Of a stretch of 64,000 nt of DNA, positions 1-64,000 are shown piece after piece. Made by a program: the position numbers and the translations under genes. Positions within the stretch are counted from its first letter, which is position 1; the number at the start of each line of letters is the position of its first letter. The notes under the pieces were generated by a model. It searched no databases and had not been told where the DNA came from. It was given only the letters and a program-made list of their open reading frames with translations. The DNA is from Gammaproteobacteria bacterium (lineage in GTDB: Bacteria; Pseudomonadota; Gammaproteobacteria; Steroidobacterales; GCA-2729495): NCBI GenBank assembly GCA_030583605.1, contig CP129466.1:558001-622000 (forward strand). The letters run 5' to 3'.

Positions 1-36
1 GTCGTGACGCTGCTGCCGGGCGAAGCCGCGCCCTGA
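1..36 (+). CDS. 3' end of an unidentified gene (partial)
   Basis: Twelve codons run in from the left edge and end VVTLLPGEAAP-stop. The next gene starts ten bases later on the same strand, so the two may be co-transcribed. The fragment is too short to identify. Confidence 0.45.
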   Translation, partial: VVTLLPGEAAP

Positions 37-46
37 CGCCGCGCGA

Positions 47-1039
47 GTGGATGCGTACCGTGCACCGCGGGGCCTTGCCGGCCCGCACCTGCAGTCCGTG
101 CTGGCCAGCCTGCCGCTGCGTGAGCGGTCAGTCCGGCGGGACGCCACCGGGCTGCTCGCGCGCAGCACCACGGAGATCGTGGATTGCGGCAACGGCGTGC
201 GCCTGCTCGGGGTGCACACCCCTCCGGCCGGTGCGCCGGGCCGCATGGCGGTACTGATCCACGGCTGGGAGGGCAGCGCGGACTCGGTGTACATGGTGTC
301 GGCCGCCGCGCGCCTGTACCGCAGCGGCTATCGCGTGCTGCGCCTGAACCTGCGCGACCACGGCGGCTCGCACCAACTCAACGAGGGCCTGTTTCACTCC
401 TGCCTGCTCGCCGAGGTGCGCGATGCAGTCGGCGCTCTGCAGCGGCGCTATCCCGGTGAACGCCTGTGCCTCGGCGGGTTTTCCCTCGGCGGCAACTTCG
501 CGCTGCGCATCGCTGCCGAAGCCGGGACTGCCGGGTTGCGGATCGCGCGCGTGGCGGCCGTCTGCCCGGTGCTCGATCCGCGCGAAACGCTGCGCTCGCT
601 CGATGAAGGGCTGCCTCATTACCGGATGTATTTCACCCGTCGCTGGCGGCGGTCGCTGCAGCGCAAGCGCGAGGCGTTTCCGGCGCTGTACGATTTCGGA
701 TGGCTCGGCCGGTTCCGGACCCTGCGCGCCCTGACCGAGCACCTGGTCTGCAACTACGCCGGTTTTCCCGACCTCGACAGCTACCTGCGCGGCTACGCGG
801 TGACCGGCGAGCGCCTGGCCGGTCTCTCCGTGCCGACCGAGATCCTGCTGGCGGACGACGACCCCGTGATTCCGGTGCGCAGCGCCGCGGCACTGGCACG
901 ACCGCCCGCGCTCAGGGTCCGCCGGACCCGTCACGGCGGGCACTGCGCATTCATCGCCGATTACCGGCTGCGAAGCTGGCTGGATGACTACATTGCCGGC
1001 GTCTTCGAATCACCCCGGGCCGGCGATCACTCCACGTAG
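47..1039 (+). CDS. YheT-like alpha/beta-hydrolase
   Basis: Predicted cytoplasmic serine hydrolase of 330 aa. The N-terminal PHLQS motif (residues 13-17) is typical of YheT-type proteins (COG0429). The fold motifs are in order: IHGW (71-74) for the oxyanion region, nucleophile elbow GFSLGG (144-149), acidic residues in LLADDDPVIP (about 270), and the histidine in RHGGHCAF (about 298). The substrate cannot be predicted. The GTG start is the only good start before the PHLQS motif. The last 13 bases overlap the convergent DUF2845 gene. The family call rests on motif reading. Confidence 0.85.
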   Translation: MDAYRAPRGLAGPHLQSVLASLPLRERSVRRDATGLLARSTTEIVDCGNGVRLLGVHTPPAGAPGRMAVLIHGWEGSADSVYMVSAAARLYRSGYRVLRLNLRDHGGSHQLNEGLFHSCLLAEVRDAVGALQRRYPGERLCLGGFSLGGNFALRIAAEAGTAGLRIARVAAVCPVLDPRETLRSLDEGLPHYRMYFTRRWRRSLQRKREAFPALYDFGWLGRFRTLRALTEHLVCNYAGFPDLDSYLRGYAVTGERLAGLSVPTEILLADDDPVIPVRSAAALARPPALRVRRTRHGGHCAFIADYRLRSWLDDYIAGVFESPRAGDHST

Positions 1040-1422
1040 CCATAGCCGAGCCGGCGCACGTCCCGGACCAGGCCGTTCTCGAAGACCACCATGCGCATCA
1101 GCTTGCGCGGGCCGAAGTTGTAGGTCCATTCCTCTATCAATATCTCGACGACGGAGTGCTGGTGAATCAGCAGCTCCTCGCTGGTGAAGCGCATTTCGCT
1201 CCGGCCGTCGCTCACGACGAGCCCGCGGCTGGCCTGGGCGGAGGGGATGCCACTGCGGTAGAGCACGCGCCGCTGGACGGCGGTCGGCGTCCCGCAGAAG
1301 CGCAGGACCTTGGCCTGGGGATCGCCCTCGCTGACGAGACGACTCTGGCATCGCAGTGCCAGCGCCGGTTCGGCCAGCAGCAGGGCAGCGACGATGACTA
1401 TCAGGCGGTGTGACTGGCGCAT
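1027..1422 (-). CDS. DUF2845-type exported protein
   Basis: A 131-aa protein with a clear signal peptide (hydrophobic run IVIVAALLLAEPALA, cleavage probably after ALA near residue 22). The mature part has two cysteines (RCQS and RFCGTP) and a compact beta-rich pattern ending in RRLGYGYVE. This resembles DUF2845 proteins of gammaproteobacteria, which are small periplasmic proteins of unknown function. It converges on the upstream hydrolase and overlaps it by 13 bases. Confidence 0.7.
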   Translation of the reverse strand: MRQSHRLIVIVAALLLAEPALALRCQSRLVSEGDPQAKVLRFCGTPTAVQRRVLYRSGIPSAQASRGLVVSDGRSEMRFTSEELLIHQHSVVEILIEEWTYNFGPRKLMRMVVFENGLVRDVRRLGYGYVE

Positions 1423-1558
1423 GGCGACCCCCGGGGAGCGATCTGAGGCGCTCTTGCCGCTATTGACCGGGCTATGATCGCCGGGTTCCGGGCCGGCGTG
1501 GTGCGGCCGGAGCGCCGGCGCGTGTACGCTACCGGGACGCTGGAGAACGAGGGATCGT

Positions 1559-3121
1559 GTGAAGTCGCGCTTCGAAGCCAGGTTACGGGCGCTATCGGCC
1601 GCGGCGGAACCCGCGCTGCTGCAGGGTGGCCTGCGTGGGGTCGAAAAGGAGTGCCTGAGGGTAACCCCCGAGGGCTATATCGCGGCCAGCGATCATCCGG
1701 TGGCGCTCGGTGCGGCGCTGACCAACCGGTTCATCACGACGGATTACTCCGAGGCGCTGATCGAGTTCATCACGCCCCCGGAAACCACGGCCGCGGAAAC
1801 GCTGCAGTTTCTCGAGGACATTCACCAGTTCTCCTATCCGGCCATCGGCGACGAGTTGTTCTGGGCCATGTCCATGCCCTGCCGGGTGCGCTCGGAGGAG
1901 GACATCCACATCGCCCGCTACGGCAGCTCCAACGTCGGGATGATGAAAACCATCTACCGGCGTGGCTTGGGGTTCCGTTACGGCCGTTACATGCAGGCGA
2001 TCGCCGGCCTGCATTTCAATTACTCGGCCCCGGACGCCATCTGGCCGGCGCTCGGCGAGGTCGAGGACCAGCCATCGGACGGCACGGATGAGCGGTCCGA
2101 GGCGTACCTGGCGATGGTACGCAATGTGCGTCGCCTCGACTGGTTGCTGCTCTACCTGTTCGGCGCTTCGCCCGCGGTCTGCGGCTGCTTTCTGCGGGGC
2201 GGTGACGCAGGTCTCGAGAAGTTCGACCGCAACACCTATTTCGGCCGGTACGCCACCTCGCTGCGCATGAGCGATATCGGTTACAAGAATGCAAATCAGG
2301 CGGAGATCTTCGTCTCGGCCAACAGTCTCGATGAATACATCGCCGATCTGACCCGTGCGATCCGTACCCCCCATCCGGCCTACGAGCGGATCGGCGTACG
2401 CGTCGGTGGCGAGTATCGGCAGCTCAACACCCACCAGTTGCAGATCGAGAACGAGTACTACAGCAGCGTGCGGCCCAAGCGTTCGGCGCTGAGCGGCGAG
2501 CGGCCGACGGCTGCCTTGCGTCGCGGTGGGATCGAGTACATCGAGTTGCGCGCGCTCGACCTCGACCCGTTCGCCCCGACAGGCGTCGACGAGCTGCGGC
2601 TGCGGTTCGCCGAAGTTTTTCTGCTGTACTGCCTGCTCCTCGACAGCCCGCCGATCGGCGCCGCGGAGCGCGTCGAGATCGGTCACAACCACGGCGTCGT
2701 GGCGCGGCAGGGGCGCGAACCCGGACTCGAGCTGCGCCGGGCCGGGCGTGCCGTAGCGCTGCGCGCCTGGGCCGCGGAGGCGATCGAGGCGATGCACGGG
2801 GTGGCAGAGCTGCTGGATCTCGGTGCCGGGGCGCAATATCGCCGGGCCGTGCAGGAGTGCGCCTCGAGCGTCGCCGATCCGCAACGCACGCCGTCGGCGC
2901 GCTTGATGCAGGCGCTCGCCGAGTCGGGAGGGTCGCTCGGGGAATTTGGCCTGGCCCTGTCGCGGCGTCATCGGGAGCATTTCCTCTCCCGGCCCCGCTC
3001 GGCCAATCGCCACTACCGGACGCTGGAAGAGGAGGCGCTCGCCTCGCTGGACCGGCAATGCTGGATAGAGGAGCACGACACCCTCAGCCTGGAGGAATAC
3101 CTTGCCTGCTACTACGACTGA
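1559..3121 (+). CDS. gshA: Glutamate-cysteine ligase
   Basis: Catalyses ATP-dependent joining of L-glutamate and L-cysteine, the first and rate-limiting step of glutathione synthesis, in the cytoplasm. At 520 aa it matches the length of the proteobacterial type 1 enzyme (about 518 aa). Recognisable segments are GVEKECLR near the N terminus, TTDYSEALIEFITPP, the YRRGLGFRYGRYMQ region, and NHGVVARQGREP. The GTG start at 1559 has a GAGGGA ribosome-binding site a few bases upstream. It stands alone; the synthetase gene gshB is not in the window. Confidence 0.95.
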   Translation: MKSRFEARLRALSAAAEPALLQGGLRGVEKECLRVTPEGYIAASDHPVALGAALTNRFITTDYSEALIEFITPPETTAAETLQFLEDIHQFSYPAIGDELFWAMSMPCRVRSEEDIHIARYGSSNVGMMKTIYRRGLGFRYGRYMQAIAGLHFNYSAPDAIWPALGEVEDQPSDGTDERSEAYLAMVRNVRRLDWLLLYLFGASPAVCGCFLRGGDAGLEKFDRNTYFGRYATSLRMSDIGYKNANQAEIFVSANSLDEYIADLTRAIRTPHPAYERIGVRVGGEYRQLNTHQLQIENEYYSSVRPKRSALSGERPTAALRRGGIEYIELRALDLDPFAPTGVDELRLRFAEVFLLYCLLLDSPPIGAAERVEIGHNHGVVARQGREPGLELRRAGRAVALRAWAAEAIEAMHGVAELLDLGAGAQYRRAVQECASSVADPQRTPSARLMQALAESGGSLGEFGLALSRRHREHFLSRPRSANRHYRTLEEEALASLDRQCWIEEHDTLSLEEYLACYYD

Positions 3122-3211
3122 CGACGGCGCCTTTCAGGTGGTGCGGTTGTGGTGCGCGTGGCCCGTCATTTAGTATCCGTTGCAGGGTTGATCGCGTAAG
3201 GTTGTCAGGAA

Positions 3212-3886
3212 TTGGCGCGCCTGTTCTACGGGTCGGTGCTCGTGGGTGTCCTGCTGGCGGTGCTCGCGGCGGGTGTGTTCCCGCTGCCGCGGCACGAACG
3301 CTATCGTTCCGACATTACCGTCATCGCAGACGGTGGGCGCGCCGAGACCTTCCTGATCCAGTGGCCGCAGGACCGCGTGGTTCTCGGTGCCGCGCCGGGT
3401 CTGCGCCAGATCGGCGCGGCGATCGCCCTCGACGAGGGTGACCCGGCCGGGGCGAGCGTCGAGGTTTTTCGCCTGCGGGACTCGGCGGGGAATGTCGTCG
3501 GTCTGGCCAGTCGCAGCACTTCGCGGCGCGCTGCCGCCGGCGGGTCGTCGGTGCAGGGCACCGACTGGGTGCTCATGCTCCCGAGCCGCGGGGCATTGTT
3601 CCTCACCCAGGTGAACCAGCATGACGTTGCGCCGAGGCGGCGCGCGACCGACGGCGAGTTGCAGGTCGCGGTCGATGACGTCGCCGGCCTGTGGTCGCAG
3701 GGCAACCGGCTGCGGATCACGGGCGGCCCGGCTGGCGACGGTGCGGGGCGTGTGGCCGGTGGCACCGACGAGTTTTACGGCCTGAGTGGCAGCTACGACG
3801 AAACCTGGGACCTCGAGGAAGCGCGGGCCGGCGGCGTGACTCAAGGCCGCATCACGCTCGTCACCCGGCTGGAGGCGGGATCCTGA
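3212..3886 (+). CDS. Membrane-anchored hypothetical protein
   Basis: Unrecognised 224-aa protein. It opens with one hydrophobic segment (about residues 6-26), giving an N-in anchor or uncleaved signal. The rest is soluble, beta-strand-like and rich in charged residues, and ends DEFYGLSGSYDETWDLEE... The start is TTG at 3212 with AGGTTGTCAGGA upstream. Its stop TGA shares a base with the ATG of the next gene (TGATG), so the two are translationally coupled and probably work together. Confidence 0.7.
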   Translation: MARLFYGSVLVGVLLAVLAAGVFPLPRHERYRSDITVIADGGRAETFLIQWPQDRVVLGAAPGLRQIGAAIALDEGDPAGASVEVFRLRDSAGNVVGLASRSTSRRAAAGGSSVQGTDWVLMLPSRGALFLTQVNQHDVAPRRRATDGELQVAVDDVAGLWSQGNRLRITGGPAGDGAGRVAGGTDEFYGLSGSYDETWDLEEARAGGVTQGRITLVTRLEAGS

Positions 3887-4539
3887 TGCGGTTGGTGCTC
3901 GTAGTGGCGGGGTTGTGCGTTGGCGTGTTTCTCGGCATCGCATTGCTGCTCGTGAACCCGATGCTGCTCTTGCAGCCTGCACCGATCAGTCTTTCCGGGG
4001 CAGTGCATACGCTCGCATGGGAAGCGGGTGAGGGCTTCCGGGGCTTTGAGCTCACTCCACGCGGATTGCTCGGAGCGGGCGACCGCCGTCAGCCACCGCG
4101 ACAGTTCGCCGAGCCCGGCATCCGCTACGCGCGCGCGGAGGTGGTCCGGTTGGCCGCGGATGAAGAGCTGCCGCCTGCCCTTGGCGTGCGTCTTTCGGCG
4201 ATTTCCGACCACGACTCGCTGTTGCAGGCACGCCTGGGCGTGGTGACGCAATGGAACCTCGTGTGGCCGCAGCGTGGCACGGTGCTGCTCGCCGGGTCGG
4301 AGAATTTCTGGCGGCCTTTGCGCGACGGCCTGTGGTCGGCGGTGCGTGGGCGTGGTTTCAGACCGGGCGCTGTCCGTTACATCCTGCCGCCATTTCCGGC
4401 GCCGGGCGGCAATGCCTTCGGTGCCGGTACCGGTGAGTTCGCCGCTGCCCGCATGGCCTTCCGCGAAGAATTGTCGCCGCTCGAAGACCGGGCCGGCGCC
4501 TTCTCCGGGCAGCGTCGGCTGCAACTGGCGCTGGACTAG
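3886..4539 (+). CDS. Membrane-anchored hypothetical protein
   Basis: Unrecognised 217-aa protein coupled to the gene before it by a one-base stop/start overlap. One N-terminal transmembrane segment (about residues 4-26) is followed by a soluble region with no cysteines, consistent with a periplasmic domain. It ends 23 bases before the convergent reductase gene. Confidence 0.7.
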   Translation: MRLVLVVAGLCVGVFLGIALLLVNPMLLLQPAPISLSGAVHTLAWEAGEGFRGFELTPRGLLGAGDRRQPPRQFAEPGIRYARAEVVRLAADEELPPALGVRLSAISDHDSLLQARLGVVTQWNLVWPQRGTVLLAGSENFWRPLRDGLWSAVRGRGFRPGAVRYILPPFPAPGGNAFGAGTGEFAAARMAFREELSPLEDRAGAFSGQRRLQLALD

Positions 4540-4562
4540 CCGCGCCGGCGTCCGCCTCGCCG

Positions 4563-5795
4563 CTACTCCGGCAGCCGCGCGGAGTCGGCAAGATCCTTGA
4601 ATGGCACGCGGGTATCGGCGACCGCCTCGGGATCGAGACGGGCGCCCTGCGCGATCAGTTTCTTCGACAACATGAACTCGCGCGGGCTGTTGATCGCGTG
4701 CACGGCGATCAGGGTATCGCCGAAGAAATAGCAGGCAGCGAACGAGCGGCTGTCCGGATCGCCGCGCAGCACCATCGCCGTGTAGTTCTCGGCAAGCCCG
4801 GTCATCTGCAGCTTCAGGTCGTACTGGTCCGACCAGAACCAAGGGATCTGCGCGTAGGGTTCCGGTTTGCCGAGGATGGACAACGCCGCGGTTTTTCCCT
4901 GCTCCTGCGCGTTGTGCACGGACTCCAGGCGCAGCCGCCGCCCCAGCAGGCTGTTGGGGTGGTTGGTGCAATCGCCCGCGGCGTAGATGTCCGGGTCGCT
5001 GGTGCGGCAGAACTCATCCACGATGATCCCGGAACTGCACTTCAGGCCGGCCGCTTCCGCGAGTTCCGTGCCCGGCATGATGCCCACGCCGACGACGATC
5101 AGGTCAGCCGGCAGTTCCGTGCCGGCGGTGGTGCGTAGCAGTACACCGCGGGCGGCCTGGCGGATCTCGGTGACGCCGGATTCGAGCAGTACTTCGACAC
5201 CGGCCTGCTGATGCGCCTTGAGGTAGAAGCGCGAGATCGCGGGCGCCACGGCGCGGGCCATGACGCGGTCGGCGATCTCGATCACGGTAACCTTCAGCCC
5301 CGCTGTCACGGCGACTGCCGCCACCTCGAGCCCGATGTAACCTCCGCCGATCACCACCAGCCGGCGTCCGGCGATGAAGCCGGTCTGGATGCCGCGCACG
5401 TCGTCGATGTTGCGCAGGTAATGCACCTCGGGCAGGTCCTGGCCCGGCACCGGCGCGCGGCGTACATAGCCGCCAGTGGCGAGGATCAGCTTGTCATACG
5501 CGAGGTCCGCACCATCGGCACGAACGGTTTTCGCGGCCGGATCGATCCGCTCCACGCGCGTGCCGGTGCGAACCGTGACCTTGTGTTCGCCGTAATAGGT
5601 CGCCGGGCGCAGGTGAAGCCGTTCGAGTTCCAGTTCGCCGGCGAGGAATTTCTTCGACAACGGCGGGCGCTGGTACGGCAGGTATGGTTCTTCGCCGATC
5701 AGGATCACGTCGCCCGCGAACCCGCCATGGCGCAGCGTGACGATGGCCTGCGCGGCCGCCTGGCCAGCGCCAGCGATGACAACGGTTTCCGGCAT
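4563..5795 (-). CDS. FAD-dependent ferredoxin/rubredoxin-type reductase
   Basis: NAD(P)H-dependent flavoprotein of the family that feeds electrons to ferredoxins or rubredoxins. In order: FAD-binding VIAGAGQAAAQ at the N terminus, PYQRPPLSK (about 35), ATGGYVRR, NAD(P)-binding VVIGGGYIGLEVAA (about 145), the second FAD motif DIYAAGDCTNHPN (about 275), and a C-terminal reductase domain with HAINSPREFM. The ATG at 5795 gives 410 aa, normal for the family. An in-frame TTG at 5840 would add 15 poorly conserved residues. The electron-transfer partner is not encoded nearby. Confidence 0.88.
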   Translation of the reverse strand: MPETVVIAGAGQAAAQAIVTLRHGGFAGDVILIGEEPYLPYQRPPLSKKFLAGELELERLHLRPATYYGEHKVTVRTGTRVERIDPAAKTVRADGADLAYDKLILATGGYVRRAPVPGQDLPEVHYLRNIDDVRGIQTGFIAGRRLVVIGGGYIGLEVAAVAVTAGLKVTVIEIADRVMARAVAPAISRFYLKAHQQAGVEVLLESGVTEIRQAARGVLLRTTAGTELPADLIVVGVGIMPGTELAEAAGLKCSSGIIVDEFCRTSDPDIYAAGDCTNHPNSLLGRRLRLESVHNAQEQGKTAALSILGKPEPYAQIPWFWSDQYDLKLQMTGLAENYTAMVLRGDPDSRSFAACYFFGDTLIAVHAINSPREFMLSKKLIAQGARLDPEAVADTRVPFKDLADSARLPE

Positions 5796-5905
5796 GATCG
5801 GGTCGGCGGGCTGAAACGCATCCCAGGGCGTGGCGCTCAATTCTCAGGGAAGACTCGGGTAGCATGCAAACTCCCGACGCCGGGCAGTCCAGGAATTCGC
5901 GACTC

Positions 5906-6877
5906 ATGAAGACGATCCAGATCAGCCGCCATGGCGGGCCGGAAGTGCTGGAAGTGACAGAAGCGCCCACGCCCGTGCCGGCGCAGGGCGAAGTCCTCGT
6001 CCGCCACACGGCGGTGGGTCTGAACTTCATCGACACCTATCAGCGCTCGGGCCTGTATCCGCTGAAGCTGCCGTCCGGTCTCGGGATGGAGGCAGCCGGT
6101 GTGGTCGAGGCCCTTGGTGCGGGCGTCGATCGTTTTGCGGTCGGCGATCGCGTGGCCTATTGCGGGCCGCCGCCGGGCGCCTACGCCGAAAGCCGGGCCA
6201 TTGCCGCCGACCGCCTGGTCAGGATTCCGCCCCGCATCGAGGAGCGCACGGCGGCAGCGGCGATGCTCAAGGGCCTGACCGCGTGGTACCTGTTGCGCCG
6301 GAGTTATCCCGCGCGCCCGGGCGATACGGTGCTTTCCTACGCTGCCGCCGGCGGCGTCGGCCTGATTCTCAGTCAATGGGCGGCCAGCCTTGGGGTGCGC
6401 GTCATCGGCGTGGCTGGCACGGCGGAGAAGGCTGCGCTGGCGAAAGCCAACGGTTGCGCCGAGGTGGTGCTGACCGACGATCCGGCGTTCGTGGCGCGGG
6501 TGCGGGAGTTGTCCGGAGGGCAGGGCGTCGCCGCCGTTTACGACTCGGTCGGCAGGGATACCTTCAGCCGTTCCCTCGACTGCCTGCGCCGTCATGGGGT
6601 GATGGTGACCTACGGCAACGCCTCCGGCGCGGTCGAGCCATTTTCCCCGCTCGAGCTGTCGAAGCGCGGTTCGCTTTATGTGACGCGCCCGACGCTGTGG
6701 GATTTCATCGCCACCCGGTCCGATCTTGAAACGGCGACTGCCGAGCTGTTTGGCGTCATCGCGAGCGGTGCGGTGCAGATCCGCATCGGCCAGACCTATG
6801 CGCTGACCGCGGTCGCACAGGCGCACCGTGACCTGGAGGGGCGCCGCACCACCGGCTCGACGGTGCTCCTGCCCTGA
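5906..6877 (+). CDS. qorA: NADPH:quinone oxidoreductase (zeta-crystallin-like)
   Basis: Zinc-free medium-chain dehydrogenase that reduces quinones with NADPH. It has 323 aa, essentially the length of E. coli QorA. Seen: N terminus MKTIQISRHGGPEVLEV, quinone-reductase signature around LNFIDTYQRSGLYP, and nucleotide-binding AAAGGVGLILSQWA (about 150). The ATG at 5906 has AGGAA ten bases upstream; a longer frame begins at 5864 without a better signal. It is divergent from the flavin reductase, so both may share a short promoter region. Confidence 0.9.
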   Translation: MKTIQISRHGGPEVLEVTEAPTPVPAQGEVLVRHTAVGLNFIDTYQRSGLYPLKLPSGLGMEAAGVVEALGAGVDRFAVGDRVAYCGPPPGAYAESRAIAADRLVRIPPRIEERTAAAAMLKGLTAWYLLRRSYPARPGDTVLSYAAAGGVGLILSQWAASLGVRVIGVAGTAEKAALAKANGCAEVVLTDDPAFVARVRELSGGQGVAAVYDSVGRDTFSRSLDCLRRHGVMVTYGNASGAVEPFSPLELSKRGSLYVTRPTLWDFIATRSDLETATAELFGVIASGAVQIRIGQTYALTAVAQAHRDLEGRRTTGSTVLLP

Positions 6878-6917
6878 AGGTTCGCGCCGGCGGGCGTCGC
6901 GGTGCGCGCGCGCCGGG

Positions 6918-9275
6918 TCAGCGGATCGGCCAGAACACCTGCAGCAGCAGCATCACGGTGGCGAACACGAGGAGCGTCACCGGTACGCCAAGGCGGACAT
7001 AGTCACGGAAGCGGTAGCCGCCGGGCCCCATGACCAGGAGGTTCGCCGGGTGGGCAATCGGCGTTGCGAAGGCCGACGAAGCTGCCATGGCGATCCCCAT
7101 GAGCGCGGTCTGCGGCGCGATGCCGAGCTCGCGTGAGGCAGTAATGCACACCGGCGCCATCAGCACGACCAGCGCCGGCGTCGGAATCGCGAGCGTGGCG
7201 AGGGCGGTGACGAGGTACAGGCCGACGATGATCGACCATGGGCCGAGGCCGCCGAGTGCCGCCATCATCTGCGCGGCGAGCCAGGCTGCGGCGCCCGTCT
7301 GGACCATCGCTGCGCCGAGCGGCAGGGTGCCGGCAATGAGGAACACCGCCCGCCAGTCGATGGCGCGGTAGGCCTGCTCCATCGTCAGGCAGCGGCCGAG
7401 CACCATCAGTACAGCGCCCAGCACGGCGGCGATTCCGATCGTCAGCCATCCGACCAGCACTGAGACGACGACGCCCGTCATGATCAGCACGGCCACCGGC
7501 GCGCGCGTGCTGTCGGTGACCGGCAGGCTGACCGGTGTGAGTACCAGCAGGTCCGGGTCGTCGTTCAGCAGCGCGAGTTTCTGGCGCGGGCCGACGAGCA
7601 GCAGGGCGTCGCCGAACTGCAGCTGGAGTTGCTCGAGGCCGGTGCGCAGCGCCTGGCCCGAGCGCCAGACCGCGACCAGTTCGAGCCCATAGCGGTCATG
7701 GAAGTTGATCTGCGTAACCGTCTTCCCGGCGAGCGGCGACTGGGGCGACAGCGTCGCTTCGAGCGTGGCGAGCCGGTCGGATTCGAAGATGTTGAGGTTG
7801 GGTGATACGCGGTCTTCGATCTGCAGTTCCTGCAGGCCACGCAGGACATCGAGATCCTCCGGCCGGCCCTGGATCAGGAGCAGATCGCCGCCGAGGATCA
7901 CCTCGTCGGGTGGCGGCATGATGCGCAATACGCCCTCGCGGAAGGTCGCGAGCAGGCGGAAGTCGAAGGCGTCGCCGAGGCGGCTTCTCCCGAGCGCCCC
8001 GCCACCGAGCCTGGAGTCGCGCGGCACCCGGACCACGAACAACCGCTCCTGCAGCCGGTAGGTGTCGCGCAAGTCCTCTTCGGTCACGGCGCGGATCTCG
8101 CCGAATTCGCGCGTACCAGCCAGGGTTCGCAGCGTCTCCTCGCTGCCCTGGAGCAGCAGGTGGTCGCCGGCACGCAGCGGCACGTGCGACAGGTTCACCC
8201 GTCGCACGAGGTCGCGGCGGCGGATCGCCAGCACGTTGGCATTGAAGCGGCGGCGGAAGTCGGTGTGGTGCAGCGGCTCTTTGACCAGGGGAGAGTTCTC
8301 GCCGACCGTCACTTCCACCAGGCGGATCTGCTCGGAAACCAGGCCCTGCAGGACCGGCGCCTCCCGTTCGATGATCAACCCGCTCCAGTGGCGCAGTTCC
8401 TCGAACCGCTCGCGTCGCCCCTGGACAAGGAGCTTGTCCCCACCCTGCAACACCGTCGTGCGGGACGGCAGGGCATCGACCTTGTTGCGTCGTTCCAGCG
8501 CAATCACGATCATGCCGGCGGCCGTTACCATGCGGCTGTCGGCGAGCGTCTTGCCGACCAGCACCGAACCTTCCGGCACCCGCATCATGAAGGTGCGGTC
8601 CTGCAGTCCATATTGCGCGCGCAGGTTGCGCTGACTGCGCTGGTGAGCCTCCATGCCCGGATCCTGACGCGGCAGGATGCGCCGCCCGGCGAGTGCGACG
8701 AATGCCGTCGCGGCAAGCAGCGCACCGATGCCCACGGGGGCGAAATCGAACATGGCGAACGGGCGCTCCCCGGCCGCTGCGAGCGCGTCGCTGATCAGCA
8801 GGTTGGGCGGCGTCCCGATCAGGGTCGTCATGCCGCCAAGCAGGGCCGCGAAGGCGAGCGGCATCAGCAGGCGCGACGAGGGAATCTCGGTGCGGCGCGC
8901 GATTTCGACGGCAACCGGCAGCATCAGCGCCGCCACGCCGACGTTGGGCATGAAGGCCGACAGCGCACCGCCGACCAGCATGAGTGTGGCGACCACCACC
9001 GGTTCGCTCCGCCCCGCCACCTGCAGGATGCGCCGACTGGCAATCTGGCCGCTGCCGCTGCGGGACAGACCCTCGCTGAGGATGAACATGGCCCAGACAG
9101 TGATCACCGCCTCGTTGCTGAACCCGGACAGCGCCGTGGCAGGTGACACGACGCCCGTGACTGCGAGTGCGCACATCACCAGCAGGGCAACGAGATCCAT
9201 CCGCAGGATCTCGGTGACGAACATCAATACCGAGGCGGCGAGGATCAGCAGGACGAGCGCGATATCCTGGGTCAC
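6918..9275 (-). CDS. SLC13/DASS-type permease with four TrkA-C domains
   Basis: Inner-membrane transporter of the divalent anion:Na+ symporter superfamily, 785 aa. Six or so membrane segments lie in the first 180 residues. A long soluble insert follows with four recognisable RCK/TrkA-C-like units (beginning near FMMRVPEGS, IRLVEVTVGENS, LFVVRVPRDS and LATLEATLSPQS). A C-terminal membrane half contains SSAFATPIAHPANLLVMGPGGY, typical of this superfamily. Relatives such as YfbS usually carry two TrkA-C units, so four is notable. The GTG at 9275 has AAGG upstream; the frame extends further but the extra part is not protein-like. Substrate unknown. Confidence 0.85.
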   Translation of the reverse strand: MTQDIALVLLILAASVLMFVTEILRMDLVALLVMCALAVTGVVSPATALSGFSNEAVITVWAMFILSEGLSRSGSGQIASRRILQVAGRSEPVVVATLMLVGGALSAFMPNVGVAALMLPVAVEIARRTEIPSSRLLMPLAFAALLGGMTTLIGTPPNLLISDALAAAGERPFAMFDFAPVGIGALLAATAFVALAGRRILPRQDPGMEAHQRSQRNLRAQYGLQDRTFMMRVPEGSVLVGKTLADSRMVTAAGMIVIALERRNKVDALPSRTTVLQGGDKLLVQGRRERFEELRHWSGLIIEREAPVLQGLVSEQIRLVEVTVGENSPLVKEPLHHTDFRRRFNANVLAIRRRDLVRRVNLSHVPLRAGDHLLLQGSEETLRTLAGTREFGEIRAVTEEDLRDTYRLQERLFVVRVPRDSRLGGGALGRSRLGDAFDFRLLATFREGVLRIMPPPDEVILGGDLLLIQGRPEDLDVLRGLQELQIEDRVSPNLNIFESDRLATLEATLSPQSPLAGKTVTQINFHDRYGLELVAVWRSGQALRTGLEQLQLQFGDALLLVGPRQKLALLNDDPDLLVLTPVSLPVTDSTRAPVAVLIMTGVVVSVLVGWLTIGIAAVLGAVLMVLGRCLTMEQAYRAIDWRAVFLIAGTLPLGAAMVQTGAAAWLAAQMMAALGGLGPWSIIVGLYLVTALATLAIPTPALVVLMAPVCITASRELGIAPQTALMGIAMAASSAFATPIAHPANLLVMGPGGYRFRDYVRLGVPVTLLVFATVMLLLQVFWPIR

Positions 9276-9420
9276 GTTGGCCTTGGCAGGGAGAGGAGGG
9301 CGCCGGATTCGCGACCCGTAACGCGACTCCGGAATGACAGGCGCGAATCTACTGCAACCACCGCGCGGCTGGAAGTAGCAACGACGCAGCCGGAGTCGGG
9401 TGCTGAGGCATACTGCAGCC

Positions 9421-9828
9421 ATGAGGACTGCTCGAACGTCCGCCGCCGCTGCGTCGACTGCCACTCGCTACCAGCGCATCTACGAGGCGGTTGCCCGGAT
9501 CCCCCGCGGGCGTGTTGCGAGCTACGGCGCGATTGCCCGCGCCGCCGGCCTCCCGGGCGGCGCGCGGCTGGTCGGCCGTGCGCTGTCGGAGTGTCCGGCC
9601 TGGGTCCCCTGGCATCGCGTGGTGAATGCCGCCGGGCGCATCGCCTTGCCGGAGCGATCGGCGGCAGGCGCGGAGCAGCGCCGGCGCCTGCGCGCCGAAG
9701 GTGTCGTCGTCAACGGCGGGCGGGTCGGTACGCCTGCTTTCGTCGTGCCGCTTGCGGATCTCGATGCCCTGTTGTGGGGCCCCCGTGATCGCGGCCGCCG
9801 TGAACCGGTGTGCAGGGGGGAGCGTTGA
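9421..9828 (+). CDS. Alkyltransferase-like protein (ATL)
   Basis: Small DNA-binding protein of the MGMT family, about 135 aa. The helix-turn-helix (GRVASYGAIARAAGLPG) and arginine-finger region are present. The active-site PCHRV of true O6-alkylguanine transferases reads PWHRV here, with tryptophan replacing the acceptor cysteine. Family knowledge: ATL proteins bind O6-alkylguanine without repairing it and hand the lesion to nucleotide excision repair. The ATG at 9421 was chosen; a GTG seven codons upstream is possible. The stop overlaps the start of the next gene (TTGA). Confidence 0.88.
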   Translation: MRTARTSAAAASTATRYQRIYEAVARIPRGRVASYGAIARAAGLPGGARLVGRALSECPAWVPWHRVVNAAGRIALPERSAAGAEQRRRLRAEGVVVNGGRVGTPAFVVPLADLDALLWGPRDRGRREPVCRGER

Positions 9829-10334
9829 GCACCCGCCACATCTGCTTCGCGCACGGCCAGGAAAGCGGCCCGTGGGGAACCAAGATCCGCGCGCTCGCCG
9901 AGGCGGCGCGGGCGGACCACTGGTCGGTGGAATCGCTCGACTTCCAGGGCATGGACGATCCGCGAGCCCGGGTCGACAAACTGCTGGCCTACTGCCGGGA
10001 GTTCGATGGGACGATGGCGCTCGCCGGCAGCAGCATGGGTGGTTTCGTGGCAGCCGACGTCGCGGCGCGCGTGCCGGTGCGCGGGCTGTTCCTGATGGCG
10101 CCGGCGTTTTACGTGCCCGGTTACGAGCAGTACGTGCCCCCGCCACCCGCCTGTCCGGTGACCATCGTGCACGGCTGGCGTGACACGGTGGTCCCCTGGC
10201 AGGGCAGCGTCCGCTACGCCGAAACCGCGCGGGCCCGGCTCACGCTGGTGGATGGCGACCACCGCCTCACTGCGAATCTCGCCGAAGTGCGCGCGCTGTT
10301 CGGCCTCTTCCTGCGGGAACTGTCGGAGTCATGA
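9825..10334 (+). CDS. YqiA/YcfP-type small alpha/beta-hydrolase
   Basis: Predicted esterase of 169 aa. Nucleophile elbow GSSMGG (about 67), acid in VHGWRDTVVP (about 122), and the GDHRL histidine near the C terminus. The small single-domain size matches YqiA-like hydrolases. The start is TTG at 9825: a very strong GGGGGGAG lies five bases upstream and the TTG overlaps the stop of the ATL gene. The end overlaps the convergent glk by six bases. Confidence 0.8.
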   Translation: MSTRHICFAHGQESGPWGTKIRALAEAARADHWSVESLDFQGMDDPRARVDKLLAYCREFDGTMALAGSSMGGFVAADVAARVPVRGLFLMAPAFYVPGYEQYVPPPPACPVTIVHGWRDTVVPWQGSVRYAETARARLTLVDGDHRLTANLAEVRALFGLFLRELSES

Positions 10335-11267
10335 GCTTGTTCGTGCCGCAGCGAAGGCCAGCAAGCCGTTCAGCGTGGGGTATGGCGCCGTGATGACCCA
10401 GGTCGGAATGCCCCGCATGTAATCGCGGTAACGTCCCTTCGACTCGAAGCGGTCCCGAAAACCGGAACGCGAGAATGCTTCGACGAAGCGCGGAACGATG
10501 CCGCCGCCGATGTACACGCCGCCGAATGCACCCAGTGTGAGCGCCAGGTTCCCGGCGACGGAGCCGAGCAGCCGGAAGAAGACCTCCAGCGTCTCGAGCG
10601 CTGGTGCATCGCGCGCCGATGCCTGCGCGCCGATCTGCTCGGGCGGCATGGTTTCGCCGCCGTGCAGGGCCTGGTGCAGGAACGACAGGCCCGCTCCGGA
10701 CAGCAGCCGTTCGGCCGAGCAATGACCGAAGCGCTCGCGGGCTGCGCGGATCAGCTGCTCCTCGCGCTCGTCCTGTGCAGGCAGCGTTACATGTCCGCCC
10801 TCCCCGGGGATTGCCTGCCACCCCTCGGCGAGCGCAATCAGGCCGGCAACGCCGAGGCCCGTGCCGGGACCGAGCACCGCCTTTGGATATCCCGGGGCGG
10901 CCACACCGGTGCCGACCTGCACGAGGTCGCGCCCGGCGAGAGTCGGCAAGGACCAGGCGAGCGCCGCAAAGTCATTGAGCACATGCAGTTCCTGCAACTG
11001 CAGCTGGCGCTGCAAGCCGCGGCGGGAAAAATGCCAGTTGAGGTTGATCATCTGCACGGTGTCGCTGCGGATCGGCGCGGCAACGGCGATGGCTGCCATC
11101 TCGGGGCGCTCCGGGCCGTGGAGCGGCTCGAGGTAGCGGGTCAGCAGCGTCGCCAGATCGGGGAATTCGGCATTACGGAACACCGCGGGCTTGCCGAGTT
11201 CGCCGGACGTGGTGCCCACCGTGCACCGGGTATTGGTGCCACCGATGTCTGCAACCAGGAGCCTCAT
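10329..11267 (-). CDS. glk: Glucokinase
   Basis: ATP-dependent phosphorylation of glucose to glucose-6-phosphate, cytoplasmic. 312 aa, normal for the bacterial Glk family. Seen: N-terminal phosphate-binding VADIGGTNTRC, catalytic aspartate in HVLNDFAALAW (about residue 100), GPGTGLGVA, and the substrate-binding glutamate in GEGGHVTL. It converges with the esterase gene. No sugar operon surrounds it. Confidence 0.93.
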   Translation of the reverse strand: MRLLVADIGGTNTRCTVGTTSGELGKPAVFRNAEFPDLATLLTRYLEPLHGPERPEMAAIAVAAPIRSDTVQMINLNWHFSRRGLQRQLQLQELHVLNDFAALAWSLPTLAGRDLVQVGTGVAAPGYPKAVLGPGTGLGVAGLIALAEGWQAIPGEGGHVTLPAQDEREEQLIRAARERFGHCSAERLLSGAGLSFLHQALHGGETMPPEQIGAQASARDAPALETLEVFFRLLGSVAGNLALTLGAFGGVYIGGGIVPRFVEAFSRSGFRDRFESKGRYRDYMRGIPTWVITAPYPTLNGLLAFAAARTSS

Positions 11268-11460
11268 GACGCCAGTGTACGTAGCAAGCGGCGGCGCCGA
11301 TACCGGGGCCGCGTACGTGCAGGGGCCCTGATCCCATCATTGGACCTGTTGGCTCAACCGGTCGCCTGAGCGCAAGGCCGCACCCGGGGCGGCTCTGGCG
11401 GCGGCATCCCCGTATCAAGCACCTGCGACCGACCGTGTTGCCGCGAATGGGAGGAAAAAC

Positions 11461-11621
11461 GGTTCATCGCCGATTTGCGGGAATGCGGCGGATCACCGAT
11501 GGACGATGCGGTGGTCCCGCCCCCGGCGCGTGCCGCTCCTCGCACGTCCCTGTGCTCGTCGCTATGAGTTGCGCCGGCTGTTGTCTCCCTGACAGCCGGC
11601 TCCACACATGTCCGCGCCGGG
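11461..11621. repeat. Dispersed structured repeat, copy 1
   Basis: A 161-bp sequence found again at 31923-32084 with about 88% identity by eye and one indel. Both copies begin GGTTCATCGCCGAT and share a 42-base block without change. A 9-bp hairpin stem (11573-11581 with 11592-11600) differs from copy 2 by two compensated pairs. It lies upstream of glk, about 60 bp from a terminator. It contains no supported gene. Confidence 0.85.
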
Positions 11622-11681
11622 GCCGCGCCCACCGCTGCTGCGGCGTTCGCCGCATGATGACCCTGCAGACGGGAGAAGAAC

Positions 11682-11710
11682 AAAAAAAAACCGCCCCGTT
11701 GCGGGGCGGT
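11682..11710 (-). terminator. Rho-independent terminator (leftward)
   Basis: Perfect 8-bp GC stem (CCGCCCCG / CGGGGCGG) with a tiny loop. Nine A residues on the left read as a T tract on the minus strand. It would end transcripts arriving from the right. The nearest annotated leftward gene, the DUF465 gene, ends 520 bp away, so an unannotated RNA may use it. Confidence 0.8.
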
Positions 11711-12233
11711 GGGGATGGGCGCGGAATTTTCGATTTTTTTATTTTTCTTGTGCCTGAGTGTTCTTGTTCTTATTCAGGCTGTGCGTTGTGGGCGTTGTGT
11801 TGTCTGCGTTGCGTTGGGGTTGTGTGCAATGGCTGTGTTGCGTCTCGGGGAATACATTGCACTTCGCGTGCCAGCCGCGGCCAAGGAGCGGGGCGGTTTG
11901 ACAGAAGACCCCGAAGTCACCCGGTTATGTGACGCCGGTCACGTGGCAGGGCGTGTCGTCGCGGGTTGCGGGCAGGTCGCGCGGGTATGCCGCGGGCAGC
12001 GAATGGGCCGGTTGTTAAAGTTACCGACGTTCGAGGGCGCGACTTGCTGACGACCCGGTCACGCTTCTGGTGCCAGTCGCAAGAGAATCAGCAGCTTGCA
12101 ATCGATGCGCGGTTGTCAGAAATGCCGACAATCGGAGAATTGCCGTGTTTGCGGCCTGCACCGGGCCGGTGGGGCGCCTGTTCCGGCCCCCTTGCGCATA
12201 TCGGCGCTTTTCCGCAGGGCCCTGACGACTGCG
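11711..12233. other. Gene-free region with T/G-rich tract
   Basis: No supportable protein gene. Between about 11,735 and 11,850 the plus strand becomes strongly T/G-rich (A/C-rich on the minus strand), unlike the rest of the window. It includes an AT-only patch near 11,730-11,750 and a GCCTGA...TCAGGC inverted repeat. A leftward terminator follows immediately. This could be a small leftward RNA; no promoter is clear. Confidence 0.4.
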
Positions 12234-12455
12234 TCAGGCGTTGAGGTCCGGAATGAGCTCGCTTTCCAGCCGGGTGATCATGTCCTTCAGCCGCAGCTTC
12301 TGCTTTTTCAGGCGGCTGACCCGCAGCTGATCCGCATGCGGGTTCCTGATCAACTCGGCGATCGCAACATCGAGATCCCGATGCTGCACACGAAGCTCCT
12401 TCAGGCGGATGCGCGCTCCGAAGGTGTCAGTGTCGATATTGCTGGTACTCATCAT
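12234..12455 (-). CDS. YdcH-like DUF465 protein
   Basis: Small 73-aa, highly charged, helical protein. The C-terminal pattern RVSRLKKQKLRLKDMITRLE is typical of the DUF465/YdcH family, small coiled proteins of unknown role that are common in proteobacteria. Two adjacent ATG codons open the frame. No operon partner. Confidence 0.75.
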   Translation of the reverse strand: MMSTSNIDTDTFGARIRLKELRVQHRDLDVAIAELIRNPHADQLRVSRLKKQKLRLKDMITRLESELIPDLNA

Positions 12456-12616
12456 GCTCGTCGGTCGAGCCCTGAGCGGAGCGCGGACAGCAGTGTCGTT
12501 ATTACTCGTCGGCGTGATCCGGCAAAGCCACGGCGCCGGTGCTGTCTGCGTCAGCAGCGACTCGCCCCAGAAACTTCACGCAGTCAATTCAGGCTCATTC
12601 TAGACCAAAAATCCGG

Positions 12617-13444
12617 TCAGCGTGCGCTGGCTTCCGCCAGGTAACCGACCCAGTCCCGCGCCGGGTCGCCGCAGACGACAAAATGCGGATTGAGCACTCC
12701 GGGGCCGCGGTTATAGCGCAGCGGTTCGCGGTCGGGTCCGAGCACCGCCCCGCCGGCCGCTTCCACCACCGCCTGGGCGGCTGCCGTATCCCATGCCGAG
12801 GTGGGGCCGAGGCGCGGGTAGACGTCTGCCGCACCCTCGGCCACCAGGCAGAACTTCAGGGAGCTGCCCATGGCCACCCGTTCGTGCGGCCCGACTCCGC
12901 GCAGGAAATGCTGCAGCGAGTCCCCGCCATGCGAGCGACTGCTGACGACGCGCGCGGGCTCCCGGGCCGGTGCCGAGACGGCAATGGGCCGCGGGGGCTG
13001 CGCGCCGTCGCGGCGGAACGCACCGATACCCCGGCCGCCGTAGTAATCGCGGTCCATGACGGGTACATGCACGACGCCAAGCACCGGGTCATGGCCTTCG
13101 ACCAGCGCAATATTCACGGTGAACTCGCCGTTGCGCTTGATGAATTCCTTGGTGCCGTCCAGCGGATCGACGAGCCAGAAGCGCTGCCAGCCCGACCGCC
13201 TGGCGTAATCGATGTCGGCAGATTCCTCCGACCACACCGGCACCTCGGGCGTCAGCCGGCCGAGCTCCTGGGCGATGAGCCGGTGCGCAGCCTCGTCGGC
13301 GGCGGTCAGGGGCGAGCGGTCCGCCTTCGTCTGCACGACGAAATCGGACTCGTACACCCGCAGTATCTCTCGGCCGGCCGCCCGCGCGATGACGAGCACC
13401 TCATCGAGGAGCTTGCGCAGGTCCTGTGAACGGGCGTGCGCCAT
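12617..13444 (-). CDS. cysQ: 3'(2'),5'-bisphosphate nucleotidase CysQ
   Basis: Mg2+-dependent, Li+-sensitive phosphatase that converts 3'-phosphoadenosine 5'-phosphate to AMP, clearing a by-product of sulfate assimilation. 275 aa. The metal-binding signatures are in order: WSEESAD (about 75), LVDPLDGTKEF (about 92) and TSAWDTAAAQAVVEAAGG (about 220). It is divergent from the nucleotidase gene, with 72 bp between them. Confidence 0.93.
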   Translation of the reverse strand: MAHARSQDLRKLLDEVLVIARAAGREILRVYESDFVVQTKADRSPLTAADEAAHRLIAQELGRLTPEVPVWSEESADIDYARRSGWQRFWLVDPLDGTKEFIKRNGEFTVNIALVEGHDPVLGVVHVPVMDRDYYGGRGIGAFRRDGAQPPRPIAVSAPAREPARVVSSRSHGGDSLQHFLRGVGPHERVAMGSSLKFCLVAEGAADVYPRLGPTSAWDTAAAQAVVEAAGGAVLGPDREPLRYNRGPGVLNPHFVVCGDPARDWVGYLAEASAR

Positions 13445-13516
13445 GACTCACTCTCGGCGACGGGGTAAAGGGCTAAAATGAGGCAACTTCAGCGATCGTG
13501 CGGCGCAGTATAGACC

Positions 13517-14194
13517 ATGCAGGAAGGGCGGCCGGGTTCCGTGTCAGGCCTCTGGCGCAACTGCGCCACGGTCCTGCTGGACATGGACGGCACGCTGCTC
13601 GACCTCGCTTTCGACAACTGGTTCTGGCGCGAGGCCGTGCCGCGCTGCCTGGCGCGGGCACGGGGCGCCCCCGCGCAGGACGTGCGCGACCTGCTGTTCG
13701 AACACTACGCCAGCAAGCAGGGCAGCCTGCAATGGTATTGCCTCGACTACTGGTCCGATGAACTGGGGCTCGATCTGCGCGCCCTGAAGGACGCCAGCAG
13801 CCACCGTATCCGCTACCTGCCCGGTGCCCGGGAGTTCCTTCAGCATGCGCGCGCCTCCGGCAAGCGCCTGGTGCTCGTGACCAACGCCCATGGCGATACG
13901 CTGCACGTGAAGAAGGGAGTGAGCGGCCTCGGCGCGTTTTTCGAGCAATGCATCTCGTCGCACGAGCTCGGTGCACCGAAGGAGTCACCCGAGTTCTGGC
14001 CGCGGCTGCGGACGCGGCTGGGGTTCGAGCGTGACGAGACGCTGTTCGTCGACGACAGTCCGGCGGTGCTGGCTGCCGCGGCGGACTTCGGCCTGGGCGC
14101 GGTCGTCGCGGTAACACGACCGGACACGCGGCAGCCGCCGCGCGCGGCCGGCCGGCATTACGCGGTCGAGAGTGTCGGGGAACTGATCCGCTGA
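13517..14194 (+). CDS. yrfG: HAD-family nucleotidase (YrfG-like)
   Basis: Haloacid-dehalogenase phosphatase of 225 aa. Motif I DMDGTLLDL with its two catalytic aspartates (about 24-32), motif II threonine in LVLVTNAHG, the KGVSGLGAFF region, and motif IV FVDDSPAVL. Length and the WFWREAVP-type cap sequence match the GMP/IMP nucleotidase YrfG. Substrate preference is from family knowledge. It is convergent with rhlB, eight bases apart. Confidence 0.82.
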   Translation: MQEGRPGSVSGLWRNCATVLLDMDGTLLDLAFDNWFWREAVPRCLARARGAPAQDVRDLLFEHYASKQGSLQWYCLDYWSDELGLDLRALKDASSHRIRYLPGAREFLQHARASGKRLVLVTNAHGDTLHVKKGVSGLGAFFEQCISSHELGAPKESPEFWPRLRTRLGFERDETLFVDDSPAVLAAAADFGLGAVVAVTRPDTRQPPRAAGRHYAVESVGELIR

Positions 14195-14201
14195 ACGAGG
14201 T

Positions 14202-15485
14202 TCAGCGGGGGCGATGACGCCGTCGCGCCCCCGGGCCGTCACCACGGCCGCCGCGACCGCCGCCCCGGGGCGGCCCGCCGCGCAAGCGCGGGCGGCTTTC
14301 ACGCGGCGGAATCTGCACTTCCGTGAGCAGCCCCGGGTCGAGCTGCGCCACGGGTATGCGATGGCCGATATAGGCCTCGATCTCGGGCAGCGTGATGGCA
14401 TAGGTCTCGCAGGCGAAGCTGATCGCGTCGCCGCTGGCGCCAGCGCGCGCGGTGCGGCCGATGCGGTGCACGTAGTCCTCGGCGTCCTGCGGCAGGTCGT
14501 AATTGATCACGTGACTGACGTCCGGGACGTGCAGGCCGCGCGAGGCGACATCGGTCGCCACCAGCACCGGCAGGCTGCCCGCCTGGAAGTCGCGCAACAT
14601 GCGCAGCCGCTTCGGTTGTGGCACGTCGCCCGAGATCGCGGCCGCACCGATCCCGTTCGCCGACAACACCGCACCCACGTGGTCGGCCTCGCGCTTGGTG
14701 TTGACGAAAACCATGGTGCGGGACGCCTGCATGCGCTGCATCAGGCTGATCAGCAGGGCCGGTTTCTCGTGGTTGGCCGGGAAGTAGACGACCTGGGTCA
14801 CCTTGTCCACGGTCTTCTTGTCGGGCTCGATCTGCACCAGGTGCGGATCGTTCATGTGTTCGTAGGCGAGCTCGAGCACGCGGTAACTCAGCGTCGCGGA
14901 AAACAGCAGGTTCAGGCGCCGGTCGAACGGCGGCAGGCGCCGCAGCACGTAGCGGATGTCCTTGATGAAGCCGAGATCGAACATGCGATCCGCCTCGTCG
15001 AGGACCAGCACCTGCACATGGCGCAGGCTGAAAACGTGCTGCTTGAAGTAGTCGATCAACCGCCCGGGGGTCGCGATGAGGACGTCGACGCCGGCGGCCA
15101 CCTGCTCGCGCTGCTTGTCGTAGTCGGCTCCGCCGAAGACGACCGCCATGCGCAGCCCGGTGGCCGTGCCGAGTACCGTGGCGTCCGCATGGATCTGCAC
15201 CGCGAGTTCGCGGGTCGGTGCCATGATCAGCGCCCGCGGTCCGTCGAGCGAGCGCGGATTCTTCGGCGCCTGGCGCAGCAGGTGCGTGAACGTGGCGATG
15301 AGAAACGCCGCGGTCTTGCCGGTGCCGGTCTGCGCCTGTCCGGCGATGTCGCGACCCTCGAGCGCCAACGGCAAGGTCTGGCTCTGGATCGGCGTGCACA
15401 CCTGGAATCCGGCGCGACGCACGCCCTCCAGGATCTCGTCCGGCAGGCCGAGGCCGGAGAACTGTACGGGGGTCGGTCCACTCAT
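14202..15485 (-). CDS. rhlB: ATP-dependent RNA helicase RhlB
   Basis: DEAD-box helicase, the RNA-unwinding partner of RNase E in the degradosome. 427 aa. Q motif PIQSQTLPLALEGRDIAGQ, Walker A QTGTGKTAAF, DEAD box VLDEADRMFDLGF, SAT motif LFSATL, and HRIGRTARAG. A basic Arg/Gly-rich tail closes the protein, fitting an RNA-binding tail. RhlB rather than RhlE is chosen because it lies divergent from trxA-rho, a conserved gammaproteobacterial arrangement. The 288-bp gap to trxA must hold both promoters. Confidence 0.9.
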   Translation of the reverse strand: MSGPTPVQFSGLGLPDEILEGVRRAGFQVCTPIQSQTLPLALEGRDIAGQAQTGTGKTAAFLIATFTHLLRQAPKNPRSLDGPRALIMAPTRELAVQIHADATVLGTATGLRMAVVFGGADYDKQREQVAAGVDVLIATPGRLIDYFKQHVFSLRHVQVLVLDEADRMFDLGFIKDIRYVLRRLPPFDRRLNLLFSATLSYRVLELAYEHMNDPHLVQIEPDKKTVDKVTQVVYFPANHEKPALLISLMQRMQASRTMVFVNTKREADHVGAVLSANGIGAAAISGDVPQPKRLRMLRDFQAGSLPVLVATDVASRGLHVPDVSHVINYDLPQDAEDYVHRIGRTARAGASGDAISFACETYAITLPEIEAYIGHRIPVAQLDPGLLTEVQIPPRESRPRLRGGPPRGGGRGGRGDGPGARRRHRPR

Positions 15486-15773
15486 GGGGCGCTAACGATA
15501 GCCCAAAACGCGATCGGGTACTTGCAAATTGCCCCGGGACCGGTTCAAACTCGCGTCAACTCATTGCGGACCATTTCCGCACCTGCCCGGATCACCGCCA
15601 CCTAGCTGTCTGATTCTGTCGAAGGAAACTTCGAATTCAATTCCAGCATCGTGCCTGATCGGGCCGGCAGCTTTGCGCTGAAGCCGCCGTCTTTTGAGCG
15701 TTGATGCCGCGACCGACATGGGGGGCGCGGCCAACACCAATCCTGAACTTATCCAAGAGCTGCTAGCGAGACC

Positions 15774-16094
15774 ATGAGCATAGTTCATATCACCGAAGAT
15801 ACTTTCGAGTCCGAGGTCATCAAGTCGTCCACGCCGGTCCTCGTCGATTTCTGGGCTGAATGGTGCGGTCCGTGCAAGATGATCGCGCCCGTTCTCGACC
15901 AGGTCGCCTCCGAATACGCGGGCAAGCTGCGGGTGGCCAAGGTCGATGTCGATTCCAATCAGGCGACAGCCATGCGCTACGGGGTGCGCAGCATCCCGAC
16001 GCTGATGCTGTTTCGCAACGGCGTGGTCGAGGCTCAGCACGTCGGAATGCTCTCCAAGAGCCAGCTCAACAAATTACTGGATGGAAACCTGTGA
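15774..16094 (+). CDS. trxA: Thioredoxin 1
   Basis: General disulfide reductase of the cytoplasm, reduced by thioredoxin reductase. 106 aa with the exact active site WCGPCK, the preceding VDFWAEW strand and the cis-proline region SIPTLMLF. The stop codon overlaps the GTG start of rho (GTGA), so the two are coupled, which is standard for this locus. Confidence 0.97.
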
Positions 16095-17560
16095 GAGGCT
16101 ACCTCGGCAATTCGGCGCGCGGGCGCGCCAAGCAGGGCAACCGCGGCAAGGGTGGTGGCGGTGGCGGTGGCGGTGGCGGCAATAACGACCCGATGATGCG
16201 CCACCAGAAGATGCGCCGCATCGGTCACGAGGAGGACGCACCGACCTTCAGCGAGGACGACGTCATCTCCAAGAGCGAGCTGGACCTGAACAGCCGCAAC
16301 GTCATGAACCTCACCGAGCTGAAGCTGAAGCCGGTAGGGGCGCTGGTCGCGCTGGCCGAGTCGATGGGCCTGGAGAACATGGCCCGCTCCCGCAAGCAGG
16401 ACGTCATCTTCGCGCTCCTCAAGGGGCATGCGCAGAGCGGCCAGGACATCTACGGCGACGGCGTGCTGGAGATCCTGCAGGACGGCTTCGGCTTTCTGCG
16501 GTCGGCTGACGGTTCCTACCTCGCCGGCCCCGACGACATCTACGTCTCCCCGAGCCAGATCCGCCGCTTCAACCTGCGCACGGGCGACACGGTCTCGGGG
16601 CTGATTCGCCCTCCGAAGGACAACGAGCGGTATTTCGCGCTGCTCAAGGTGAGCGAGATCAACTATGACGCGCCGGACAGTTCGCGCAGCAAGGTGCTGT
16701 TCGAGAACCTGACGCCGCTCTTTCCGAAGAACCGCCTCAAGCTCGAGCAGGGCAACGGCAGCCGCGAGGACATGACCGCGCGAATCATCGACCTGGTCGC
16801 GCCGATCGGCAAGGGACAGCGTGGGCTCATCGTCTCGCCGCCGAAGGCCGGCAAGACCATGCTGTTGCAGAACATCGCGCTGTCCATTATCGCCAACAAC
16901 CCGGATGCCTACCTGATCGTGCTGCTGATCGACGAGCGGCCGGAGGAAGTGACCGAAATGCAGCGCACTGTGCGCGGCGAGGTTGTCTCCAGCACCTTCG
17001 ACGAGCCGGCGAGCCGGCACGTGCAGGTGGCCGAGATGGTGATCGAAAAAGCCAAGCGGCTCGTCGAGCACAAGCGCGACGTGGTGATCCTGCTCGATTC
17101 GATCACGCGGCTCGCGCGTGCCTACAACACCGTCGCGCCATCCTCGGGCAAAGTGCTCACCGGTGGCGTGGACGCCAACGCCCTGCAGCGGCCGAAGCGC
17201 TTCTTCGGCGCCGCGCGAAACATCGAAGAGGGCGGCAGCCTGACCATCCTCGCCACCGCGCTCATCGACACCGGCTCGAAGATGGACGACGTCATCTACG
17301 AGGAGTTCAAGGGCACCGGCAACAGCGAGATTCACCTCGACCGGCGCATTGCCGAGAAGCGCGTTTTCCCGGCGATCAACATCAACCGTTCGGGCACCCG
17401 CAAGGAAGAGCTCCTGACCCAGCCCGACGAGCTGCAGAAGATGTGGGTGCTGCGCAAGGTGCTGCACCCGATGGACGAACTGGCCGCCATCGAGTTCCTC
17501 ATCGGCAAGATGGAAGATACCAAGACCAACTCAGAGTTCTTCGACTCGATGAAGCGCTGA
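16091..17560 (+). CDS. rho: Transcription termination factor Rho
   Basis: Hexameric RNA-dependent ATPase that ends transcription. Canonical body: [14 protein letters not shown] (from 16304), RNP1-like GFGFLRS, Walker [12 protein letters not shown], Walker B and Q loop [18 protein letters not shown]. With the GTG at 16091, which overlaps the trxA stop, the protein has 489 aa and an extra 71-residue N-terminal extension. That extension contains a run of ten glycines and an acidic patch. Starting at the ATG at 16304 gives 418 aa, the E. coli length. No ribosome-binding site decides between them; the open, GC3-rich extension favours the longer form. Confidence 0.93.
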
Positions 17561-17582
17561 TCGGCCGAGGGGTGCGCGACCG

Positions 17583-18008
17583 GTGCCGGCGGACAAATGG
17601 TGGCACGATGGCGTCCGCTTCGCCTGCCAGGGCTCCGGCAGGTGCTGCGTGTCACGCGGGGCGCATGGTTTCGTTTACCTGACGCTGCCCGATCGTCGCC
17701 GGCTGGCAGCCGCTCTCGGCATCCCGACCCGGCAGTTCACGCGGCAGTACTGCGTCAAGACCGACGGCCTGTTCCATCTGCGCGATGAGGGCCCCGATTG
17801 CCGCTTCCTCGAAAAGAACCGCTGCACGGTCTACGAGGCACGGCCCGTGCAGTGCCGCACCTGGCCCTTCTGGCCGGAGAACATGGGCGCGAAGGCGTGG
17901 ACGTCCATTGCTGCCTATTGTCCCGGCATCGGCCGGGGAGCGCTGATCCCGCGTGAGCGTATCGAGGCGATTCTGCGCGAGCAGCGTGCTTCGACGGCGG
18001 AACTGTAG
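17583..18008 (+). CDS. YkgJ-family cysteine-cluster protein
   Basis: 141-aa protein with CQGSGRCC at the N terminus and further cysteines in CRFLEKNRC and VQCRTWPFW. This is the Fe-S/zinc cluster pattern of the YkgJ (UPF0153) family, whose function is unknown. The GTG at 17583 lies 22 bp after rho, so it may be read from the trxA-rho transcript. It is convergent with purD. Confidence 0.82.
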   Translation: MPADKWWHDGVRFACQGSGRCCVSRGAHGFVYLTLPDRRRLAAALGIPTRQFTRQYCVKTDGLFHLRDEGPDCRFLEKNRCTVYEARPVQCRTWPFWPENMGAKAWTSIAAYCPGIGRGALIPRERIEAILREQRASTAEL

Positions 18009-18029
18009 GCACAGCGTCGGCCGCCAGCG

Positions 18030-19340
18030 CTAGCGCCGCTCCCGCGCCACTGCCCGATAACCGATGTCGTGCCGGTACTGCGCGCCGTCCCAGCGGATCT
18101 GCGCGACGACGCGGTAGGCCTCGGCCTGCGCATCGCGCACCGTCTGGCCCGCGCCGACCACGCAGAGCACGCGCCCGCCGCGCGTGACGATGCGGCCATC
18201 GGCATCGAGCCCCGTGCCGGCGTGGAATACCTTGCAGGACGCTGCGGATCTGTCCGGAATCCCGGCCACCGCCGGCAAACCGCCGATCGGGTCACCGCTG
18301 CGATACTCCCCCGGGTAGCCGGCGGCCGCCATCACGACGCCGAGCGCGGGGCGAGAGTCCCACTCGGCGTGGGCCCGGCCGAGCTTGCCGTCGAGCGCGG
18401 CATCGAGCAGGTCGACCAGATCGGATTTCAGGCGAAACAGGATCGGCTGCGTCTCCGGGTCGCCGAAGCGGCAGTTGAACTCGAGCACCTTCGGTGTGCC
18501 ATCGGCGGCGATCATGAGCCCGGCATAGAGAAAGCCGAAATAGCGCAGGCCTTCGCGGCGCATGCCCTCGACCACCGGCTGCATGATCTCGTCCATTACC
18601 CGGCGGGAGACGGCCTCGGTCACCACCGGCGCGGGCGAGTACGCGCCCATGCCGCCGGTGTTCGGACCGCGGTCGCCGTCATCGCGCGCCTTGTGGTCCT
18701 GGGAGCTCGCGAGCGGCAGGATGGCCCCATCCACCCCGACCATCGCGATGAAACTCGCTTCCTCGCCGGTGAGGAACTCCTCGACGACCACGGTGCTGCC
18801 GGCGGTGCCGAACTGCTGTTGCTGCAGCATCGCGGCAGCGGCCGCGAGCGCTTCGTCCACGCTCTGCGCCACCACGACGCCCTTGCCGGCGGCGAGCCCG
18901 TCGGCCTTGACCACGATGGGTGCGCCCTGCTGACGGACGTAGCTCTCGAGTTCGTCGAAGTCGGTGAACGAAGCGAAGTGGGCGGTGGGGATCCCGTGCC
19001 GCGCCATGAACTCCTTGGCGAACTTCTTCGAGCTCTCGAGCTGCGCGGCCGCTTTGCGCGGCCCGAAGCAGCGCAGCCCGGAGCCGAGGAAGCGATCGAC
19101 GATGCCGGCGGCAAGCGGCGCCTCGGGGCCGACCACGGTGAGCCCGACGTGCTCCTCGCGCGCGAGGCTGAACAGCCCCTCGACATCGTCGGCTGCCACG
19201 GGAACGTTGCGACACTTCGGCTCCAGCGCGGTGCCGGGGTTGCCCGGGGCGACGATGACCTCGGTCACCCGTCGTGACTGTGCGAGCTTCCACGCCAGGG
19301 CGTGCTCGCGTCCGCCGCCACCGACGACGAGGACCTTCAC
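18030..19340 (-). CDS. purD: Phosphoribosylamine-glycine ligase
   Basis: Second step of de novo purine synthesis: joins phosphoribosylamine and glycine with ATP. 436 aa. N-terminal [19 protein letters not shown]-grasp region [14 protein letters not shown], and the [14 protein letters not shown] motif. The GTG at 19340 begins the conserved protein; the frame upstream of it is not conserved. It lies 58 bp downstream of purH on the same strand, probably one operon. Confidence 0.95.
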
Positions 19341-19398
19341 GGGATGGTCTCCAGCTGCGCGGTGGATGCAGCACGTCTCATGGCGGCCGGCTCGGTGC

Positions 19399-20955
19399 TC
19401 AATGCCGGAAATGCCGTACGCCGGTGAACAACATCGCCATGCCGTGCTCGTCCGCAGCACGTATGACTTCCTCATCGCGCAACGAGCCACCCGGCTGGAT
19501 GACCACGCTAATGCCGTGTCCGGCCGCCGCGTCGATGCCATCGCGGAACGGGAAGAATGCGTCCGAGGCCATCGCCGCCCCGCGGATGTCGAGCCCGGCC
19601 TCGGCGGCTTTCCAGGCTGCGATGCGCGCGCTCATGACCCGGCTCATCTGGCCTGCGCCGATGCCGAGCGTCGCGCCGTCGCGGCAGTAGATGATCGCGT
19701 TGGATTTGACGAAACGGATCACCCGCCAGGCAAACAAGGCATCGTCGAGTTCCTGCGGCGTGGGCTGGCGTTTCGAGACGACGCGCAAGGCGTCGCGCGC
19801 GAGCATCGCCACATCCTTGTCCTGCACCAGCACCCCGCCCTCGACCTGCTGCAGTCGCAGGCCGGGAGCTGCCGGGTCGCCGAGGGAAGGCAGCGACAGC
19901 ACGCGCACGTTCGGCTTGGCGGCCAGGGTCGCGAGCGCCTCGGCGCTGAACGAGGGCGCCACGAAGACCTCGAGAAACTGCCGAGCCACGATGGTGGCCG
20001 CGAGCGCGCCATCCACCGTCGAATTGCAGGCGATGACGCCACCGAAGGCGGACTCCGGATCCGTCGCGTAGGCCTTCTCGTAGGCCGCCGCGAGATTAGT
20101 GCCTGTGCCCACGCCACAGGGGTTGGCGTGCTTGACGATGACGCAGGTCGGTGCGGGCAGCGCGCGGACGCATTCCAGCGCCGCATCCGCGTCTGCGATG
20201 TTGTTGAACGACAGCGGCTTGCCCTGGTGCAGCTGTGCGTCGAGCAGCGATCCGGCGCGGGTCCCCGCCTGCCGGTACAACGCGGCACGCTGGTGCGGGT
20301 TCTCGCCGTAGCGCAGGTCCGCCTGCTTGCGCAGCGCAAGCGGCAGGCGCTCGGGCAGCGCCCCGTCGCCCTCGACCGCATCCAGGTAGTGCCAGATTGC
20401 CGCATCGTAGCTCGCGGTATGGGCGAAGGCCTTGCGGGCGAGGCGGCGGCGCGTCGCGTCGGACAGCGTGGCCCCCTGTTCGCGCAGCTCCGCCACGAGT
20501 CCCGGGTAGTCCGCCGGATCGACGACCACGGCGACGAAGGCGTGATTCTTCGCCGCTGCGCGGATCATGGCCGGGCCACCGATGTCGATGTTCTCGATGG
20601 CCGCCTCCCGCGGGGTGTCGGCCCGGGCGACGGTCGCCTCGAATGGGTACAGGTTGATGATGGCGAGATCGATCGGCTCGATGCCATGCCGTTGCATCAC
20701 TGCGGCGTCGATGTCGCGGCGTCCGAGCAGTGCGCCGTGGATCGCCGGATGCAGGGTCTTGACGCGACCGTCCATGATTTCGGGGAACCCGGTCACATCG
20801 CTCACGTCGGTGACGTCGAGGCCGGCGCCCCGCAGGGCCTGGGCGGTACCGCCGGTGGAGAGCAGCTTCACGCCCATGGCCGCGAGTTCGCGGGCGAATT
20901 CGGTGATGCCGGACTTGTCCGACACGCTGATCAGCGCGCGCGCGATGCGACTCAC
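19399..20955 (-). CDS. purH: Bifunctional AICAR formyltransferase/IMP cyclohydrolase
   Basis: Last two steps of IMP synthesis. 518 aa. N-terminal MGS-like cyclohydrolase domain ([26 protein letters not shown]) and C-terminal formyltransferase domain with the catalytic KHANPCGVG (about residue 265) and [13 protein letters not shown]. It is the upstream partner of purD and follows fis at 84 bp. Confidence 0.96.
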
Positions 20956-21039
20956 GTCAGAGGGCCCCAGGTCCGGTTCAAGCGAAATTGGCGTGCGGCC
21001 CGCCGGCGTTGCAAAGCGGCCACGACGGCGCTGGCCAGA

Positions 21040-21345
21040 TCAACCGAGCAGGTCGTACTGCCGAAGTTTCTTGCGGAGCGTTGCCCGGTTCAAGCCGAGT
21101 ATGGCTGCCGCGCGACTCTGGTTGCCCTGGGTGTAGTCCAGCACCGCTTCGAACAACGGCGGCTCCACCTCGCCGAGCACGAGATCGTAGAGTTCGTTCG
21201 GCTTGTGGCCATTGAGGTCGCGGAAATAGGTACGCAGCGCCTCGTCGGTGAAATCACGCAGTGGCCGGTTGCGCAGCTGCACGACGGACTCGCGCTGGCG
21301 GCCGGTCGATTTGCGGATGCCAGCGGTTTTTCTTTTAGTTGTCAC
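21040..21345 (-). CDS. fis: Nucleoid protein Fis
   Basis: DNA-bending nucleoid protein and growth-phase regulator, 101 aa. The C-terminal helix-turn-helix is nearly canonical: GNQSRAAAILGLNRATLRKKL. The GTG at 21345 has GGGAG upstream; the longer frame to 21387 adds residues not seen in Fis. In many gammaproteobacteria fis follows dusB in a prmA-dusB-fis order. Here dusB is absent and a zinc-ribbon gene sits between prmA and fis. Confidence 0.93.
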   Translation of the reverse strand: MTTKRKTAGIRKSTGRQRESVVQLRNRPLRDFTDEALRTYFRDLNGHKPNELYDLVLGEVEPPLFEAVLDYTQGNQSRAAAILGLNRATLRKKLRQYDLLG

Positions 21346-21731
21346 GGTTGACCCACTCCCCGGAGGGCATGCATCCGCTCCGGCCATGTCCGGCAGACCT
21401 GCGGACTCGAACGCAGGCCGGCGATGTAGTGATAACCCGCGTCGCGACCGGAATCCGGAAAATCAGCCAGTGCGATCCGTCGGATGCACAGGCGCGAGCT
21501 TTCTCGCTCCAGTCACTGGCGACGTCGCCGTCGCCTCCACCCTATCCCGCGGGGGGCGGAATGATAGCACGCTGATTGCGCGGTCAACGGTGCTTCGCGA
21601 TGTGAAACTAGATTGCTGTTCGCCTGTCGTGTTCAAGTGCATGAACGCGCACGCGCCACTCAATCGCAACGTCTCGCATCGTTGACCGCGCTTCGGTGCG
21701 AGCCAATCGAGACCCGGTCTATCTCACGCGC
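21346..21731. other. Gene-free region upstream of fis
   Basis: 386 bp between fis and the zinc-ribbon gene, with no supportable reading frame. It should contain the fis promoter. An AT-richer patch near 21,580-21,650 stands out from its surroundings, and a GAGCTTTCTCGCTC hairpin lies at about 21,497. No clear terminator was found for the gene to the right. Confidence 0.5.
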
Positions 21732-23039
21732 TCAGTGCCGGTACGGATCGCGCGCAGTCTTGCACTGCAGGCCGAGCCGCCGGTTTGGCAGGCAGACGTC
21801 GACTTCATAGCCCTGTGCCGTCGTGCCCGGATCGGGCAGGCTGAGTTCGACCGGGATGAGCGCGCCCGGCGCATAGATCCCCGACGCGGACGCGGGTCCG
21901 GCGAGATACTCCGCGGCACGGAACACGCCACTCCCGACCGGATTGGTCCAACGGTCGCGCAGCACGACGCGCACCAGCGGCAAGCCGACCGGGCGTTTAC
22001 CGGTGATGGCGATCTCCGCCACGATGTCGAGGGCGCCCGGGGCGGAGTTGCCCGCGATCGCCTTCACCCCGCGAATCTGGTACGTGTCGAGCGGCCAATC
22101 CGGGTATATCGCCTGGCCGAGTCGCGCATAGAGCGCGCGGACCATGTCGCCGTATTGCGGATGTGCTGCGAGCTGGTCGCGGTTCTGGTGCAGCACCTGG
22201 CCAGCCAGCACGAGCGCCGCCACCACGCTGGCTGCAAGCCAGCGGGCGGTGTGGCGCGGAGCCGGTGCCTGGGTAAATGCCGGCGGCGGACCCCACTCCA
22301 GAATCGTGTCGGGCCGCGCGGGTTCGGCGGTCGCGCCGGCGGCCGGCGGGCCGTCGGCGATCGCGGCTTCGGTTGTCGGAGGCTGCATCGCGGCGGAGGC
22401 GGTGTCTGCGGGCCGCCTGTCTGCATCGCGTAGTTCGTCAGGTTCTTCCTGCAGTTCGAACACCGGCAGGTGTTCCGGCTCCGCGATGTCGGCGGCACGA
22501 ACCAGGGGCTCGGCGGCTCCTCCGGCATCGTCATCCGTGCGGATCAGCCACAGCGGCGACTCGTCTGCTTCGGTATCCGTTGCTGCGGCGCTGTCGGCCT
22601 CCTGCAGAAAAGTCTTCCAGGTGTCGGTGTCCGCCGTTTCCTCCTCCAGCGAACGTGCCGGTTCCGGAGCTTCTGTTCCGGTCCCGGCGTCCCCAGCGGC
22701 GACCGGCGTGGCTGCGTCGGCCTCGAAGTCACTGCCAAGTGCGGGTTCCGGGCGGCGCGGCAGCGCGGGTTCTTCGGCCGCGATGAAAAACCGCTGCCAG
22801 TCGTGTTCCGGGGCGTCGAACTCCAGGTTCTCTCCGGCGGGCTCCTGCTCCACGGGGTCGATCGGTGGCGCAGGTGTCGGCGGCAGGGTGTGCGCTGACT
22901 CGTCCCAGTCGTCGACAAGGGTGCGCAGTGCGTTGAACACGGTGCCGCAGGAGCCGCAGCGCACGTCGCCCTCGGCCATCTGCAGCACGGGGGCGGTCAC
23001 GCGAAAGGTGGAACTGCAGCCTGGACAGCGCGTATACAT
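21732..23039 (-). CDS. Zinc-ribbon DUF3426 membrane protein
   Basis: 435-aa protein. It begins with a MJ0042-type zinc ribbon, MYTRCPGCSSTFRV and RCGSCGTVFNAL (two CxxC pairs). A long acidic, low-complexity linker (about residues 50-250) follows, then one membrane segment (WLAASVVAALVLAGQVL, about 265). The C-terminal periplasmic domain matches DUF3426. Function unknown; it commonly sits beside prmA in gammaproteobacteria. The ATG at 23039 is chosen because the ribbon starts there. Confidence 0.82.
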   Translation of the reverse strand: MYTRCPGCSSTFRVTAPVLQMAEGDVRCGSCGTVFNALRTLVDDWDESAHTLPPTPAPPIDPVEQEPAGENLEFDAPEHDWQRFFIAAEEPALPRRPEPALGSDFEADAATPVAAGDAGTGTEAPEPARSLEEETADTDTWKTFLQEADSAAATDTEADESPLWLIRTDDDAGGAAEPLVRAADIAEPEHLPVFELQEEPDELRDADRRPADTASAAMQPPTTEAAIADGPPAAGATAEPARPDTILEWGPPPAFTQAPAPRHTARWLAASVVAALVLAGQVLHQNRDQLAAHPQYGDMVRALYARLGQAIYPDWPLDTYQIRGVKAIAGNSAPGALDIVAEIAITGKRPVGLPLVRVVLRDRWTNPVGSGVFRAAEYLAGPASASGIYAPGALIPVELSLPDPGTTAQGYEVDVCLPNRRLGLQCKTARDPYRH

Positions 23040-23076
23040 GACAGCCGACTGGCAAGACCTCAGCGGATGGGCGCGG

Positions 23077-23994
23077 TCAGCCGGTCGATGCATCGACCGG
23101 CTGTCGGCCGGTGGCCGGCGTGCCGGCCAGTAGTGCCCAGCCGGCGAGCTCGCCTGACGGGCGCAGATCCAGCCACGGCCGGCAGCCGGTTCTGACCTGC
23201 GACGTTTGCGACGTCAGAATACCGCTCAGTGCAACGTGCGCGCCAGCCCGGCAGTGGCCGTGCAGCGCAGGCGCCAATGCGATCAGCGTGCCGGCGAGAA
23301 TGTTCGCGACCACGACATCGTGGTCGCCGGCGCAGGTCAACTGCTCCGGCAGGGCGAGGCGCAGGCGCGATACGACGCCGTTGCGCGCGGCGTTCTCCCG
23401 GGTCGCCTGCAATGCCTGGGGATCGATGTCGAGCGCGGTGGCCGAACGTGCGCCCAGCGCCAGGGCGGCGATCGCCAGCACTCCCGAGCCGCAGCCGTAA
23501 TCGAGCACCGCGAGCCCCGCGAGGGGCAACGCCGCGAGCCATTGCAGGCACAGCGCGGTGCTGGGGTGGGAACCAGAGCCGAACGCGAGGCCCGGCTCGA
23601 GCGTCACGGCGACGCCGGCCGGATCCGGGCATGCGGCTCCGGTCGGGCAGATCCACAGTCGCGCGCCGAAGCGCTGCGGCACGAGTTGCTCGCGGAACTC
23701 GCGCACCCAGTCGCGCTCGACCAGCGTGGCAAACCCGATGGCCAGGGGCCCCGGCAGCAGCGGTTGCAGGCGTTCCCTGATGTCCTGCGCCGCGGTCCCG
23801 GCGGGCAACAGGGCGCTCACCTGCACCTGCGGCCACAGCGGCGTTGCGCCCGGTGCCGGCTCGAGGATCGGTTCTGCGCCCGGGTCGGCGAAGCTGACGG
23901 ACAATGCGCCGAGGCCGAGCAGCGCGGCCTCGACGGCGTCTGCCGCGCCGGCCGGCACCGTCAGCTCGACCGTCAGCCAGCTTGCTGCCGCCAC
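23077..23994 (-). CDS. prmA: Ribosomal protein L11 methyltransferase
   Basis: SAM-dependent trimethylation of ribosomal protein L11. 305 aa. SAM-binding motif I VLDYGCGSGVLAIAALALGA (about residue 165), FGSGSHPSTALCLQWL just before it, and motif IV VVANILAGTL. It lies one base downstream of accC on the same strand, so it is probably co-transcribed with the acc genes. Confidence 0.93.
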   Translation of the reverse strand: MAAASWLTVELTVPAGAADAVEAALLGLGALSVSFADPGAEPILEPAPGATPLWPQVQVSALLPAGTAAQDIRERLQPLLPGPLAIGFATLVERDWVREFREQLVPQRFGARLWICPTGAACPDPAGVAVTLEPGLAFGSGSHPSTALCLQWLAALPLAGLAVLDYGCGSGVLAIAALALGARSATALDIDPQALQATRENAARNGVVSRLRLALPEQLTCAGDHDVVVANILAGTLIALAPALHGHCRAGAHVALSGILTSQTSQVRTGCRPWLDLRPSGELAGWALLAGTPATGRQPVDASTG

Positions 23995-23995
23995 T

Positions 23996-25336
23996 TCAGA
24001 GGCCGAGGCGCTTTTCCAGGTAGTGGATATCCGTGCCGCCCGCCTTGAACGCCGAGTGCTGCATGAGTTCCAGGTGCAGCGGGATATTGGTCTTGATGCC
24101 GTCCACGACCATTTCGGTCAGCGCGACGTACATGCGGGCGATGGCCGAGGCACGCGAATCGCTGTGCGCAATGATTTTCGCGATCATCGAGTCGTAGAAG
24201 GGCGGCACGACGTAGCCGCTGTAGAGATGGCTGTCGACGCGGATCCCGGGGCCGCCAGGCGGGTGCCACAGCTCGATCCGCCCCGGCGAGGGCAGGAAGG
24301 TCTTCGGATCCTCTGCGTTGATGCGGCACTCGATCGCGTGGCCGCGGATGGCGAGATCCTCCTGGCTGAAGGACAGCTTCTCGCCTGCGGCGATGCGCAG
24401 CTGCTCGCGCACGATGTCCACGCCGGTGATCATCTCGGTGACCGGGTGCTCGACCTGCAATCGGGTGTTCATCTCGATGAAGTAGAACTTGCCGTCCTGG
24501 AACAGGAACTCGAAGGTGCCGGCGCTGCGGTAGCCGATTTCCAGGCAGGCCTGGACGCAGCGCTCACCCATGCTGCGGCGCAACTCTTCGCTGATCCCGG
24601 GTGCGGGGGCTTCTTCGATCACCTTCTGGTGGCGGCGCTGCATGGAGCAGTCGCGCTCGAACAGGTAGACGGCGTTGCCCTTGCCGTCGGCGAGCAACTG
24701 GAACTCGATATGCCGCGGCCTGGCGAGGAATTTCTCCATGTACACGGTGTCGTTGCCGAACGCGGCCCGCGCCTCGACCTTGGTCACCGACACTGCGTTG
24801 GCGAGCGAGGCCTCGGTGTGCACGACGCGCATGCCGCGCCCGCCGCCGCCCGCCGCCGCCTTGATGATGACCGGGTAGCCGATGTCCCTCGCCAGGCGCT
24901 GGTTCTCTTCGATCTGGTCGCCGAGCGGCCCGTCCGAGCCCGGCACGGTCGGCACGCCGGCCTTGCGCATGGTTTCCTTCGCCGAGATCTTGTCGCCCAT
25001 CAGGCGTATCACGTCGGGCGGCGGTCCGACGAACACGAAGCCGGAATTCTCGACCCGTTCGGCGAAATCGGCGTTCTCCGAGAGAAAGCCGAAACCGGGA
25101 TGGATGCCCTCGGCGTCGGTGACCTCGGCGGCGCTGATGATGGCCGGCATGTTCAGGTAGCTGCGGGCGGAGGGCGGCGGGCCAATACAGACGGTCTCGT
25201 CGGCCAGCAGCACGTGCTTGAGGCTCGCATCGGCCGTCGAATGGACCGCAACTGTCTTGATGCCGAGTTCCCGGCAGGCACGCTGAATGCGCAGCGCGAC
25301 TTCGCCGCGATTGGCTATGAGGATCTTGTCGAGCAT
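23996..25336 (-). CDS. accC: Biotin carboxylase subunit of acetyl-CoA carboxylase
   Basis: ATP-dependent carboxylation of biotin on AccB, the first half-reaction of malonyl-CoA formation. 446 aa. N-terminal [17 protein letters not shown], glycine-rich ATP-grasp loop [11 protein letters not shown], catalytic region [15 protein letters not shown], and ECRINAEDP. The start at 25336 matches the family N terminus. It lies 32 bp downstream of accB, the classical accBC operon. Confidence 0.97.
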
Positions 25337-25368
25337 ATCGGAGAGAAGGGGGGGGCGGGGCTCTGCGC

Positions 25369-25848
25369 TTACTGGATGATGAAGAGCGTCTGGCCGAATT
25401 CGACCGGTTCGCCGTTGGTGGCGGCCACGGCGGCAATGCGCCCGGCCTTGTCCGCTTCGATCTGGTTCATCATCTTCATCGCTTCGATGATGCACAGCGT
25501 ATCGCCAGCCTTGACTTCACTGCCGACTTTCACGAAGGGGTCCCCGCCGGGGGTGGCCGCTTCATAGAAGGTACCGACCATGGGGGAGACGACCTTGTGG
25601 CCGGGTATGTCCGGCTCGTTCTTGCCGCCTGCCGTCGTCGGCGAAATCGCGGCGGGTGAGTCGCTGCGACCCGGCGGCGGCAGTGCTGCGGCACCGGCTG
25701 GTGCAGCCGCGACGGCAATGTGCTGGACGGCGCCCCCGGTGGAATAGCGGCTGATGCGGACCGATTCCTCGCCTTCCGAGATCTCCAGTTCGGCGATGCC
25801 GGATTCCTCCAGCAGTTCGATGAGTTTCTTGACCTTGCGTATGTCCAT
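25369..25848 (-). CDS. accB: Biotin carboxyl carrier protein
   Basis: Carrier subunit of acetyl-CoA carboxylase, 159 aa. The C-terminal biotinyl domain contains the exact biotinylation motif EAMKMMN (about residue 123-129). N-terminal [17 protein letters not shown] is typical, followed by an Ala/Pro-rich flexible linker. It follows aroQ by 26 bp, an order seen in many gammaproteobacteria. Confidence 0.97.
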
Positions 25849-25874
25849 GGACAGCGCTCCTTTCGGCGCCGGTG

Positions 25875-26321
25875 CTACGGGGCCGGCGGTTGCAGCCGGT
25901 GGTCGGCGGCTCGCAGCGCCAGTCCATAGCCGAGCGGCCCCAGGCCCGTGATCGTGCCGACCGCGATGTCGGCGAAATAGGAGTGACGGCGGAACTCTTC
26001 GCGCGCGTGCACGTTGCTGATGTGGATCTCGATGAACGGGATGCCGACCGCGAGCAGGGCGTCGCGCAGGGCAATGCTGGTGTGCGTCAGCGCCCCGGGA
26101 TTGATCAGTATGAAATCGGCCTGCCCGGACGCCGCCTGTACGCGATCGACCAGCTCGGCTTCGGCATTGCTCTGGAAGGTGTCGAGGTCATGGCCGAGGC
26201 TTGCTGCAAGCGCACGGGTGTCGCGCTCGATGTCGGCAAGCGTAGTACGGCCGTACAGCCCCGGTTCCCGGGTGCCGAGCAGGTTGAGATTCGGTCCATT
26301 GACCAGCAGGATGCGGGCCAT
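25875..26321 (-). CDS. aroQ: Type II 3-dehydroquinate dehydratase
   Basis: Third step of the shikimate pathway, dodecameric type II enzyme. 148 aa. [21 protein letters not shown] with the catalytic tyrosine and neighbouring arginine, [10 protein letters not shown], the histidine in [11 protein letters not shown], and [11 protein letters not shown] at the C terminus. Upstream member of the aroQ-accB-accC cluster. Confidence 0.96.
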
Positions 26322-26410
26322 CCGTGCGCCATCCCCAAGCGTTTCCCGCAGATGGCGGCAAGTTTAACGACTTTGGCGGCAAATAGAAGTAATTTTATGT
26401 GGGGCCGGAC

Positions 26411-27049
26411 TCAGTTGCCGGTCCCTGGAGCCGGGGCGTCCAGTGGGGCCAGCGCCGCGGTTGCGGCGGCGGCGTCGAGTTCGCCGTTTTTCAGCCGGTC
26501 GAGCACCGAGGTGATCAGCCGGATGTCGTCGAGGTCGATTTCCCCCATGTGCATCTTCAGCACCCGCCCGCCGGGGGCGGCGATCACGGTCAGCGGCAGG
26601 CCGACGAACTCCGGGCCAAACGATTCGGCGGCCGCCATGGCTTCGGTCTCGCCGAACAGGATCGGGTACGTCACGCCGGTTTCGGCCACGAAGCGGCGCA
26701 CCGGATCCTCGCGGTCGATGGCTATGCCGACCACCGCCGGCCCGCGCCCGCCACGCTCCTGGTGCAACTGTTCGAGCAGCGGCATCTCGCGACGGCAGGG
26801 GGCGCACCAGGTCGCCCAGAAATTGAGCACCAGCGAATCCGATGTCCATTCGTGCAGAGACCGGGTGGTGCCGCTGAGATCCGGCAGGCGCACATCCGGC
26901 ACCTCCACCGCGGTGGCGGGTGCGGCCGGCGCCGTTGGCAGCGGCGGTGGCGGTGGCGATTGCCGCAGCGACCAGTACGCGCGGCCGGCAAAAAAACCGC
27001 CGACCACGCAGAGCGCAACGAGCAGCAGCAGCCGACCGGTCGAGCCCAT
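26411..27049 (-). CDS. TlpA/ResA-like thioredoxin-fold protein
   Basis: Membrane-anchored periplasmic thiol-disulfide oxidoreductase, 212 aa. N-terminal anchor (LLLLVALCVVGGFFAG, about 6-21), a proline-rich linker, then a thioredoxin fold with active site WATWCAPCRREMP (CxxC near residue 91). It lies four bases downstream of dsbD, so the natural reading is that DsbD supplies its electrons. The target substrate is unknown. Confidence 0.87.
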   Translation of the reverse strand: MGSTGRLLLLVALCVVGGFFAGRAYWSLRQSPPPPPLPTAPAAPATAVEVPDVRLPDLSGTTRSLHEWTSDSLVLNFWATWCAPCRREMPLLEQLHQERGGRGPAVVGIAIDREDPVRRFVAETGVTYPILFGETEAMAAAESFGPEFVGLPLTVIAAPGGRVLKMHMGEIDLDDIRLITSVLDRLKNGELDAAAATAALAPLDAPAPGTGN

Positions 27050-27053
27050 GCGG

Positions 27054-29300
27054 TCAGCGGCCGAAGGCGCTGCGGACGTGGGCGGAGAAGGCGGCAGCGT
27101 TCTTGAAGCCGACTACGCGGTGGCCGTCACGTTCGCGCCCGTCGGTACCAAAGAACACGATGGTGGGCGGCCCGAAGATGCCGAAATGCTCGAGCAGCGC
27201 CTGATCGGCCTGGTCGTTGGCGGTGACATCCGCCTGCAGCAGCACCGCGCCGTCGAGTGCCGCGCGGACTTCCGGGGTCGAGAACGTGTAACGCTCCATC
27301 TCGATGCAGGATGCACACCAGTCGGCGTAGAAGTCCAGCATCAGGGGCTGATTGGCCGCGCTGGCCGCGGCGGCTGCCGCCTGGAAGTCGGCCACGGTCT
27401 TGACCGGGCGAAACGGCAGGCTGGCCACCTCGGCGCTGCCAGCGCCACCGCCTCCGCCGCTGAACACTTCGAGCGGGCGCAGCGGGTCATGGCCGCCGGC
27501 CAGTGCGCCGGCGAGCAGCGCGACCCCGTAGGATGCCGCGAGCAGCCCGGCGCCCTTGGCGAGCGTGCGCGGGACTCCGGCCACACCGTCGAGCCGCTCG
27601 AAGGCGCCGAGGAACACGCCGGCCATGAACACCAGCACCGCCCACAGCACCATGGTGATCGCATCGGGCAGGATCCGGTCGATCATCCACACGGCGAGCC
27701 CGAGCATCATGAAGCCGAACGCGCCCTTGACCTTGTTCATCCAGGCGCCCGCCTTGGGCAGCAGCCGCCCGGCGGACGTCCCGATCAGCAACAGCGGCAG
27801 GCCCATGCCGAGCGACAGTGCGAACAGGGCCAGTGCGCCGCGCGTCACATCCCCGGTTTTGGCGATCACGGTGAGTGCGGCGACCAGCGGTGGCGCCACG
27901 CAGGTGGTGACCACCAGCGCCGAAAGCGCGCCCATTGCGGCCGTCCCGAAGAACGTGCCGGTCTTCTGGCGCCCGCTCGCCGCATCGATCCGGTTCACGA
28001 GCACGGCCGGAAGGCGCAGCTCGTAGGCGCCGAACATCGCGAGCGCCATGCCCACGAACAACGTCGCCACCGCGATGGTGACCCAGGTCTGCTGCAAGGC
28101 TGCCTGGATCTGCTGGCCGGCGGCCGCGAAGATCGCGCCGGCGGCGGTGTAGGTCAGCGCCATGCCGAGCACGAAGGTCAGGGACAGCGCGAAGGCCCGG
28201 CCGGTAGTCACGTTCTTGCCCTGGCCCACGATGATGCCTGACAGGATCGGGACCATCGGCAGGCAGCAGGGCGTGAACGACAGCAGTACCCCGAGTCCTG
28301 CAAAGGTCAGCATGACCAGCGCGAGGTTGCCGGTGCCGATCATGCCGGCCAACTGGTCCTGCTCCGAAACCATCGGCGCGCTGCCCGCAGCGTTCGCCAC
28401 CGCCGCCGTGTCGCCGGCGAGCGCGCTGATCGCGCCCGGGCCGGTGGCGGCGGAGACGCTGAGCCGCACGGTCTGGGGCGGATAGCAGATGCTGTTTTCC
28501 TTGCAGCCCTGGTAGGAGACGCGCAGTTGCAGCGGATCGGCGCTGCCCGTCACGTCGAGCTCAGCCGACACTTCCTCGAAAAATACGGTGGTCTGCCCGA
28601 AATACTCATCTTCCTTGGGCACTCCCGCGGGCAAACGCGGGGTGCCAAGAGTGATGCCCGGGCTTTCGCTCTCGATCTTCAGGCTGTCGCGATAGAGGTA
28701 ATAGCCCTCCGCAATCAGCCACTCCACGCGCAGGAGCCGGGCGCTGGGCATGACCGCACTGACGCGGAACGCCCGTTCCGGCGGCAGCGGCGCAGCGGGC
28801 GCGGCAGCGCCGCCGAGCACACTGGTGATTGAGCGGCCCGCGGGGGGCGCGGCCTGGCTCGTATCGAGCACCACCGGGGCGATCCATTTCTGCGGCGGGT
28901 AACACAGCCCGATGTCGGCGCAGCCCTGCGAACGGATCTCGAGATCCAGCCGACCTGGCCCCGCCTCCCGCACCGGGATTCGCACCACCGCCTCGTTGCG
29001 ATAGATGTGCATGTCGCCGAAAAACTCGTCGTGGTAGGGTTTTCCGGCTGGCATCTGCGCATCGCCGAGGACGACCCCCGGCGTTTTCGTCGCGAACGAC
29101 ATGCGCTCTTTATAGAGGTAGTAATCAGGCTCGATCGTCCAGCGCACGACGATGTCGCCCTCGCTGGTGCTCACCTCGTAACGGAATGCTTCTTCCGGGC
29201 GCAGTACCTGCGGCTCGCCGGCGGCCCATGCCATTGCCCATGCGAGCAGCAGTGTCAGGCACGTAACGGTGCGGCCGGGTTGGCGGAGCGGGTGCATCAT
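27054..29300 (-). CDS. dsbD: Thiol:disulfide interchange protein DsbD
   Basis: Carries electrons from cytoplasmic thioredoxin to periplasmic substrates. 748 aa with signal peptide. The N-terminal region holds two related segments, each with paired cysteines (CADIGLCYPP and CKENSICYPP), so the alpha domain looks duplicated. Then eight membrane segments with SFTPCCLPMVPIL and TTCVAPPLVAALT, and a C-terminal thioredoxin-like domain with DWCASCIEME. The ATG at 29300 overlaps the cutA stop (ATGA). Confidence 0.93.
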   Translation of the reverse strand: MMHPLRQPGRTVTCLTLLLAWAMAWAAGEPQVLRPEEAFRYEVSTSEGDIVVRWTIEPDYYLYKERMSFATKTPGVVLGDAQMPAGKPYHDEFFGDMHIYRNEAVVRIPVREAGPGRLDLEIRSQGCADIGLCYPPQKWIAPVVLDTSQAAPPAGRSITSVLGGAAAPAAPLPPERAFRVSAVMPSARLLRVEWLIAEGYYLYRDSLKIESESPGITLGTPRLPAGVPKEDEYFGQTTVFFEEVSAELDVTGSADPLQLRVSYQGCKENSICYPPQTVRLSVSAATGPGAISALAGDTAAVANAAGSAPMVSEQDQLAGMIGTGNLALVMLTFAGLGVLLSFTPCCLPMVPILSGIIVGQGKNVTTGRAFALSLTFVLGMALTYTAAGAIFAAAGQQIQAALQQTWVTIAVATLFVGMALAMFGAYELRLPAVLVNRIDAASGRQKTGTFFGTAAMGALSALVVTTCVAPPLVAALTVIAKTGDVTRGALALFALSLGMGLPLLLIGTSAGRLLPKAGAWMNKVKGAFGFMMLGLAVWMIDRILPDAITMVLWAVLVFMAGVFLGAFERLDGVAGVPRTLAKGAGLLAASYGVALLAGALAGGHDPLRPLEVFSGGGGGAGSAEVASLPFRPVKTVADFQAAAAAASAANQPLMLDFYADWCASCIEMERYTFSTPEVRAALDGAVLLQADVTANDQADQALLEHFGIFGPPTIVFFGTDGRERDGHRVVGFKNAAAFSAHVRSAFGR

Positions 29301-29620
29301 GCGCCGGTGGCGTTCCTGATCCATTGCAGATAGGCCTCGGAGCCCGCGGCCAGGGTCAGGGCAATGATCTCGGGCACCTCGTACGGATGCAGGCGCCGCA
29401 CGGCGACTTCCAGTTCCGGGAACCGGTTGCGGGTGGTCTTGATCAGCAGCAGCACTTCCTCTTCCTTTTCCAGGTGTCCCTGCCAGCGATACCAGGAATT
29501 GGCGCCCGGCAGACGGGTCACGCAGGCGGCCAGATTCTGTTCAATCAGGATCGTGGCGATCTCGGCCGCCGTCCGGTTGTCCGGGCAGGTGCTGAGCACC
29601 AGGAGACAATCGTCCGCCAT
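29297..29620 (-). CDS. cutA: Divalent-cation tolerance protein CutA
   Basis: Small trimeric ferredoxin-fold protein, 107 aa. Conserved blocks: STCPDNRTAAEIA, NLAACVTRLPGANSWYRW, KTTRNRFPELE, HPYEVPEIIAL. The ATG at 29620 starts the conserved protein; the frame upstream runs on without conservation. It is coupled to dsbD by a 4-base overlap, a common pairing in proteobacteria. Role in metal tolerance is from family knowledge and is not firmly established. Confidence 0.93.
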   Translation of the reverse strand: MADDCLLVLSTCPDNRTAAEIATILIEQNLAACVTRLPGANSWYRWQGHLEKEEEVLLLIKTTRNRFPELEVAVRRLHPYEVPEIIALTLAAGSEAYLQWIRNATGA

Positions 29621-29765
29621 CTTAAATGCCCTCTTGCGCCGCGCAAGGAAGGATACCCGTGCCCCGCTCGGCCTGTCATGACGGGGTGCACACCGGCAGG
29701 CCCGCGGGGGGGGTGAGCAGGCGCCCGCCACGAGCCGGCCGTACATGCCGGTAGCGGCCGGGGGC

Positions 29766-29794
29766 TTGCAATCGGCTTTTCGCTGACTACTATT
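29766..29794 (+). promoter_or_regulatory. Probable groES-groEL promoter
   Basis: TTGCAA, a 17-bp spacer, then ACTATT, a fair sigma-70 type match that ends where the CIRCE operator begins. This placement suits repression by HrcA. The hexamers are imperfect. Confidence 0.55.
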
Positions 29795-29819
29795 AGCACT
29801 CGTTTTTGGTGAGTGCTAA
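29793..29819 (+). promoter_or_regulatory. CIRCE operator (HrcA-binding site)
   Basis: Perfect match to the CIRCE consensus: TTAGCACTC, nine bases, GAGTGCTAA. The site lies 57 bp before the groES start. Established knowledge: the repressor HrcA binds here and releases on heat shock. It predicts an hrcA gene elsewhere in this genome. Confidence 0.97.
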
Positions 29820-29875
29820 CGGCGCTCGAGTCCCGCATCGTACCGTTTTCATATGATTTTAAAGGAGTTTTTCCC

Positions 29876-30166
29876 ATGAAGATTCGTCCCCTTCATGATC
29901 GGGTGATCATCAAGCGGCTGGAAGAAGAGCGCAAATCGCCGGGCGGGATCGTGATCCCGGATACCGCGACCGAGAAGCCCGTGCGCGGCAAAGTGATTGC
30001 CGTGGGCAGCGGCCGCATTACCGAGAAGGGCGAAGTCCGCCCGCTCGACATCAAGAAGGGCGACACGGTGCTGTTCGGCAAGTACAGCGGCACCGAGGTC
30101 AAGGTGGATGGCGAAGACCTGGTCGTGATGCGCGAAGACGACATCATGGCCGTGATCGAGGGCTGA
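29876..30166 (+). CDS. groES: Co-chaperonin GroES
   Basis: Heptameric lid of the GroEL chamber, 96 aa. [14 protein letters not shown] at the N terminus, the mobile loop [20 protein letters not shown], and [17 protein letters not shown] at the end. Strong AAAGGAG ribosome-binding site before the ATG. First gene of the CIRCE-controlled operon. Confidence 0.98.
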
Positions 30167-30226
30167 GGCCCGCCAGTCGCCACGACACATTCGGATTCAC
30201 GGAAACTTTTCACGAGAGGTAAATGA

Positions 30227-31861
<1,635 letters not shown>

Positions 31862-31891
31862 GTCTCGACGCCTGCTTCAGGCGTCCAGCGA

Positions 31892-31922
31892 AAAAGCCCC
31901 GCTTCGGCGGGGCTTTTTTTTT
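31892..31922 (+). terminator. groESL rho-independent terminator
   Basis: GCCCCGC-TTCG-GCGGGGC hairpin with a stable tetraloop, preceded by five A and followed by nine T. It lies 30 bp after the groEL stop. Confidence 0.95.
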
Positions 31923-32084
31923 GGTTCATCGCCGATCTGCGGGAATGTCGTGGATTACTGGTGGAGGATGCGCTGGTCCCGCCCGCCGGCGCGTGCCGCT
32001 CCTCGCACGTCCCTGTGCTCGTCGCTATGGGTTGCGCCGGTTGCTGCCCTCCTGGCAACCGGCTCCACACATGCACGCGCCGGG
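31923..32084. repeat. Dispersed structured repeat, copy 2
   Basis: 162 bp matching 11461-11621. It begins directly at the end of the groEL terminator T tract with GGTTCATCGCCGAT. The hairpin arms are 32036-32044 and 32055-32063; the substitutions relative to copy 1 keep the pairing intact. No supported protein gene. Confidence 0.85.
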
Positions 32085-32276
32085 CACCGGGATGGACTGC
32101 AGTCCCGACCCGGCCCCGGTCAGGCAACGCGTTCGATACATCACCGAACGTCGCGGTGAGTGCCGCCGCGCGAGGATGCCAGGCGCCGCCCGACCGCGGA
32201 TCACGTCCGCGCCGCTCGCCTGATCGGCGGCGCCCGGCTTTTCGGTCGGAGAACGCGCGAACGCCGACGAAGGGCG

Positions 32277-32765
32277 CTACTTTTCTTTCTCGCTCTCTCC
32301 GTCCCCCAGCTTCTGCAGGTAGAAGGTTAGCGCGGCGATCACCAGTGCGAGCGCCGCGCCGAACGCGAGCAGGTCGCGCGTGCCATCCCACGCTACCGCC
32401 TCCTTCAGGAACAGCACCGCCAGCACCGCGATCACGACGCTCACCAGGTGCCCCTTGAGGTCGTCGAGGTTCTGGATGAGCAGCCACTTCGGCAGCGGCA
32501 GTCGGTCGTCGACGAACAGCGCGTAGAGTCCGAGACTGATGATGTAGAGCGCGATCGCGATCAGGAACACGTCGACCGCCTCGATCAGGCCCACGGCGAA
32601 GATCTTGGCCGCCTTCGCCGACACGTCGCCGGCCTGCACGATGCCCACGAGCGTCTCTCCGATCACGAACGCCTCGTAGACGATCAGCGCCGATGACCCG
32701 ATGAGGGTGCCGAGGACCGCGATGAGGGTGATGAAGCGGCTGGAGGCGAGGATCGAGCGCAGCAT
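32277..32765 (-). CDS. UPF0114/YqhA-like membrane protein
   Basis: 162-aa inner-membrane protein with four predicted membrane segments. It has the typical family pattern: FITLIAVLGTLIGSSAL near the N terminus, then LIEAVDVFLIAIALYIISLGLYALFV and LPKWLLIQNLDDLK. The ATG at 32765 starts the first segment; the frame upstream is not conserved. Function of the family is unknown. An acidic/basic tail (DGESEKEK) closes it. Confidence 0.82.
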   Translation of the reverse strand: MLRSILASSRFITLIAVLGTLIGSSALIVYEAFVIGETLVGIVQAGDVSAKAAKIFAVGLIEAVDVFLIAIALYIISLGLYALFVDDRLPLPKWLLIQNLDDLKGHLVSVVIAVLAVLFLKEAVAWDGTRDLLAFGAALALVIAALTFYLQKLGDGESEKEK

Positions 32766-32860
32766 AGGTCCTCGACGTGCAACTGCAGCGATGCTAGCAC
32801 GGTGGACGGCATCGGATCGATTCCGCATCGTCCTGCTGCAGCACCGGCATCACGCCGGCA

Positions 32861-33040
32861 ATGGCGATGCGCCTGCCGGGTGTCGGTTCGCAATACCTGC
32901 TCGCGACGCCGCAGAACTACCCGCGCGCCGGCAGCCAGAACTATCCGTCGCCGGCGGCCGACGCGAACGCCGACGGCTCGACCACTGTCTACTTCGGCCC
33001 GCGGCAGCCCGCTGGCGCGCAAGCCAAAGCGCCCTCAGAG
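32861..33040 (+). pseudogene. Remnant of a DUF1254/DUF1214-type protein C-terminal region
   Basis: A reading frame containing SQNYPSPAADANADGSTTVY and then FGPRQPAG, the pattern near the end of DUF1214-containing proteins (COG5361). The N-terminal several hundred residues and the true C terminus are missing, and the frame runs into unrelated sequence. I infer a decayed fragment. Confidence 0.6.
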
Positions 33041-33163
33041 GGCGTCGCCGATTGGCTCGGCGCCGCGATATCCGCCAGGGTCTCCAGGAAATGGTGCCCG
33101 CGCATCTGATTATTTGAATGCGACATGGTCTGGGCCGATTCGTGCGTCGGCCTTCCGAAGGCC

Positions 33164-33565
33164 TCACACCGGCTGAAACCGCAGGCCAGGCTCCATCCGC
33201 GCCAGCAATTCATAATCGCGGTCGTCATGCAGCAAAGCGACGCCGTGCTCGACAGCGATGCACGCGACGAGGCAATCGTGCGGACTGCGCGGCGTGAAGC
33301 CCTGCCCGCGACACCGCACATAAAGCTCGGCGGCAGCGGCGTAGGTCGCTACCGGGTGCTGCGGAAGCAAAAAGGGAAGTGTGCTGAAGTGGGCCCGTAG
33401 CGTCGTGAATCGCTCTGGCGATGCGGCCCCCTGCAGGATCTCCTGATAGATCACTGGCGTCAGGCTCGCTTCGTCACGCGCGATCAACCGACGCAGGACT
33501 CCAGTTGGCGCGGTATCCCTCTCGCGCAACAGGTCAATCCAGACGGAGCTATCGACGAGAACCAC
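33164..33565 (-). CDS. vapC: VapC-type PIN-domain toxin
   Basis: Predicted ribonuclease toxin of a type II system, 133 aa. The four PIN acidic positions are visible: VDSSVWID, YQEIL, SPHDCLVA and HDDRDYELL. Its start overlaps the end of vapB by 17 bases, the usual coupled arrangement. Both sit in a region of decayed genes beside the transposon. Confidence 0.92.
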   Translation of the reverse strand: MVLVDSSVWIDLLRERDTAPTGVLRRLIARDEASLTPVIYQEILQGAASPERFTTLRAHFSTLPFLLPQHPVATYAAAAELYVRCRGQGFTPRSPHDCLVACIAVEHGVALLHDDRDYELLARMEPGLRFQPV

Positions 33566-33767
33566 GGTTCATGCCTGCCCGCACTGCTCGCACGTCGTAG
33601 TCGGGTGCGATGAGGTCCTGGCCGACCAGGGCGAGCACATTCTTCCGTCGCCGCCGGCTTACCAGTTCCCGCAGCGCAAGGTCCACGGCCTCCCGCATGC
33701 TACGGGCCTTGGTGAGCCGCATGGCTTCTGCGACCAGCCGGTCGTCGAGCACGATGTTAGTCCGCAT
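33549..33767 (-). CDS. vapB: VapB-type antitoxin
   Basis: 72-aa antitoxin. N-terminal ribbon-helix-helix style MRTNIVLDDRLVAEAMRLTK and a C-terminal basic/acidic tail expected to bind the VapC active site. The ATG at 33767 is chosen; the frame upstream is non-conserved. The pair probably autoregulates from just upstream (about 33,768-33,800). Confidence 0.88.
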   Translation of the reverse strand: MRTNIVLDDRLVAEAMRLTKARSMREAVDLALRELVSRRRRKNVLALVGQDLIAPDYDVRAVRAGMNRGSRR

Positions 33768-34344
33768 ATACACCTCCGAATGTGTATGGTGACCGCTCCT
33801 GCAGTTGCTCGCAACTCCGGTTTCGGTGGTGTTTATCGACATAAGGACGTCAGGTGCCGGAGCACCGTGACGTACCTGTAAGTTCTCACCGGTTTTGCGG
33901 CGGGCCATGCTCGACTACTTCGGCGAAGGCCCGCGGTATCCACAGCGGTGGTGCTGGCGGCAGTTGGCATAGCACCGGTGCTACCCAGTGGCGGCCTCGT
34001 GGCGATCGACTTCGAGACGGTGCTGGTGGTGCTGTTCGCGTTTCCGACGCTGCTGGTGCTGCGGCAGTCGCTGGGGGACGACGGCGCAGTCAACCAGCTG
34101 GAGACGACGATCATGCTCGCGCTGGTGCTGTACCTGCCGGCCGCGCACGGGTGACAGGGCAGGGGAACTGAGGCGACCTGCCCGCACCCCCGGCGAGTTG
34201 TCCCCGGGAGAGCCGGGGGTCGCAGCGCCCCTGGCGAGCGCAGCCCCACCGAGCGGCATCGCACCATGCGCCGGGCGCAGCGCCATCGGTGCCGGGCCTG
34301 CCGTAACGCACCGTCGCCCGGCCACGGTTATAGTTGCAGCATCT
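33768..34344. other. Decayed region between vapB and a small membrane gene
   Basis: No complete gene. One fragment with membrane-protein character lies at 33948-34154 (listed separately). The rest is GC-rich with no frame supported by protein-like composition. Confidence 0.45.
33948..34154 (+). pseudogene. Possible C-terminal fragment of a membrane transporter
   Basis: About 68 codons with two hydrophobic stretches (about FETVLVVLFAFPTLLVL and TIMLALVLYLPAA) separated by a polar loop. It vaguely resembles the last helices of Ca2+/cation antiporters. No proper start or upstream helices were found. Weak call. Confidence 0.3.
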
Positions 34345-34761
34345 ATGCCGCGTGCCCCTGCAACACTGCTGGAGTCGGCAATCGCAAACTGCCGGCCGCA
34401 GCCGGCCATCCCTGCTGTGCTGGTCCTGTTGTTCACGCTCATGTTCGCAGGCGCGTCGGGTGGAGCGCCGAGCGGCGCCGACAGCGCGACCGCAGGCACA
34501 TGGATTGTGACCGCCGGTGTCGTTGTTTCCTGCGGGCTGGCGGTCGCGGCGGGTTTCTGCTCGTACTTTCCGCCACTGGCCTGGATCGCCGTGGCTTTCC
34601 TCAGCCGCGGCCTCCTCTTCGCCGTGCCCGGAAGGCCTGTGGTCACGGTGGCGCTCGCAGCCGGTACAGCGGCCGCGGCGGCGATGTTGTTGGTGCAGTT
34701 CTGGCGGGTCAGAACCGGGAAATTCGTACCGACCGTCAGCGATTCGGTGGAGACCGAATAG
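34345..34761 (+). CDS. Small four-helix membrane protein, unidentified
   Basis: 138 codons from ATG 34345. Four hydrophobic stretches (AVLVLLFTLMFAGA, WIVTAGVVVSCGLAVAAGF, LAWIAVAFLSRGLLFAV, VTVALAAGTAAAAAMLLV) and a short polar tail. I do not recognise the family. It lies about 280 bp upstream of the split esterase on the same strand. Confidence 0.5.
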   Translation: MPRAPATLLESAIANCRPQPAIPAVLVLLFTLMFAGASGGAPSGADSATAGTWIVTAGVVVSCGLAVAAGFCSYFPPLAWIAVAFLSRGLLFAVPGRPVVTVALAAGTAAAAAMLLVQFWRVRTGKFVPTVSDSVETE

Positions 34762-35042
34762 TTGGCCTGGCTCGAGGTGACCGCCTTTGCCGTGGCAGGC
34801 ATGCGCGCGCGCCGGCGTACCCGCAGCGGTAATCAGGATGGTGCGGGAAACCCCCGTCGACGTCCCGATCTGAGCCTGGCCGTGCCGCCCGGCGAAGGTG
34901 TCCGCAGGTCCGATGCCGCGATCGTGGCTGATTGACTCCATCCCGCAATGCCGGGTATCACGGGGGCGTGGGCAGCCGGCAGCGATCCCGAGGGCCCACG
35001 ATTCGCGACCAGCCAACCGAGACCTGAAGGCGGACGTAAGAC

Positions 35043-35218
35043 ATGCGATTCCATTTGAGGACCAGCAGCCTGTTGTCCCTCGGCGCCGTGTTGCTTGCGT
35101 GTCTTGGCGCGACGGGACCGGCGCAAGCGGCTGCGCCAGTGGTGCAGACCAACCGCGGCGCGCTACAGGGCGCCACACAGGATGGCATCAACGTATTCCG
35201 CGGGATTCCCTATGCCGC
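35043..35218 (+). pseudogene. Carboxylesterase, 5' part (interrupted by transposon)
   Basis: Start of a type B carboxylesterase: a Sec signal peptide (LLSLGAVLLACLGATGPAQA) and the family opening VVQTNRGALQG...VFRGIPYAA. The frame is cut at 35218 by the transposon. Joined to 43484 onward it reads FRGIPYAAPPVGPLRW without any lost or extra base. As it stands, translation runs 16 codons into the element and stops. Confidence 0.92.
35214..35218. repeat. Target-site duplication, left copy
   Basis: GCCGC immediately before the TGT of the element; the same five bases follow the ACA at the right end (43479-43483). Five-base duplications are standard for the Tn7 and Tn402/Tn5053 groups. Confidence 0.93.
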
Positions 35219-35248
35219 TGTAAAAACGCAGAAGTGGATGTCCCGCCG
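35219..35248 (+). repeat. Left terminal inverted repeat
   Basis: Begins TGTAAAAACGCAGAAGTGGA and continues with TGTCCCGCCG. Compared with the right end read inward, 23 of 30 positions match, with the ATGTCCC block identical. It contains the first TnsB-type site. Confidence 0.88.
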
Positions 35249-35290
35249 CAACACTGGGCGTCCCTGAGTTTGCTCAGTTGTGATGTCCCC
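35229..35290 (+). promoter_or_regulatory. Left-end TnsB/TniA-type binding repeats
   Basis: Two copies of a motif ending in ATGTCCC: GCAGAAGTGGATGTCCC (35229-35245) and CAGTTGTGATGTCCCC (35275-35290), same orientation. Right-end copies match them in the reverse orientation. Binding by the TniA transposase is inferred from Tn7 end architecture. Confidence 0.75.
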
Positions 35291-35558
35291 GCTATCGCGA
35301 TGGGCAGCAAGAAGGCGAGCGGTGCGCTCCTCAGGGTCTGTGAAGGGCGCACACTAGGGGTCCCGCCGCAACGCCTCCGGACCGAGTGGTCCCGTCTGAA
35401 GCCTACGAGGCGGCGACTGAAATCCTGCGGACCGCCGCCAAGCCATTCGCGCTGGCGCATGTGTTGGCTCTCTCTCCTCCATTACACCGTGTGGCCGTAA
35501 AGGCGTAGGCGTCGGACCGGTGTGGCCGGGCGGTCGGGTGTTGTGGTAGTTGGACTGC

Positions 35559-35720
35559 GTGAACTCCCAAGCCGACAACTTTGACGACGACCAGGAAGCG
35601 ACCGCCGAGGGCATTGCCGACATTGAGGCAGGCCGGACTATCAGCCACGAGGCTGTGAAAGCCTGGCTATTGTCGTGGGGAACGCCGAACGAACTGCCGC
35701 CCCCCAAGGTTGGCGATTAG
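35559..35720 (+). CDS. Small antitoxin-like protein
   Basis: 53-aa acidic protein starting GTG (TTG three codons earlier is possible). It contains DIEAGRTISHEAVKAWLLSW followed by GT.NELPPPK, a pattern I associate with small antitoxins partnering RelE-like toxins. No toxin gene is adjacent, so this is an orphan inside the transposon cargo. Confidence 0.6.
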   Translation: MNSQADNFDDDQEATAEGIADIEAGRTISHEAVKAWLLSWGTPNELPPPKVGD

Positions 35721-35833
35721 CTGACGGCAACATCGGAAGGCATGTCGCTGAGCTACCCTTTTGGCGGCCCCCAAGCACCTCATGCGACCCCTTTTGGCGT
35801 AGGCCGATGCGAGCGTCTCCTTGGAGGCATCGC

Positions 35834-36133
35834 ATGCAGCAAGGCACATTATTCACCCGGCGGACGGTCGAGCGACATTTTCGCAAACATCAAGCTCGCT
35901 GCCCGCCGGAATACCGCGAGATCCTCATCGAACGGATTCTGGCCAAACGGTGGACAGAAGCCTCGCTAGGCAAGGTCGTCGGCATTGTGGCCTCAACCTT
36001 CGCCCGCCACCAACTTACCGACTACGATCGACTTTTGGCGATCTCCGGTATGGCTCGCGCCGAGGCGCGGTTAATTGTCAGCCGCGAAGTAAGCGACATT
36101 CTAGAAAGCTGGCGCAGCACCGCGCTCCCCTAG
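35834..36133 (+). CDS. DUF2293-type protein
   Basis: 99-aa protein with a strong GGAGG site six bases before the ATG. The central ILAKRWTEASLGKVVGIVAS and RHQLTDYDRLL, then EARLIVSREVSDILESW, match the DUF2293 pattern as I know it. Function unknown. It lies in the left part of the transposon cargo, opposite in direction to the tni genes. Confidence 0.7.
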   Translation: MQQGTLFTRRTVERHFRKHQARCPPEYREILIERILAKRWTEASLGKVVGIVASTFARHQLTDYDRLLAISGMARAEARLIVSREVSDILESWRSTALP

Positions 36134-36502
36134 CCAAATCGGTGGAGCGAGCCGCGCGCACGCTTATCCGGGCGTTCAATCTACTGGCTCGCCACGGAGG
36201 GGGCGGCTTGATTGGGCAGGATCCCCTTCACGCATTGGCGGGTGAAACTATGATGCTGCGACCAGCGCCGTCATGGGGAGCGGCGGGGCGGGACAGGTTC
36301 GTCGTCATGGGCCGGCTCGATACCGACAGCGGCTCTGTCTACTGCTTCGAAATCTCTCGCCGGCGAAAGACCGAGAGCATCAGTCTGGGCCTAGCCGAGC
36401 AACGACTTCAGCGTCACGAGGAGCCAGAGCAGACTGGCCAAACTGACCGCACCGGCGATCAAGCCGAGGCAGGTCAACGAGCCCGGCCGACTGGCCGGGC
36501 CC
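36134..36502. other. Cargo stretch without an identifiable gene
   Basis: Between DUF2293 and the transposase remnant. An open plus-strand frame crosses it but changes character repeatedly and reads partly through DUF2293 in another frame. I find no supportable product. Confidence 0.4.
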
Positions 36503-36637
36503 GTAGGTTTGTGGTCGGCCGATCTCGCGCTTCCGAACGTCGCCGCGGAAATGAGCCTCCAGGTGCTCGCCTACAATCTACAGCGCACCATCGCCATTCT
36601 TGGGGTCCGGCCGATGATCGCGGCGATCCAGGGGTGA
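36503..36637 (+). pseudogene. C-terminal remnant of a DDE transposase (IS1182-like)
   Basis: The frame reads VAAEMSLQVLAYNLQRTIAI then LGVRPMIAAIQG-stop, the end typical of IS1182/IS4-like transposases in which LAYNLxR is conserved. Everything upstream is missing. About 100 bp further on, the resolvase gene is cut, so this IS probably caused the truncation. Confidence 0.65.
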
Positions 36638-36739
36638 GCGGCGCGGCTCGACTCCGCCCAAAAGACCTGCGTCGACGACGTGCATGAAGCTGCACGCTAT
36701 TGCCGCGCAATCATTGCGGAACTCGCTCCAGCAGCCGAG

Positions 36740-36853
36740 CGCACCCGAGGCGGTCTCCTCAAAGATGCGCTCACATCCTGCCTTGCTCAGCGCATCGAGT
36801 TGCAGCGCGTGGGTCTGATCACGTGTCGAGACCCTGGCGTACCCCACCAACAT
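36740..36853 (-). pseudogene. Serine resolvase, N-terminal remnant
   Basis: 38 recognisable residues: MLVGYARVSTRDQTHALQLD, containing the catalytic serine in RVST, then ALSKAGCERIFEETASGA. After that the sequence becomes unrelated, so the catalytic domain is cut early and the DNA-binding domain is absent. GAGAGGGG ribosome-binding site upstream. A res-like site precedes it. Confidence 0.85.
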
Positions 36854-36862
36854 GCCGTTCCC

Positions 36863-36985
36863 CTCTCAAAACACTTAGAAACATAGATCGGTGAGAGACG
36901 GGAAGCGAGGGACAGTTTTGAGAGATCTTAGATCTTCAGCAGACTGCTGTCTTTTGCATCTCTCATAAACGGATGTTTTTGAGAG
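36863..36985. promoter_or_regulatory. Probable res site of the truncated resolvase
   Basis: Directly upstream of the resolvase start. A 26-bp dyad CTCTCATAAAC-GGAT-GTTTTTGAGAG (36960-36985) looks like a crossover subsite. Further half-sites are GTTTTGAGAG (36915-36924) and CTCTCAAAAC (36863-36872) paired with GTGAGAG (36891-36897). The three-part layout is that of serine-resolvase res sites. Confidence 0.7.
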
Positions 36986-37273
36986 AACTATCTTCGGCCT
37001 TCACACGCACGAAAGGCGGCGAAGCTCCGCCGTTAATCCGTCCGCCGGAGATCTCGCCCAGGCAGGCCGAAGGCCGAGCAAGCCTGACAGGCCCGAAAAG
37101 CCCGGCACGGGCGTCGGCGGCGATGACGGCGGCGGCATTATCCAGGGTTGATGATGGAAGTGGAGGATATCGACAACCTCTCGCGCAACCAAGACATCGC
37201 GGTCGGACTGCAAGTGATCTTGAAGCCACGGGCCCGTCCCACCCCGACATGGACCTCGATGCCCGAACGGACG

Positions 37274-37774
37274 TTAGATTTCGAGTTCTAGGCGTTCTGC
37301 GATGAAGGTTGGATCCCAGCCGGGATTGAAAGTGTCGACGTGGGTGAATCCGAGCCGCTCGTATAGGCCACGCAGGTTCGGGTGGCAGTCGAGCCGCAGC
37401 TTGGCGCACCCCTGCGTTCGCGCGGCATGGCGGCAAGCCTCGATCAGCGCGGAGCTGACACCCCGGCCCGCATGTGTCCGTCGCACCGCGAGCTTGTGCA
37501 GATATGCGGCCTCCCCCTTGAGGGCGTCGGGCCAAAACTCGGGATCCTCGGCCGACAAGGTGCAACAGCCGACGATGCCGTCGCTGCAACTCGCGACTAG
37601 GAGCTCGGATCTCAGGACGAAGGTCTCCGCGAATGTCCGGTCGATCCGCGCGACGTCCCAGGCGGGCGTTCCCTTGGCGGACATCCACGCCGCAGCGTCG
37701 TGCATCAGCCGCACAACCTCGTCGATATCACCCGAGCAGGCGACCCGAACGTTCGGAGGCTCCTCGCTGTCCAT
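37274..37774 (-). CDS. orf5: GNAT acetyltransferase, orf5 of the class 1 integron 3'-conserved segment
   Basis: 166-aa GNAT-fold protein with acetyl-CoA-binding LAVRRTHAGRGVSSALIEA. From memory its sequence is that of orf5, which follows sul1 in class 1 integrons. The spacing from sul1 (126 bp) also fits the 3'-conserved segment. Substrate unknown; it is not known to add to sulfonamide resistance. Confidence 0.93.
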   Translation of the reverse strand: MDSEEPPNVRVACSGDIDEVVRLMHDAAAWMSAKGTPAWDVARIDRTFAETFVLRSELLVASCSDGIVGCCTLSAEDPEFWPDALKGEAAYLHKLAVRRTHAGRGVSSALIEACRHAARTQGCAKLRLDCHPNLRGLYERLGFTHVDTFNPGWDPTFIAERLELEI

Positions 37775-37900
37775 TCGCTCCCCTGGCGCGGTATGAACCG
37801 CCGCCTCATAGTGCAGTTTGATCCTGACGAGCCCAGCATGTCTGCGCCCACCTTCGCGGAACCTGACCAGGTCCGCTAGCGGGCGGCCGGAAGGTGAATG

Positions 37901-38740
37901 CTAGGCATGATCTAACCCTCGGTCTCTGGCGTCGCGACTGCGAAATTTCGCGAGGGTTTCCGAGAAGGTGATTGCGCTTCGCAGATCTCCAGGCGCGTGG
38001 GTGCGGACGTAGTCAGCGCCATTGCCGATCGCGTGAAGTTCCGCCGCAAGGCTCGCTGGACCCAGATCCTTTACAGGAAGGCCAACGGTGGCGCCCAAGA
38101 AGGATTTCCGCGACACCGAGACCAATAGCGGAAGCCCCAACGCCGACTTCAGCTTTTGAAGGTTCGACAGCACGTGCAGCGATGTTTCCGGTGCGGGGCT
38201 CAAGAAAAATCCCATCCCCGGATCGAGGATGAGCCGGTCGGCAGCGACCCCGCTCCGTCGCAAGGCGGAAACCCGCGCCTCGAAGAACCGCACAATCTCG
38301 TCGAGCGCGTCTTCGGGTCGAAGGTGACCGGTGCGGGTGGCGATGCCATCCCGCTGCGCTGAGTGCATAACCACCAGCCTGCAGTCCGCCTCAGCAATAT
38401 CGGGATAGAGCGCAGGGTCAGGAAATCCTTGGATATCGTTCAGGTAGCCCACGCCGCGCTTGAGCGCATAGCGCTGGGTTTCCGGTTGGAAGCTGTCGAT
38501 TGAAACACGGTGCATCTGATCGGACAGGGCGTCTAAGAGCGGCGCAATACGTCTGATCTCATCGGCCGGCGATACAGGCCTCGCGTCCGGATGGCTGGCG
38601 GCCGGTCCGACATCCACGACGTCTGATCCGACTCGCAGCATTTCGATCGCCGCGGTGACAGCGCCGGCGGGGTCTAGCCGCCGGCTCTCATCGAAGAAGG
38701 AGTCCTCGGTGAGATTCAGAATGCCGAACACCGTCACCAT
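37901..38740 (-). CDS. sul1: Sulfonamide-resistant dihydropteroate synthase Sul1
   Basis: Drug-insensitive replacement for FolP, joining dihydropterin pyrophosphate and p-aminobenzoate in folate synthesis. 279 aa. From memory it reads residue for residue as Sul1: MVTVFGILNLTEDSFFDESR at the start, then VDVGPAASHPDA, ILDPGMGFFLSPAPETSLHV, and a C terminus ending RDARDRGLDHA. The ATG at 38740 overlaps the end of the qacE-tail frame exactly as in class 1 integrons. The rest of qacE-delta-1 is missing, and the gene runs in the same direction as tniQ upstream. Confidence 0.97.
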   Translation of the reverse strand: MVTVFGILNLTEDSFFDESRRLDPAGAVTAAIEMLRVGSDVVDVGPAASHPDARPVSPADEIRRIAPLLDALSDQMHRVSIDSFQPETQRYALKRGVGYLNDIQGFPDPALYPDIAEADCRLVVMHSAQRDGIATRTGHLRPEDALDEIVRFFEARVSALRRSGVAADRLILDPGMGFFLSPAPETSLHVLSNLQKLKSALGLPLLVSVSRKSFLGATVGLPVKDLGPASLAAELHAIGNGADYVRTHAPGDLRSAITFSETLAKFRSRDARDRGLDHA

Positions 38741-38805
38741 GGCGTCGGCCTCCGCAGCGACTTCCACGATGGGGATCGGGCGAGCAAAAGCATGGGCTTG
38801 GTCAT
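38734..38805 (-). pseudogene. Short frame fusing a new start to the qacE-delta-1 tail
   Basis: 23 codons: ATG ACC AAG CCC ATG CTT, then in frame LLARSPSWKSLRRPTPW, which is the end of QacE-delta-1. AAGGA lies eight bases before the ATG. All other qacE sequence is absent, so a deletion or recombination joined a foreign gene start to the tail. The stop overlaps the sul1 start, preserving coupling. Confidence 0.75.
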
Positions 38806-38824
38806 GATGCGGTCCTTCGAGTCG

Positions 38825-38856
38825 AAAAGCCCGGCAACCGATAATGGCTTCCGGGC
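38825..38856 (-). terminator. Hairpin between tniQ and sul1
   Basis: On the minus strand GCCCGGAAGCC, a six-base loop, GGTTGCCGGGC, then TTTT. One mismatch and one G-T pair in an 11-bp stem. It would act as a terminator for the tni operon or attenuate readthrough into sul1. Confidence 0.6.
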
Positions 38857-39049
38857 AACCTTATATGAAGAAATGTCGCATGAACGGCCGACTATGGCAA
38901 ACATAAACGCCAATTTGGTAGCAAAAAGCCCGCGCGAGAGTAGCGTCGCAACTGTTTGAGATTCATGATGAAAGGCGTCGCGTTAATGAAGACTCACCGT
39001 GGCGCAGCGGCAACGCATCCAACACCCAGCGACGAACAGGCGACCGCCG

Positions 39050-40015
39050 TCAGGGCGTCAGGTAACGGATCACTGGATCGGCATAGGCGAACGGTGATCG
39101 GCCATAGCGCCGGTCCGCAAACGCCCAGGACTTCCAGACCCGGGCGTCGGCGCAGTGGCCCACAAACAGCCACGGCCACCCGCGCATCGCCCGGGCGGTG
39201 AGGCCTGATAGTCGATGTCGATCAGCGGCCGAAGCGGTCTCGATCTGCTTGGCGGCGTAGGGCGCGGGATCACCGCCCCAACTGCGCGCGACCTCGTCGC
39301 GCAGACCCTGCGACCGCTCGCCGCCGCTGAGCACGGTCATCACCTGACGAACCAGGCCGAAATAGGCCAGCGGGTGAATGGCCTCCAAGTCGGTCCGCGG
39401 GACGACGTCGGGCGCGAGCATTTCGCTGAGCCGAAACTCGAACTGTAGCGCCTGGCTCTCGGCCGCCATCACCGGGTGGTCGCGCCGATCGGCGGTGCAG
39501 ATGTGGCACCAGGGATCGGCGCCCCGATGAGGGACCGCGGGCGCGCCGCAGTCATGGCAGCTGTCGGCCAGCACCAAGCCGTGGCGAGGACAGGTGCTGG
39601 CGATCGCCAGGCGCCAGCGACGCCGATAGTAGGGCTCGGCGTCCTCGGTCAGGCAGAGGGGGCACCACTGCTGGCCCGGCCGCCGGCGGGTGCGGTGATG
39701 AATGCCCACGGGCAGCAGCCACTGGGTCGCCCCCGTGACCCGGACCTCTTCGAACAACGTGCCGACCCAGGGCCGGAAGGTCGTCAACTCCGCGACCTGC
39801 GCATCGACCCCGGTATGCGCGACCAGCCCCTCCATGAGCCGAGGCGGCGCCAGCCCGTCGATGTCGCGATTCCAGATCTGCAGCCCGGGCCAGACGGCGT
39901 GACAAAAGCTATGCAGCTTGGCGGAGTTGCCGAGCGCGATCCGCCGCAGCCAACTAGAGAGCAGTTCGTCGGCCTGCGGGCGGGGACGCCAAGGCCACAG
40001 ACGCAGGTCCGACAT
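39050..40015 (-). CDS. tniQ: TniQ (TnsD-like) targeting protein
   Basis: Target-selection subunit of Tn7/Tn402-type transposition, 321 aa. TniQ-type N terminus (LWPWRPRPQADELLSSWLRR) and zinc-binding cysteine clusters QQWCPLCLTED, SCHDCGAP and WCHIC. It begins one base after the tniB stop. Compared with Tn402 TniQ it is of similar size and shorter than Tn7 TnsD. The target rule is unknown; here it entered an esterase gene. Confidence 0.92.
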   Translation of the reverse strand: MSDLRLWPWRPRPQADELLSSWLRRIALGNSAKLHSFCHAVWPGLQIWNRDIDGLAPPRLMEGLVAHTGVDAQVAELTTFRPWVGTLFEEVRVTGATQWLLPVGIHHRTRRRPGQQWCPLCLTEDAEPYYRRRWRLAIASTCPRHGLVLADSCHDCGAPAVPHRGADPWCHICTADRRDHPVMAAESQALQFEFRLSEMLAPDVVPRTDLEAIHPLAYFGLVRQVMTVLSGGERSQGLRDEVARSWGGDPAPYAAKQIETASAADRHRLSGLTARAMRGWPWLFVGHCADARVWKSWAFADRRYGRSPFAYADPVIRYLTP

Positions 40016-40016
40016 C

Positions 40017-40949
40017 TCAGAGCGGCGGCAGCGAGGCGGCTCTGAGGAGGACGTCCTCCCGCTGCCGCCGAACCGATGGCCTCACATGGTTCAGCGAGCG
40101 CAGCAGCGGAAGATCAATGCGCTCTTTCTCTGAGCGGATGGCCATCAGGGCGGCGCGGCGCACCAGATAGGCGATCTCGCGCGTGGTCCCCTCCGACTCG
40201 TTGATAATCCAGGTCGCGATCTTGTCATCGGAAAGCCCGGAAGCGTGGCGAAGCGGCAGACAGGTCTCCAGGCTGTTGAGCAGGCCATAGGTCTGTTCGT
40301 TATGACCCCAGACCTCGAGTCGATGCGGCTCGAACCGGCGCTCGATCTGCGGGTCCCACCGAAGCGTGCGCAGCGCGGCGATCGTGCCGCACCCGACGAT
40401 GGTGATGCCGAGGTCATTGCCGAGCAGCTTGATTGTCGCCAGCGCCTCTTCGCGTTGTTTGCGATTGCCCTTCTCGATGTGATGCAATTCGTCGATGACC
40501 AGGATCTTGACCCCGCTGGTTCGGAGCAGTCTGAGGACGTCAGGATAAAGGGTGTCGGTGCTCGCGCTCTTGCCGTAGGGCGCGTTGAGTTGCCCAAGGA
40601 TCCGCACCAGCAGCCCTCGGGCAGAACCGGTCGGCCCCATGCTCACGACCAGCACCGGGACGTTGGCCTTGGACGCCCTCGGATCGTCCGGGAGGTTCTG
40701 CAACTTGGCGAAGCGCTTGACGATTTGGCTTTTGCCGATGCCCGACGGCCCCCAGATCAGGATGTGGCTGTCGCCTTCGGTCGGATAATCCTCCAGCGCC
40801 TCCTGAAGCCGCTCGGTGATCGCATCGGCGGCGGCGTAGCGGATGAAGACTTTCTGCCGGATCAGGTTGAGCCGCTGGGCGGTGTTGTCCGCCTCAAGCG
40901 CCTCGCGGGCGGCCTTGGTGAGGCGGCGGTCCTGCGAGATGAGGATCAT
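40017..40949 (-). CDS. tniB: TniB (TnsC-like) AAA+ ATPase
   Basis: ATP-dependent regulator linking target choice to the transposase, 310 aa. Walker A WGPSGIGKSQIVKRF (about residue 67), Walker B KILVIDELHHI (about 157) and a sensor region TIVGCGTIAALR. Its ATG overlaps the tniA stop (ATGA), so the genes are coupled. Confidence 0.93.
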   Translation of the reverse strand: MILISQDRRLTKAAREALEADNTAQRLNLIRQKVFIRYAAADAITERLQEALEDYPTEGDSHILIWGPSGIGKSQIVKRFAKLQNLPDDPRASKANVPVLVVSMGPTGSARGLLVRILGQLNAPYGKSASTDTLYPDVLRLLRTSGVKILVIDELHHIEKGNRKQREEALATIKLLGNDLGITIVGCGTIAALRTLRWDPQIERRFEPHRLEVWGHNEQTYGLLNSLETCLPLRHASGLSDDKIATWIINESEGTTREIAYLVRRAALMAIRSEKERIDLPLLRSLNHVRPSVRRQREDVLLRAASLPPL

Positions 40950-42607
40950 TCGTCGATCTCATAAAAGATGTCGCGACGAACCGGAGCCTGCGGCGCTGGC
41001 GGTGCGTCTTCGGAGATGGGCGCATGCGGCGTGAGTTCGGCGGTGACTTGTTCGCCGACCCGCCGACGCTCCTGCTTCAAGCGACTCCTGTGTCGCTTCT
41101 TCGCGTTCTGTGCGTCCTGCTCCAGCAGGCGTTGGCGCTCCATTGACGCCATGATGGTCGCCATGTCCGGCTTGTCGCCGATTTGGGCGACCAACCGCTT
41201 GCGGGTCTCGTTGAACTCCCACACCGACACGTTGGGAAGGGTAATCTGCTCGCAGCGCAGCTCGCAATAGGTCCCCTCGATTGGGTGGAGGAAGTAGATG
41301 CGTGAGGCGTCGTAGGGGTTTCGGCGGACGACGAACTTGCGTTGCTCTCCAGCGTCCAGGAACGGCCGCAACACCTCGTCCCAGTATTCGATATTGTCCC
41401 AGCGCATGCCGTAGCGCTCGATCGTCCGGTCTTCGATGTCGGCGAAGTCGAGATAGAGCTTCTGCTTGTCAGCGATGATCGGCGGGAGGCCGGCGCCTGC
41501 ACGCTTCTCGGTGCCATAGATGCCGCGCTCCCAGGCCAGATCCGGGCGCTGCTTGGTCGTGCTGTGCGGCCGGACGTGATACTGGCCGCAGATGAACTCG
41601 AGCATCCAGACCTCTAGCTCATCGAGGGTCATCTCGGCCGCCTCGTTCGGATTGCGGGTCTTGACCTTGTCGAAGCCGCGATCACGGGCGGTTGCTGCGG
41701 GGAGCAGCCGCATCTGGTCCATCGCCGTGCCCATGAAGCGTTCAATGATGCCGCCGAAATGGACCAGCCCTGGCGGGCGATGCTCGGGCGGCGCGATGCC
41801 GTATTCCCTGCACCCATAGAACAGGGCGCGTGACCAAAACTCAGCTGCGTTGTCGAGATAGACGCTATTGGGCGTGCCATACATCGGCCATGGGAGTGGA
41901 ACGCCGACGCGCTCCAGCCACTCATCCTTGGGCGTCATCACCCGCGTCATGCACTGAGCGACGGTCGAGGCGTTTGGATATTCCCAGGTCAGCACGAACG
42001 CGAGGACGGCTCGGGTGCATTCGTCGAGCGCGATAGTGATCCAGGGACGGCCGACATGCTCACGGTCGAAAGCGCTCGCGCAGACCACGTCGACGAGCGT
42101 GTGGTCGATCTGGATACGCTCAAGTGGAAACGTCGTTTCGGGCGTCTTGCCTCGGATATGCTCGTATCGCTCACGAGCCACCTTCTTTCCGTACTTCAGG
42201 CCGACGCGCTCACGCGCCGGAACGCCGGCGAAGCGGCTTCGCAACGTGTTGTGCGAGGGCGGTATCAAGCCCCGCCGCACGCAGCGGTTTCGAATCTCGG
42301 CGAATGCGTGATGGTTCTTGGCCTCCTTGCGATGACGGCTGAACTCCAGCCGCACCTCGGTGATGACTTCCTCGACGCGGAGGTCGAGCCGCAGCCGCCC
42401 CCGCCCGCCGCTCCGCCCGCGCGGCAACAGGCAGGTCAGCGCGCCGGTATTTCGGAGGCTTTTGCGGTAGCGGTTAAATTGCCGCTTGCTGGCTCCGAAC
42501 TCGGCGGCGGCAGCCTCCACGGTCGCGCTGTCGAAACGACCGCCGGCTTCCAGGCGCGCGATGATGTCGCGCCGGCGCTCGGCTTCGGCGACCTGCGCCT
42601 CATCCAT
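40946..42607 (-). CDS. tniA: TniA (TnsB-like) DDE transposase
   Basis: Strand-transfer transposase of the retroviral-integrase type, 553 aa from the ATG at 42607 (Tn402 TniA is about 559). N-terminal helix-turn-helix (FDSATVEAAAAEFGASKRQF), then the catalytic core with IQIDHTLVDVV (first D), VYLDNAAEFWS (second D) and FGGIIERFMGTAM (E). A C-terminal Mu-type beta region and a charged tail follow. The frame is open back to 42877, overlapping tnsA; the later start is the more plausible. Confidence 0.92.
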   Translation of the reverse strand: MDEAQVAEAERRRDIIARLEAGGRFDSATVEAAAAEFGASKRQFNRYRKSLRNTGALTCLLPRGRSGGRGRLRLDLRVEEVITEVRLEFSRHRKEAKNHHAFAEIRNRCVRRGLIPPSHNTLRSRFAGVPARERVGLKYGKKVARERYEHIRGKTPETTFPLERIQIDHTLVDVVCASAFDREHVGRPWITIALDECTRAVLAFVLTWEYPNASTVAQCMTRVMTPKDEWLERVGVPLPWPMYGTPNSVYLDNAAEFWSRALFYGCREYGIAPPEHRPPGLVHFGGIIERFMGTAMDQMRLLPAATARDRGFDKVKTRNPNEAAEMTLDELEVWMLEFICGQYHVRPHSTTKQRPDLAWERGIYGTEKRAGAGLPPIIADKQKLYLDFADIEDRTIERYGMRWDNIEYWDEVLRPFLDAGEQRKFVVRRNPYDASRIYFLHPIEGTYCELRCEQITLPNVSVWEFNETRKRLVAQIGDKPDMATIMASMERQRLLEQDAQNAKKRHRSRLKQERRRVGEQVTAELTPHAPISEDAPPAPQAPVRRDIFYEIDE

Positions 42608-42656
42608 CGTCGAAATGTCGAGCGGCGCCCCTGGCCCGGGTAGTGCGCGCTTCGCC

Positions 42657-43415
42657 TCATAGTCGCTTCTGCGATCCAACAACGGCAACCCACGTCTGAG
42701 GTCCAATCGGCTGACCGCGGTCGAGGGAGAGTTGGCCTCGCGCGACCATACGGTAGAGCACGGGCAGTAGAGCTTGAGGATTAAGACCTCGTTGTTGCGC
42801 CAGCGCGAGAATCTCGCTGATGCGGTAGCTGTCACGTTGTTGCAGGAACGCGACGCAATCCTGCTCGAATTGCACATCGAAAGGCTTGTCGAGGTGGCCT
42901 GACAACAACCGGGTGCTGGACAACCATTCGCCGCTCATCATCCGGTCGGTCACCACTCGGAAGATCGTGCCTTCTTGCCCCGCCGCCCACGTTCGCGCGG
43001 CGGCATAGGGCGCGCGCATCAGCCTGCGGGAGCGCCAAAGATCGCGATGGGTCTTCACCTCAACGACCGCCCTTCGCCAGGAGAGCCCAGCATCGGCTGC
43101 GACCTCCACCACGAAATCAGGCGTGTATCGACGAGCGGCTCCGCGCTTCACATCCTGGAAATCAATCACCAGGCGTTGGGCGTGAACGGCGGTGACGCGA
43201 TGGCTCGTCCTGCAAAACATCAGGAAGTCGCGCTCGATCGACGACTCGAAGGGTACTAGCGGGCCTCGAGGTGGAACTGAGATTGAGCCGCGGACGGCGC
43301 TCAGGGGTCGAGGCGCGAGCTGCTCGTCGGTCCACCTGGACGCCACTTCAGAAACCAGGGACGTCAACTGTCGCCGATTGCGAACTGGGGACGTCTTCTG
43401 TGGGTACGGGGTCAT
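42657..43415 (-). CDS. tnsA: TnsA-like endonuclease
   Basis: Restriction-endonuclease-fold protein that cuts the 5' ends of the transposon, allowing cut-and-paste movement. 252 aa from ATG 43415. Catalytic residues as in Tn7 TnsA: E in FESSIERDFLMF, D in RYTPDFVVEV, and K in AVVEVKTH; a winged-helix C-terminal half follows. The first 25 codons overlap the right-end binding repeats, so the true start could be the GTG at 43346. First gene of the transposition operon. Confidence 0.9.
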   Translation of the reverse strand: MTPYPQKTSPVRNRRQLTSLVSEVASRWTDEQLAPRPLSAVRGSISVPPRGPLVPFESSIERDFLMFCRTSHRVTAVHAQRLVIDFQDVKRGAARRYTPDFVVEVAADAGLSWRRAVVEVKTHRDLWRSRRLMRAPYAAARTWAAGQEGTIFRVVTDRMMSGEWLSSTRLLSGHLDKPFDVQFEQDCVAFLQQRDSYRISEILALAQQRGLNPQALLPVLYRMVARGQLSLDRGQPIGPQTWVAVVGSQKRL

Positions 43416-43470
43416 CTTCTTTTGCCTATTTCGAGCGCCGAAGAGCCCCGGAGGGACATCATCTTTTGCG
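43337..43470 (-). promoter_or_regulatory. Right-end TnsB/TniA-type binding repeats
   Basis: Five related motifs in one orientation: TGGACGCCACTTCAG (43337-43351), AGGGACGTCAACTGTCGCC (43357-43375), GGGGACGTCTTCTGTGGG (43387-43404), GGGGTCATCTTCTTTTGCC (43408-43426) and AGGGACATCATCTTTTGCG (43452-43470). They overlap the start of tnsA, which suggests autoregulation by the transposase. Confidence 0.8.
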
Positions 43471-43478
43471 CGTTCACA
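43449..43478 (-). repeat. Right terminal inverted repeat
   Basis: Read inward: TGTGAACGCGCAAAAGATGA, then TGTCCCTCCG. Pairs with 35219-35248, with the TGT terminus and ATGTCCC block shared. Confidence 0.88.
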
Positions 43479-43483
43479 GCCGC
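43479..43483. repeat. Target-site duplication, right copy
   Basis: GCCGC directly after the terminal ACA of the element, matching 35214-35218. Confidence 0.93.
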
Positions 43484-44882
43484 GCCGCCCGTCGGCCCCC
43501 TGCGCTGGCGGCCGCCGCAGCCGACGGCGGGCTGGACGGGTGTGCGCGATGCGACGGCCGTCGGCCCCGTTTGTCCGCAGGAGATTCGCCTGGTGTCGGC
43601 CGACACACCGCAGAGCGAGGATTGCCTGACGCTGAACGTCTACGCGCCGGCCAATGCGTCGGCCGGCAGTCTGCCGGTCATGGTGTGGATCCACGGCGGC
43701 AGCTTTCGCTGGGGATCCGGTTCGCTGCCCGCCTACGACGGCGTGACATTCGCCCACCAGGGCGTGGTGCTGGTGACCATCAACTACCGGCTCGACCGGC
43801 TGGGCCGCTTCGGCCATCCGGCGCTGACCCGCGCGCAAGCCGGCGAAGGCCTCGCGAACTACGGGATCATGGACCAGATCGCCGCGCTCCAGTGGGTGCA
43901 TGACAACATCGCGGGCTTCGGCGGCAACCCGGAGCGGGTCACGATCTTCGGCTACTCTGCAGGCGGCGTGTCGGTGAATTACCTGATGGTGGCACCATCA
44001 GCCCGCGGCCTGTTCCATGGCGCGATCTCCGAGAGCGGCGGCGTGGCCGCCGATGCCAGCCGGCACCTGGGAAGGGACTCGGGGCGTTTCAAGTCGCTGG
44101 AATCCGAGGGCCTCGGGTTCGCCGCCAGCTTCGGCATCGCGAATGACGACCAGGCGCCGGCAACGCTGCGTGCGCTGACCGTGGCCCAGATCCTGGCTTA
44201 TCCACAGAAAGACTTCTCGATGAATCCGGTCGTGGATGGCAAGGTCATTCCCGACGATCTCGGGAAGATGTTCCGCGAAGGCCGCCAGCACCCGGTGCCC
44301 TACATCGCAGGCGCCAACAGCTGGGAAGCGAGCCTGATCCAGGGTTTCAACCTGCCGCTGGCTGCGATCATGCCCGGCGTCACGCCGGACGAGGCCCGCA
44401 AAGTCTACGGCCCGCTGGACGACAAGGCGCTCAAGGAGACCTACTTCGGCGACATGCTGTTCCTGGCGCCGGCCTGGACCCTGGCGGCTGACATGGAGGC
44501 CGCGGAAACACCTGCCTGGCTCTACTACTACAGCTATGTCGATGACGACCAGCGCGGCCAGGTGCCCGGCGCTGCCCACGGTGAAGAGGTCAGTCACCTG
44601 TTCCGGCGCTCGCTGCGGGCGAACCGGGTGCTGAGCCCGCATGACCTCGAGGTCTCGATTCCGCTGCGGCGCTACTGGATCAACTTCGCCCGCACCGGCG
44701 ACCCGAACGGCAGGGATGTCCCGGGCTGGAAGCCCTTTACGCGCGAGCATCCCCACACGATGGAATTCGGCGACCAGCCGCAGCTGCTTCCTGCCATTTT
44801 CCCGAAGCGCATGGCCTTCCAGCAGGAAGTCATCAGGCGGGCGATCGAGGCAGAAGCGAAGGCCCGGCCGGCATCGCCCTGA
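43479..44882 (+). pseudogene. Carboxylesterase, 3' part (interrupted by transposon)
   Basis: Remainder of the type B carboxylesterase, resuming at APPVGPLRWRPPQP. Contains SEDCLTLNVYAP, the oxyanion hole IHGGSFRWGSG, nucleophile elbow FGYSAGGVSV and the histidine in GAAHGEEVSH. Joined to 35043-35218 it gives 524 aa, a normal length. The first five bases are the duplicated target. No start codon or signal is left to express this part, unless an internal start is used. Confidence 0.92.
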
Positions 44883-45085
44883 TCGCGGCAACGGGGATCG
44901 GTGCCGGAGCCTGGACTCCTGCCTCGTTCCAGGCTGCGACCATCGAGTAATCAGATGCTCCGGCACCGTCCCGCGAAGCCGGGCGGCTGGCTTTACTTCT
45001 GCGTATTTGGTGGCAGTCTGCATGCAATTGGCCTGCTACCGGCGCCTCGCGGCGTCGCACGCCGCACGCCGGAAAGGGGTATGAC

Positions 45086-47971
45086 TTGGAGTCAGGCATG
45101 GCGCTCGCGCTGATCGTCCTGCTGCCGTTCGTCGGCAGCCTGTGCGCCGCGTTCCTGCCGTCGAATGCCCGAAATGCAGAAGCCTGGCTCGCCGGGCTCG
45201 TGGCGCTCGCCTGCGCCGCGCTCACGCTGGCGCAGTACGAGCAGGTGGCCGACGGCGTCGTGCTGCGGGCCGCGGTGCCGTGGCTGCCGCAAGCCGGGCT
45301 CGATTTCAGCCTGCGCATGGACGGCTTTGCCTGGCTCTTCGCGCTGCTCGTTTCGGTGATGGGCGCGCTGGTCGTCATCTACGCGCGCTACTACCTGTCG
45401 CCACAGGATCCGGTGCCGCGTTTCTTCGCGTTCCTGCTGGCGTTCATGGGCTCGATGCTGGGGATCGTGCTCTCCGGCAACCTGATCCAGCTGGTCGTAT
45501 TCTGGGAACTGACGAGCTTCAGCTCGTTCATGCTGATCGCATACTGGTACCACCGCCTCGATGCGCGGCAGGGCGCGCGCATGGCGCTCACGGTGACGGC
45601 AGCCGGAGGCTTCTGCCTGCTCGCTGGCGTCATCATGCTCGGGACCATTGCCGGCAGCTACGATCTCGAGCGGGTGCTCCAGGCGGGCGATGCGGTGCGT
45701 GCGCACTCCTGGTACCCGGCCACGCTCGTGTTCATCCTGCTCGGCGCGTTGTCCAAGAGCGCGCAGTTTCCGCTGCAATTCTGGCTGCCGCACGCAATGG
45801 CCGCGCCGACCCCCGTGTCGGCCTACCTGCATTCGGCGACCATGGTCAAGGCCGGGGTGTTCCTGCTCGCGCGCTTATGGCCGGTCCTCGCCGGCACCGA
45901 CCTCTGGTTCGGGCTCGTCTGCGGCGCGGGACTCGCCTCGCTGCTGCTCGGTGCGGTGGCGGCGCTGTTCGAACGGGACATGAAGGGCGTGCTCGCCTAC
46001 TCGACGATCAGCCATCTCGGGCTCATCACGCTGCTGCTCGGCATGAACAGCCCGCTCGCGCTGGTGGCCGCCGTGTTCCACATGATGAACCACGCCACGT
46101 TCAAGGCGACGCTGTTCATGGCAGCCGGCATCGTCGACCACGAAGCGGGCACGCGCGACCTGCGACGGCTGAACGGCCTGGCGAGCGTCATGCCGATCAC
46201 CGCGACGGTCGCGACCGTGGCGGCCGCGGCCATGGCCGGCGTGCCACTGCTCAACGGCTTTATCTCCAAGGAGATGTTCTTCGCCGAGGCGATTTTCGCC
46301 GGTGAAGGGCCGCTGCTGCGCGTCGGCCTGCCGGCCATGGCGACGCTCGCGGGGGTTTTCAGCGTGGCGTATTCGCTGCGCCTCGTGCACCAGGTGTTCT
46401 TCGGCCCGCTGGCCCGGGACTTGCCGCGGGGTGCCCCGCAGGAACCGGCTCGCTGGATGCTGGCGCCGGGTGTCCTGCTTGTGCTCGCCTGCCTGCTCGT
46501 CGGCATTCTGCCGGCGCGCACCATCGGGCCCGGGCTTGCGCTGGCCGTGCGCTCGATACTCGGGGCGCAGACGCCCGCTTACAGCCTCGTGATCTGGCAC
46601 GGCTTCACGCTGCCGGTCGCGATGAGCATGACGGCGCTCGTCGGCGGTGTCGGCCTCTACCTGCTGCGGTACTTCTACGGGCAGCGCGCCACAGGCCTCT
46701 CGCCGGTGCGTGCGCCACTCGACGGAAGGCGCGTGTTCGACATCCTGATCGTGGTGCTGCACCGGATCGCGGAGCGCATGGTGCGCTTTGCGTCGTCGCG
46801 CCGCCAGCAGTCGCAACTGTTCCTGATCGTGAGCATGGCGTTCGTGGTCGGCGCACTGCCGTTGCTCGCAGGCGGCCTCGCACGCGGCAACATGCGGCTC
46901 GTGCCGGTCGATCCCGTGTATCTGCTGTTCTGGTTTGTCGGCTGTAGCTGCGCCCTCGGCGCGGCCGTGCAGGCGAAGTTTCACCGCCTGGCAGCCCTGA
47001 TCATGCTGGGTGGAGCAGGGCTGTTCACGGGCCTGAGCTTCGCCTGGTTTGCAGCGCCGGATCTGGCGCTGACGCAGATTGCGGTCGAAGTCGTTACGCT
47101 GGTGCTGCTGCTGCTCGGGCTGCGCTGGCTGCCGCGCCGTGTTGAGTCCGACGACACCGACCGCAGTACGCGCCAGGCGCGCATGCGGCGGGCACGTGAC
47201 CTGGTGGTTGCGGGCATCGTCGGTAGCGGGCTCGCCGCCTTGTCGTTCGCGATGCTGACCCGCGCTCCGCTGGATCGGCTGGCGCGATACTACGTCGAGC
47301 GTGCCTTGCCGGAGGGGGGCGGGCGCAACGTCGTCAACGTGATCCTCGTCGATTTCCGCGGCTTCGACACCTTGGGCGAGATCACGGTGGTGGCCATTGT
47401 CGCGCTGACGGTCTATGCCCTGCTGCGGCGGTTCCGGCCGGCACCGGAGAGCATCGAGGTGCCGCGCGCCCAGCGCGAGGGCGTTGCGCTGGTCGGCGGG
47501 CGTGGCTTCGAGCCGCAGGCACAGTTGCCGGCGGGCGACCTGATGATCCCGGCCGTCCTGGTGCGGCTGCTGCTGCCGATGGCCGGGCTCGTCGCGGTCT
47601 ACCTGCTGCTGCGCGGTCACAACGCCCCCGGTGGCGGCTTCGTCGGCGGGCTCGTGATGGCTACCGCCTTCGTCACGCAATACATGGTCGGCGGCGCAAT
47701 GTGGATCGAATGGCGCATGCGGGTCCACCCGCAGAACTGGGTCGCGCTCGGTCTCATGGCTGCCGGCGGCGCGGGGGCGTTCGCCTGGGCCGCCGGTGCG
47801 CCCTTCCTGGCCAGCCTGGAGACTGACGTCACCCTGCCGCTCGTCGGCGAGGTGCATCTCTCGAGCGCGCTGCTGTTCGATTTCGGGGTGTATCTCGTTG
47901 TGGTCGGCGCGACCTCGCTGATGCTCGTGGCGCTGGCGCACCAGTCTTTCCGCAGCCCGCCGCCAGGTTGA
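45086..47971 (+). CDS. mrpA: Mrp antiporter subunit A with fused B domain
   Basis: Largest subunit of the multisubunit Na+/H+ antiporter, inner membrane, 961 aa. The N-terminal two thirds is NuoL-like (FWELTSFSSFMLIAYWYHR; LPHAMAAPTPVSAYLHSATM with its conserved histidine and lysine helix). The C-terminal part from about residue 800 is an MrpB domain (APGGGFVGGLVMA). No separate mrpB exists, so this is the fused type. TTG at 45086 has GGAAAGGGG six bases upstream; ATG at 45098 is the alternative. First gene of a six-gene operon with 4-base overlaps throughout. Confidence 0.95.
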   Translation: MESGMALALIVLLPFVGSLCAAFLPSNARNAEAWLAGLVALACAALTLAQYEQVADGVVLRAAVPWLPQAGLDFSLRMDGFAWLFALLVSVMGALVVIYARYYLSPQDPVPRFFAFLLAFMGSMLGIVLSGNLIQLVVFWELTSFSSFMLIAYWYHRLDARQGARMALTVTAAGGFCLLAGVIMLGTIAGSYDLERVLQAGDAVRAHSWYPATLVFILLGALSKSAQFPLQFWLPHAMAAPTPVSAYLHSATMVKAGVFLLARLWPVLAGTDLWFGLVCGAGLASLLLGAVAALFERDMKGVLAYSTISHLGLITLLLGMNSPLALVAAVFHMMNHATFKATLFMAAGIVDHEAGTRDLRRLNGLASVMPITATVATVAAAAMAGVPLLNGFISKEMFFAEAIFAGEGPLLRVGLPAMATLAGVFSVAYSLRLVHQVFFGPLARDLPRGAPQEPARWMLAPGVLLVLACLLVGILPARTIGPGLALAVRSILGAQTPAYSLVIWHGFTLPVAMSMTALVGGVGLYLLRYFYGQRATGLSPVRAPLDGRRVFDILIVVLHRIAERMVRFASSRRQQSQLFLIVSMAFVVGALPLLAGGLARGNMRLVPVDPVYLLFWFVGCSCALGAAVQAKFHRLAALIMLGGAGLFTGLSFAWFAAPDLALTQIAVEVVTLVLLLLGLRWLPRRVESDDTDRSTRQARMRRARDLVVAGIVGSGLAALSFAMLTRAPLDRLARYYVERALPEGGGRNVVNVILVDFRGFDTLGEITVVAIVALTVYALLRRFRPAPESIEVPRAQREGVALVGGRGFEPQAQLPAGDLMIPAVLVRLLLPMAGLVAVYLLLRGHNAPGGGFVGGLVMATAFVTQYMVGGAMWIEWRMRVHPQNWVALGLMAAGGAGAFAWAAGAPFLASLETDVTLPLVGEVHLSSALLFDFGVYLVVVGATSLMLVALAHQSFRSPPPG

Positions 47972-48315
47972 CGATGGAAGCCCTGCTGGCTATCGCGATT
48001 GGCGTGCTGTCGGGCTCCGGCGTCTGGCTGTTGCTGCGCCCGCGGACCTTTCAGGTGATCATCGGTCTCGCGCTGCTGTCGTATGCGGTCAACCTGTTCA
48101 TCTTCGGCATGGGACGGATCCGGAGCGACAAGGCGCCGATCATTGCGGTCGATTCGGCGGCCGGTGTCGCGGGGTTCGCGGACCCGGTGCCGCAGGCGCT
48201 GGTGCTCACCGCCATCGTGATCGGTTTCGCGACGACCGCGCTCCTGCTCGTCGTGCTGCTTGCGGCCCGCGGCGTCACCGGAACCGACCATGTCGACGGG
48301 CGGGAGCAGCAGTGA
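47968..48315 (+). CDS. mrpC: Mrp antiporter subunit C
   Basis: 115-aa NuoK-like subunit with three membrane segments; LTAIVIGFATTALLLVV near the C terminus is the family signature region. Overlaps mrpA (ATGA) and mrpD by four bases. Confidence 0.94.
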   Translation: MTMEALLAIAIGVLSGSGVWLLLRPRTFQVIIGLALLSYAVNLFIFGMGRIRSDKAPIIAVDSAAGVAGFADPVPQALVLTAIVIGFATTALLLVVLLAARGVTGTDHVDGREQQ

Positions 48316-49985
48316 GCCCCTGGTTCCAGCATCTGCCCGCTGTACCGATCGTCCTGCCGCTCATCGCCGCAGCCGCGATCCTGCTGCTCACCGAGCGGGC
48401 GCGGGGCCTGCGCGTCGCGGTCGGGTTTTTCTCGATCGTCGTCCAGTTCCTCGTCGCGATCGAGCTCCTCGCGCTCACGACCGAGGCATTTCCGGACATC
48501 TGGCCACAGGGTGTCGGCGTGTATGCGCTCGGCGGCTGGCCGGCACCGTTTGGCATCGTGCTGGTGATCGATCGCCTGGCCGGCCTGATGCTGATCCTGG
48601 CCGCGGTCGTCGCGCTCGCGGCATTCTTCAATGCACTGGCGTACTGGGATCGTGTCGGGCCGCACTTTCACGCGCTGCTGCAGTTCCTGCTGATGGGGGT
48701 GAACGGGGCCTTCCTGACCGGCGACCTGTTCAATCTGTTTGTCTTCTTCGAGGTACTACTCGCGGCATCCTATGGCCTCCTGCTGCACGGCTCGAATGCC
48801 CAGCGCGTGAAAAACGGCCTGCACTACATCGTGGTCAATCTCACCGGCTCGCTGCTGTTCCTGATCGGCGTGTCGCTGATCTATGGCGTGACCGGGACCC
48901 TCAACATGGCAGACCTGCCGGCGCGAACGGCTGCGCTGTCGGCTGCGGACCGCGCCATCTTCGATTCGGCTGCCGCCATCCTCGGCGTGGCGTTCCTGAC
49001 GAAGGCGGGTGGCTGGCCACTCAACTTCTGGCTGCCGGGCACCTATGCGGCAGCAAGCGCGCCCGTCGCGGCTGCCTTCGCGATCCTGACCAAGGTCGGC
49101 ATCTATGCGCTGCTGCGGCTGGGGTCGCTGATCGGCAGCGCCGACGCACTCGGGCAGGCCGGTGGCACAGCGCTGCTGCGGGCGGACCTGTTTCATGGCG
49201 GCTTGTATTACATCGGGATCGCGACGATGGGCTTCGGCATCTTCGGCACGCTGGCCGCCCAGCAACTCGCGCGCCTGGTCGGTTATTCCGTGATCGTCTC
49301 TTCGGGCCTGCTGCTGGCTGTCATGGGGCTCAACCACGATCCGTTGCTCGCGCCGGCTTTGTTCTACCTTGTCGGCTCGGTGCTCGCGACCAGCGCTTTC
49401 TTCATGCTCACCGGGATGACCGAGCGGGCATGGCGCGTTCCGGCCCCGCAACCGGCGGTACCGGCCGACGAGCTGCCAGTGGCCACGCGTGGCTATGTGC
49501 CCTTTGGCATACGACGCACGCCGGCGCTGCACGCACCGGACGACGCCGTGGGCGTGGCGATTCCCGCCGCCAAGGCATTCATGGGCCTCATGTTCGCGTT
49601 CTGCGTGCTGCTGGTCACGGGGTCACCGCCGCTGTCGGGCTTCGTCGGGAAGTTCGCAATCCTCTCCGGCGCCATCCATGCGGCGGCGACGACGACCTGG
49701 GCGCCGGCGGCCTGGCTGCTGGTGGCGGTGACGATCGCCGCGGGCCTGGCGAGCCTCATCGCGCTGACGCGGATCGGCATGCGCCTGTTCTGGTCGGTGA
49801 CCGGCCGCAACACGCCGCGCCTGCGCATGCTCGAGGCGGGGCCCGTGGCGATGCTGGTACTGCTATGTGTCGCGCTGGCGGCGGCTGCGGGGCCGGCGAT
49901 GAGCTTCCTGGAGGATACGGCGAAGTCGCTGCGCGCGCCGCGGGTTTATGTCGACACCGTGCTCGCCGTGGAGGAAGGGCCATGA
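48312..49985 (+). CDS. mrpD: Mrp antiporter subunit D
   Basis: NuoN/M-like proton-channel subunit, 557 aa, about fourteen membrane segments. Conserved NLFVFFEVLLAASYGLLLHG with the key glutamate, FLTKAGGWPLNFWLPGTYAA with the key lysine, and GSPPLSGFVGKF. Coupled to mrpC and mrpE by 4-base overlaps. Confidence 0.95.
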   Translation: MSPWFQHLPAVPIVLPLIAAAAILLLTERARGLRVAVGFFSIVVQFLVAIELLALTTEAFPDIWPQGVGVYALGGWPAPFGIVLVIDRLAGLMLILAAVVALAAFFNALAYWDRVGPHFHALLQFLLMGVNGAFLTGDLFNLFVFFEVLLAASYGLLLHGSNAQRVKNGLHYIVVNLTGSLLFLIGVSLIYGVTGTLNMADLPARTAALSAADRAIFDSAAAILGVAFLTKAGGWPLNFWLPGTYAAASAPVAAAFAILTKVGIYALLRLGSLIGSADALGQAGGTALLRADLFHGGLYYIGIATMGFGIFGTLAAQQLARLVGYSVIVSSGLLLAVMGLNHDPLLAPALFYLVGSVLATSAFFMLTGMTERAWRVPAPQPAVPADELPVATRGYVPFGIRRTPALHAPDDAVGVAIPAAKAFMGLMFAFCVLLVTGSPPLSGFVGKFAILSGAIHAAATTTWAPAAWLLVAVTIAAGLASLIALTRIGMRLFWSVTGRNTPRLRMLEAGPVAMLVLLCVALAAAAGPAMSFLEDTAKSLRAPRVYVDTVLAVEEGP

Positions 49986-50470
49986 GGCGTGGCATGCCGG
50001 TGCTGACGGTGGCGCTCGTTGCCATGTGGCTCGTGCTGAACGACACGCTTGCCACGGGCCAGGTGCTGGCCGGAATCCTGCTGGCCACGGCGCTGGCGTG
50101 GTGGGCGGCGCGCATGCGGCCGCTGCGGCCGCGGCTGCACCGGCCGCAGCTCGCGCTCGGCCTTCTTGCGGTCGTGTTCGTCGATATCGTGCGCTCGAAT
50201 ATTGCGGTCGGGCGCATCATTCTCGGCCTGACCGGCGGACGGACGGTACACTCGGATTTCCTCGACATACCCCTGGATCTGCAGGATCCGCACGGCCTCG
50301 CGGTGCTGGCGATGATCGTCACCTCGACGCCGGGAACAGTGTGGGTCGGTCTTGCCGCCGATCGCCGCACACTGCGGCTGCACATCCTCGATCTCGAGGA
50401 CGAGGCGGCATGGATCCGCATCATCAAGGATCGCTACGAGCGGCCGCTGATCGGCATCTTCCAGTCATGA
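49982..50470 (+). CDS. mrpE: Mrp antiporter subunit E
   Basis: 162 aa, two or three membrane segments then a soluble domain with ITLTPGT-like STPGTVWVGLAADRRTLRLH, the MrpE signature. ATG at 49982 overlaps the mrpD stop. Confidence 0.92.
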   Translation: MRRGMPVLTVALVAMWLVLNDTLATGQVLAGILLATALAWWAARMRPLRPRLHRPQLALGLLAVVFVDIVRSNIAVGRIILGLTGGRTVHSDFLDIPLDLQDPHGLAVLAMIVTSTPGTVWVGLAADRRTLRLHILDLEDEAAWIRIIKDRYERPLIGIFQS

Positions 50471-50748
50471 GTGAACTGATCGACTACGCCGCCTGGTTTG
50501 CCGCTGCATGCGCGGGGCTGGCGATGCTGCTCGCCACCTGGCGCGTGATCCGGGGGCCCGCGGCCCAAGATCGTGTGCTCGGGCTCGACACATTGTACGT
50601 CAATGGCATGCTGACCCTGCTCGTGCTCGGTGTTCGCGTGGGCTCGGGCGTGTACTTCGAGGTTGCGCTGCTCATCGCGCTGTTCGGCTTCGTCGGCTCC
50701 GTGGCGCTCGCGAAATTCCTGCTCCGCGGCGAGGTGATCGAGCCATGA
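50467..50748 (+). CDS. mrpF: Mrp antiporter subunit F
   Basis: 93-aa three-helix subunit. RVIRGPAAQDRVLGLDTL is the typical GPxxxDRVxxxD motif after the first helix. Overlaps mrpE and mrpG by four bases. Confidence 0.93.
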   Translation: MSELIDYAAWFAAACAGLAMLLATWRVIRGPAAQDRVLGLDTLYVNGMLTLLVLGVRVGSGVYFEVALLIALFGFVGSVALAKFLLRGEVIEP

Positions 50749-51086
50749 CCGGAATCGAGTCGCCGTGGGTGGCCATTCCCGTCGTGCTGCTGCTCGTTGC
50801 CGGCGGGCTGCTGACCCTGGTCGGATCGCTGGGGCTCGTGCGCCTGCGCAGCTTCCAGGCGCGCATGCACGGGGTATCGATGGGCAGCACGCTCGGCCTC
50901 GGTTGCATCATCATCGCCTCGGTCGTGGTGTCCTCGGCAATGGCGGGGCGGTTCGTGCCACATGCGCTGCTGATCACGGTGTTCGTCGTGATCACGGCAC
51001 CGGCGACCGCGATCCTGCTGATGCGGGCGAGCCTGTATCGCGCCCGGGCCAAGTCAGCGGTAGCGCTGCCGGAGCAATTGAATTGA
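50745..51086 (+). CDS. mrpG: Mrp antiporter subunit G
   Basis: 113-aa three-helix subunit; LVGSLGLVRLRSFQARMHG followed by a LGLGCIIIAS-type segment is the family pattern. Last gene of the operon; no clear terminator follows before the IS200 remnant. Confidence 0.93.
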   Translation: MTGIESPWVAIPVVLLLVAGGLLTLVGSLGLVRLRSFQARMHGVSMGSTLGLGCIIIASVVVSSAMAGRFVPHALLITVFVVITAPATAILLMRASLYRARAKSAVALPEQLN

Positions 51087-51601
51087 TTACGGCGTCATCA
51101 TCTCGCTCGCCTGCAGGCGACGCCTCTCAAGCCAAAGCGCTCTAAGGAAACTCTGAAGAACCGGTCATGAAAGCGAGTTCGGGGAAAGCATTGGGACGGA
51201 GACCAATCCCGGCACCGGACTTGCGGCTTTACGGGACCGGTTTCGATGCAAAACGCTGCATTTCACGATCTTCATCGACACGTCTCCTGCGTCACCAGCA
51301 AGCGGCGCCGCAAGCTTGCGGAACACCCCGCCCAGATGCTGGCGAAGCTGCCCGTACAGCGTTCGGCGCCGACACTTCGGTATGAAGACAACGTAATATT
51401 TGCAGTTCCATGCCGTGTGGCTCAAACTTTCGAACTTGTCCATCGTGTTTCTTCTTTTCATGTGCTTGGCGGCTCGCGGCTGGAACTCTCTACGGTGGAT
51501 AACCCCCGGATAAGTCAAACTTCTACTGCCACCCGGGCAGAGCCGGGGGGCCTCCCTTCGTAGCTAGTATCCCAAGCTATCGTCTCGAGCCGAGGAGCCG
51601 G
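51087..51601. other. Gap holding an IS200-like remnant
   Basis: 515 bp between mrpG and the HlyD gene. The transposase fragment is listed separately. At 51,515-51,557 short GC-rich inverted repeats (CACCCGGGCAGAGCCGGGGG) resemble the end hairpin of IS200/IS605 elements. The rest is featureless. Confidence 0.55.
51300..51443 (-). pseudogene. IS200-like transposase, N-terminal remnant
   Basis: About 48 residues: MDKFESLSHTAWNCKYYVVF then IPKCRRRTLYGQLRQHLGGV, the start of a TnpA Y1 transposase. After FRKLA the sequence is unrelated, so the HUH and catalytic tyrosine regions are gone. Confidence 0.85.
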
Positions 51602-52675
51602 ATGCAGATCGACTGGAAACGCGGTGCCCTGCTGGCCGTTGCAGCCGTCGCCGTCGCGGCAGCGGCGTTTTACGCGTGGGGGCGATTCGATTCCCGCGCG
51701 CCGGGCGAAGGCTTCATCGGCAGCAACGGCCGCATCGAGGCCGCCGAGATCGACATCGCCGCCAAGACCGGCGGGCGGTTGCAGGACGTGCTGGTGCGCG
51801 AAGGCGACTTCGTCGAAAAAGGACAGCCGCTCGCGCACATCCAGGTCGACGTGCTGAACGCCCAGCGCGACGAGGCCAGGGCGCAGATCGCGCAGGCGAA
51901 GACGGCGGTCGCCACCGCGCAGGCGCAGGTCGCGGCGCGCGAGAGCGATCGCCAAAGCGCGCTGGCGGCCATCGCGCAGCACGAAGCCACGCTGACCGCG
52001 GCACGCGCGAAGTACGAACGGTCCAAGACGCTGGCGGAGCAGGGCATGTGGACGCGGCAGGACCTGGACAACGACCTGGCGAGCATGAGGAGCGCCGAGG
52101 CCGCGACGAACGCCGCGCACGCGCAGGAGAAGGCGGCGCAGGCGGCGATCGACGCCGCGCGCTCGCAGGTGGCCGGCGCGCAGGCCACGGTGGCAGCGGG
52201 CGAGGCGGCGCTGGCGCGCATCGAGTCCGAGATCGCCGACAGCACGCTGAAGGCGCCGCTGGCGGGGCGCGTGCAGTACCGGGTCGCCAACATCGGCGAG
52301 GTCGTGCCGGCCGGCGGCAAGGTGCTGAACCTGGTCGATCTGTCCGACGTCTACATGACCTTCTTCCTGCCCGCGGCCGACGCCGGGCGGCTGGCGATCG
52401 GCAGCGAGGTGCGCATCGTGCTCGACGCCGCGCCGCAGTTCGTGATCCCGGCGCGCGTGTCCTTCGTCTCGGCGAGTGCGCAGTTCACGCCGAAAACGGT
52501 CGAGACGGCCAGCGAGCGCGAGAAGCTGATGTTTCGCGTGCGCGCGCAGATCGACCGCGACCTGCTGCTGAAGCATCTGACGCAGGTGAAGACCGGCCTG
52601 CCCGGCATGGCCTGGGTGCGCACCGACGCGTCGCGCGAGTGGCCGACGTCGCTCGCGGTGCGCGTGCCGGAATAG
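51602..52675 (+). CDS. HlyD-family membrane-fusion protein (YhiI-like)
   Basis: Periplasmic adaptor of an ABC exporter, 357 aa. N-terminal membrane anchor ([17 protein letters not shown], about 9-25), biotinyl-lipoyl half-motif ([18 protein letters not shown]), a long alanine/glutamine-rich coiled coil (about 85-220), then the second lipoyl half ([20 protein letters not shown]). Directly followed by the ABC gene, as in the yhiI-rbbA-yhhJ cluster. Confidence 0.9.
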
Positions 52676-52679
52676 CCGC

Positions 52680-55439
52680 GTGACGCCGCGCGAGCCGGCC
52701 ACGGTCGCGCGGGCGCAGGCCCTGACACTGCGCTACGGCAAGACGCTGGCGCTGGACGACGTGACGCTCGAGTTCCCGGCGGGCCGCATGGTCGGCCTGA
52801 TCGGGCCCGACGGCGTCGGCAAGTCGAGCCTGCTGGCGCTGGTGGCCGGCGCACGCGCGCTGCAGCACGGCCGCATCGAGGTGCTCGGCGGCGACATGGC
52901 CTCGCCCCGCCATCGCAGCCTGGTGTGCCCGCGCATCGCCTACATGCCGCAGGGGCTCGGCAAGAACCTGTACCCGACGCTGTCGGTCGAGGAGAACCTG
53001 CAGTTCTTCGCCCGCCTGTTCGGCCACGACGCGGCCGAGCGGCGCCGCCGCATCGACGAGCTGACGCGCCGCACCGGGCTGTACCCCTTCCTCGCGCGGC
53101 CGGCCGGCAAGCTCTCGGGCGGCATGAAGCAAAAGCTCGGGCTGTGCTGCGCGCTGATCCACGACCCCGAGCTGCTCATCCTGGACGAGCCCACCACCGG
53201 CGTCGATCCGCTGGCGCGCGCGCAGTTCTGGGACCTGATCGCGCACATCCGCGCAGGCCAGCCGGGCATGAGCGTGTTGGTCGCCACCGCCTACATGGAC
53301 GAGGCGCAGCGCTTCGACTGGATCGTCAGTATGGACGGCGGGCGCGTGCTGGCCACCGGCACGCCGGCCGAACTGCTGCAGCGCACGGGCAGCGATTCGC
53401 TCGAAGCCGCCTTCATCCGCCTGCTGCCCGAGGAACGGCGGCGCGGCCACGAGCCGGTGCGCATCCCACCGTTGCAGGCAAGCGGCGACGACATCGCCAT
53501 CGAGGCCGAGGGCTTGACGATGCGCTTCGGCGACTTCGTCGCCGTCGACCACGTCAGCCTGCGCATCCGGCGCGGCGAGATCTTCGGCTTCCTCGGCAGC
53601 AACGGCTGCGGCAAGTCGACGACGATGAAGATGCTCACTGGCCTGCTCGAAGCAAGCGAGGGCAAGGCCAGGCTCTTCGGCCAGCCGGTGGACGCGGCCG
53701 ATCTGGCCACGCGCGGGCGCGTCGGCTACATGTCGCAGGCCTTCTCGCTCTACGGCGAGCTGACGGTGCAGCAAAACCTGGTGCTGCACGCGCGACTGTT
53801 CCACGTGCCCGAGGCCGGGATCGGCGCACGCGTCGGCGAGATGGTCGAGCGCTTCGGCCTCGGCGGCGTGCGCGCCAGCCTGCCCGACAGCCTGCCGCTG
53901 GGCATGCGCCAGCGCTTGTCGCTGGCGGTGGCGATGGTGCACCAGCCCGAGCTGCTGATCCTCGACGAACCGACCTCGGGGGTGGACCCGGTGGCGCGCG
54001 ACGCCTTCTGGCGGCTGCTGGTCGAGCTGTCGCGGCGCGACCGCGTGACGATCTTCATCTCCACCCACTTCATGAACGAAGCCGAGCGCTGCGACCGCAT
54101 GTCGATGATGCACGCCGGGCGCGTGCTCGACAGCGATGCGCCGGCGGCGCTGGTGCGAAAGCGCGGTGCCGCGACGCTCGAGGAGGCCTTCATCGGCTAC
54201 CTGGTCGAGGCCGGAGGCAGTGCACCGAGCGCACCGGCGGCCGAGGCAGCGGGCGCAGTGCCTGCCGCCGTCGTGCCTGGCGCGACAGCGGCGAAGGCGT
54301 CGCGCTCACTTCGCTCGAGCATGCAGCGCCTGCTCAGCTACAGCTGGCGCGAATCGCTGGAACTCAAGCGCGACCCGGTGCGCTTCACGCTGGCGCTGGC
54401 CGGCTCGCTGGTCCTGATGTTCGTCATGGGCTACGGCATCAGCATGGACGTCGAGGACCTGAGCTTCGCCGTGCTCGACCGCGACCAGACCGCAGCCAGC
54501 CGCGAGTACATCGACAACCTGGCGGGCTCGCGCTACTTCATCGAACGCGCGCCGCTCGCCGACAGCGCCGCGCTCGACCACCGCATGCGCGCCGGCGAGC
54601 TGGCGCTGGCGCTGGAGATTCCGCCCGGCTTCGCGCGCGATCTCGGGCGCGGCACGCCGGTGCAGATCGGCGTCTGGATCGACGGCTCGATGCCGGCGCG
54701 CGCCGAGACCGTTGCCGGCTACGTGCAGGGCATGCACCGGGGCTGGCTGGCCGAGCATGCGCTGGCCACCACGGGCCAAGCCGCGGCCTTCGCGCCGGCC
54801 CGCATCGAGACGCGCTTTCGCTACAACCCCGACATGCGCAGCCTGCCGGCGATGGTGCCGGCGGTGATTCCGCTGCTGCTGATGATGATCCCGGCGATGC
54901 TCGGCGCGCTGGCCGTGGTGCGCGAGAAGGAGCTGGGCTCGATCCTCAACCTCTACGTCACGCCGGTGACGCGCAGCGAGTTCCTGCTCGGCAAGCAGCT
55001 GCCCTACGTCGCGCTGGCGCTGCTGAACTTCCTGCTGATGGTGCTGCTGTCGGTGACGATGTTCGGCGTGCCGGTCACCGGTAGCCTCGCCACGCTGCTC
55101 GCCGGCGCGCTGCTGTACGTGATCTGCGCCACCGGCATCGGCCTGCTGGCGTCGAGCTTCACGCGCAGCCAGGTGGCGGCGATGTTCCTGGCGATGGTCG
55201 GCTCGATCATCCCGGCGACGCAGTACTCCGGCCTGCTCGACCCGGTCAGCTCGATGGACGGCGCAGGCCGCTTGATCGGCAGCATCTACCCGACCGCCCA
55301 TTTCATCGACATCAGCCGCGGCGTGTTCAACAAGGCGCTTGGCTTCGACGAGCTGCGCGGCTCGCTGCGCGCGCTGGCGCTGGCGGTGCCGGTGATCCTG
55401 CTGCTGTCGATCGCGCTGCTGAAGAAGCAGGAACGCTGA
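52680..55439 (+). CDS. rbbA: Fused double-ATPase ABC transporter (RbbA-like)
   Basis: 919 aa. Two ABC ATPase domains in tandem (Walker [14 protein letters not shown] about 42 and [14 protein letters not shown] about 308; signatures LSGGMKQ and LPLGMRQ; Walker [14 protein letters not shown] and [13 protein letters not shown]). Then an ABC-2 permease with six segments (about 545-919). The second signature LPLGM departs from LSGG. Architecture matches E. coli RbbA, reported as ribosome-associated; given its neighbours an exporter role is likely. GTG start four bases after the hlyD stop. Confidence 0.9.
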
Positions 55440-56566
55440 TGCGCCGCACGCTCGCCAACATCTGGCACCTGGGCGTCAAGGAGCTGTGGGGCCTGTGGCG
55501 CGACCCGGCGATGCTGGTGCTGATCGTCTTCCTGTTCGGCTACTCGGTCTATTCCGGTGCGCGTGCGATGCCCGAGACGCTGAACCGCGCGCCGATCGCC
55601 ATCGTCGACGAGGACGCCTCGCCGCTGTCCACGCGCATCGCCGCCGCCTTCTACCCGCCGCAGTTCCTGAGCCCGTCGATGATCGGCCTGCAGCAGCTGG
55701 ATGGCGGCATGGACGCCGGCATCTACACCTTCGCGCTGGTGATTCCGGCGAACTTCCAGCGCGACGTGCTCGCCGGGCGCGCGCCGGCGCTGCAGCTCAA
55801 CGTCGACGCCACGCGCATGACACAGGCCTTCAACGGCGCCGGCTCGATCCAGCAGATCGTGCAGAGCGAGGTCGCCGCCTTCGTGCAGCGCTACAAGGGC
55901 AGCACGGCCGCGCCGGTGGAGCTGGCGCTGCGCGCGCGCTTCAACCCGACGCTGGACAAGGGCTGGTTCGGCGCCATGACGCAGCTCATCAACCACGTGA
56001 CGATGGTGTCGATCCTGCTATGCGGCGCAGCGCTGATCCGCGAGCGCGAGCACGGCACCATCGAGCACCTGCTGGCGATGCCGGTGACGCCCACCGAGAT
56101 CATGCTGTCCAAAGTGTGGTCGATGGGGCTGGTGGTGGTGGCGGCGGTGGCGGCGTCGCTGCAGTTCGTCGTCAAGGGGCTGGTCGGCGTGCCGGTGGAG
56201 GGCTCGACGGCGCTCTTCCTGCTGACCACCGCGCTGCACCTGTTCGCGACCACGGCGATGGGCATCTTCATGGCGACGATGACGCGCTCGATGCCGCAGT
56301 TCGCGCTGCTGCTGGTGCTGGTGCTGCTGCCGCTGCAGATGCTCTCGGGCGGCAGCACGCCGCGCGAGAGCATGCCGCTGCTGGTGCAAAACATCATGCT
56401 CGCCGCGCCGACCACCCACTTCACGATCGCCGGCCAGGCGATCCTGTTTCGCGGCGCGGGCCTGCAGATCGTCTGGCCGCAACTGCTCGCGCTGGCGGCG
56501 ATCGGCACGCTGTTCTTCGGCGTCGCGCTCGGCCGCTTCCGCCGCACGATCAGCCAGATGGCCTGA
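55439..56566 (+). CDS. yhhJ: ABC-2 permease (YhhJ-like)
   Basis: 375-aa permease partner. One N-terminal segment, a large periplasmic domain (about 50-180), then five segments; EREHGTIEHLLAMPVTPTEI is the typical coupling-helix region. The ATG overlaps the rbbA stop (TGATG). Last chromosomal gene before the integron array. Confidence 0.9.
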   Translation: MRRTLANIWHLGVKELWGLWRDPAMLVLIVFLFGYSVYSGARAMPETLNRAPIAIVDEDASPLSTRIAAAFYPPQFLSPSMIGLQQLDGGMDAGIYTFALVIPANFQRDVLAGRAPALQLNVDATRMTQAFNGAGSIQQIVQSEVAAFVQRYKGSTAAPVELALRARFNPTLDKGWFGAMTQLINHVTMVSILLCGAALIREREHGTIEHLLAMPVTPTEIMLSKVWSMGLVVVAAVAASLQFVVKGLVGVPVEGSTALFLLTTALHLFATTAMGIFMATMTRSMPQFALLLVLVLLPLQMLSGGSTPRESMPLLVQNIMLAAPTTHFTIAGQAILFRGAGLQIVWPQLLALAAIGTLFFGVALGRFRRTISQMA

Positions 56567-56618
56567 CGGGGTCATTCGGTACCTTCGTTTCATGCCTTCG
56601 ATCACGTGCGCTCATGGC

Positions 56619-56705
56619 GCCTAACGCCGAAGCTCACCGGCCGGTATTGACGCGCGACGCGCGCGCCACTTCGCTGAACCGGACCGGTGGAGCGATTTTT
56701 TAGAG
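56619..56705 (-). repeat. attC site 1 (distal end of array)
   Basis: 87 bp from GCCTAAC; the right box reads TTTAGAG instead of GTTAGAC, so it is degenerate. Shares the CCGGACCGGTGGAGCGATTT arm with attC 5. Last site of the array, next to yhhJ. Confidence 0.8.
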
Positions 56706-56993
56706 CCGCGAAAGCCAGTAATGTGGGCGACGGCGAAAGTGACCGACGGCAAGAATCTGAATGACTCCTCCGCGCTCACGGAAAATGATGTGGAACGGAA
56801 ACTCGGTGACCAACGCCCGCCGGATGTCCGGTGCGCGCTCGACGCGACACATGCTTGGGGTTTCGCAGACCCGATCAATCGCCGACTCGACCTGCGACAG
56901 GTAGCGATTGCCGAGGCCCGCTTCCTGCGCTTCGTAGTATGCGACCTGCTCAAGGTGCTCGGCCTCCGCCGCAGGGTGAAAGCCGAACTTCAC
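56700..56993 (-). CDS. ParE/RelE-family toxin (cassette 11)
   Basis: 97-aa toxin of the RelE/ParE fold: FHPAAEAEHLEQVAYYE at the N terminus, FPFHIIFRERGG and a GHFRRRPHYW end. The stop TAA is inside attC 1. It overlaps its antitoxin by four bases. Confidence 0.88.
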   Translation of the reverse strand: MKFGFHPAAEAEHLEQVAYYEAQEAGLGNRYLSQVESAIDRVCETPSMCRVERAPDIRRALVTEFPFHIIFRERGGVIQILAVGHFRRRPHYWLSRL

Positions 56994-57214
56994 CGCAGCA
57001 ACTGACGCGCCTTTCTCGCAACCTCGTCACCCGGCACCAGCGATACCTCGCCGGAGTCGAGCTGACGGGCTCGACGTTCCGCCTCATCGAGCCACAACTG
57101 CTCGCGCTCCGAAGGGCTCAACGTGTCCAGGCTAGACAGCAACTCGTGCGCCAGCTTCGCTCGCTCCTGGGCCGGCAGACCAAGTGCTTGTTTTTCCAGT
57201 GACTTAAAGTCCAT
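56990..57214 (-). CDS. Addiction-module antitoxin (cassette 11)
   Basis: 74-aa protein of the 'putative addiction module component' family: short helical N terminus (LEKQALGLPAQERAKLAHEL) and SEREQLWLDEAERRARQLDS. Precedes the ParE-like toxin, forming a two-gene cassette. Confidence 0.85.
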   Translation of the reverse strand: MDFKSLEKQALGLPAQERAKLAHELLSSLDTLSPSEREQLWLDEAERRARQLDSGEVSLVPGDEVARKARQLLR

Positions 57215-57246
57215 GGCTCAAAGCCTACCACAGGTCAGAATAGCGG

Positions 57247-57327
57247 CTCTAACGTCTGCCTTCACCAGCGCGAAACCGGCAAGCGAAGCGCCGCTGGTTG
57301 ACCGTCCGGTGCAAGGCATGGTTGGGC
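57247..57327 (-). repeat. attC site 2
   Basis: 81 bp from CTCTAAC to GTTGGGC, with internal ACCAGCG...CGCTGGT complementary arms. Confidence 0.85.
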
Positions 57328-57417
57328 GTCATTCATGATGGGGCAGGCTTCCGCAAGAGCCTGCTCCAGCGACGAGGGAACCGCAGGCGTAGCTGCTGGG
57401 TCCGCTGGAAGGCGTGG

Positions 57418-57819
57418 TTACGCTGTTGATGTCGCACCTCTCTGGCCACGACGCGGAGTCAGGGCCGCCAATACCGCGGCCACAATAATCAACCCTGCGA
57501 CGTCGCCCCACAGATGGCCAATGTGCTGTGTGTTGGCGACGGACTGAACCGCCATGACTCCCCCATGGACGATGCTCGACCAAACTGTGAACCAGATGAG
57601 GCTGCGGTGCGCCAATGGATCGCGTGACGCAAGCAGGAGGAACACGCCGAGGGTGGCATAGATGCCGAGGATCATTTCGAGATATTCGGAACGACCTTCT
57701 GCATGCCAGGACCAGCCGGATGGCCAGAGGATGGTGAGCGGCCAAAAGCCGACGATGCAGATAAGCCCTACGACCACCAAGACGATGCGAAGATACCTTA
57801 TGCGATCCGCCTCAGTCAT
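57418..57819 (-). CDS. Four-helix membrane protein, DUF6632-like (cassette 10)
   Basis: 133 aa with four membrane segments and conserved-looking WPSGWSWHAEGRSEYLEMIL and HGGVMAVQSV. AAAGGAGAAG ribosome-binding site before the ATG. The assignment to the DUF6632 type is from memory. It lies 90 bp inside attC 2, unusually far. Confidence 0.65.
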   Translation of the reverse strand: MTEADRIRYLRIVLVVVGLICIVGFWPLTILWPSGWSWHAEGRSEYLEMILGIYATLGVFLLLASRDPLAHRSLIWFTVWSSIVHGGVMAVQSVANTQHIGHLWGDVAGLIIVAAVLAALTPRRGQRGATSTA

Positions 57820-57920
57820 GACTTCTCCTTTACATTCGAGCGTGGACCTTCCAGATCCTTCCCTTGTGCATTTGCGAACAGAGAGTCCTGGGCATAATCG
57901 GGCGTCATCCTTGGGCCACG

Positions 57921-58217
57921 TCACGTCCGGGTGTTCTCCACGAGCGTAGCAATCTGCACGAACTCAACAGTGGGGCGCACACCATACAGGCCGGTCACTC
58001 GGTCGAGTAACTCATCAGTGAAGAACGCTTTGGCCGCGTCCTCGGAATCCCAGACGTAGAAGTTCGCGGCCTCGCGCTTTTCGGAGTTGAACGTGAAAGC
58101 CTTTGAGCGTAGCCCCTGCATCCCTTCAAACCGTGTGCGAGCGGTCTCGGCGATCTTCCGGACGGCTTGCTCGTCAAAATTGTCGCCGTAGCAAAACGTT
58201 ACGATTACACCGATCAT
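57921..58217 (-). CDS. YdhR-like small ferredoxin-fold protein (cassette 10)
   Basis: 98 aa. Pattern VIVTFCYGDNFDEQAVRKIA and KAFTFNSEKREAANFYVW resembles the YdhR/antibiotic-biosynthesis-monooxygenase dimeric alpha-beta barrel group. No attC separates it from the membrane-protein gene, so both form one cassette or an attC was lost. Confidence 0.65.
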   Translation of the reverse strand: MIGVIVTFCYGDNFDEQAVRKIAETARTRFEGMQGLRSKAFTFNSEKREAANFYVWDSEDAAKAFFTDELLDRVTGLYGVRPTVEFVQIATLVENTRT

Positions 58218-58268
58218 GTCGCACTCCTTTCGATGTTCCTGTTAGAGCCACTGGGTCATCGCCATGAC

Positions 58269-58346
58269 GTCCAACGTTTGAGTTCACTCGCGGCCGGAGG
58301 CTGGCGAAGCCAGCTGTAGGCTGTCGGGTGCAACGACGGGTTAGCC
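58269..58346 (-). repeat. attC site 3
   Basis: 78 bp from GTCCAAC to GTTAGCC with complementary GGCTGGCGAAGCCAGC at the centre. Confidence 0.87.
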
Positions 58347-59003
58347 ACCACTGTGCACTGCGGTGACGAATGCACGCAACTTGCTCGCGCTTAGGCCGCC
58401 GTTCTCACGGACACCTGAGCAGATGTCGAGTCCAAATGGGCGGACAGCAGAAATGGCCGATCGGACATTCTCTGGAGTGAGGCCACCAGCGAGGAACACT
58501 GGCTTGGCTACGGCCGACGTGATCTGCGCGGAGACGGACCAGTCGTGAACACGGCCGGTGCCTCCAAGTTCTTTGACTGCCGCCGAAGGATTGCCCGAAT
58601 CGAGAAGGAGTGCGTCAACCAACGAAGAGGCTGCGATGGCTTCGCCAACCGATGAAGGGCCGCAGACGTGGATGACTTGCACCAGCTTCACTCCCGGTAG
58701 GAAGCGACGTATCCGAAGCAACTCATCCGGAGCAACGTGATCGACCAACTGGATCGTGGTTGTGCGGCAGCGGGCGTGCTGTTCGGCTATTGCAGCGGCA
58801 TCAGTGAGGGAGGTCAGCAGAAAGGTCGCCACCGGAGGGGGAGTAGACGCGGCGATCTCGGCGATGAGGGACTCTGCGATGACGCCAGGACCGCTTGGCA
58901 TCGAAGACACGAGGCCAACTGCATCGGCGCCTGCCGCGACTGCGATGCGCGCCTCTTCGAGCGAACTGATGCAGCAGACCTTCAGGCGCGGAGATGCGTG
59001 CAT
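58341..59003 (-). CDS. TrpF-family phosphoribosylanthranilate isomerase-like protein (cassette 9)
   Basis: 220-aa (beta/alpha)8 barrel. Catalytic cysteine in LKVCCISSLEEARIAVAAG (usual KICG), the catalytic aspartate in DALLLDSGN, phosphate loops FLAGGLTPENV and LDICSGVRENGG. Family enzymes isomerise phosphoribosylanthranilate in tryptophan synthesis. The motifs are slightly altered and no other trp gene is near, so the true substrate is open. The stop lies inside attC 3. Confidence 0.85.
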   Translation of the reverse strand: MHASPRLKVCCISSLEEARIAVAAGADAVGLVSSMPSGPGVIAESLIAEIAASTPPPVATFLLTSLTDAAAIAEQHARCRTTTIQLVDHVAPDELLRIRRFLPGVKLVQVIHVCGPSSVGEAIAASSLVDALLLDSGNPSAAVKELGGTGRVHDWSVSAQITSAVAKPVFLAGGLTPENVRSAISAVRPFGLDICSGVRENGGLSASKLRAFVTAVHSGG

Positions 59004-59017
59004 GCCTTGCCTGTGGT

Positions 59018-59077
59018 GGCTAACGCTTGAACTAAGCCGGGCCGCGAAGCGGCTTCGGCTTGAATGAATTGTTAGGC
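59018..59077 (-). repeat. attC site 4 (aadA-like)
   Basis: 60 bp. Minus strand: GCCTAACAATTCATTCAAGC at the left, GTTCAAGCGTTAGCC at the right, with CCGCTTCGCGG at the centre. Nearly the layout of the aadA-type attC of class 1 integrons. Confidence 0.95.
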
Positions 59078-59572
59078 CTTGGCCGCGAACGCGTCATGGT
59101 ACGAGACAGTGCCAGTTGGCAGGGGGGGCGTGAAGGAAATGACTTGGAAGTACTCAGGGGGTATGCCAGGAAGAACCAATGACTGCTCGGCAATGAACCC
59201 AAAGCGTGAATAGTAGCCCGGATCTCCGAGTACGACACAACCGGCGGCGCCCAGCAAGCGCAACTCCGTCAGTGCGTGCTCCATAAGTTGCGTGCCAACG
59301 CCACCGCCTTGATGTTGTGGCGTAACGGAGATTGGACCAAGTCCGTACCAGCCTGTCGCGCCGTCGGAAATGGTTACGGGCGACACAGCCACATGCCCAA
59401 TCACTACGCCGTTGTCTTCTGCGACAAGGGAGACGGATAGCGCACCGGATGTGCGCAGATCTCGGACAATGAACTGCTCGGTATGGTCGGTGTGGGCCGC
59501 GTCCTTGAACGCGGCTACAGTTACCGTCTCAATGGCGGCGGCATCCGACGGGCCTTCCTTTCGGATTTTCAT
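59072..59572 (-). CDS. GNAT-family N-acetyltransferase (cassette 8)
   Basis: 166 aa. Acetyl-CoA motif ISVTPQHQGGGVGTQLMEHA (about 85), VLGDPGYYSRFGF and a YhbS-like end PTGTVSYHDAF. It may acetylate a small molecule or protein; the substrate is unknown. The stop lies inside attC 4. Confidence 0.9.
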   Translation of the reverse strand: MKIRKEGPSDAAAIETVTVAAFKDAAHTDHTEQFIVRDLRTSGALSVSLVAEDNGVVIGHVAVSPVTISDGATGWYGLGPISVTPQHQGGGVGTQLMEHALTELRLLGAAGCVVLGDPGYYSRFGFIAEQSLVLPGIPPEYFQVISFTPPLPTGTVSYHDAFAAKA

Positions 59573-59587
59573 GATGCTTGGTCCAAG

Positions 59588-59710
59588 GCCTAACGATTGA
59601 GCTCACTGGCCGCTGGAAACGCTTGACGCGCGCGGCCGGCGCACACTCTCACCCGCGACGGGCGCGCGCACCACAGCGCCGAGCCGGACCGGTGGAGCGA
59701 TTTGTTAGAC
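59588..59710 (-). repeat. attC site 5
   Basis: 123 bp from GCCTAAC to GTTAGAC. Shares GAGCTCACTGGCC and CCGGACCGGTGGAGCGATTT with attC 1, but has a longer central arm. Confidence 0.9.
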
Positions 59711-59713
59711 AAC

Positions 59714-59977
59714 CTAGCGATAGACCTCACGGCGATGGCCTATTCGGAAAATGGTGATCTCTCGCCGCTTATCATCGATCAGATAAACGACCCGAAAACT
59801 ACCCTGGCGCACCCGGTAGCGATCATCGTATCCGGCAAGTTTCTCGGACCCAAGTGGCCGTGGCTCTTCGACCAGCGAATGAATGCGCTGCACGATGCGC
59901 GCGCGATCGCTTTTGCTACCGACCGCCTCCAACTCCTTTCCCGCGGAGGGTTTTATGAGGAGCTTATAGCCGGCCAC
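59714..59977 (-). CDS. RelE-family toxin (cassette 7)
   Basis: 87 aa. YKLLIKPSAGKELEAV start, RYRVRQGSFRVVYLIDD and IGHRREVYR end, the standard RelE mRNA-interferase layout. Overlaps its antitoxin by 14 bases. Confidence 0.92.
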   Translation of the reverse strand: MAGYKLLIKPSAGKELEAVGSKSDRARIVQRIHSLVEEPRPLGSEKLAGYDDRYRVRQGSFRVVYLIDDKRREITIFRIGHRREVYR

Positions 59978-60194
59978 GGCGCTTCATGCCTCGCACGAAG
60001 CTCTCAAAGGACACGCTCTTTTCCGACTTCCGACGATCTATGGACTCGAGATCCTCCGCGTCCTCAGCCAGCGCTGCTTTAACTGCGTCATTGACCATAT
60101 CGGAAATCGACCGATCGTTTGCCGCAGCACGCAATCTCAAGGCCTTATGGACCTCGGGTTCCAAGTAGACAGTCGCCCGTTTTGGTGTGCTCAT
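59964..60194 (-). CDS. Ribbon-helix-helix antitoxin (cassette 7)
   Basis: 76 aa. N-terminal KRATVYLEPEVHKALRLRAA is a CopG/RHH fold; the tail ESFVRGMKRRGRL would clasp the RelE toxin. A palindromic operator lies just upstream. Confidence 0.9.
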   Translation of the reverse strand: MSTPKRATVYLEPEVHKALRLRAAANDRSISDMVNDAVKAALAEDAEDLESIDRRKSEKSVSFESFVRGMKRRGRL

Positions 60195-60212
60195 CTGCCG
60201 AAGTCTGGTCCT

Positions 60213-60230
60213 TTGACGTTAAAACGTCAA
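60213..60230 (-). promoter_or_regulatory. Palindromic operator upstream of the RHH antitoxin
   Basis: TTGACGTT-AA-AACGTCAA, a perfect 8-bp inverted repeat with a 2-bp spacer, 18 bp before the antitoxin start. RHH antitoxins bind such sites to repress their own operon. Overlap with a TTGACG promoter hexamer is plausible. Confidence 0.7.
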
Positions 60231-60248
60231 GACGCCAATTCTTAGCCT

Positions 60249-60326
60249 GGCTAACGTCCAAGGTAACCGGCCGCCGAGGCGGGCGAAGCCGCGCCGAGTG
60301 CGGTCCGGTTGACCGCCGGGTTAGGC
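60249..60326 (-). repeat. attC site 6
   Basis: 78 bp from GGCTAAC to GTTAGGC, with GCGGTCCGGTTGACCGC and CGGGCGAAGCCGCG inner repeats. Confidence 0.88.
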
Positions 60327-60341
60327 ATGGTCGGATTCATG

Positions 60342-60572
60342 CTATTCGCCCAGCATTCCCAAGTGTTGAATCTCTCCGGAAACGCGATGGATGGCAACGT
60401 ACTCGGTTGCGCCAAGGCGCGTCACATTCTTCTCGAGCACGGCAAATAGATCCCATCCATCCGGATCAAAGTCATAGGCGGCTGCAGGTAGCGCGTCAAC
60501 TTGAACGAGCTCGATAGACTCGCGATAACGTTTCGCCAAGGCGTCTAGCAATTTGGCAGCTACGTCCGTCAT
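60342..60572 (-). CDS. Unidentified 76-aa protein (cassette 6)
   Basis: Single small gene between attC 6 and attC 7. Acidic, no membrane segment or signal. The middle reads AYDFDPDGWDLFAVLEKN. I do not recognise it. Confidence 0.75.
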   Translation of the reverse strand: MTDVAAKLLDALAKRYRESIELVQVDALPAAAYDFDPDGWDLFAVLEKNVTRLGATEYVAIHRVSGEIQHLGMLGE

Positions 60573-60582
60573 GGCGGCGCAC

Positions 60583-60646
60583 GCTTAACGTTTGAGCTCA
60601 GGCCGCGGCCCGTCAGGGCCGCCGCGCCGGCAGCGAATTGTTGGGC
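60583..60646 (-). repeat. attC site 7
   Basis: 64 bp from GCTTAAC to GTTGGGC with GGCCGCGGCCCGTCAGGGCC at the centre. Confidence 0.9.
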
Positions 60647-60666
60647 GTCTACCAGCATGAACGCGG

Positions 60667-61119
60667 TCATGAGTTGTTACTCGGCATCATCCGCTTGAGC
60701 GAGCGTAGCAATGGCTCCTGTTCGTTGTGATAGACCACAGGGCTGCTGTACGTCACCACTGGTCTTCCTCCGATAATGATCAAGCGGTGCGCTTGAAAAG
60801 AAATACTTTTAATGTCGCTCCAGTGAAGAAAAATATCCTCGGTCAATAGGTGGTACTCAAGGCGTATGCCATCGTTGTCCGCGCTGAGTTTTTTGAAGTA
60901 CTCCGGTTGGGTTGATAAGTATCCGAAGAAGGCTCCAAGCAGTGCCCCCGAGAACAGTACCGTCGTGCCGGCTATGCGCCATGCGCTTGAGGGGCGCCGG
61001 CGAAAATCCAGCCAAAACATGAACCCGAGGCCGGTACCCACTGCGGTCAATCCCCAAAAGATGAACAGAGCGGAAAGCTCGGATTGGAACTGATAGGAAA
61101 AGACTTGTCCCATGATCAT
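60667..61119 (-). CDS. Two-helix membrane protein, unidentified (cassette 5)
   Basis: 150 aa. Two N-terminal membrane segments (ALFIFWGLTAVGTGLGFMFWL and IAGTTVLFSGALLGAFFGYL in part), then a beta-rich soluble domain that could be PH-like (LHWSDIKSISFQAHRLIIIG). ATG at 61119; a second ATG two codons on is possible. Confidence 0.75.
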   Translation of the reverse strand: MIMGQVFSYQFQSELSALFIFWGLTAVGTGLGFMFWLDFRRRPSSAWRIAGTTVLFSGALLGAFFGYLSTQPEYFKKLSADNDGIRLEYHLLTEDIFLHWSDIKSISFQAHRLIIIGGRPVVTYSSPVVYHNEQEPLLRSLKRMMPSNNS

Positions 61120-61132
61120 CGCGCCTCAGAGC

Positions 61133-61195
61133 GCCCAACGAATGAGATCAGGGGCGCGCCGCTTTTGGCGCGTCCCCTGGAGCGTCTTGTTCGGC
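61133..61195 (-). repeat. attC site 8
   Basis: 63 bp from GCCCAAC to GTTCGGC with AGGGGCGCGCC...GGCGCGTCCCCT arms. Confidence 0.88.
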
Positions 61196-61738
61196 GCGAC
61201 GTTTTTCGTCTACGACACGAATTTCCGAAATCAACTCATGTCCCTTGTGAAACAAGGGCGCCAGTTGATGACGCCCATACCCTAAATCATCTTCCTTTGC
61301 TTCGACCGTCATGACACCGCTTCCGGTTAGGAAATAGAAGCGAGTGTATGAGGGTTCTGGCAAAGGATAGTTTGTGATTGACGTACCCAGCCTTGAGTAC
61401 TGTTGCGCCAAAGACAGAAATGCCTTTCCCGCCTTCTGTAGCTCGGGATGAGGACCAAGACCGATGATGCCGCCACCATTACTGAAATAGATGCTCACGG
61501 TACCGTCAGCCAGTGCAACCAATGTGGCAACTGCCTCGGGATAGCCTGTTTCCATCAAAATGCCCCACACCTCGGCCGCGTCAGGTTTCAACCCGACGGC
61601 TTCTGGCTTTGTTGTGAGCACCATGTTGCGCAAACCAGCATAAGGATCTGCCACTTTGTAGTCCTTGGCGCCGGCGCCAGATGAAAACAGCCCTGAAAGG
61701 AATGAAAAGACACTGGCCATGATGATTACGCGTTTCAT
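61148..61738 (-). CDS. Exported protein, unidentified (cassette 4)
   Basis: 196 aa with a signal peptide (IIMASVFSFLSGLFSSGAGA). The mature part has FSNGGGIIGLGPHPELQKAG and repeats of small residues, with no known motif. The last ~16 residues (PGDAPKAARP and neighbours) are encoded by attC 8, so the C terminus is read through the recombination site. Confidence 0.75.
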   Translation of the reverse strand: MKRVIIMASVFSFLSGLFSSGAGAKDYKVADPYAGLRNMVLTTKPEAVGLKPDAAEVWGILMETGYPEAVATLVALADGTVSIYFSNGGGIIGLGPHPELQKAGKAFLSLAQQYSRLGTSITNYPLPEPSYTRFYFLTGSGVMTVEAKEDDLGYGRHQLAPLFHKGHELISEIRVVDEKRRAEQDAPGDAPKAARP

Positions 61739-61754
61739 TGTTGTGACGCCGACC

Positions 61755-61874
61755 GTCTAAGTTGAGCGCCCGACGTCAGCGCTTGACGGCGCGCCGGGCG
61801 CGGACAATACCGAAGGTAGCGACCGGCGCGCCCGGCACAACGCATACTCGGGGCGCTCGAACGCATAGTTAGGT
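61755..61874 (-). repeat. attC site 9
   Basis: 120 bp from GTCTAAG (last base off consensus) to GTTAGGT. Shares GTTGAGCGCCCG and GCGCTCGAACG with attC 10. Confidence 0.85.
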
Positions 61875-61887
61875 GACAGTCCGACAT

Positions 61888-62319
61888 CTAAGAACTCTGC
61901 TTTCGCTGCCTCGGAACTACGCGCTCAATTTTCGGCTGCTTCCGTAGCGCCTTGTAGCTGCGCTGTTTGTTGAGGCTGCTGGCCACTGCGTCGCGCCGAA
62001 AAATATGCCGAAACAGGCCCTCGAGTTCAGACACCTCCGCGTCGCTAATGTCTGGCCATACCTCAAAGATGGAGAAGTGGGTCCATTTCGCCTTCTTCGT
62101 CTTGCGATGAGACCTGATTCTGGCTCGTATGCCTCCTCGGCGAGCTATACCGACGTAAACCACGTTGAAGTGAGATTTGAGACCCCGCCCGCGAGGCGCC
62201 TCGTGCCTGTACAGAACGTATATACCTCGCAATCCGCGAGGGACCGTAAGAAGCTCTTCCTCAGGTACGTACTCAAGGAAGCGACAGATCAGTCGCAGCG
62301 GCCCGGCCCCTCGACTCAC
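61888..62319 (-). CDS. GIY-YIG nuclease-fold protein (cassette 3)
   Basis: 143 aa, GTG start. GIYVLYRHEAP then NVVYVGIARRGGIRARIRSH is a GIY-YIG core with the catalytic arginine; the glutamate is in VSELEGLFRH. Small GIY-YIG proteins cut DNA or RNA; the role here is unknown. Confidence 0.82.
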   Translation of the reverse strand: MSRGAGPLRLICRFLEYVPEEELLTVPRGLRGIYVLYRHEAPRGRGLKSHFNVVYVGIARRGGIRARIRSHRKTKKAKWTHFSIFEVWPDISDAEVSELEGLFRHIFRRDAVASSLNKQRSYKALRKQPKIERVVPRQRKQSS

Positions 62320-62336
62320 GGCAAGATTTCCATGTC

Positions 62337-62462
62337 ACCTAACGCTTGAGTTGAGCGCCCGCGCACGACGCCCGATAGCGCACCGAGAGTGCAAGATTTA
62401 GGAACGCACGCTCGGTGCGCTGCACATCGCCCGATGCGGAGCGCTCGAACGACTTGTTAGGT
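62337..62462 (-). repeat. attC site 10
   Basis: 126 bp from ACCTAAC to GTTAGGT. Arms GTTGAGCGCCCG and GCGCTCGAACG as in attC 9, but an unrelated centre. Confidence 0.9.
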
Positions 62463-62678
62463 TGCCGGTCGACGCCTCTTCTCGACATAGTCTCGAAGGG
62501 CGCGATTGACGGCAGCTGAATCCGGAAATAACTGGTGTAGGTCGGGGTCGATCAGCACGACGTTCGTGCCCTCTCGGTACTGCTTGGCGTACTTGCCCCG
62601 TACACCGGATTTGATCAATTCCGGTGAGTACTCAGAACGAATATCGTCGTCTTTACTGCTCATAGGCGTTACGCTCAC
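62457..62678 (-). CDS. Antitoxin partner of BrnT-like toxin (cassette 2)
   Basis: 73 aa. Contains IRSEYSPELIKSGVRGKYAK and NVVLIDPDLHQLFPDSAAVN, the pattern of small antitoxins found after BrnT-like toxins. Toxin-first order. Stop inside attC 10. Confidence 0.82.
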   Translation of the reverse strand: MSVTPMSSKDDDIRSEYSPELIKSGVRGKYAKQYREGTNVVLIDPDLHQLFPDSAAVNRALRDYVEKRRRPAT

Positions 62679-62922
62679 GAGGCGTCATCGGCCTGGCTGT
62701 AATGATGCGAATCTTAGCACCCCTTTCCGTGAAGCCCACGACCAGGTGCCTGGCTTCGCGGGTGCAGCCAAATATTACAAAACGCTCCTCAGATTCGGAG
62801 TGATCCGGGTCGGAAATCGTCGACGACAGTTCGTCTCCAAATACCTCGGTTGCCTCCTCAAAGCTGACACCGTGCTTGGCCAGGTTCGTCGCCGATTTTT
62901 CCGGATCCCACTCGAACTCCAT
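62653..62922 (-). CDS. BrnT-family toxin (cassette 2)
   Basis: 89 aa. MEFEWDPEKSATNLAKHGVS and FEEATEVF, then RFVIFGCTREARHLVVGFTE and RIITARPMTPRER: the complete BrnT ribonuclease-fold signature. Overlaps the antitoxin by 26 bases. Confidence 0.93.
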   Translation of the reverse strand: MEFEWDPEKSATNLAKHGVSFEEATEVFGDELSSTISDPDHSESEERFVIFGCTREARHLVVGFTERGAKIRIITARPMTPRERNAYEQ

Positions 62923-62939
62923 GATCGGTATTTACGGCA

Positions 62940-63000
62940 ACCTAACGTTCAGCATGCAGCGGCGGCGCGCAGCGCCGTCCGCTGCATGCTGTTGTTAGAC
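62940..63000 (-). repeat. attC site 11
   Basis: 61 bp from ACCTAAC to GTTAGAC. Very clean stem CAGCATGCAGCGG...CCGCTGCATGCTG. Confidence 0.95.
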
Positions 63001-63906
63001 CGCTCCTTCTGCTTTCCTAACAAGTTGATCCGCCAGTTTCGTAATATCGCGGCGCAGCGCCAAGCGCTCCACCCAACGCGGAGGAATCCCTCTCTCACCG
63101 TAGTACGCGCCGGCAACCTGACCGCACACTGCCGCCGTGGTGTCCGCGTCGTCGCCGAGGTTCGCAGCCATGAGCACTGCGTCTTCGAAGCTGTCCGTAC
63201 GCGCGAAAGTCCACAACGCCGCCTCTAGACTCTCGACCACGTAGCCCGATCCTCGGATCGTCTCCTCCGACTTTCCCCGATAAGACGCGCGCGAAATCGC
63301 CGAGATGCGCTCACCAGAGAAGACCGACTCGCCGTCTCCGAGTAGGACATCCTCCTTGGGCTGGCCCAAGAGGGCACGGCAAATGACCTTGGCGAAGAGC
63401 CGGCACGCATCAACGCACTCTTCGGCGCCATGCGTCGTGCGTGAGCTCTGGGCTGCGAAACGTTCGACCGCGTCAAGATCTGGATAGAAGCGCATTGCGA
63501 CCGGGGAGAGCCTCATGATGCACCCATTGCCGGCCGTGTGTGGATCGGTGGATCCGGCGTACGGGTTACCGTCGCGCTGATACCTCTGGAGCGCCGACAC
63601 GACGGTGTTGCCGATGTCGAAGCAACTCCCAGTGCTGCTAAGGTAGCCCGTGTCCGCCCAGCGGCAGTAACGATCCATCTGATCCCGGGCGTCGAACCCA
63701 TCTCGCACGACGAGACTGGTGGCCAGACAAAGCGCCATCGAGGTGTCGTCAGTCCACTGACCGGGCTCGAGGCTGAACGGGCCTCCGCCGACCATGTCCT
63801 TCAGAGGCTCGAACGTTCCTCGACGACGAAACTCTACCGTCGTCCCGACGGCGTCACCCACGGCGAGTCCGAGCAGGCATCCGCGAAACCTCTCAGTCGT
63901 GTTCAT
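62995..63906 (-). CDS. ADP-ribosylglycohydrolase-family protein (cassette 1)
   Basis: 303-aa DraG/ARH-type hydrolase expected to remove ADP-ribose. Metal-binding motifs: GLAVGDAVGTTVEF, QWTDDTSMALCLATSL, GNGCIMRLSPVAM and ANLGDDADTTAAVCGQ. Substrate protein or nucleic acid unknown. Most integrase-proximal complete cassette in the window; stop TAA lies inside attC 11. Confidence 0.93.
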   Translation of the reverse strand: MNTTERFRGCLLGLAVGDAVGTTVEFRRRGTFEPLKDMVGGGPFSLEPGQWTDDTSMALCLATSLVVRDGFDARDQMDRYCRWADTGYLSSTGSCFDIGNTVVSALQRYQRDGNPYAGSTDPHTAGNGCIMRLSPVAMRFYPDLDAVERFAAQSSRTTHGAEECVDACRLFAKVICRALLGQPKEDVLLGDGESVFSGERISAISRASYRGKSEETIRGSGYVVESLEAALWTFARTDSFEDAVLMAANLGDDADTTAAVCGQVAGAYYGERGIPPRWVERLALRRDITKLADQLVRKAEGAV

Positions 63907-63919
63907 CCCGTACTCGGCC

Positions 63920-63983
63920 GTCTAACGTCCGCGCTAACCGGCCGCCCGCCCTCGGGCGGTCCGCGTTGAGCGCGTGGTTAGAC
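63920..63983 (-). repeat. attC site 12
   Basis: 64 bp from GTCTAAC to GTTAGAC with CGGCCGCCCGCCCTCGGGCG at the centre. The next cassette begins at about 63984 and runs off the window. Confidence 0.92.
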
Positions 63984-64000
63984 CTCGAGGCTTAACGAGC

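Follow-up and report, generated by a model that had tools for sequence, protein, structure and literature searches.

Does the run of small genes at the right end of this stretch of DNA belong to a complete integron, and is its integrase still at work? The window, the whole stretch analysed, covers 64 kb (G000:C1:558001-622000) of a genome that assembles as a single 3.37 Mb contig, and we extended the region rightward to position 645000 as locus L006, in which a position equals the window position minus 54000. A first-pass annotation had proposed that window positions 56619 to 63983 hold twelve attC sites and eleven cassettes in one orientation, with an integrase beyond the right edge. At a probability of about 97%, we conclude that the element is a complete chromosomal integron in a little-studied gammaproteobacterial lineage.

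Because Rfam at gathering scores reported nothing in the window, we built an attC covariance model (R1) from an alignment of nine attC sites, all outside the window, so that the window sites were tested independently of the training set. A plain search by fold energy gave several false candidates in the flank and missed two sites, and the covariance model was used instead. Across the whole 64 kb, R1 recognised exactly the twelve proposed sites, every one of them a minus-strand site within 56619-63983. Eleven had E-values from 1e-13 to 2e-5 and one (60583-60646) was weak, at E=0.03. It found no attC site in window positions 1-56600, and its other matches in the window were only weaker plus-strand echoes of the same palindromes. 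The twelve sites bound eleven complete cassettes, the exact count claimed, with the ORFs on the minus strand between them; a twelfth cassette crosses the window edge. One correction concerns the cassette at 57247-58268, which holds two ORFs. Together with the nine sites used for training, they bring the array to 21 attC sites, all in one orientation. The features of the window, left to right, are:

56619-56705, minus strand: attC site 1, terminal (R1 36.5 bits, E=1.3e-7)
56700-56993, minus strand: ParE-type toxin, cassette 1, terminal (Pfam PF05016, E=5e-8); 99% identical in G001
56990-57214, minus strand: addiction-module antitoxin, cassette 1 (PF09720, E=7e-13)
57247-57327, minus strand: attC site 2 (R1 E=1.3e-7)
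57418-57822, minus strand: DUF6632 membrane protein, second ORF of cassette 2 (PF20337, E=2e-40)
57921-58217, minus strand: YdhR-like monooxygenase, first ORF of cassette 2 (PF08803, E=1.7e-5, just under cut-off)
58269-58346, minus strand: attC site 3 (R1 E=1.7e-5)
58341-59003, minus strand: phosphoribosylanthranilate-isomerase-like protein (TrpF family), cassette 3 (PF00697, E=8e-20; below every NCBIfam equivalog cut-off)
59018-59077, minus strand: attC site 4 (R1 E=3e-10)
59072-59572, minus strand: GNAT acetyltransferase, cassette 4 (PF13508/PF00583, E about 1e-10)
59588-59710, minus strand: attC site 5 (R1 E=5e-9)
59714-59977, minus strand: ParE-type toxin, cassette 5 (PF05016, E=1e-10)
59964-60194, minus strand: ribbon-helix-helix antitoxin, cassette 5 (Pfam RHH, E=2e-5, under cut-off)
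60249-60326, minus strand: attC site 6 (R1 E=8e-11)
60342-60572, minus strand: 76-aa protein, cassette 6 (ORF only; no Pfam, NCBIfam or PADLOC match)
60583-60646, minus strand: attC site 7, weak (R1 E=0.028), placed between two cassette ORFs
60667-61119, minus strand: 150-aa protein, cassette 7 (ORF; sole match EbsA in Pfam, sub-threshold)
61133-61195, minus strand: attC site 8 (R1 E=1.7e-5)
61148-61738, minus strand: 196-aa protein, cassette 8 (ORF; no family match in Pfam, NCBIfam and PADLOC scans)
61748-61874, minus strand: attC site 9 (R1 E=2e-7)
61888-62319, minus strand: 143-aa protein, cassette 9 (ORF; sole match PADLOC PDC-S14, weak)
62337-62462, minus strand: attC site 10 (R1 E=4e-12)
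62457-62678, minus strand: antitoxin of the BrnT pair, cassette 10 (follows BrnT; weak antitoxin match)
62653-62922, minus strand: BrnT toxin, cassette 10 (PF04365, E=1e-28)
62940-63000, minus strand: attC site 11 (R1 E=1e-13)
62995-63906, minus strand: ADP-ribosylglycohydrolase (DraG/Tri1 family), cassette 11 (PF03747, E=2.5e-81)
63920-63983, minus strand: attC site 12 (R1 E=6e-11), of the HTH/Gp49 (HigBA-like) cassette that crosses the window edge (PF01381, PF05973)

The base pairing of these sites is real. Among the 20 better sites of the array, both sides of the hairpin had changed in 15 of 22 pairs, 86% of cells were paired compared with 26-42% when partners were slid, and the covariation score was 0.37 versus 0.12 in shuffles; the underlying alignment was fitted to R1 and the figures lean towards the model, but the slid controls were far lower nonetheless. 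As a positive control, R1 was run on 15 further IntI-encoding loci and found 79 sites there; 78 of these lay on the opposite strand from intI. Separately, an attC-like site in a Competibacteraceae array (L030:2162-2221) lies on the strand opposite to all others, and may be an inverted cassette. That the hairpins are just inverted repeats or terminators, unrelated to one another, that happen to separate small genes has next to no probability: hairpins are common in bacterial intergenic regions and Rfam was silent here, but this reading is refuted by the specific boxes, the strand asymmetry and covariation of the sites, and the presence of intI and attI.

The sites carry R''/L''/L'/R' boxes and fold as hairpins, as a complete integron requires, with two departures from the typical boxes that had been described. 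Site 61748-61874 has lost the GTT of its crossover box (ACGGTCGGC), and since the triplet is lost there, the two cassettes that meet at this site may move only together. The terminal site, 56619-56705, has a degenerate outer R'' box, TCTAAAA instead of TCTAACA. Site 4, 59018-59077, is about 92% identical to the attC sites of the aac(6')-IIa and fosE plasmid cassettes and matches 3,657 plasmid records; searches of plasmids with whole cassettes gave distant matches only, the attC itself excepted.

Extending the sequence past 64000 located both intI and attI, so that each of the two checks set by the annotation, the search for intI and the covariance model, came out in its favour. The intI gene (G000:C1:629912-630931; L006:17912-18931) begins about 7.9 kb beyond the window's right edge, is intact on the plus strand, and encodes 339 aa, with a possible longer start at L006 17795. 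Its product scores 475 bits against TIGR02249, the integron-integrase model with a cut-off of 265, which places it in the IntI family. It can be aligned over nearly its whole length with IntI4, its best solved relative, and the GLR, HxxRH, GH, and IYTH motifs (R, HxxR, H, Y) are in register. The layout is the classical divergent one: intI, on the plus strand, is transcribed away from the array, whose cassettes occupy the minus strand. At the cassette boundary left of intI (L006 ~17772-17786) lies the attI core TAACTATAAGTAGAC; the core TAACTATAWGTAGA stands at the matching place in the four genus genomes compared (G000, G003, G004, and G006), and G000 and a second strain, G001, diverge exactly there. 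Two overlapping palindromes between attI and intI (L006:17790-17835), GCGGCATTACATTGCCGC and CCGCACAAGTGCGG, are possibly an operator. A simple sigma-70 scan of L006 17600-18000 recognised no Pc or intI promoter. Taken alone, the window lacks an integrase and could pass for a CALIN, a cassette array without its own integrase that was filled and then abandoned; this reading is refuted by the intact intI and conserved attI that adjoin the array, the first cassettes differ between strains, and its probability is very small.

The whole array reaches from window 56619, its distal end, to attI near L006 17772, a span of 15.2 kb, and contains 21 attC sites that can be recognised and a further, broken one, for at least 22 cassettes. 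Its GC content is 58%, versus 69% and 64% in the flanks. The suggestion of a chromosomal integron was borne out: the single 3.37 Mb contig carries dnaA, intI adjoins the 21 sites, and the array is flanked by ordinary genes, with ABC-transporter genes at the left (distal) end and both flanks conserved in G001. A sedentary chromosomal integron has been defined as a complete integron carrying 11 or more attC sites (PMC11023631), and the 21 sites found here place the array in that class.

Six cassettes of the whole array encode toxin-antitoxin pairs according to Pfam: ParE with an addiction-module antitoxin, ParE with RHH, three BrnT pairs, and Gp49 with HTH. The remaining identified cassettes encode DUF6632 with a YdhR-like protein, a TrpF-like isomerase, two GNAT proteins, DraG, a P-loop kinase-like protein, and an Mrr-type restriction enzyme (PADLOC mREase_IV, E=2e-98). 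Several cassettes had no family match at all; beside the Mrr-type cassette, those without an assigned function are candidates for testing in stress or phage defence. No scanned cassette protein reached the curated cut-off of a resistance family, in agreement with the earlier observation that no recognised resistance gene is present. An IS3-family element with two ORFs (L006 ~15550-16774) interrupts a GNAT-like cassette and sits between parts of two cassettes; inspection by eye showed no target-site duplication. The DraG cassette occurs a second time in part: its 3' end is repeated (window 62942-63197 and L006:10644-10898, 99.6% over 256 bp), and the second copy is truncated at a 26-bp end of the same IS, beside half an attC, which suggests that IS-linked deletions have occurred inside the array.

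To ask how the array varies, we compared it with G001, a second genome of the same species that was deposited as a Nevskiales MAG (matching contig WYBE01000026.1, 'Nevskiales bacterium isolate PRO7'). It is a draft in which the array is split between two contigs that share a 33-bp overlap at their ends. IntI is identical in the two strains and the flanks are 98-99% identical. The G001 array has about four cassettes: the terminal ParE toxin-antitoxin cassette, the only one shared by the two strains, followed by three that are absent from G000. None of the remaining G000 cassettes was found in G001, where matches were confined to attC-level similarity, the IS, and the flanks. One point of divergence between the strains is the GTTAG of attI; the other is the attC above the terminal cassette, no more than a few bases from its crossover point. 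Integrase-mediated gain and loss is the simplest account of this difference and, because it starts at the attI and attC crossover points, integrase activity was probably recent. G001 also has a lone strong attC-like site (G001:C31:17675-17767, 59 bits) on a contig other than the integron's, and several IS-end fragments lie at its contig ends. G003, which belongs to a different species of the genus, has three toxin-antitoxin cassettes in common with G000 at 85-89% DNA identity (88% for the BrnT pair of cassette 10), arranged in a different order.

These comparisons bear on whether the array is a frozen former integron, in which IntI has lost its function and the strains came to differ through homologous recombination or through deletions mediated by the IS. 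The IS3-family copy and IS-end scar within the array, its two degenerate attC sites, and the silence of the simple promoter scan are what such a relic might look like, but IntI is intact and identical in the two strains, G001 has new cassettes rather than merely fewer, and the breakpoints fall at crossover points; we consider a frozen array unlikely. On the preferred reading of a complete integron, IntI would be catalytically active today. It would insert circular cassettes at attI and excise them by recombining attC with attC on folded single strands. The right end would be the point of entry, with the old cassettes found at the left, beside the ABC-transporter genes.

The nearest IntI relatives, with up to 70% identity, belong to other unclassified Gammaproteobacteria (L009-L012, L014, L035, and L058), and the IntI proteins of genus members G003, G004, G006, and G009 form a clade separate from that of G000 (100/99 support). 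Because of this separation, and because the ABC-transporter gene that flanks the G000 array is located elsewhere than the integron in G003, the integron platform seems to have been acquired separately from that of the other genus members. Our literature search found nothing relevant on an integron in Nevskiales.

The outer box of the terminal attC reads TCTAAAA in both G000 and G001; in the homologous cassette of G003 it reads TCTAACA. If TCTAAAA weakens integrase binding, the last cassette would not leave easily, and since it encodes a toxin and its antitoxin, losing it would be costly. The damaged box may thus make this cassette a locked anchor, and toxin-antitoxin cassettes may slow loss of the array more generally.

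Orientation relative to replication could also matter. GC skew, computed on the window and on 40 sampled stretches of 20 kb, turned from negative to positive at dnaA (252 kb) and back between ~1.95 and 2.02 Mb, which together with the position of dnaA puts the array (614.6-629.8 kb) in the right replichore, replicated left to right. Transcription of the minus-strand cassettes runs against the fork, and the recombinogenic bottom strand of attC is the lagging-strand template, a departure from the usual placement on the leading-strand template, which is neither universal nor defining. Among 30 sedentary integrons, 25 were reported in the orientation opposite to this array and 5 in the same one, and arrays oriented like it never exceeded 22 cassettes (PMC5371416); inverting a Vibrio array raised excision (PMC11023631). 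Array size and turnover between strains would fit these reports of the head-on orientation, as a comparison of two strains only and not a test, and the orientation may speed cassette turnover. A fuller picture, in which a head-on, high-turnover integron has had all but its last cassette replaced within the species while a locked toxin-antitoxin cassette with a damaged attC guards the distal boundary, is a tentative one, and we would put the odds against it.

This kind of integron is already known, and the locus adds one more example and a useful natural strain pair: judged by its sequence, a complete integron, apparently active, from a gammaproteobacterial lineage that has been little studied, in which G000 and G001 allow cassette replacement, replication orientation, and toxin-antitoxin anchoring to be compared directly. 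Like the sedentary chromosomal integrons of the Vibrio, Xanthomonas, and Pseudomonas types, it has intI, attI, and many cassettes in the same orientation, mostly of unknown function, with many toxin-antitoxin cassettes and embedded IS3 elements. It is much smaller than the Vibrio type and, unlike most sedentary chromosomal integrons, has its attC bottom strand on the lagging-strand template. One attC (59018-59077) closely resembles those of plasmid resistance cassettes, a likeness to the cassettes of class 1 mobile integrons; in contrast to those integrons, the array is chromosomal rather than carried on a transposon or plasmid and has no recognised resistance gene.

Follow-up and report, generated by a model that had tools for sequence, protein, structure and literature searches.

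The gene at 58341–59003 of the stretch of DNA analysed here (64,000 nucleotides of a gammaproteobacterial contig, CP129466.1, hereafter the window) raises the question of why a relative of the tryptophan-synthesis enzyme phosphoribosylanthranilate isomerase (PRAI, TrpF) is carried in an integron cassette, and what it does there. The first-pass annotation proposed a relaxed or repurposed isomerase, or a resistance determinant against an anthranilate-like compound. We refer to the protein and its subfamily as F2.

A TrpF-family gene between two attC sites

The features of the locus are listed in window coordinates; all lie on the minus strand.

58341..59003, minus: F2 isomerase gene (PRAI/TrpF family), ATG start, 220 aa, from the open reading frame list and its translation
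58974-58976, minus: F2 codon Cys10
58884-58886, minus: F2 codon Gly40
58599-58601, minus: F2 codon Asp135
58407-58409, minus: F2 codon Arg199
58275..59023, minus: complete F2 gene cassette, 749 bp, with an inferred G^TT cut in both R' sites
58269..58346, minus: attC of the F2 cassette, GGCTAAC...GTTGGAC, 78 bp, overlapping the F2 stop codon (attC scan)
59018..59077, minus: attC of the upstream GNAT cassette, forming the 5' boundary of the F2 cassette (attC scan)
59072..59572, minus: GNAT acetyltransferase, neighbouring cassette gene (annotation)
57253..57327, minus: further attC-like site, GCCCAAC...GTTAGA, likely the downstream cassette boundary (found with the looser motif only, absent from the main scan)
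57418..58217, minus: likely next downstream cassette (DUF6632 reading frame 57418-57924 and reading frame 57921-58217)
59588..59710, minus: attC-like site of the array (attC scan)
60249..60314, minus: attC-like site of the array (attC scan)
60583..60646, minus: attC-like site of the array (attC scan)
62337..62462, minus: attC-like site of the array (attC scan)
62940..63000, minus: attC-like site of the array (attC scan)
63920..63983, minus: attC-like site of the array (attC scan)

Family membership is well defined. The F2 protein matches Pfam PRAI (PF00697) at 71.9 bits against a cut-off of 22.7, with residues 8–214 covering profile positions 2–192 of 193, and this full-length match above the gathering score places it in the PRAI/TrpF superfamily. 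All nine matches up to an E-value of 1 in a sequence search of the PDB are PRAI chains (best 1lbm, 2e-17), and structure prediction gives, with high confidence (pLDDT 94), a TrpF (beta-alpha)8 barrel that superposes on 1nsj (VIA Z 26.9, rmsd 2.0, 204 aligned) and 1lbm (Z 25.7); the top 11 structural matches are TrpF and TrpC-TrpF entries, the first other family following at Z 20.4 and below. Assignment as a TrpF equivalog is another matter, since the best NCBIfam PRAI model gives 118.3 bits where its cut-off is 215, and the protein falls below the cut-offs, all at least 172, of each of the 12 NCBIfam PRAI models listed. The host has a PRAI/TrpF gene of its own, immediately after a TrpC match, at G000:392753 (G000 being the host contig).

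The gene is bounded by two attC sites of the same orientation, found by searching for pairs of the RYYYAAC...GTTRRRY type whose cores can fold; the cassette ends in the list follow from the G^TT cut position at the two R' sites, which we take from the known attC rule. There are 12 attC-like places in G000:616269-627351 against two matches across the first 50 kb of the window, and 7.8 kb past the window end, at G000:629795-630931 on the plus strand, is an integron integrase (TIGR02249, 474.8 bits against a cut-off of 265), so that the minus-strand cassettes and the integrase beside them are divergent. The description of this gene as a TrpF-family member in an integron cassette is thus borne out by both the Pfam match and the attC sites on either side. 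The attC at the 5' boundary is approximately 92% identical to those of the aac(6')-IIa and fosE cassettes in a plasmid search; the query as a whole matched 3653 plasmid records and, among the 10 listed, nine match in this attC only.

At an E-value of 1e-40, F2 was not found in the other 39 of 40 host-family genomes searched (28 of the 40 at least 90% complete). These include a conspecific draft (94% complete) that lacks F2 and has an integrase of equal score, which agrees with cassette mobility and indicates that cassette content varies; we infer that the gene reached its host recently.

No functional neighbour of F2 is evident in the window's own array. An ADP-ribosylglycohydrolase (PF03747, 274 bits; 62995-63906, minus strand) lies between attC-like sites of the same array and was dropped as a partner because it forms a separate cassette. 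The array also carries ParE-type toxin genes on the minus strand, at 56700-57214, beside an addiction-module antitoxin match, and at 59714-60194. Between array and integrase, a pair of IS3-type transposase-like reading frames was recognised by eye (L075 5555-6717, equal to G000:627555-628717, minus strand).

An old subfamily with a rebuilt active site

A pattern-based scan of the genomes of 84,980 species returned 66 F2 loci, 45–70% identical to the window protein over the best segment, in Bacteroidota, Acidobacteriota, Pseudomonadota, Verrucomicrobiota, Cyanobacteriota and other phyla. Profile searches, counting the genomes on which they were centred, found matches in 3/398 genomes of the host's phylum, 20/297 of the phylum of G012, 5/150 of the Piscinibacter family and 15/385 of the class of G048, three of the last (L125-L127) being non-F2 by their residues. 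This spread is patchy, as expected of a gene that moves or is lost often.

In a tree of 105 rows, F2 is separated from 31 housekeeping TrpFs by a 100/100 branch. The window protein lies near those of Piscinibacter and Holophagaceae, the nearest fork being weak (87/10). Close grouping with the host's trpF was the outcome named in the first-pass annotation as refuting its reading; the tree places the host gene across the 100/100 split, and recent capture of that gene is rejected. The suggestion of a cassette-only clade fails for a different reason, namely that the clade lies mostly outside cassettes. A folding scan of the 66 loci (mostly 5 kb on each side, some shorter) gave one attC-like place each in L011, L015 and L021 and none in the other loci; at least two attC motif pairs were seen only in L011 and L015. 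Those of L015 lie downstream of F2 within one 3-kb reading frame and were not taken as attC. In L011, a Holophagaceae draft with an integrase elsewhere in the genome, the F2 gene directly follows a row of similar palindromic spacers; no attC was identified after it there. The spacers lie between small reading frames over 823-4985 of that locus, probably an integron array with the F2 gene at its end.

Plasmid and viral collections also yield relatives. Among 40 plasmid records matched by the F2 protein, only those of Acaryochloris, Sphingomonas and Sphingobium are F2-like (56–57%), the others being at most 50% identical or partial, and three plasmid records name their F2-like genes 'phosphoribosylanthranilate isomerase'. 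A relative of 57% identity occurs on a contig from a viral collection (L227 4114-4755). Long open frames upstream of F2 in six loci (L135, L203, L111, L208, L136 and L066) hold no Pfam domain other than PRAI and are therefore read as chance, not as domain fusions, and one cluster of neighbours (cluster 8) was dropped as antisense reading frames on the strand opposite F2.

The residue comparison rests on 74 F2 rows aligned with 31 housekeeping TrpF rows, the latter comprising the host's TrpF and the 30 best-scoring PRAI matches from F2 genomes. Rows came from 61 of the 66 loci (L041, L067, L070, L071 and L073 being broken or partial) and from 12 of 17 later ones; L118 and L122 are absent from the alignment though they bear the CC motif, L114 duplicates L032, L123 duplicates L065, and L125-L127 were left out for want of the CC motif, so that Cys at position 11 of the 12 added rows reflects this choice. 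Residues K8, C10, G30, Q85, G148, G173, G174 and D193 are the same in every row of both sets, and Asp135 is present in 74/74 F2 and 30/31 TrpF rows. Three positions separate the two sets fully, F2 having Cys for Gly at 11, Gly for Arg at 40 and Arg for Glu at 199, and four others mostly differ (109, Gln against Lys/Arg; 112, His against mostly Arg; 153, His against Phe; 87, Val/Cys against His).

By alignment with the PDB match, columns 40 and 199 correspond to R36 and E184 of Thermotoga maritima TrpF (TmTrpF), so that the Arg-Glu pair of all 31 TrpF rows is Gly and Arg in all 74 F2 rows. According to a simulation study (PMC9088769), R36 and E184 form a salt bridge in TmTrpF, R36 screens the carboxylate of anthranilate and is indispensable if TrpF activity is to be introduced, though in TrpF it makes little direct contact with the substrate, and D126 is the catalytic aspartate; D126 aligns with D135 of F2. 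F2 therefore keeps what appear to be the TrpF fold and catalytic pair, together with active-site swaps that are fixed throughout the subfamily. The KVCC and CSGVRENGG motifs of the first-pass annotation are indeed present, as are the putative catalytic residues Cys10 and Asp135, and with the swaps fixed in all F2 rows these motifs are signatures of the whole clade and are not specific to the cassette. Of the two descriptions 'relaxed' and 'repurposed', the second is the one favoured by the subfamily-wide swaps, the retained fold and catalytic pair and the distance from the host's trpF; relaxation following capture does not fit a change that is old, in a clade mostly outside cassettes.

More remote PRAI proteins help to delimit the subfamily. 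Twenty weaker matches were checked, of which one (L282) repeats the F2 of L028; none of the other 19, all non-F2, has the Gly40-Arg199 combination, and column 40 holds Arg in eight and another residue or no letter in the rest. Gln109, His112 and His153 do occur in some of the 19 and are not exclusive to F2, and some of these proteins represent further paralog groups. L125, L126 and L274 form another PRAI group in which a GLTH..ED loop replaces the R36 loop; at the E184 column L125 and L126, which share an LGGTG.THDW motif, have Glu and L274 has Gln. A third, very weak PRAI match (23–37 bits), with Ser in the catalytic Cys column, was seen in L287-L291, from Spirosoma-type genomes, a Cytophagales draft and a record titled Flavobacterium (G023, G015, G026, G027 and G009). 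Another relative (L127, or L140 8010-8621), with the motif KICQ, lacks the catalytic Asp and lies, in another genome, no more than approximately 7 kb from DeoC, DeoA and Add; it is possibly a related form that is decayed or regulatory.

Gene neighbourhoods and the tryptophan pathway

The neighbours of F2 outside the window vary, and recurrent among them are enzymes of nucleoside breakdown. The gene directly follows DeoA in the Piscinibacter locus, and the order is DeoC-DeoA-DeoB-PhyH-Add-F2 in Pelagibius (L020) and AldDH-DeoA-DeoB-F2, with DeoC further upstream (L142), in a Rhodospirillaceae draft (L032). An acidobacterium (L019) shows DeoC-AldDH-AldDH-F2-PfkB followed by nucleoside hydrolases, Limibaculum shows F2-PfkB-nucleoside hydrolase, and in Kiloniellaceae a nucleoside hydrolase is convergent to F2. 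The gene thus adjoins DeoA, DeoB, Add, or PfkB and then a nucleoside hydrolase, in arrangements that differ from locus to locus.

Matches to DeoA, DeoB, DeoC, Add or nucleoside hydrolase (E ≤ 1e-12) were counted in 101 distinct F2 loci and in control windows at least as long as these. The counts leave out L138-L140 (non-F2) and L141-L142 (duplicates) and score L069 as negative though only approximately 300 bases of its contig precede F2; among the 60 proteobacterial controls, two (L151 and L152) come from G526, which bears only an L127-type relative. Nucleoside genes accompany F2 in 13/101 loci, 12 of the 28 proteobacterial and 1 of the 73 others, and occur in none of the 36 controls and in two of 40 more. 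The proteobacterial comparison (12/28 against 2/60) gives a Fisher p of 9e-6 and that over all phyla (13/101 against 2/76) a p of 0.013. The gene families had been chosen with the first loci in view, which makes the later-fetched set the fair test; here the counts are 5/16 against 2/60 in Proteobacteria (p = 0.004) and 5/35 against 2/76 over all phyla (p = 0.03). All these p-values are generous, since related genomes are not independent. The link to nucleoside genes holds in Proteobacteria; with 1/73 outside them, and 0/19 in newly fetched Acidobacteriota loci, it may be lineage-specific. No neighbour is common to all F2 loci. The largest neighbour cluster comprises nine loci; by Pfam one of its members, a gene of Spirosoma arboris (L022) oriented divergently from F2, encodes an MFS transporter.

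RpiA or RpiB was found in 47 of 51 F2 genomes, including all eight searched genomes with nucleoside context, and was lacking in the metagenome drafts G024, G028, G035 and G042. F2 is therefore not filling in for a missing Rpi, and the idea that it is the only ribose-5-phosphate isomerase of its hosts is unsupported.

Might F2 be a genuine phosphoribosylanthranilate isomerase, a second TrpF that binds anthranilate through Arg199? Its Pfam family, its fold and the retained catalytic Cys and Asp are what this would predict, and in G020 an F2 gene and another PRAI gene lie on one contig approximately 13 kb apart. The scores below every listed NCBIfam PRAI cut-off and the Gly in the R36 column of 74/74 rows count against it, as does the genomic record. 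A further PRAI match accompanies F2 in 39/50 F2 genomes, and each of these 39 has one or more such matches with the TrpF-type Arg40, Glu199 or both (fragments in G028, G036 and G041). F2 is the sole PRAI match in the other 11, all of them metagenome drafts, and eight of these also lack a TrpC match, which was present in all controls (14/14 named genomes, the host and 5/5 genomes with more PRAI matches); gaps in the drafts could explain the missing TrpC or trpF in part, in either direction. Three F2-only genomes (G001, G025 and G050) do have TrpC, as a genuine TrpF would require, but they too are drafts and may have a trpF that the assembly lacks. Of the F2 neighbours scanned with Pfam, none was recognised as a trp gene. 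On this evidence a tryptophan role is improbable, and the best reading is that F2 is an old PRAI/TrpF subfamily that left tryptophan synthesis.

A candidate 5-phosphoribosyl isomerase and its place among known systems

We propose that F2 is a repurposed aldose-ketose isomerase that would act on a 5-phosphoribosyl compound of nucleoside or ribose salvage, a reading to which, taken whole and with catalysis, substrate and benefit deduced from the residues and gene contexts above, we give a probability of about 0.48. Presumably as in TmTrpF, where we take Cys7 (Cys10 in F2) to be the base, the barrel phosphate loops would grip the ribose 5-phosphate moiety and Asp135 would act as acid and Cys10 as base, a proton shift from C2 to C1 turning the aldose into a ketose. 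The pocket would have been rebuilt on its anthranilate side, the substrate would come from nucleoside or ribose salvage, and the integron would carry F2 as a stand-alone metabolic cassette. DeoA with DeoB, and nucleoside hydrolase with a PfkB kinase, both yield ribose-5-phosphate. The leading guess for the reaction would thus be ribose-5-phosphate to ribulose-5-phosphate, because aldose-ketose isomerisation comes next after both adjoining gene sets and because the TrpF barrel performs this chemistry on an amine-bearing ribose 5-phosphate. That ribose-5-phosphate itself is the substrate nevertheless seems unlikely to us, the guess being weakened by the RpiA or RpiB of 47/51 genomes.

The gain of Arg199 suggests that the pocket may still bind an anionic or polar group on this side. 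Were it an anionic aglycone, the substrate would be N-substituted and not plain ribose-5-phosphate, and F2 would isomerise or clear a different phosphoribosyl compound of Amadori type, for example in metabolite repair of sugar-phosphate adducts from nucleoside turnover. We consider this rather unlikely, yet it accords with N-glycosides being the native substrates of TrpF, with the Arg gained at the E184 column and lost at R36, with RpiA or RpiB being already there, and with the lack of a common neighbour in most Bacteroidota and Acidobacteriota loci, as suits a stand-alone repair enzyme; on the other hand, none of the genes recognised beside F2 would make or consume such a compound, and free ribose phosphates better explain the nucleoside gene sets. 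A resistance role, in which F2 would modify or isomerise an antimetabolite resembling anthranilate or a nucleoside, is very improbable. The integron location, an attC type shared with antibiotic-resistance cassettes and the divergent MFS transporter gene of S. arboris, in the nine-locus cluster, could be cited for it; the attC type is uninformative on cargo, the subfamily is conserved across phyla mostly outside cassettes, and no resistance gene was recognised by Pfam scan among the neighbours of relatives; the gene contexts scanned lend no support to the first-pass suggestion of resistance to an anthranilate-like compound. Hardly credible, finally, is a PRAI fold that has lost catalysis and serves in binding or regulation, as might be suspected from the more distant L127 relative without its active-site Asp and from the Ser that replaces Cys in weak PRAI paralogs, since Cys10 and Asp135 are invariant in 74/74 F2 rows.

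PRAI proteins, integron cassettes and specificity shifts among TrpF, HisA and PriA are each known. In the open-access literature, we found no report of a PRAI subfamily that is conserved, shows the Gly-Arg swap, lies beside nucleoside genes and has a member carried in a cassette, nor PRAI together with the names of nucleoside-catabolism enzymes. It is doubtful, though conceivable, that F2 represents a third, so far unrecognised, type of ribose-5-phosphate (or 5-phosphoribosyl) isomerase, derived from TrpF through the change of Arg36-Glu184 to Gly-Arg, serving nucleoside-derived ribose and partly spread by integrons. If true, the repurposed isomerase would be a clean natural case of a TrpF specificity switch by charge rearrangement, and of sugar metabolism carried on an integron. 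If the substrate of F2 does differ from that of TrpF, its genes are misnamed in many phyla, and models that predict tryptophan prototrophy from trpF alone are misled.

Of the known systems, TrpF (PF00697; TmTrpF, PDB 1NSJ/1LBM) is the closest, sharing with F2 the single-domain (beta-alpha)8 barrel, a near-equal length, the catalytic Cys and Asp, the late-loop Gly and Asp positions and a structural Z of approximately 26. F2 differs from it by R36 to Gly, E184 to Arg and Cys in place of the Gly after the catalytic Cys, by loss of the QLHG His and a Phe-to-His change two residues ahead of a conserved Trp, and by its place under all listed NCBIfam cut-offs with no trp gene recognised beside it. 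HisA and PriA belong to the same fold class (PriA and related entries at Z 18–19) but are far more distant, at 13–18% identity against 28% for TmTrpF; published work describes for them Amadori aldose-ketose chemistry on 5-phosphoribosyl amines (PMC5919458) and binding of a second, distal phosphate (PMC9088769). RpiA and RpiB resemble F2 in the proposed reaction only, being different Pfam families with no match in F2. NDM carbapenemase elements carry a mobile trpF gene. Compared by annotation only, that gene is like F2 a mobile gene annotated as phosphoribosylanthranilate isomerase, and most open-access papers that combine this enzyme name with integron and cassette have, as far as their titles tell, carbapenemases or carbapenem resistance as their subject. 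The cassettes with 60-bp attC sites (aac(6')-IIa, fosE and catB8) have attCs approximately 89–92% identical to the 5' boundary attC of F2, whereas the cargo of the F2 cassette is a metabolic-type enzyme and its integron lies in the host's single contig of 3.37 Mb.
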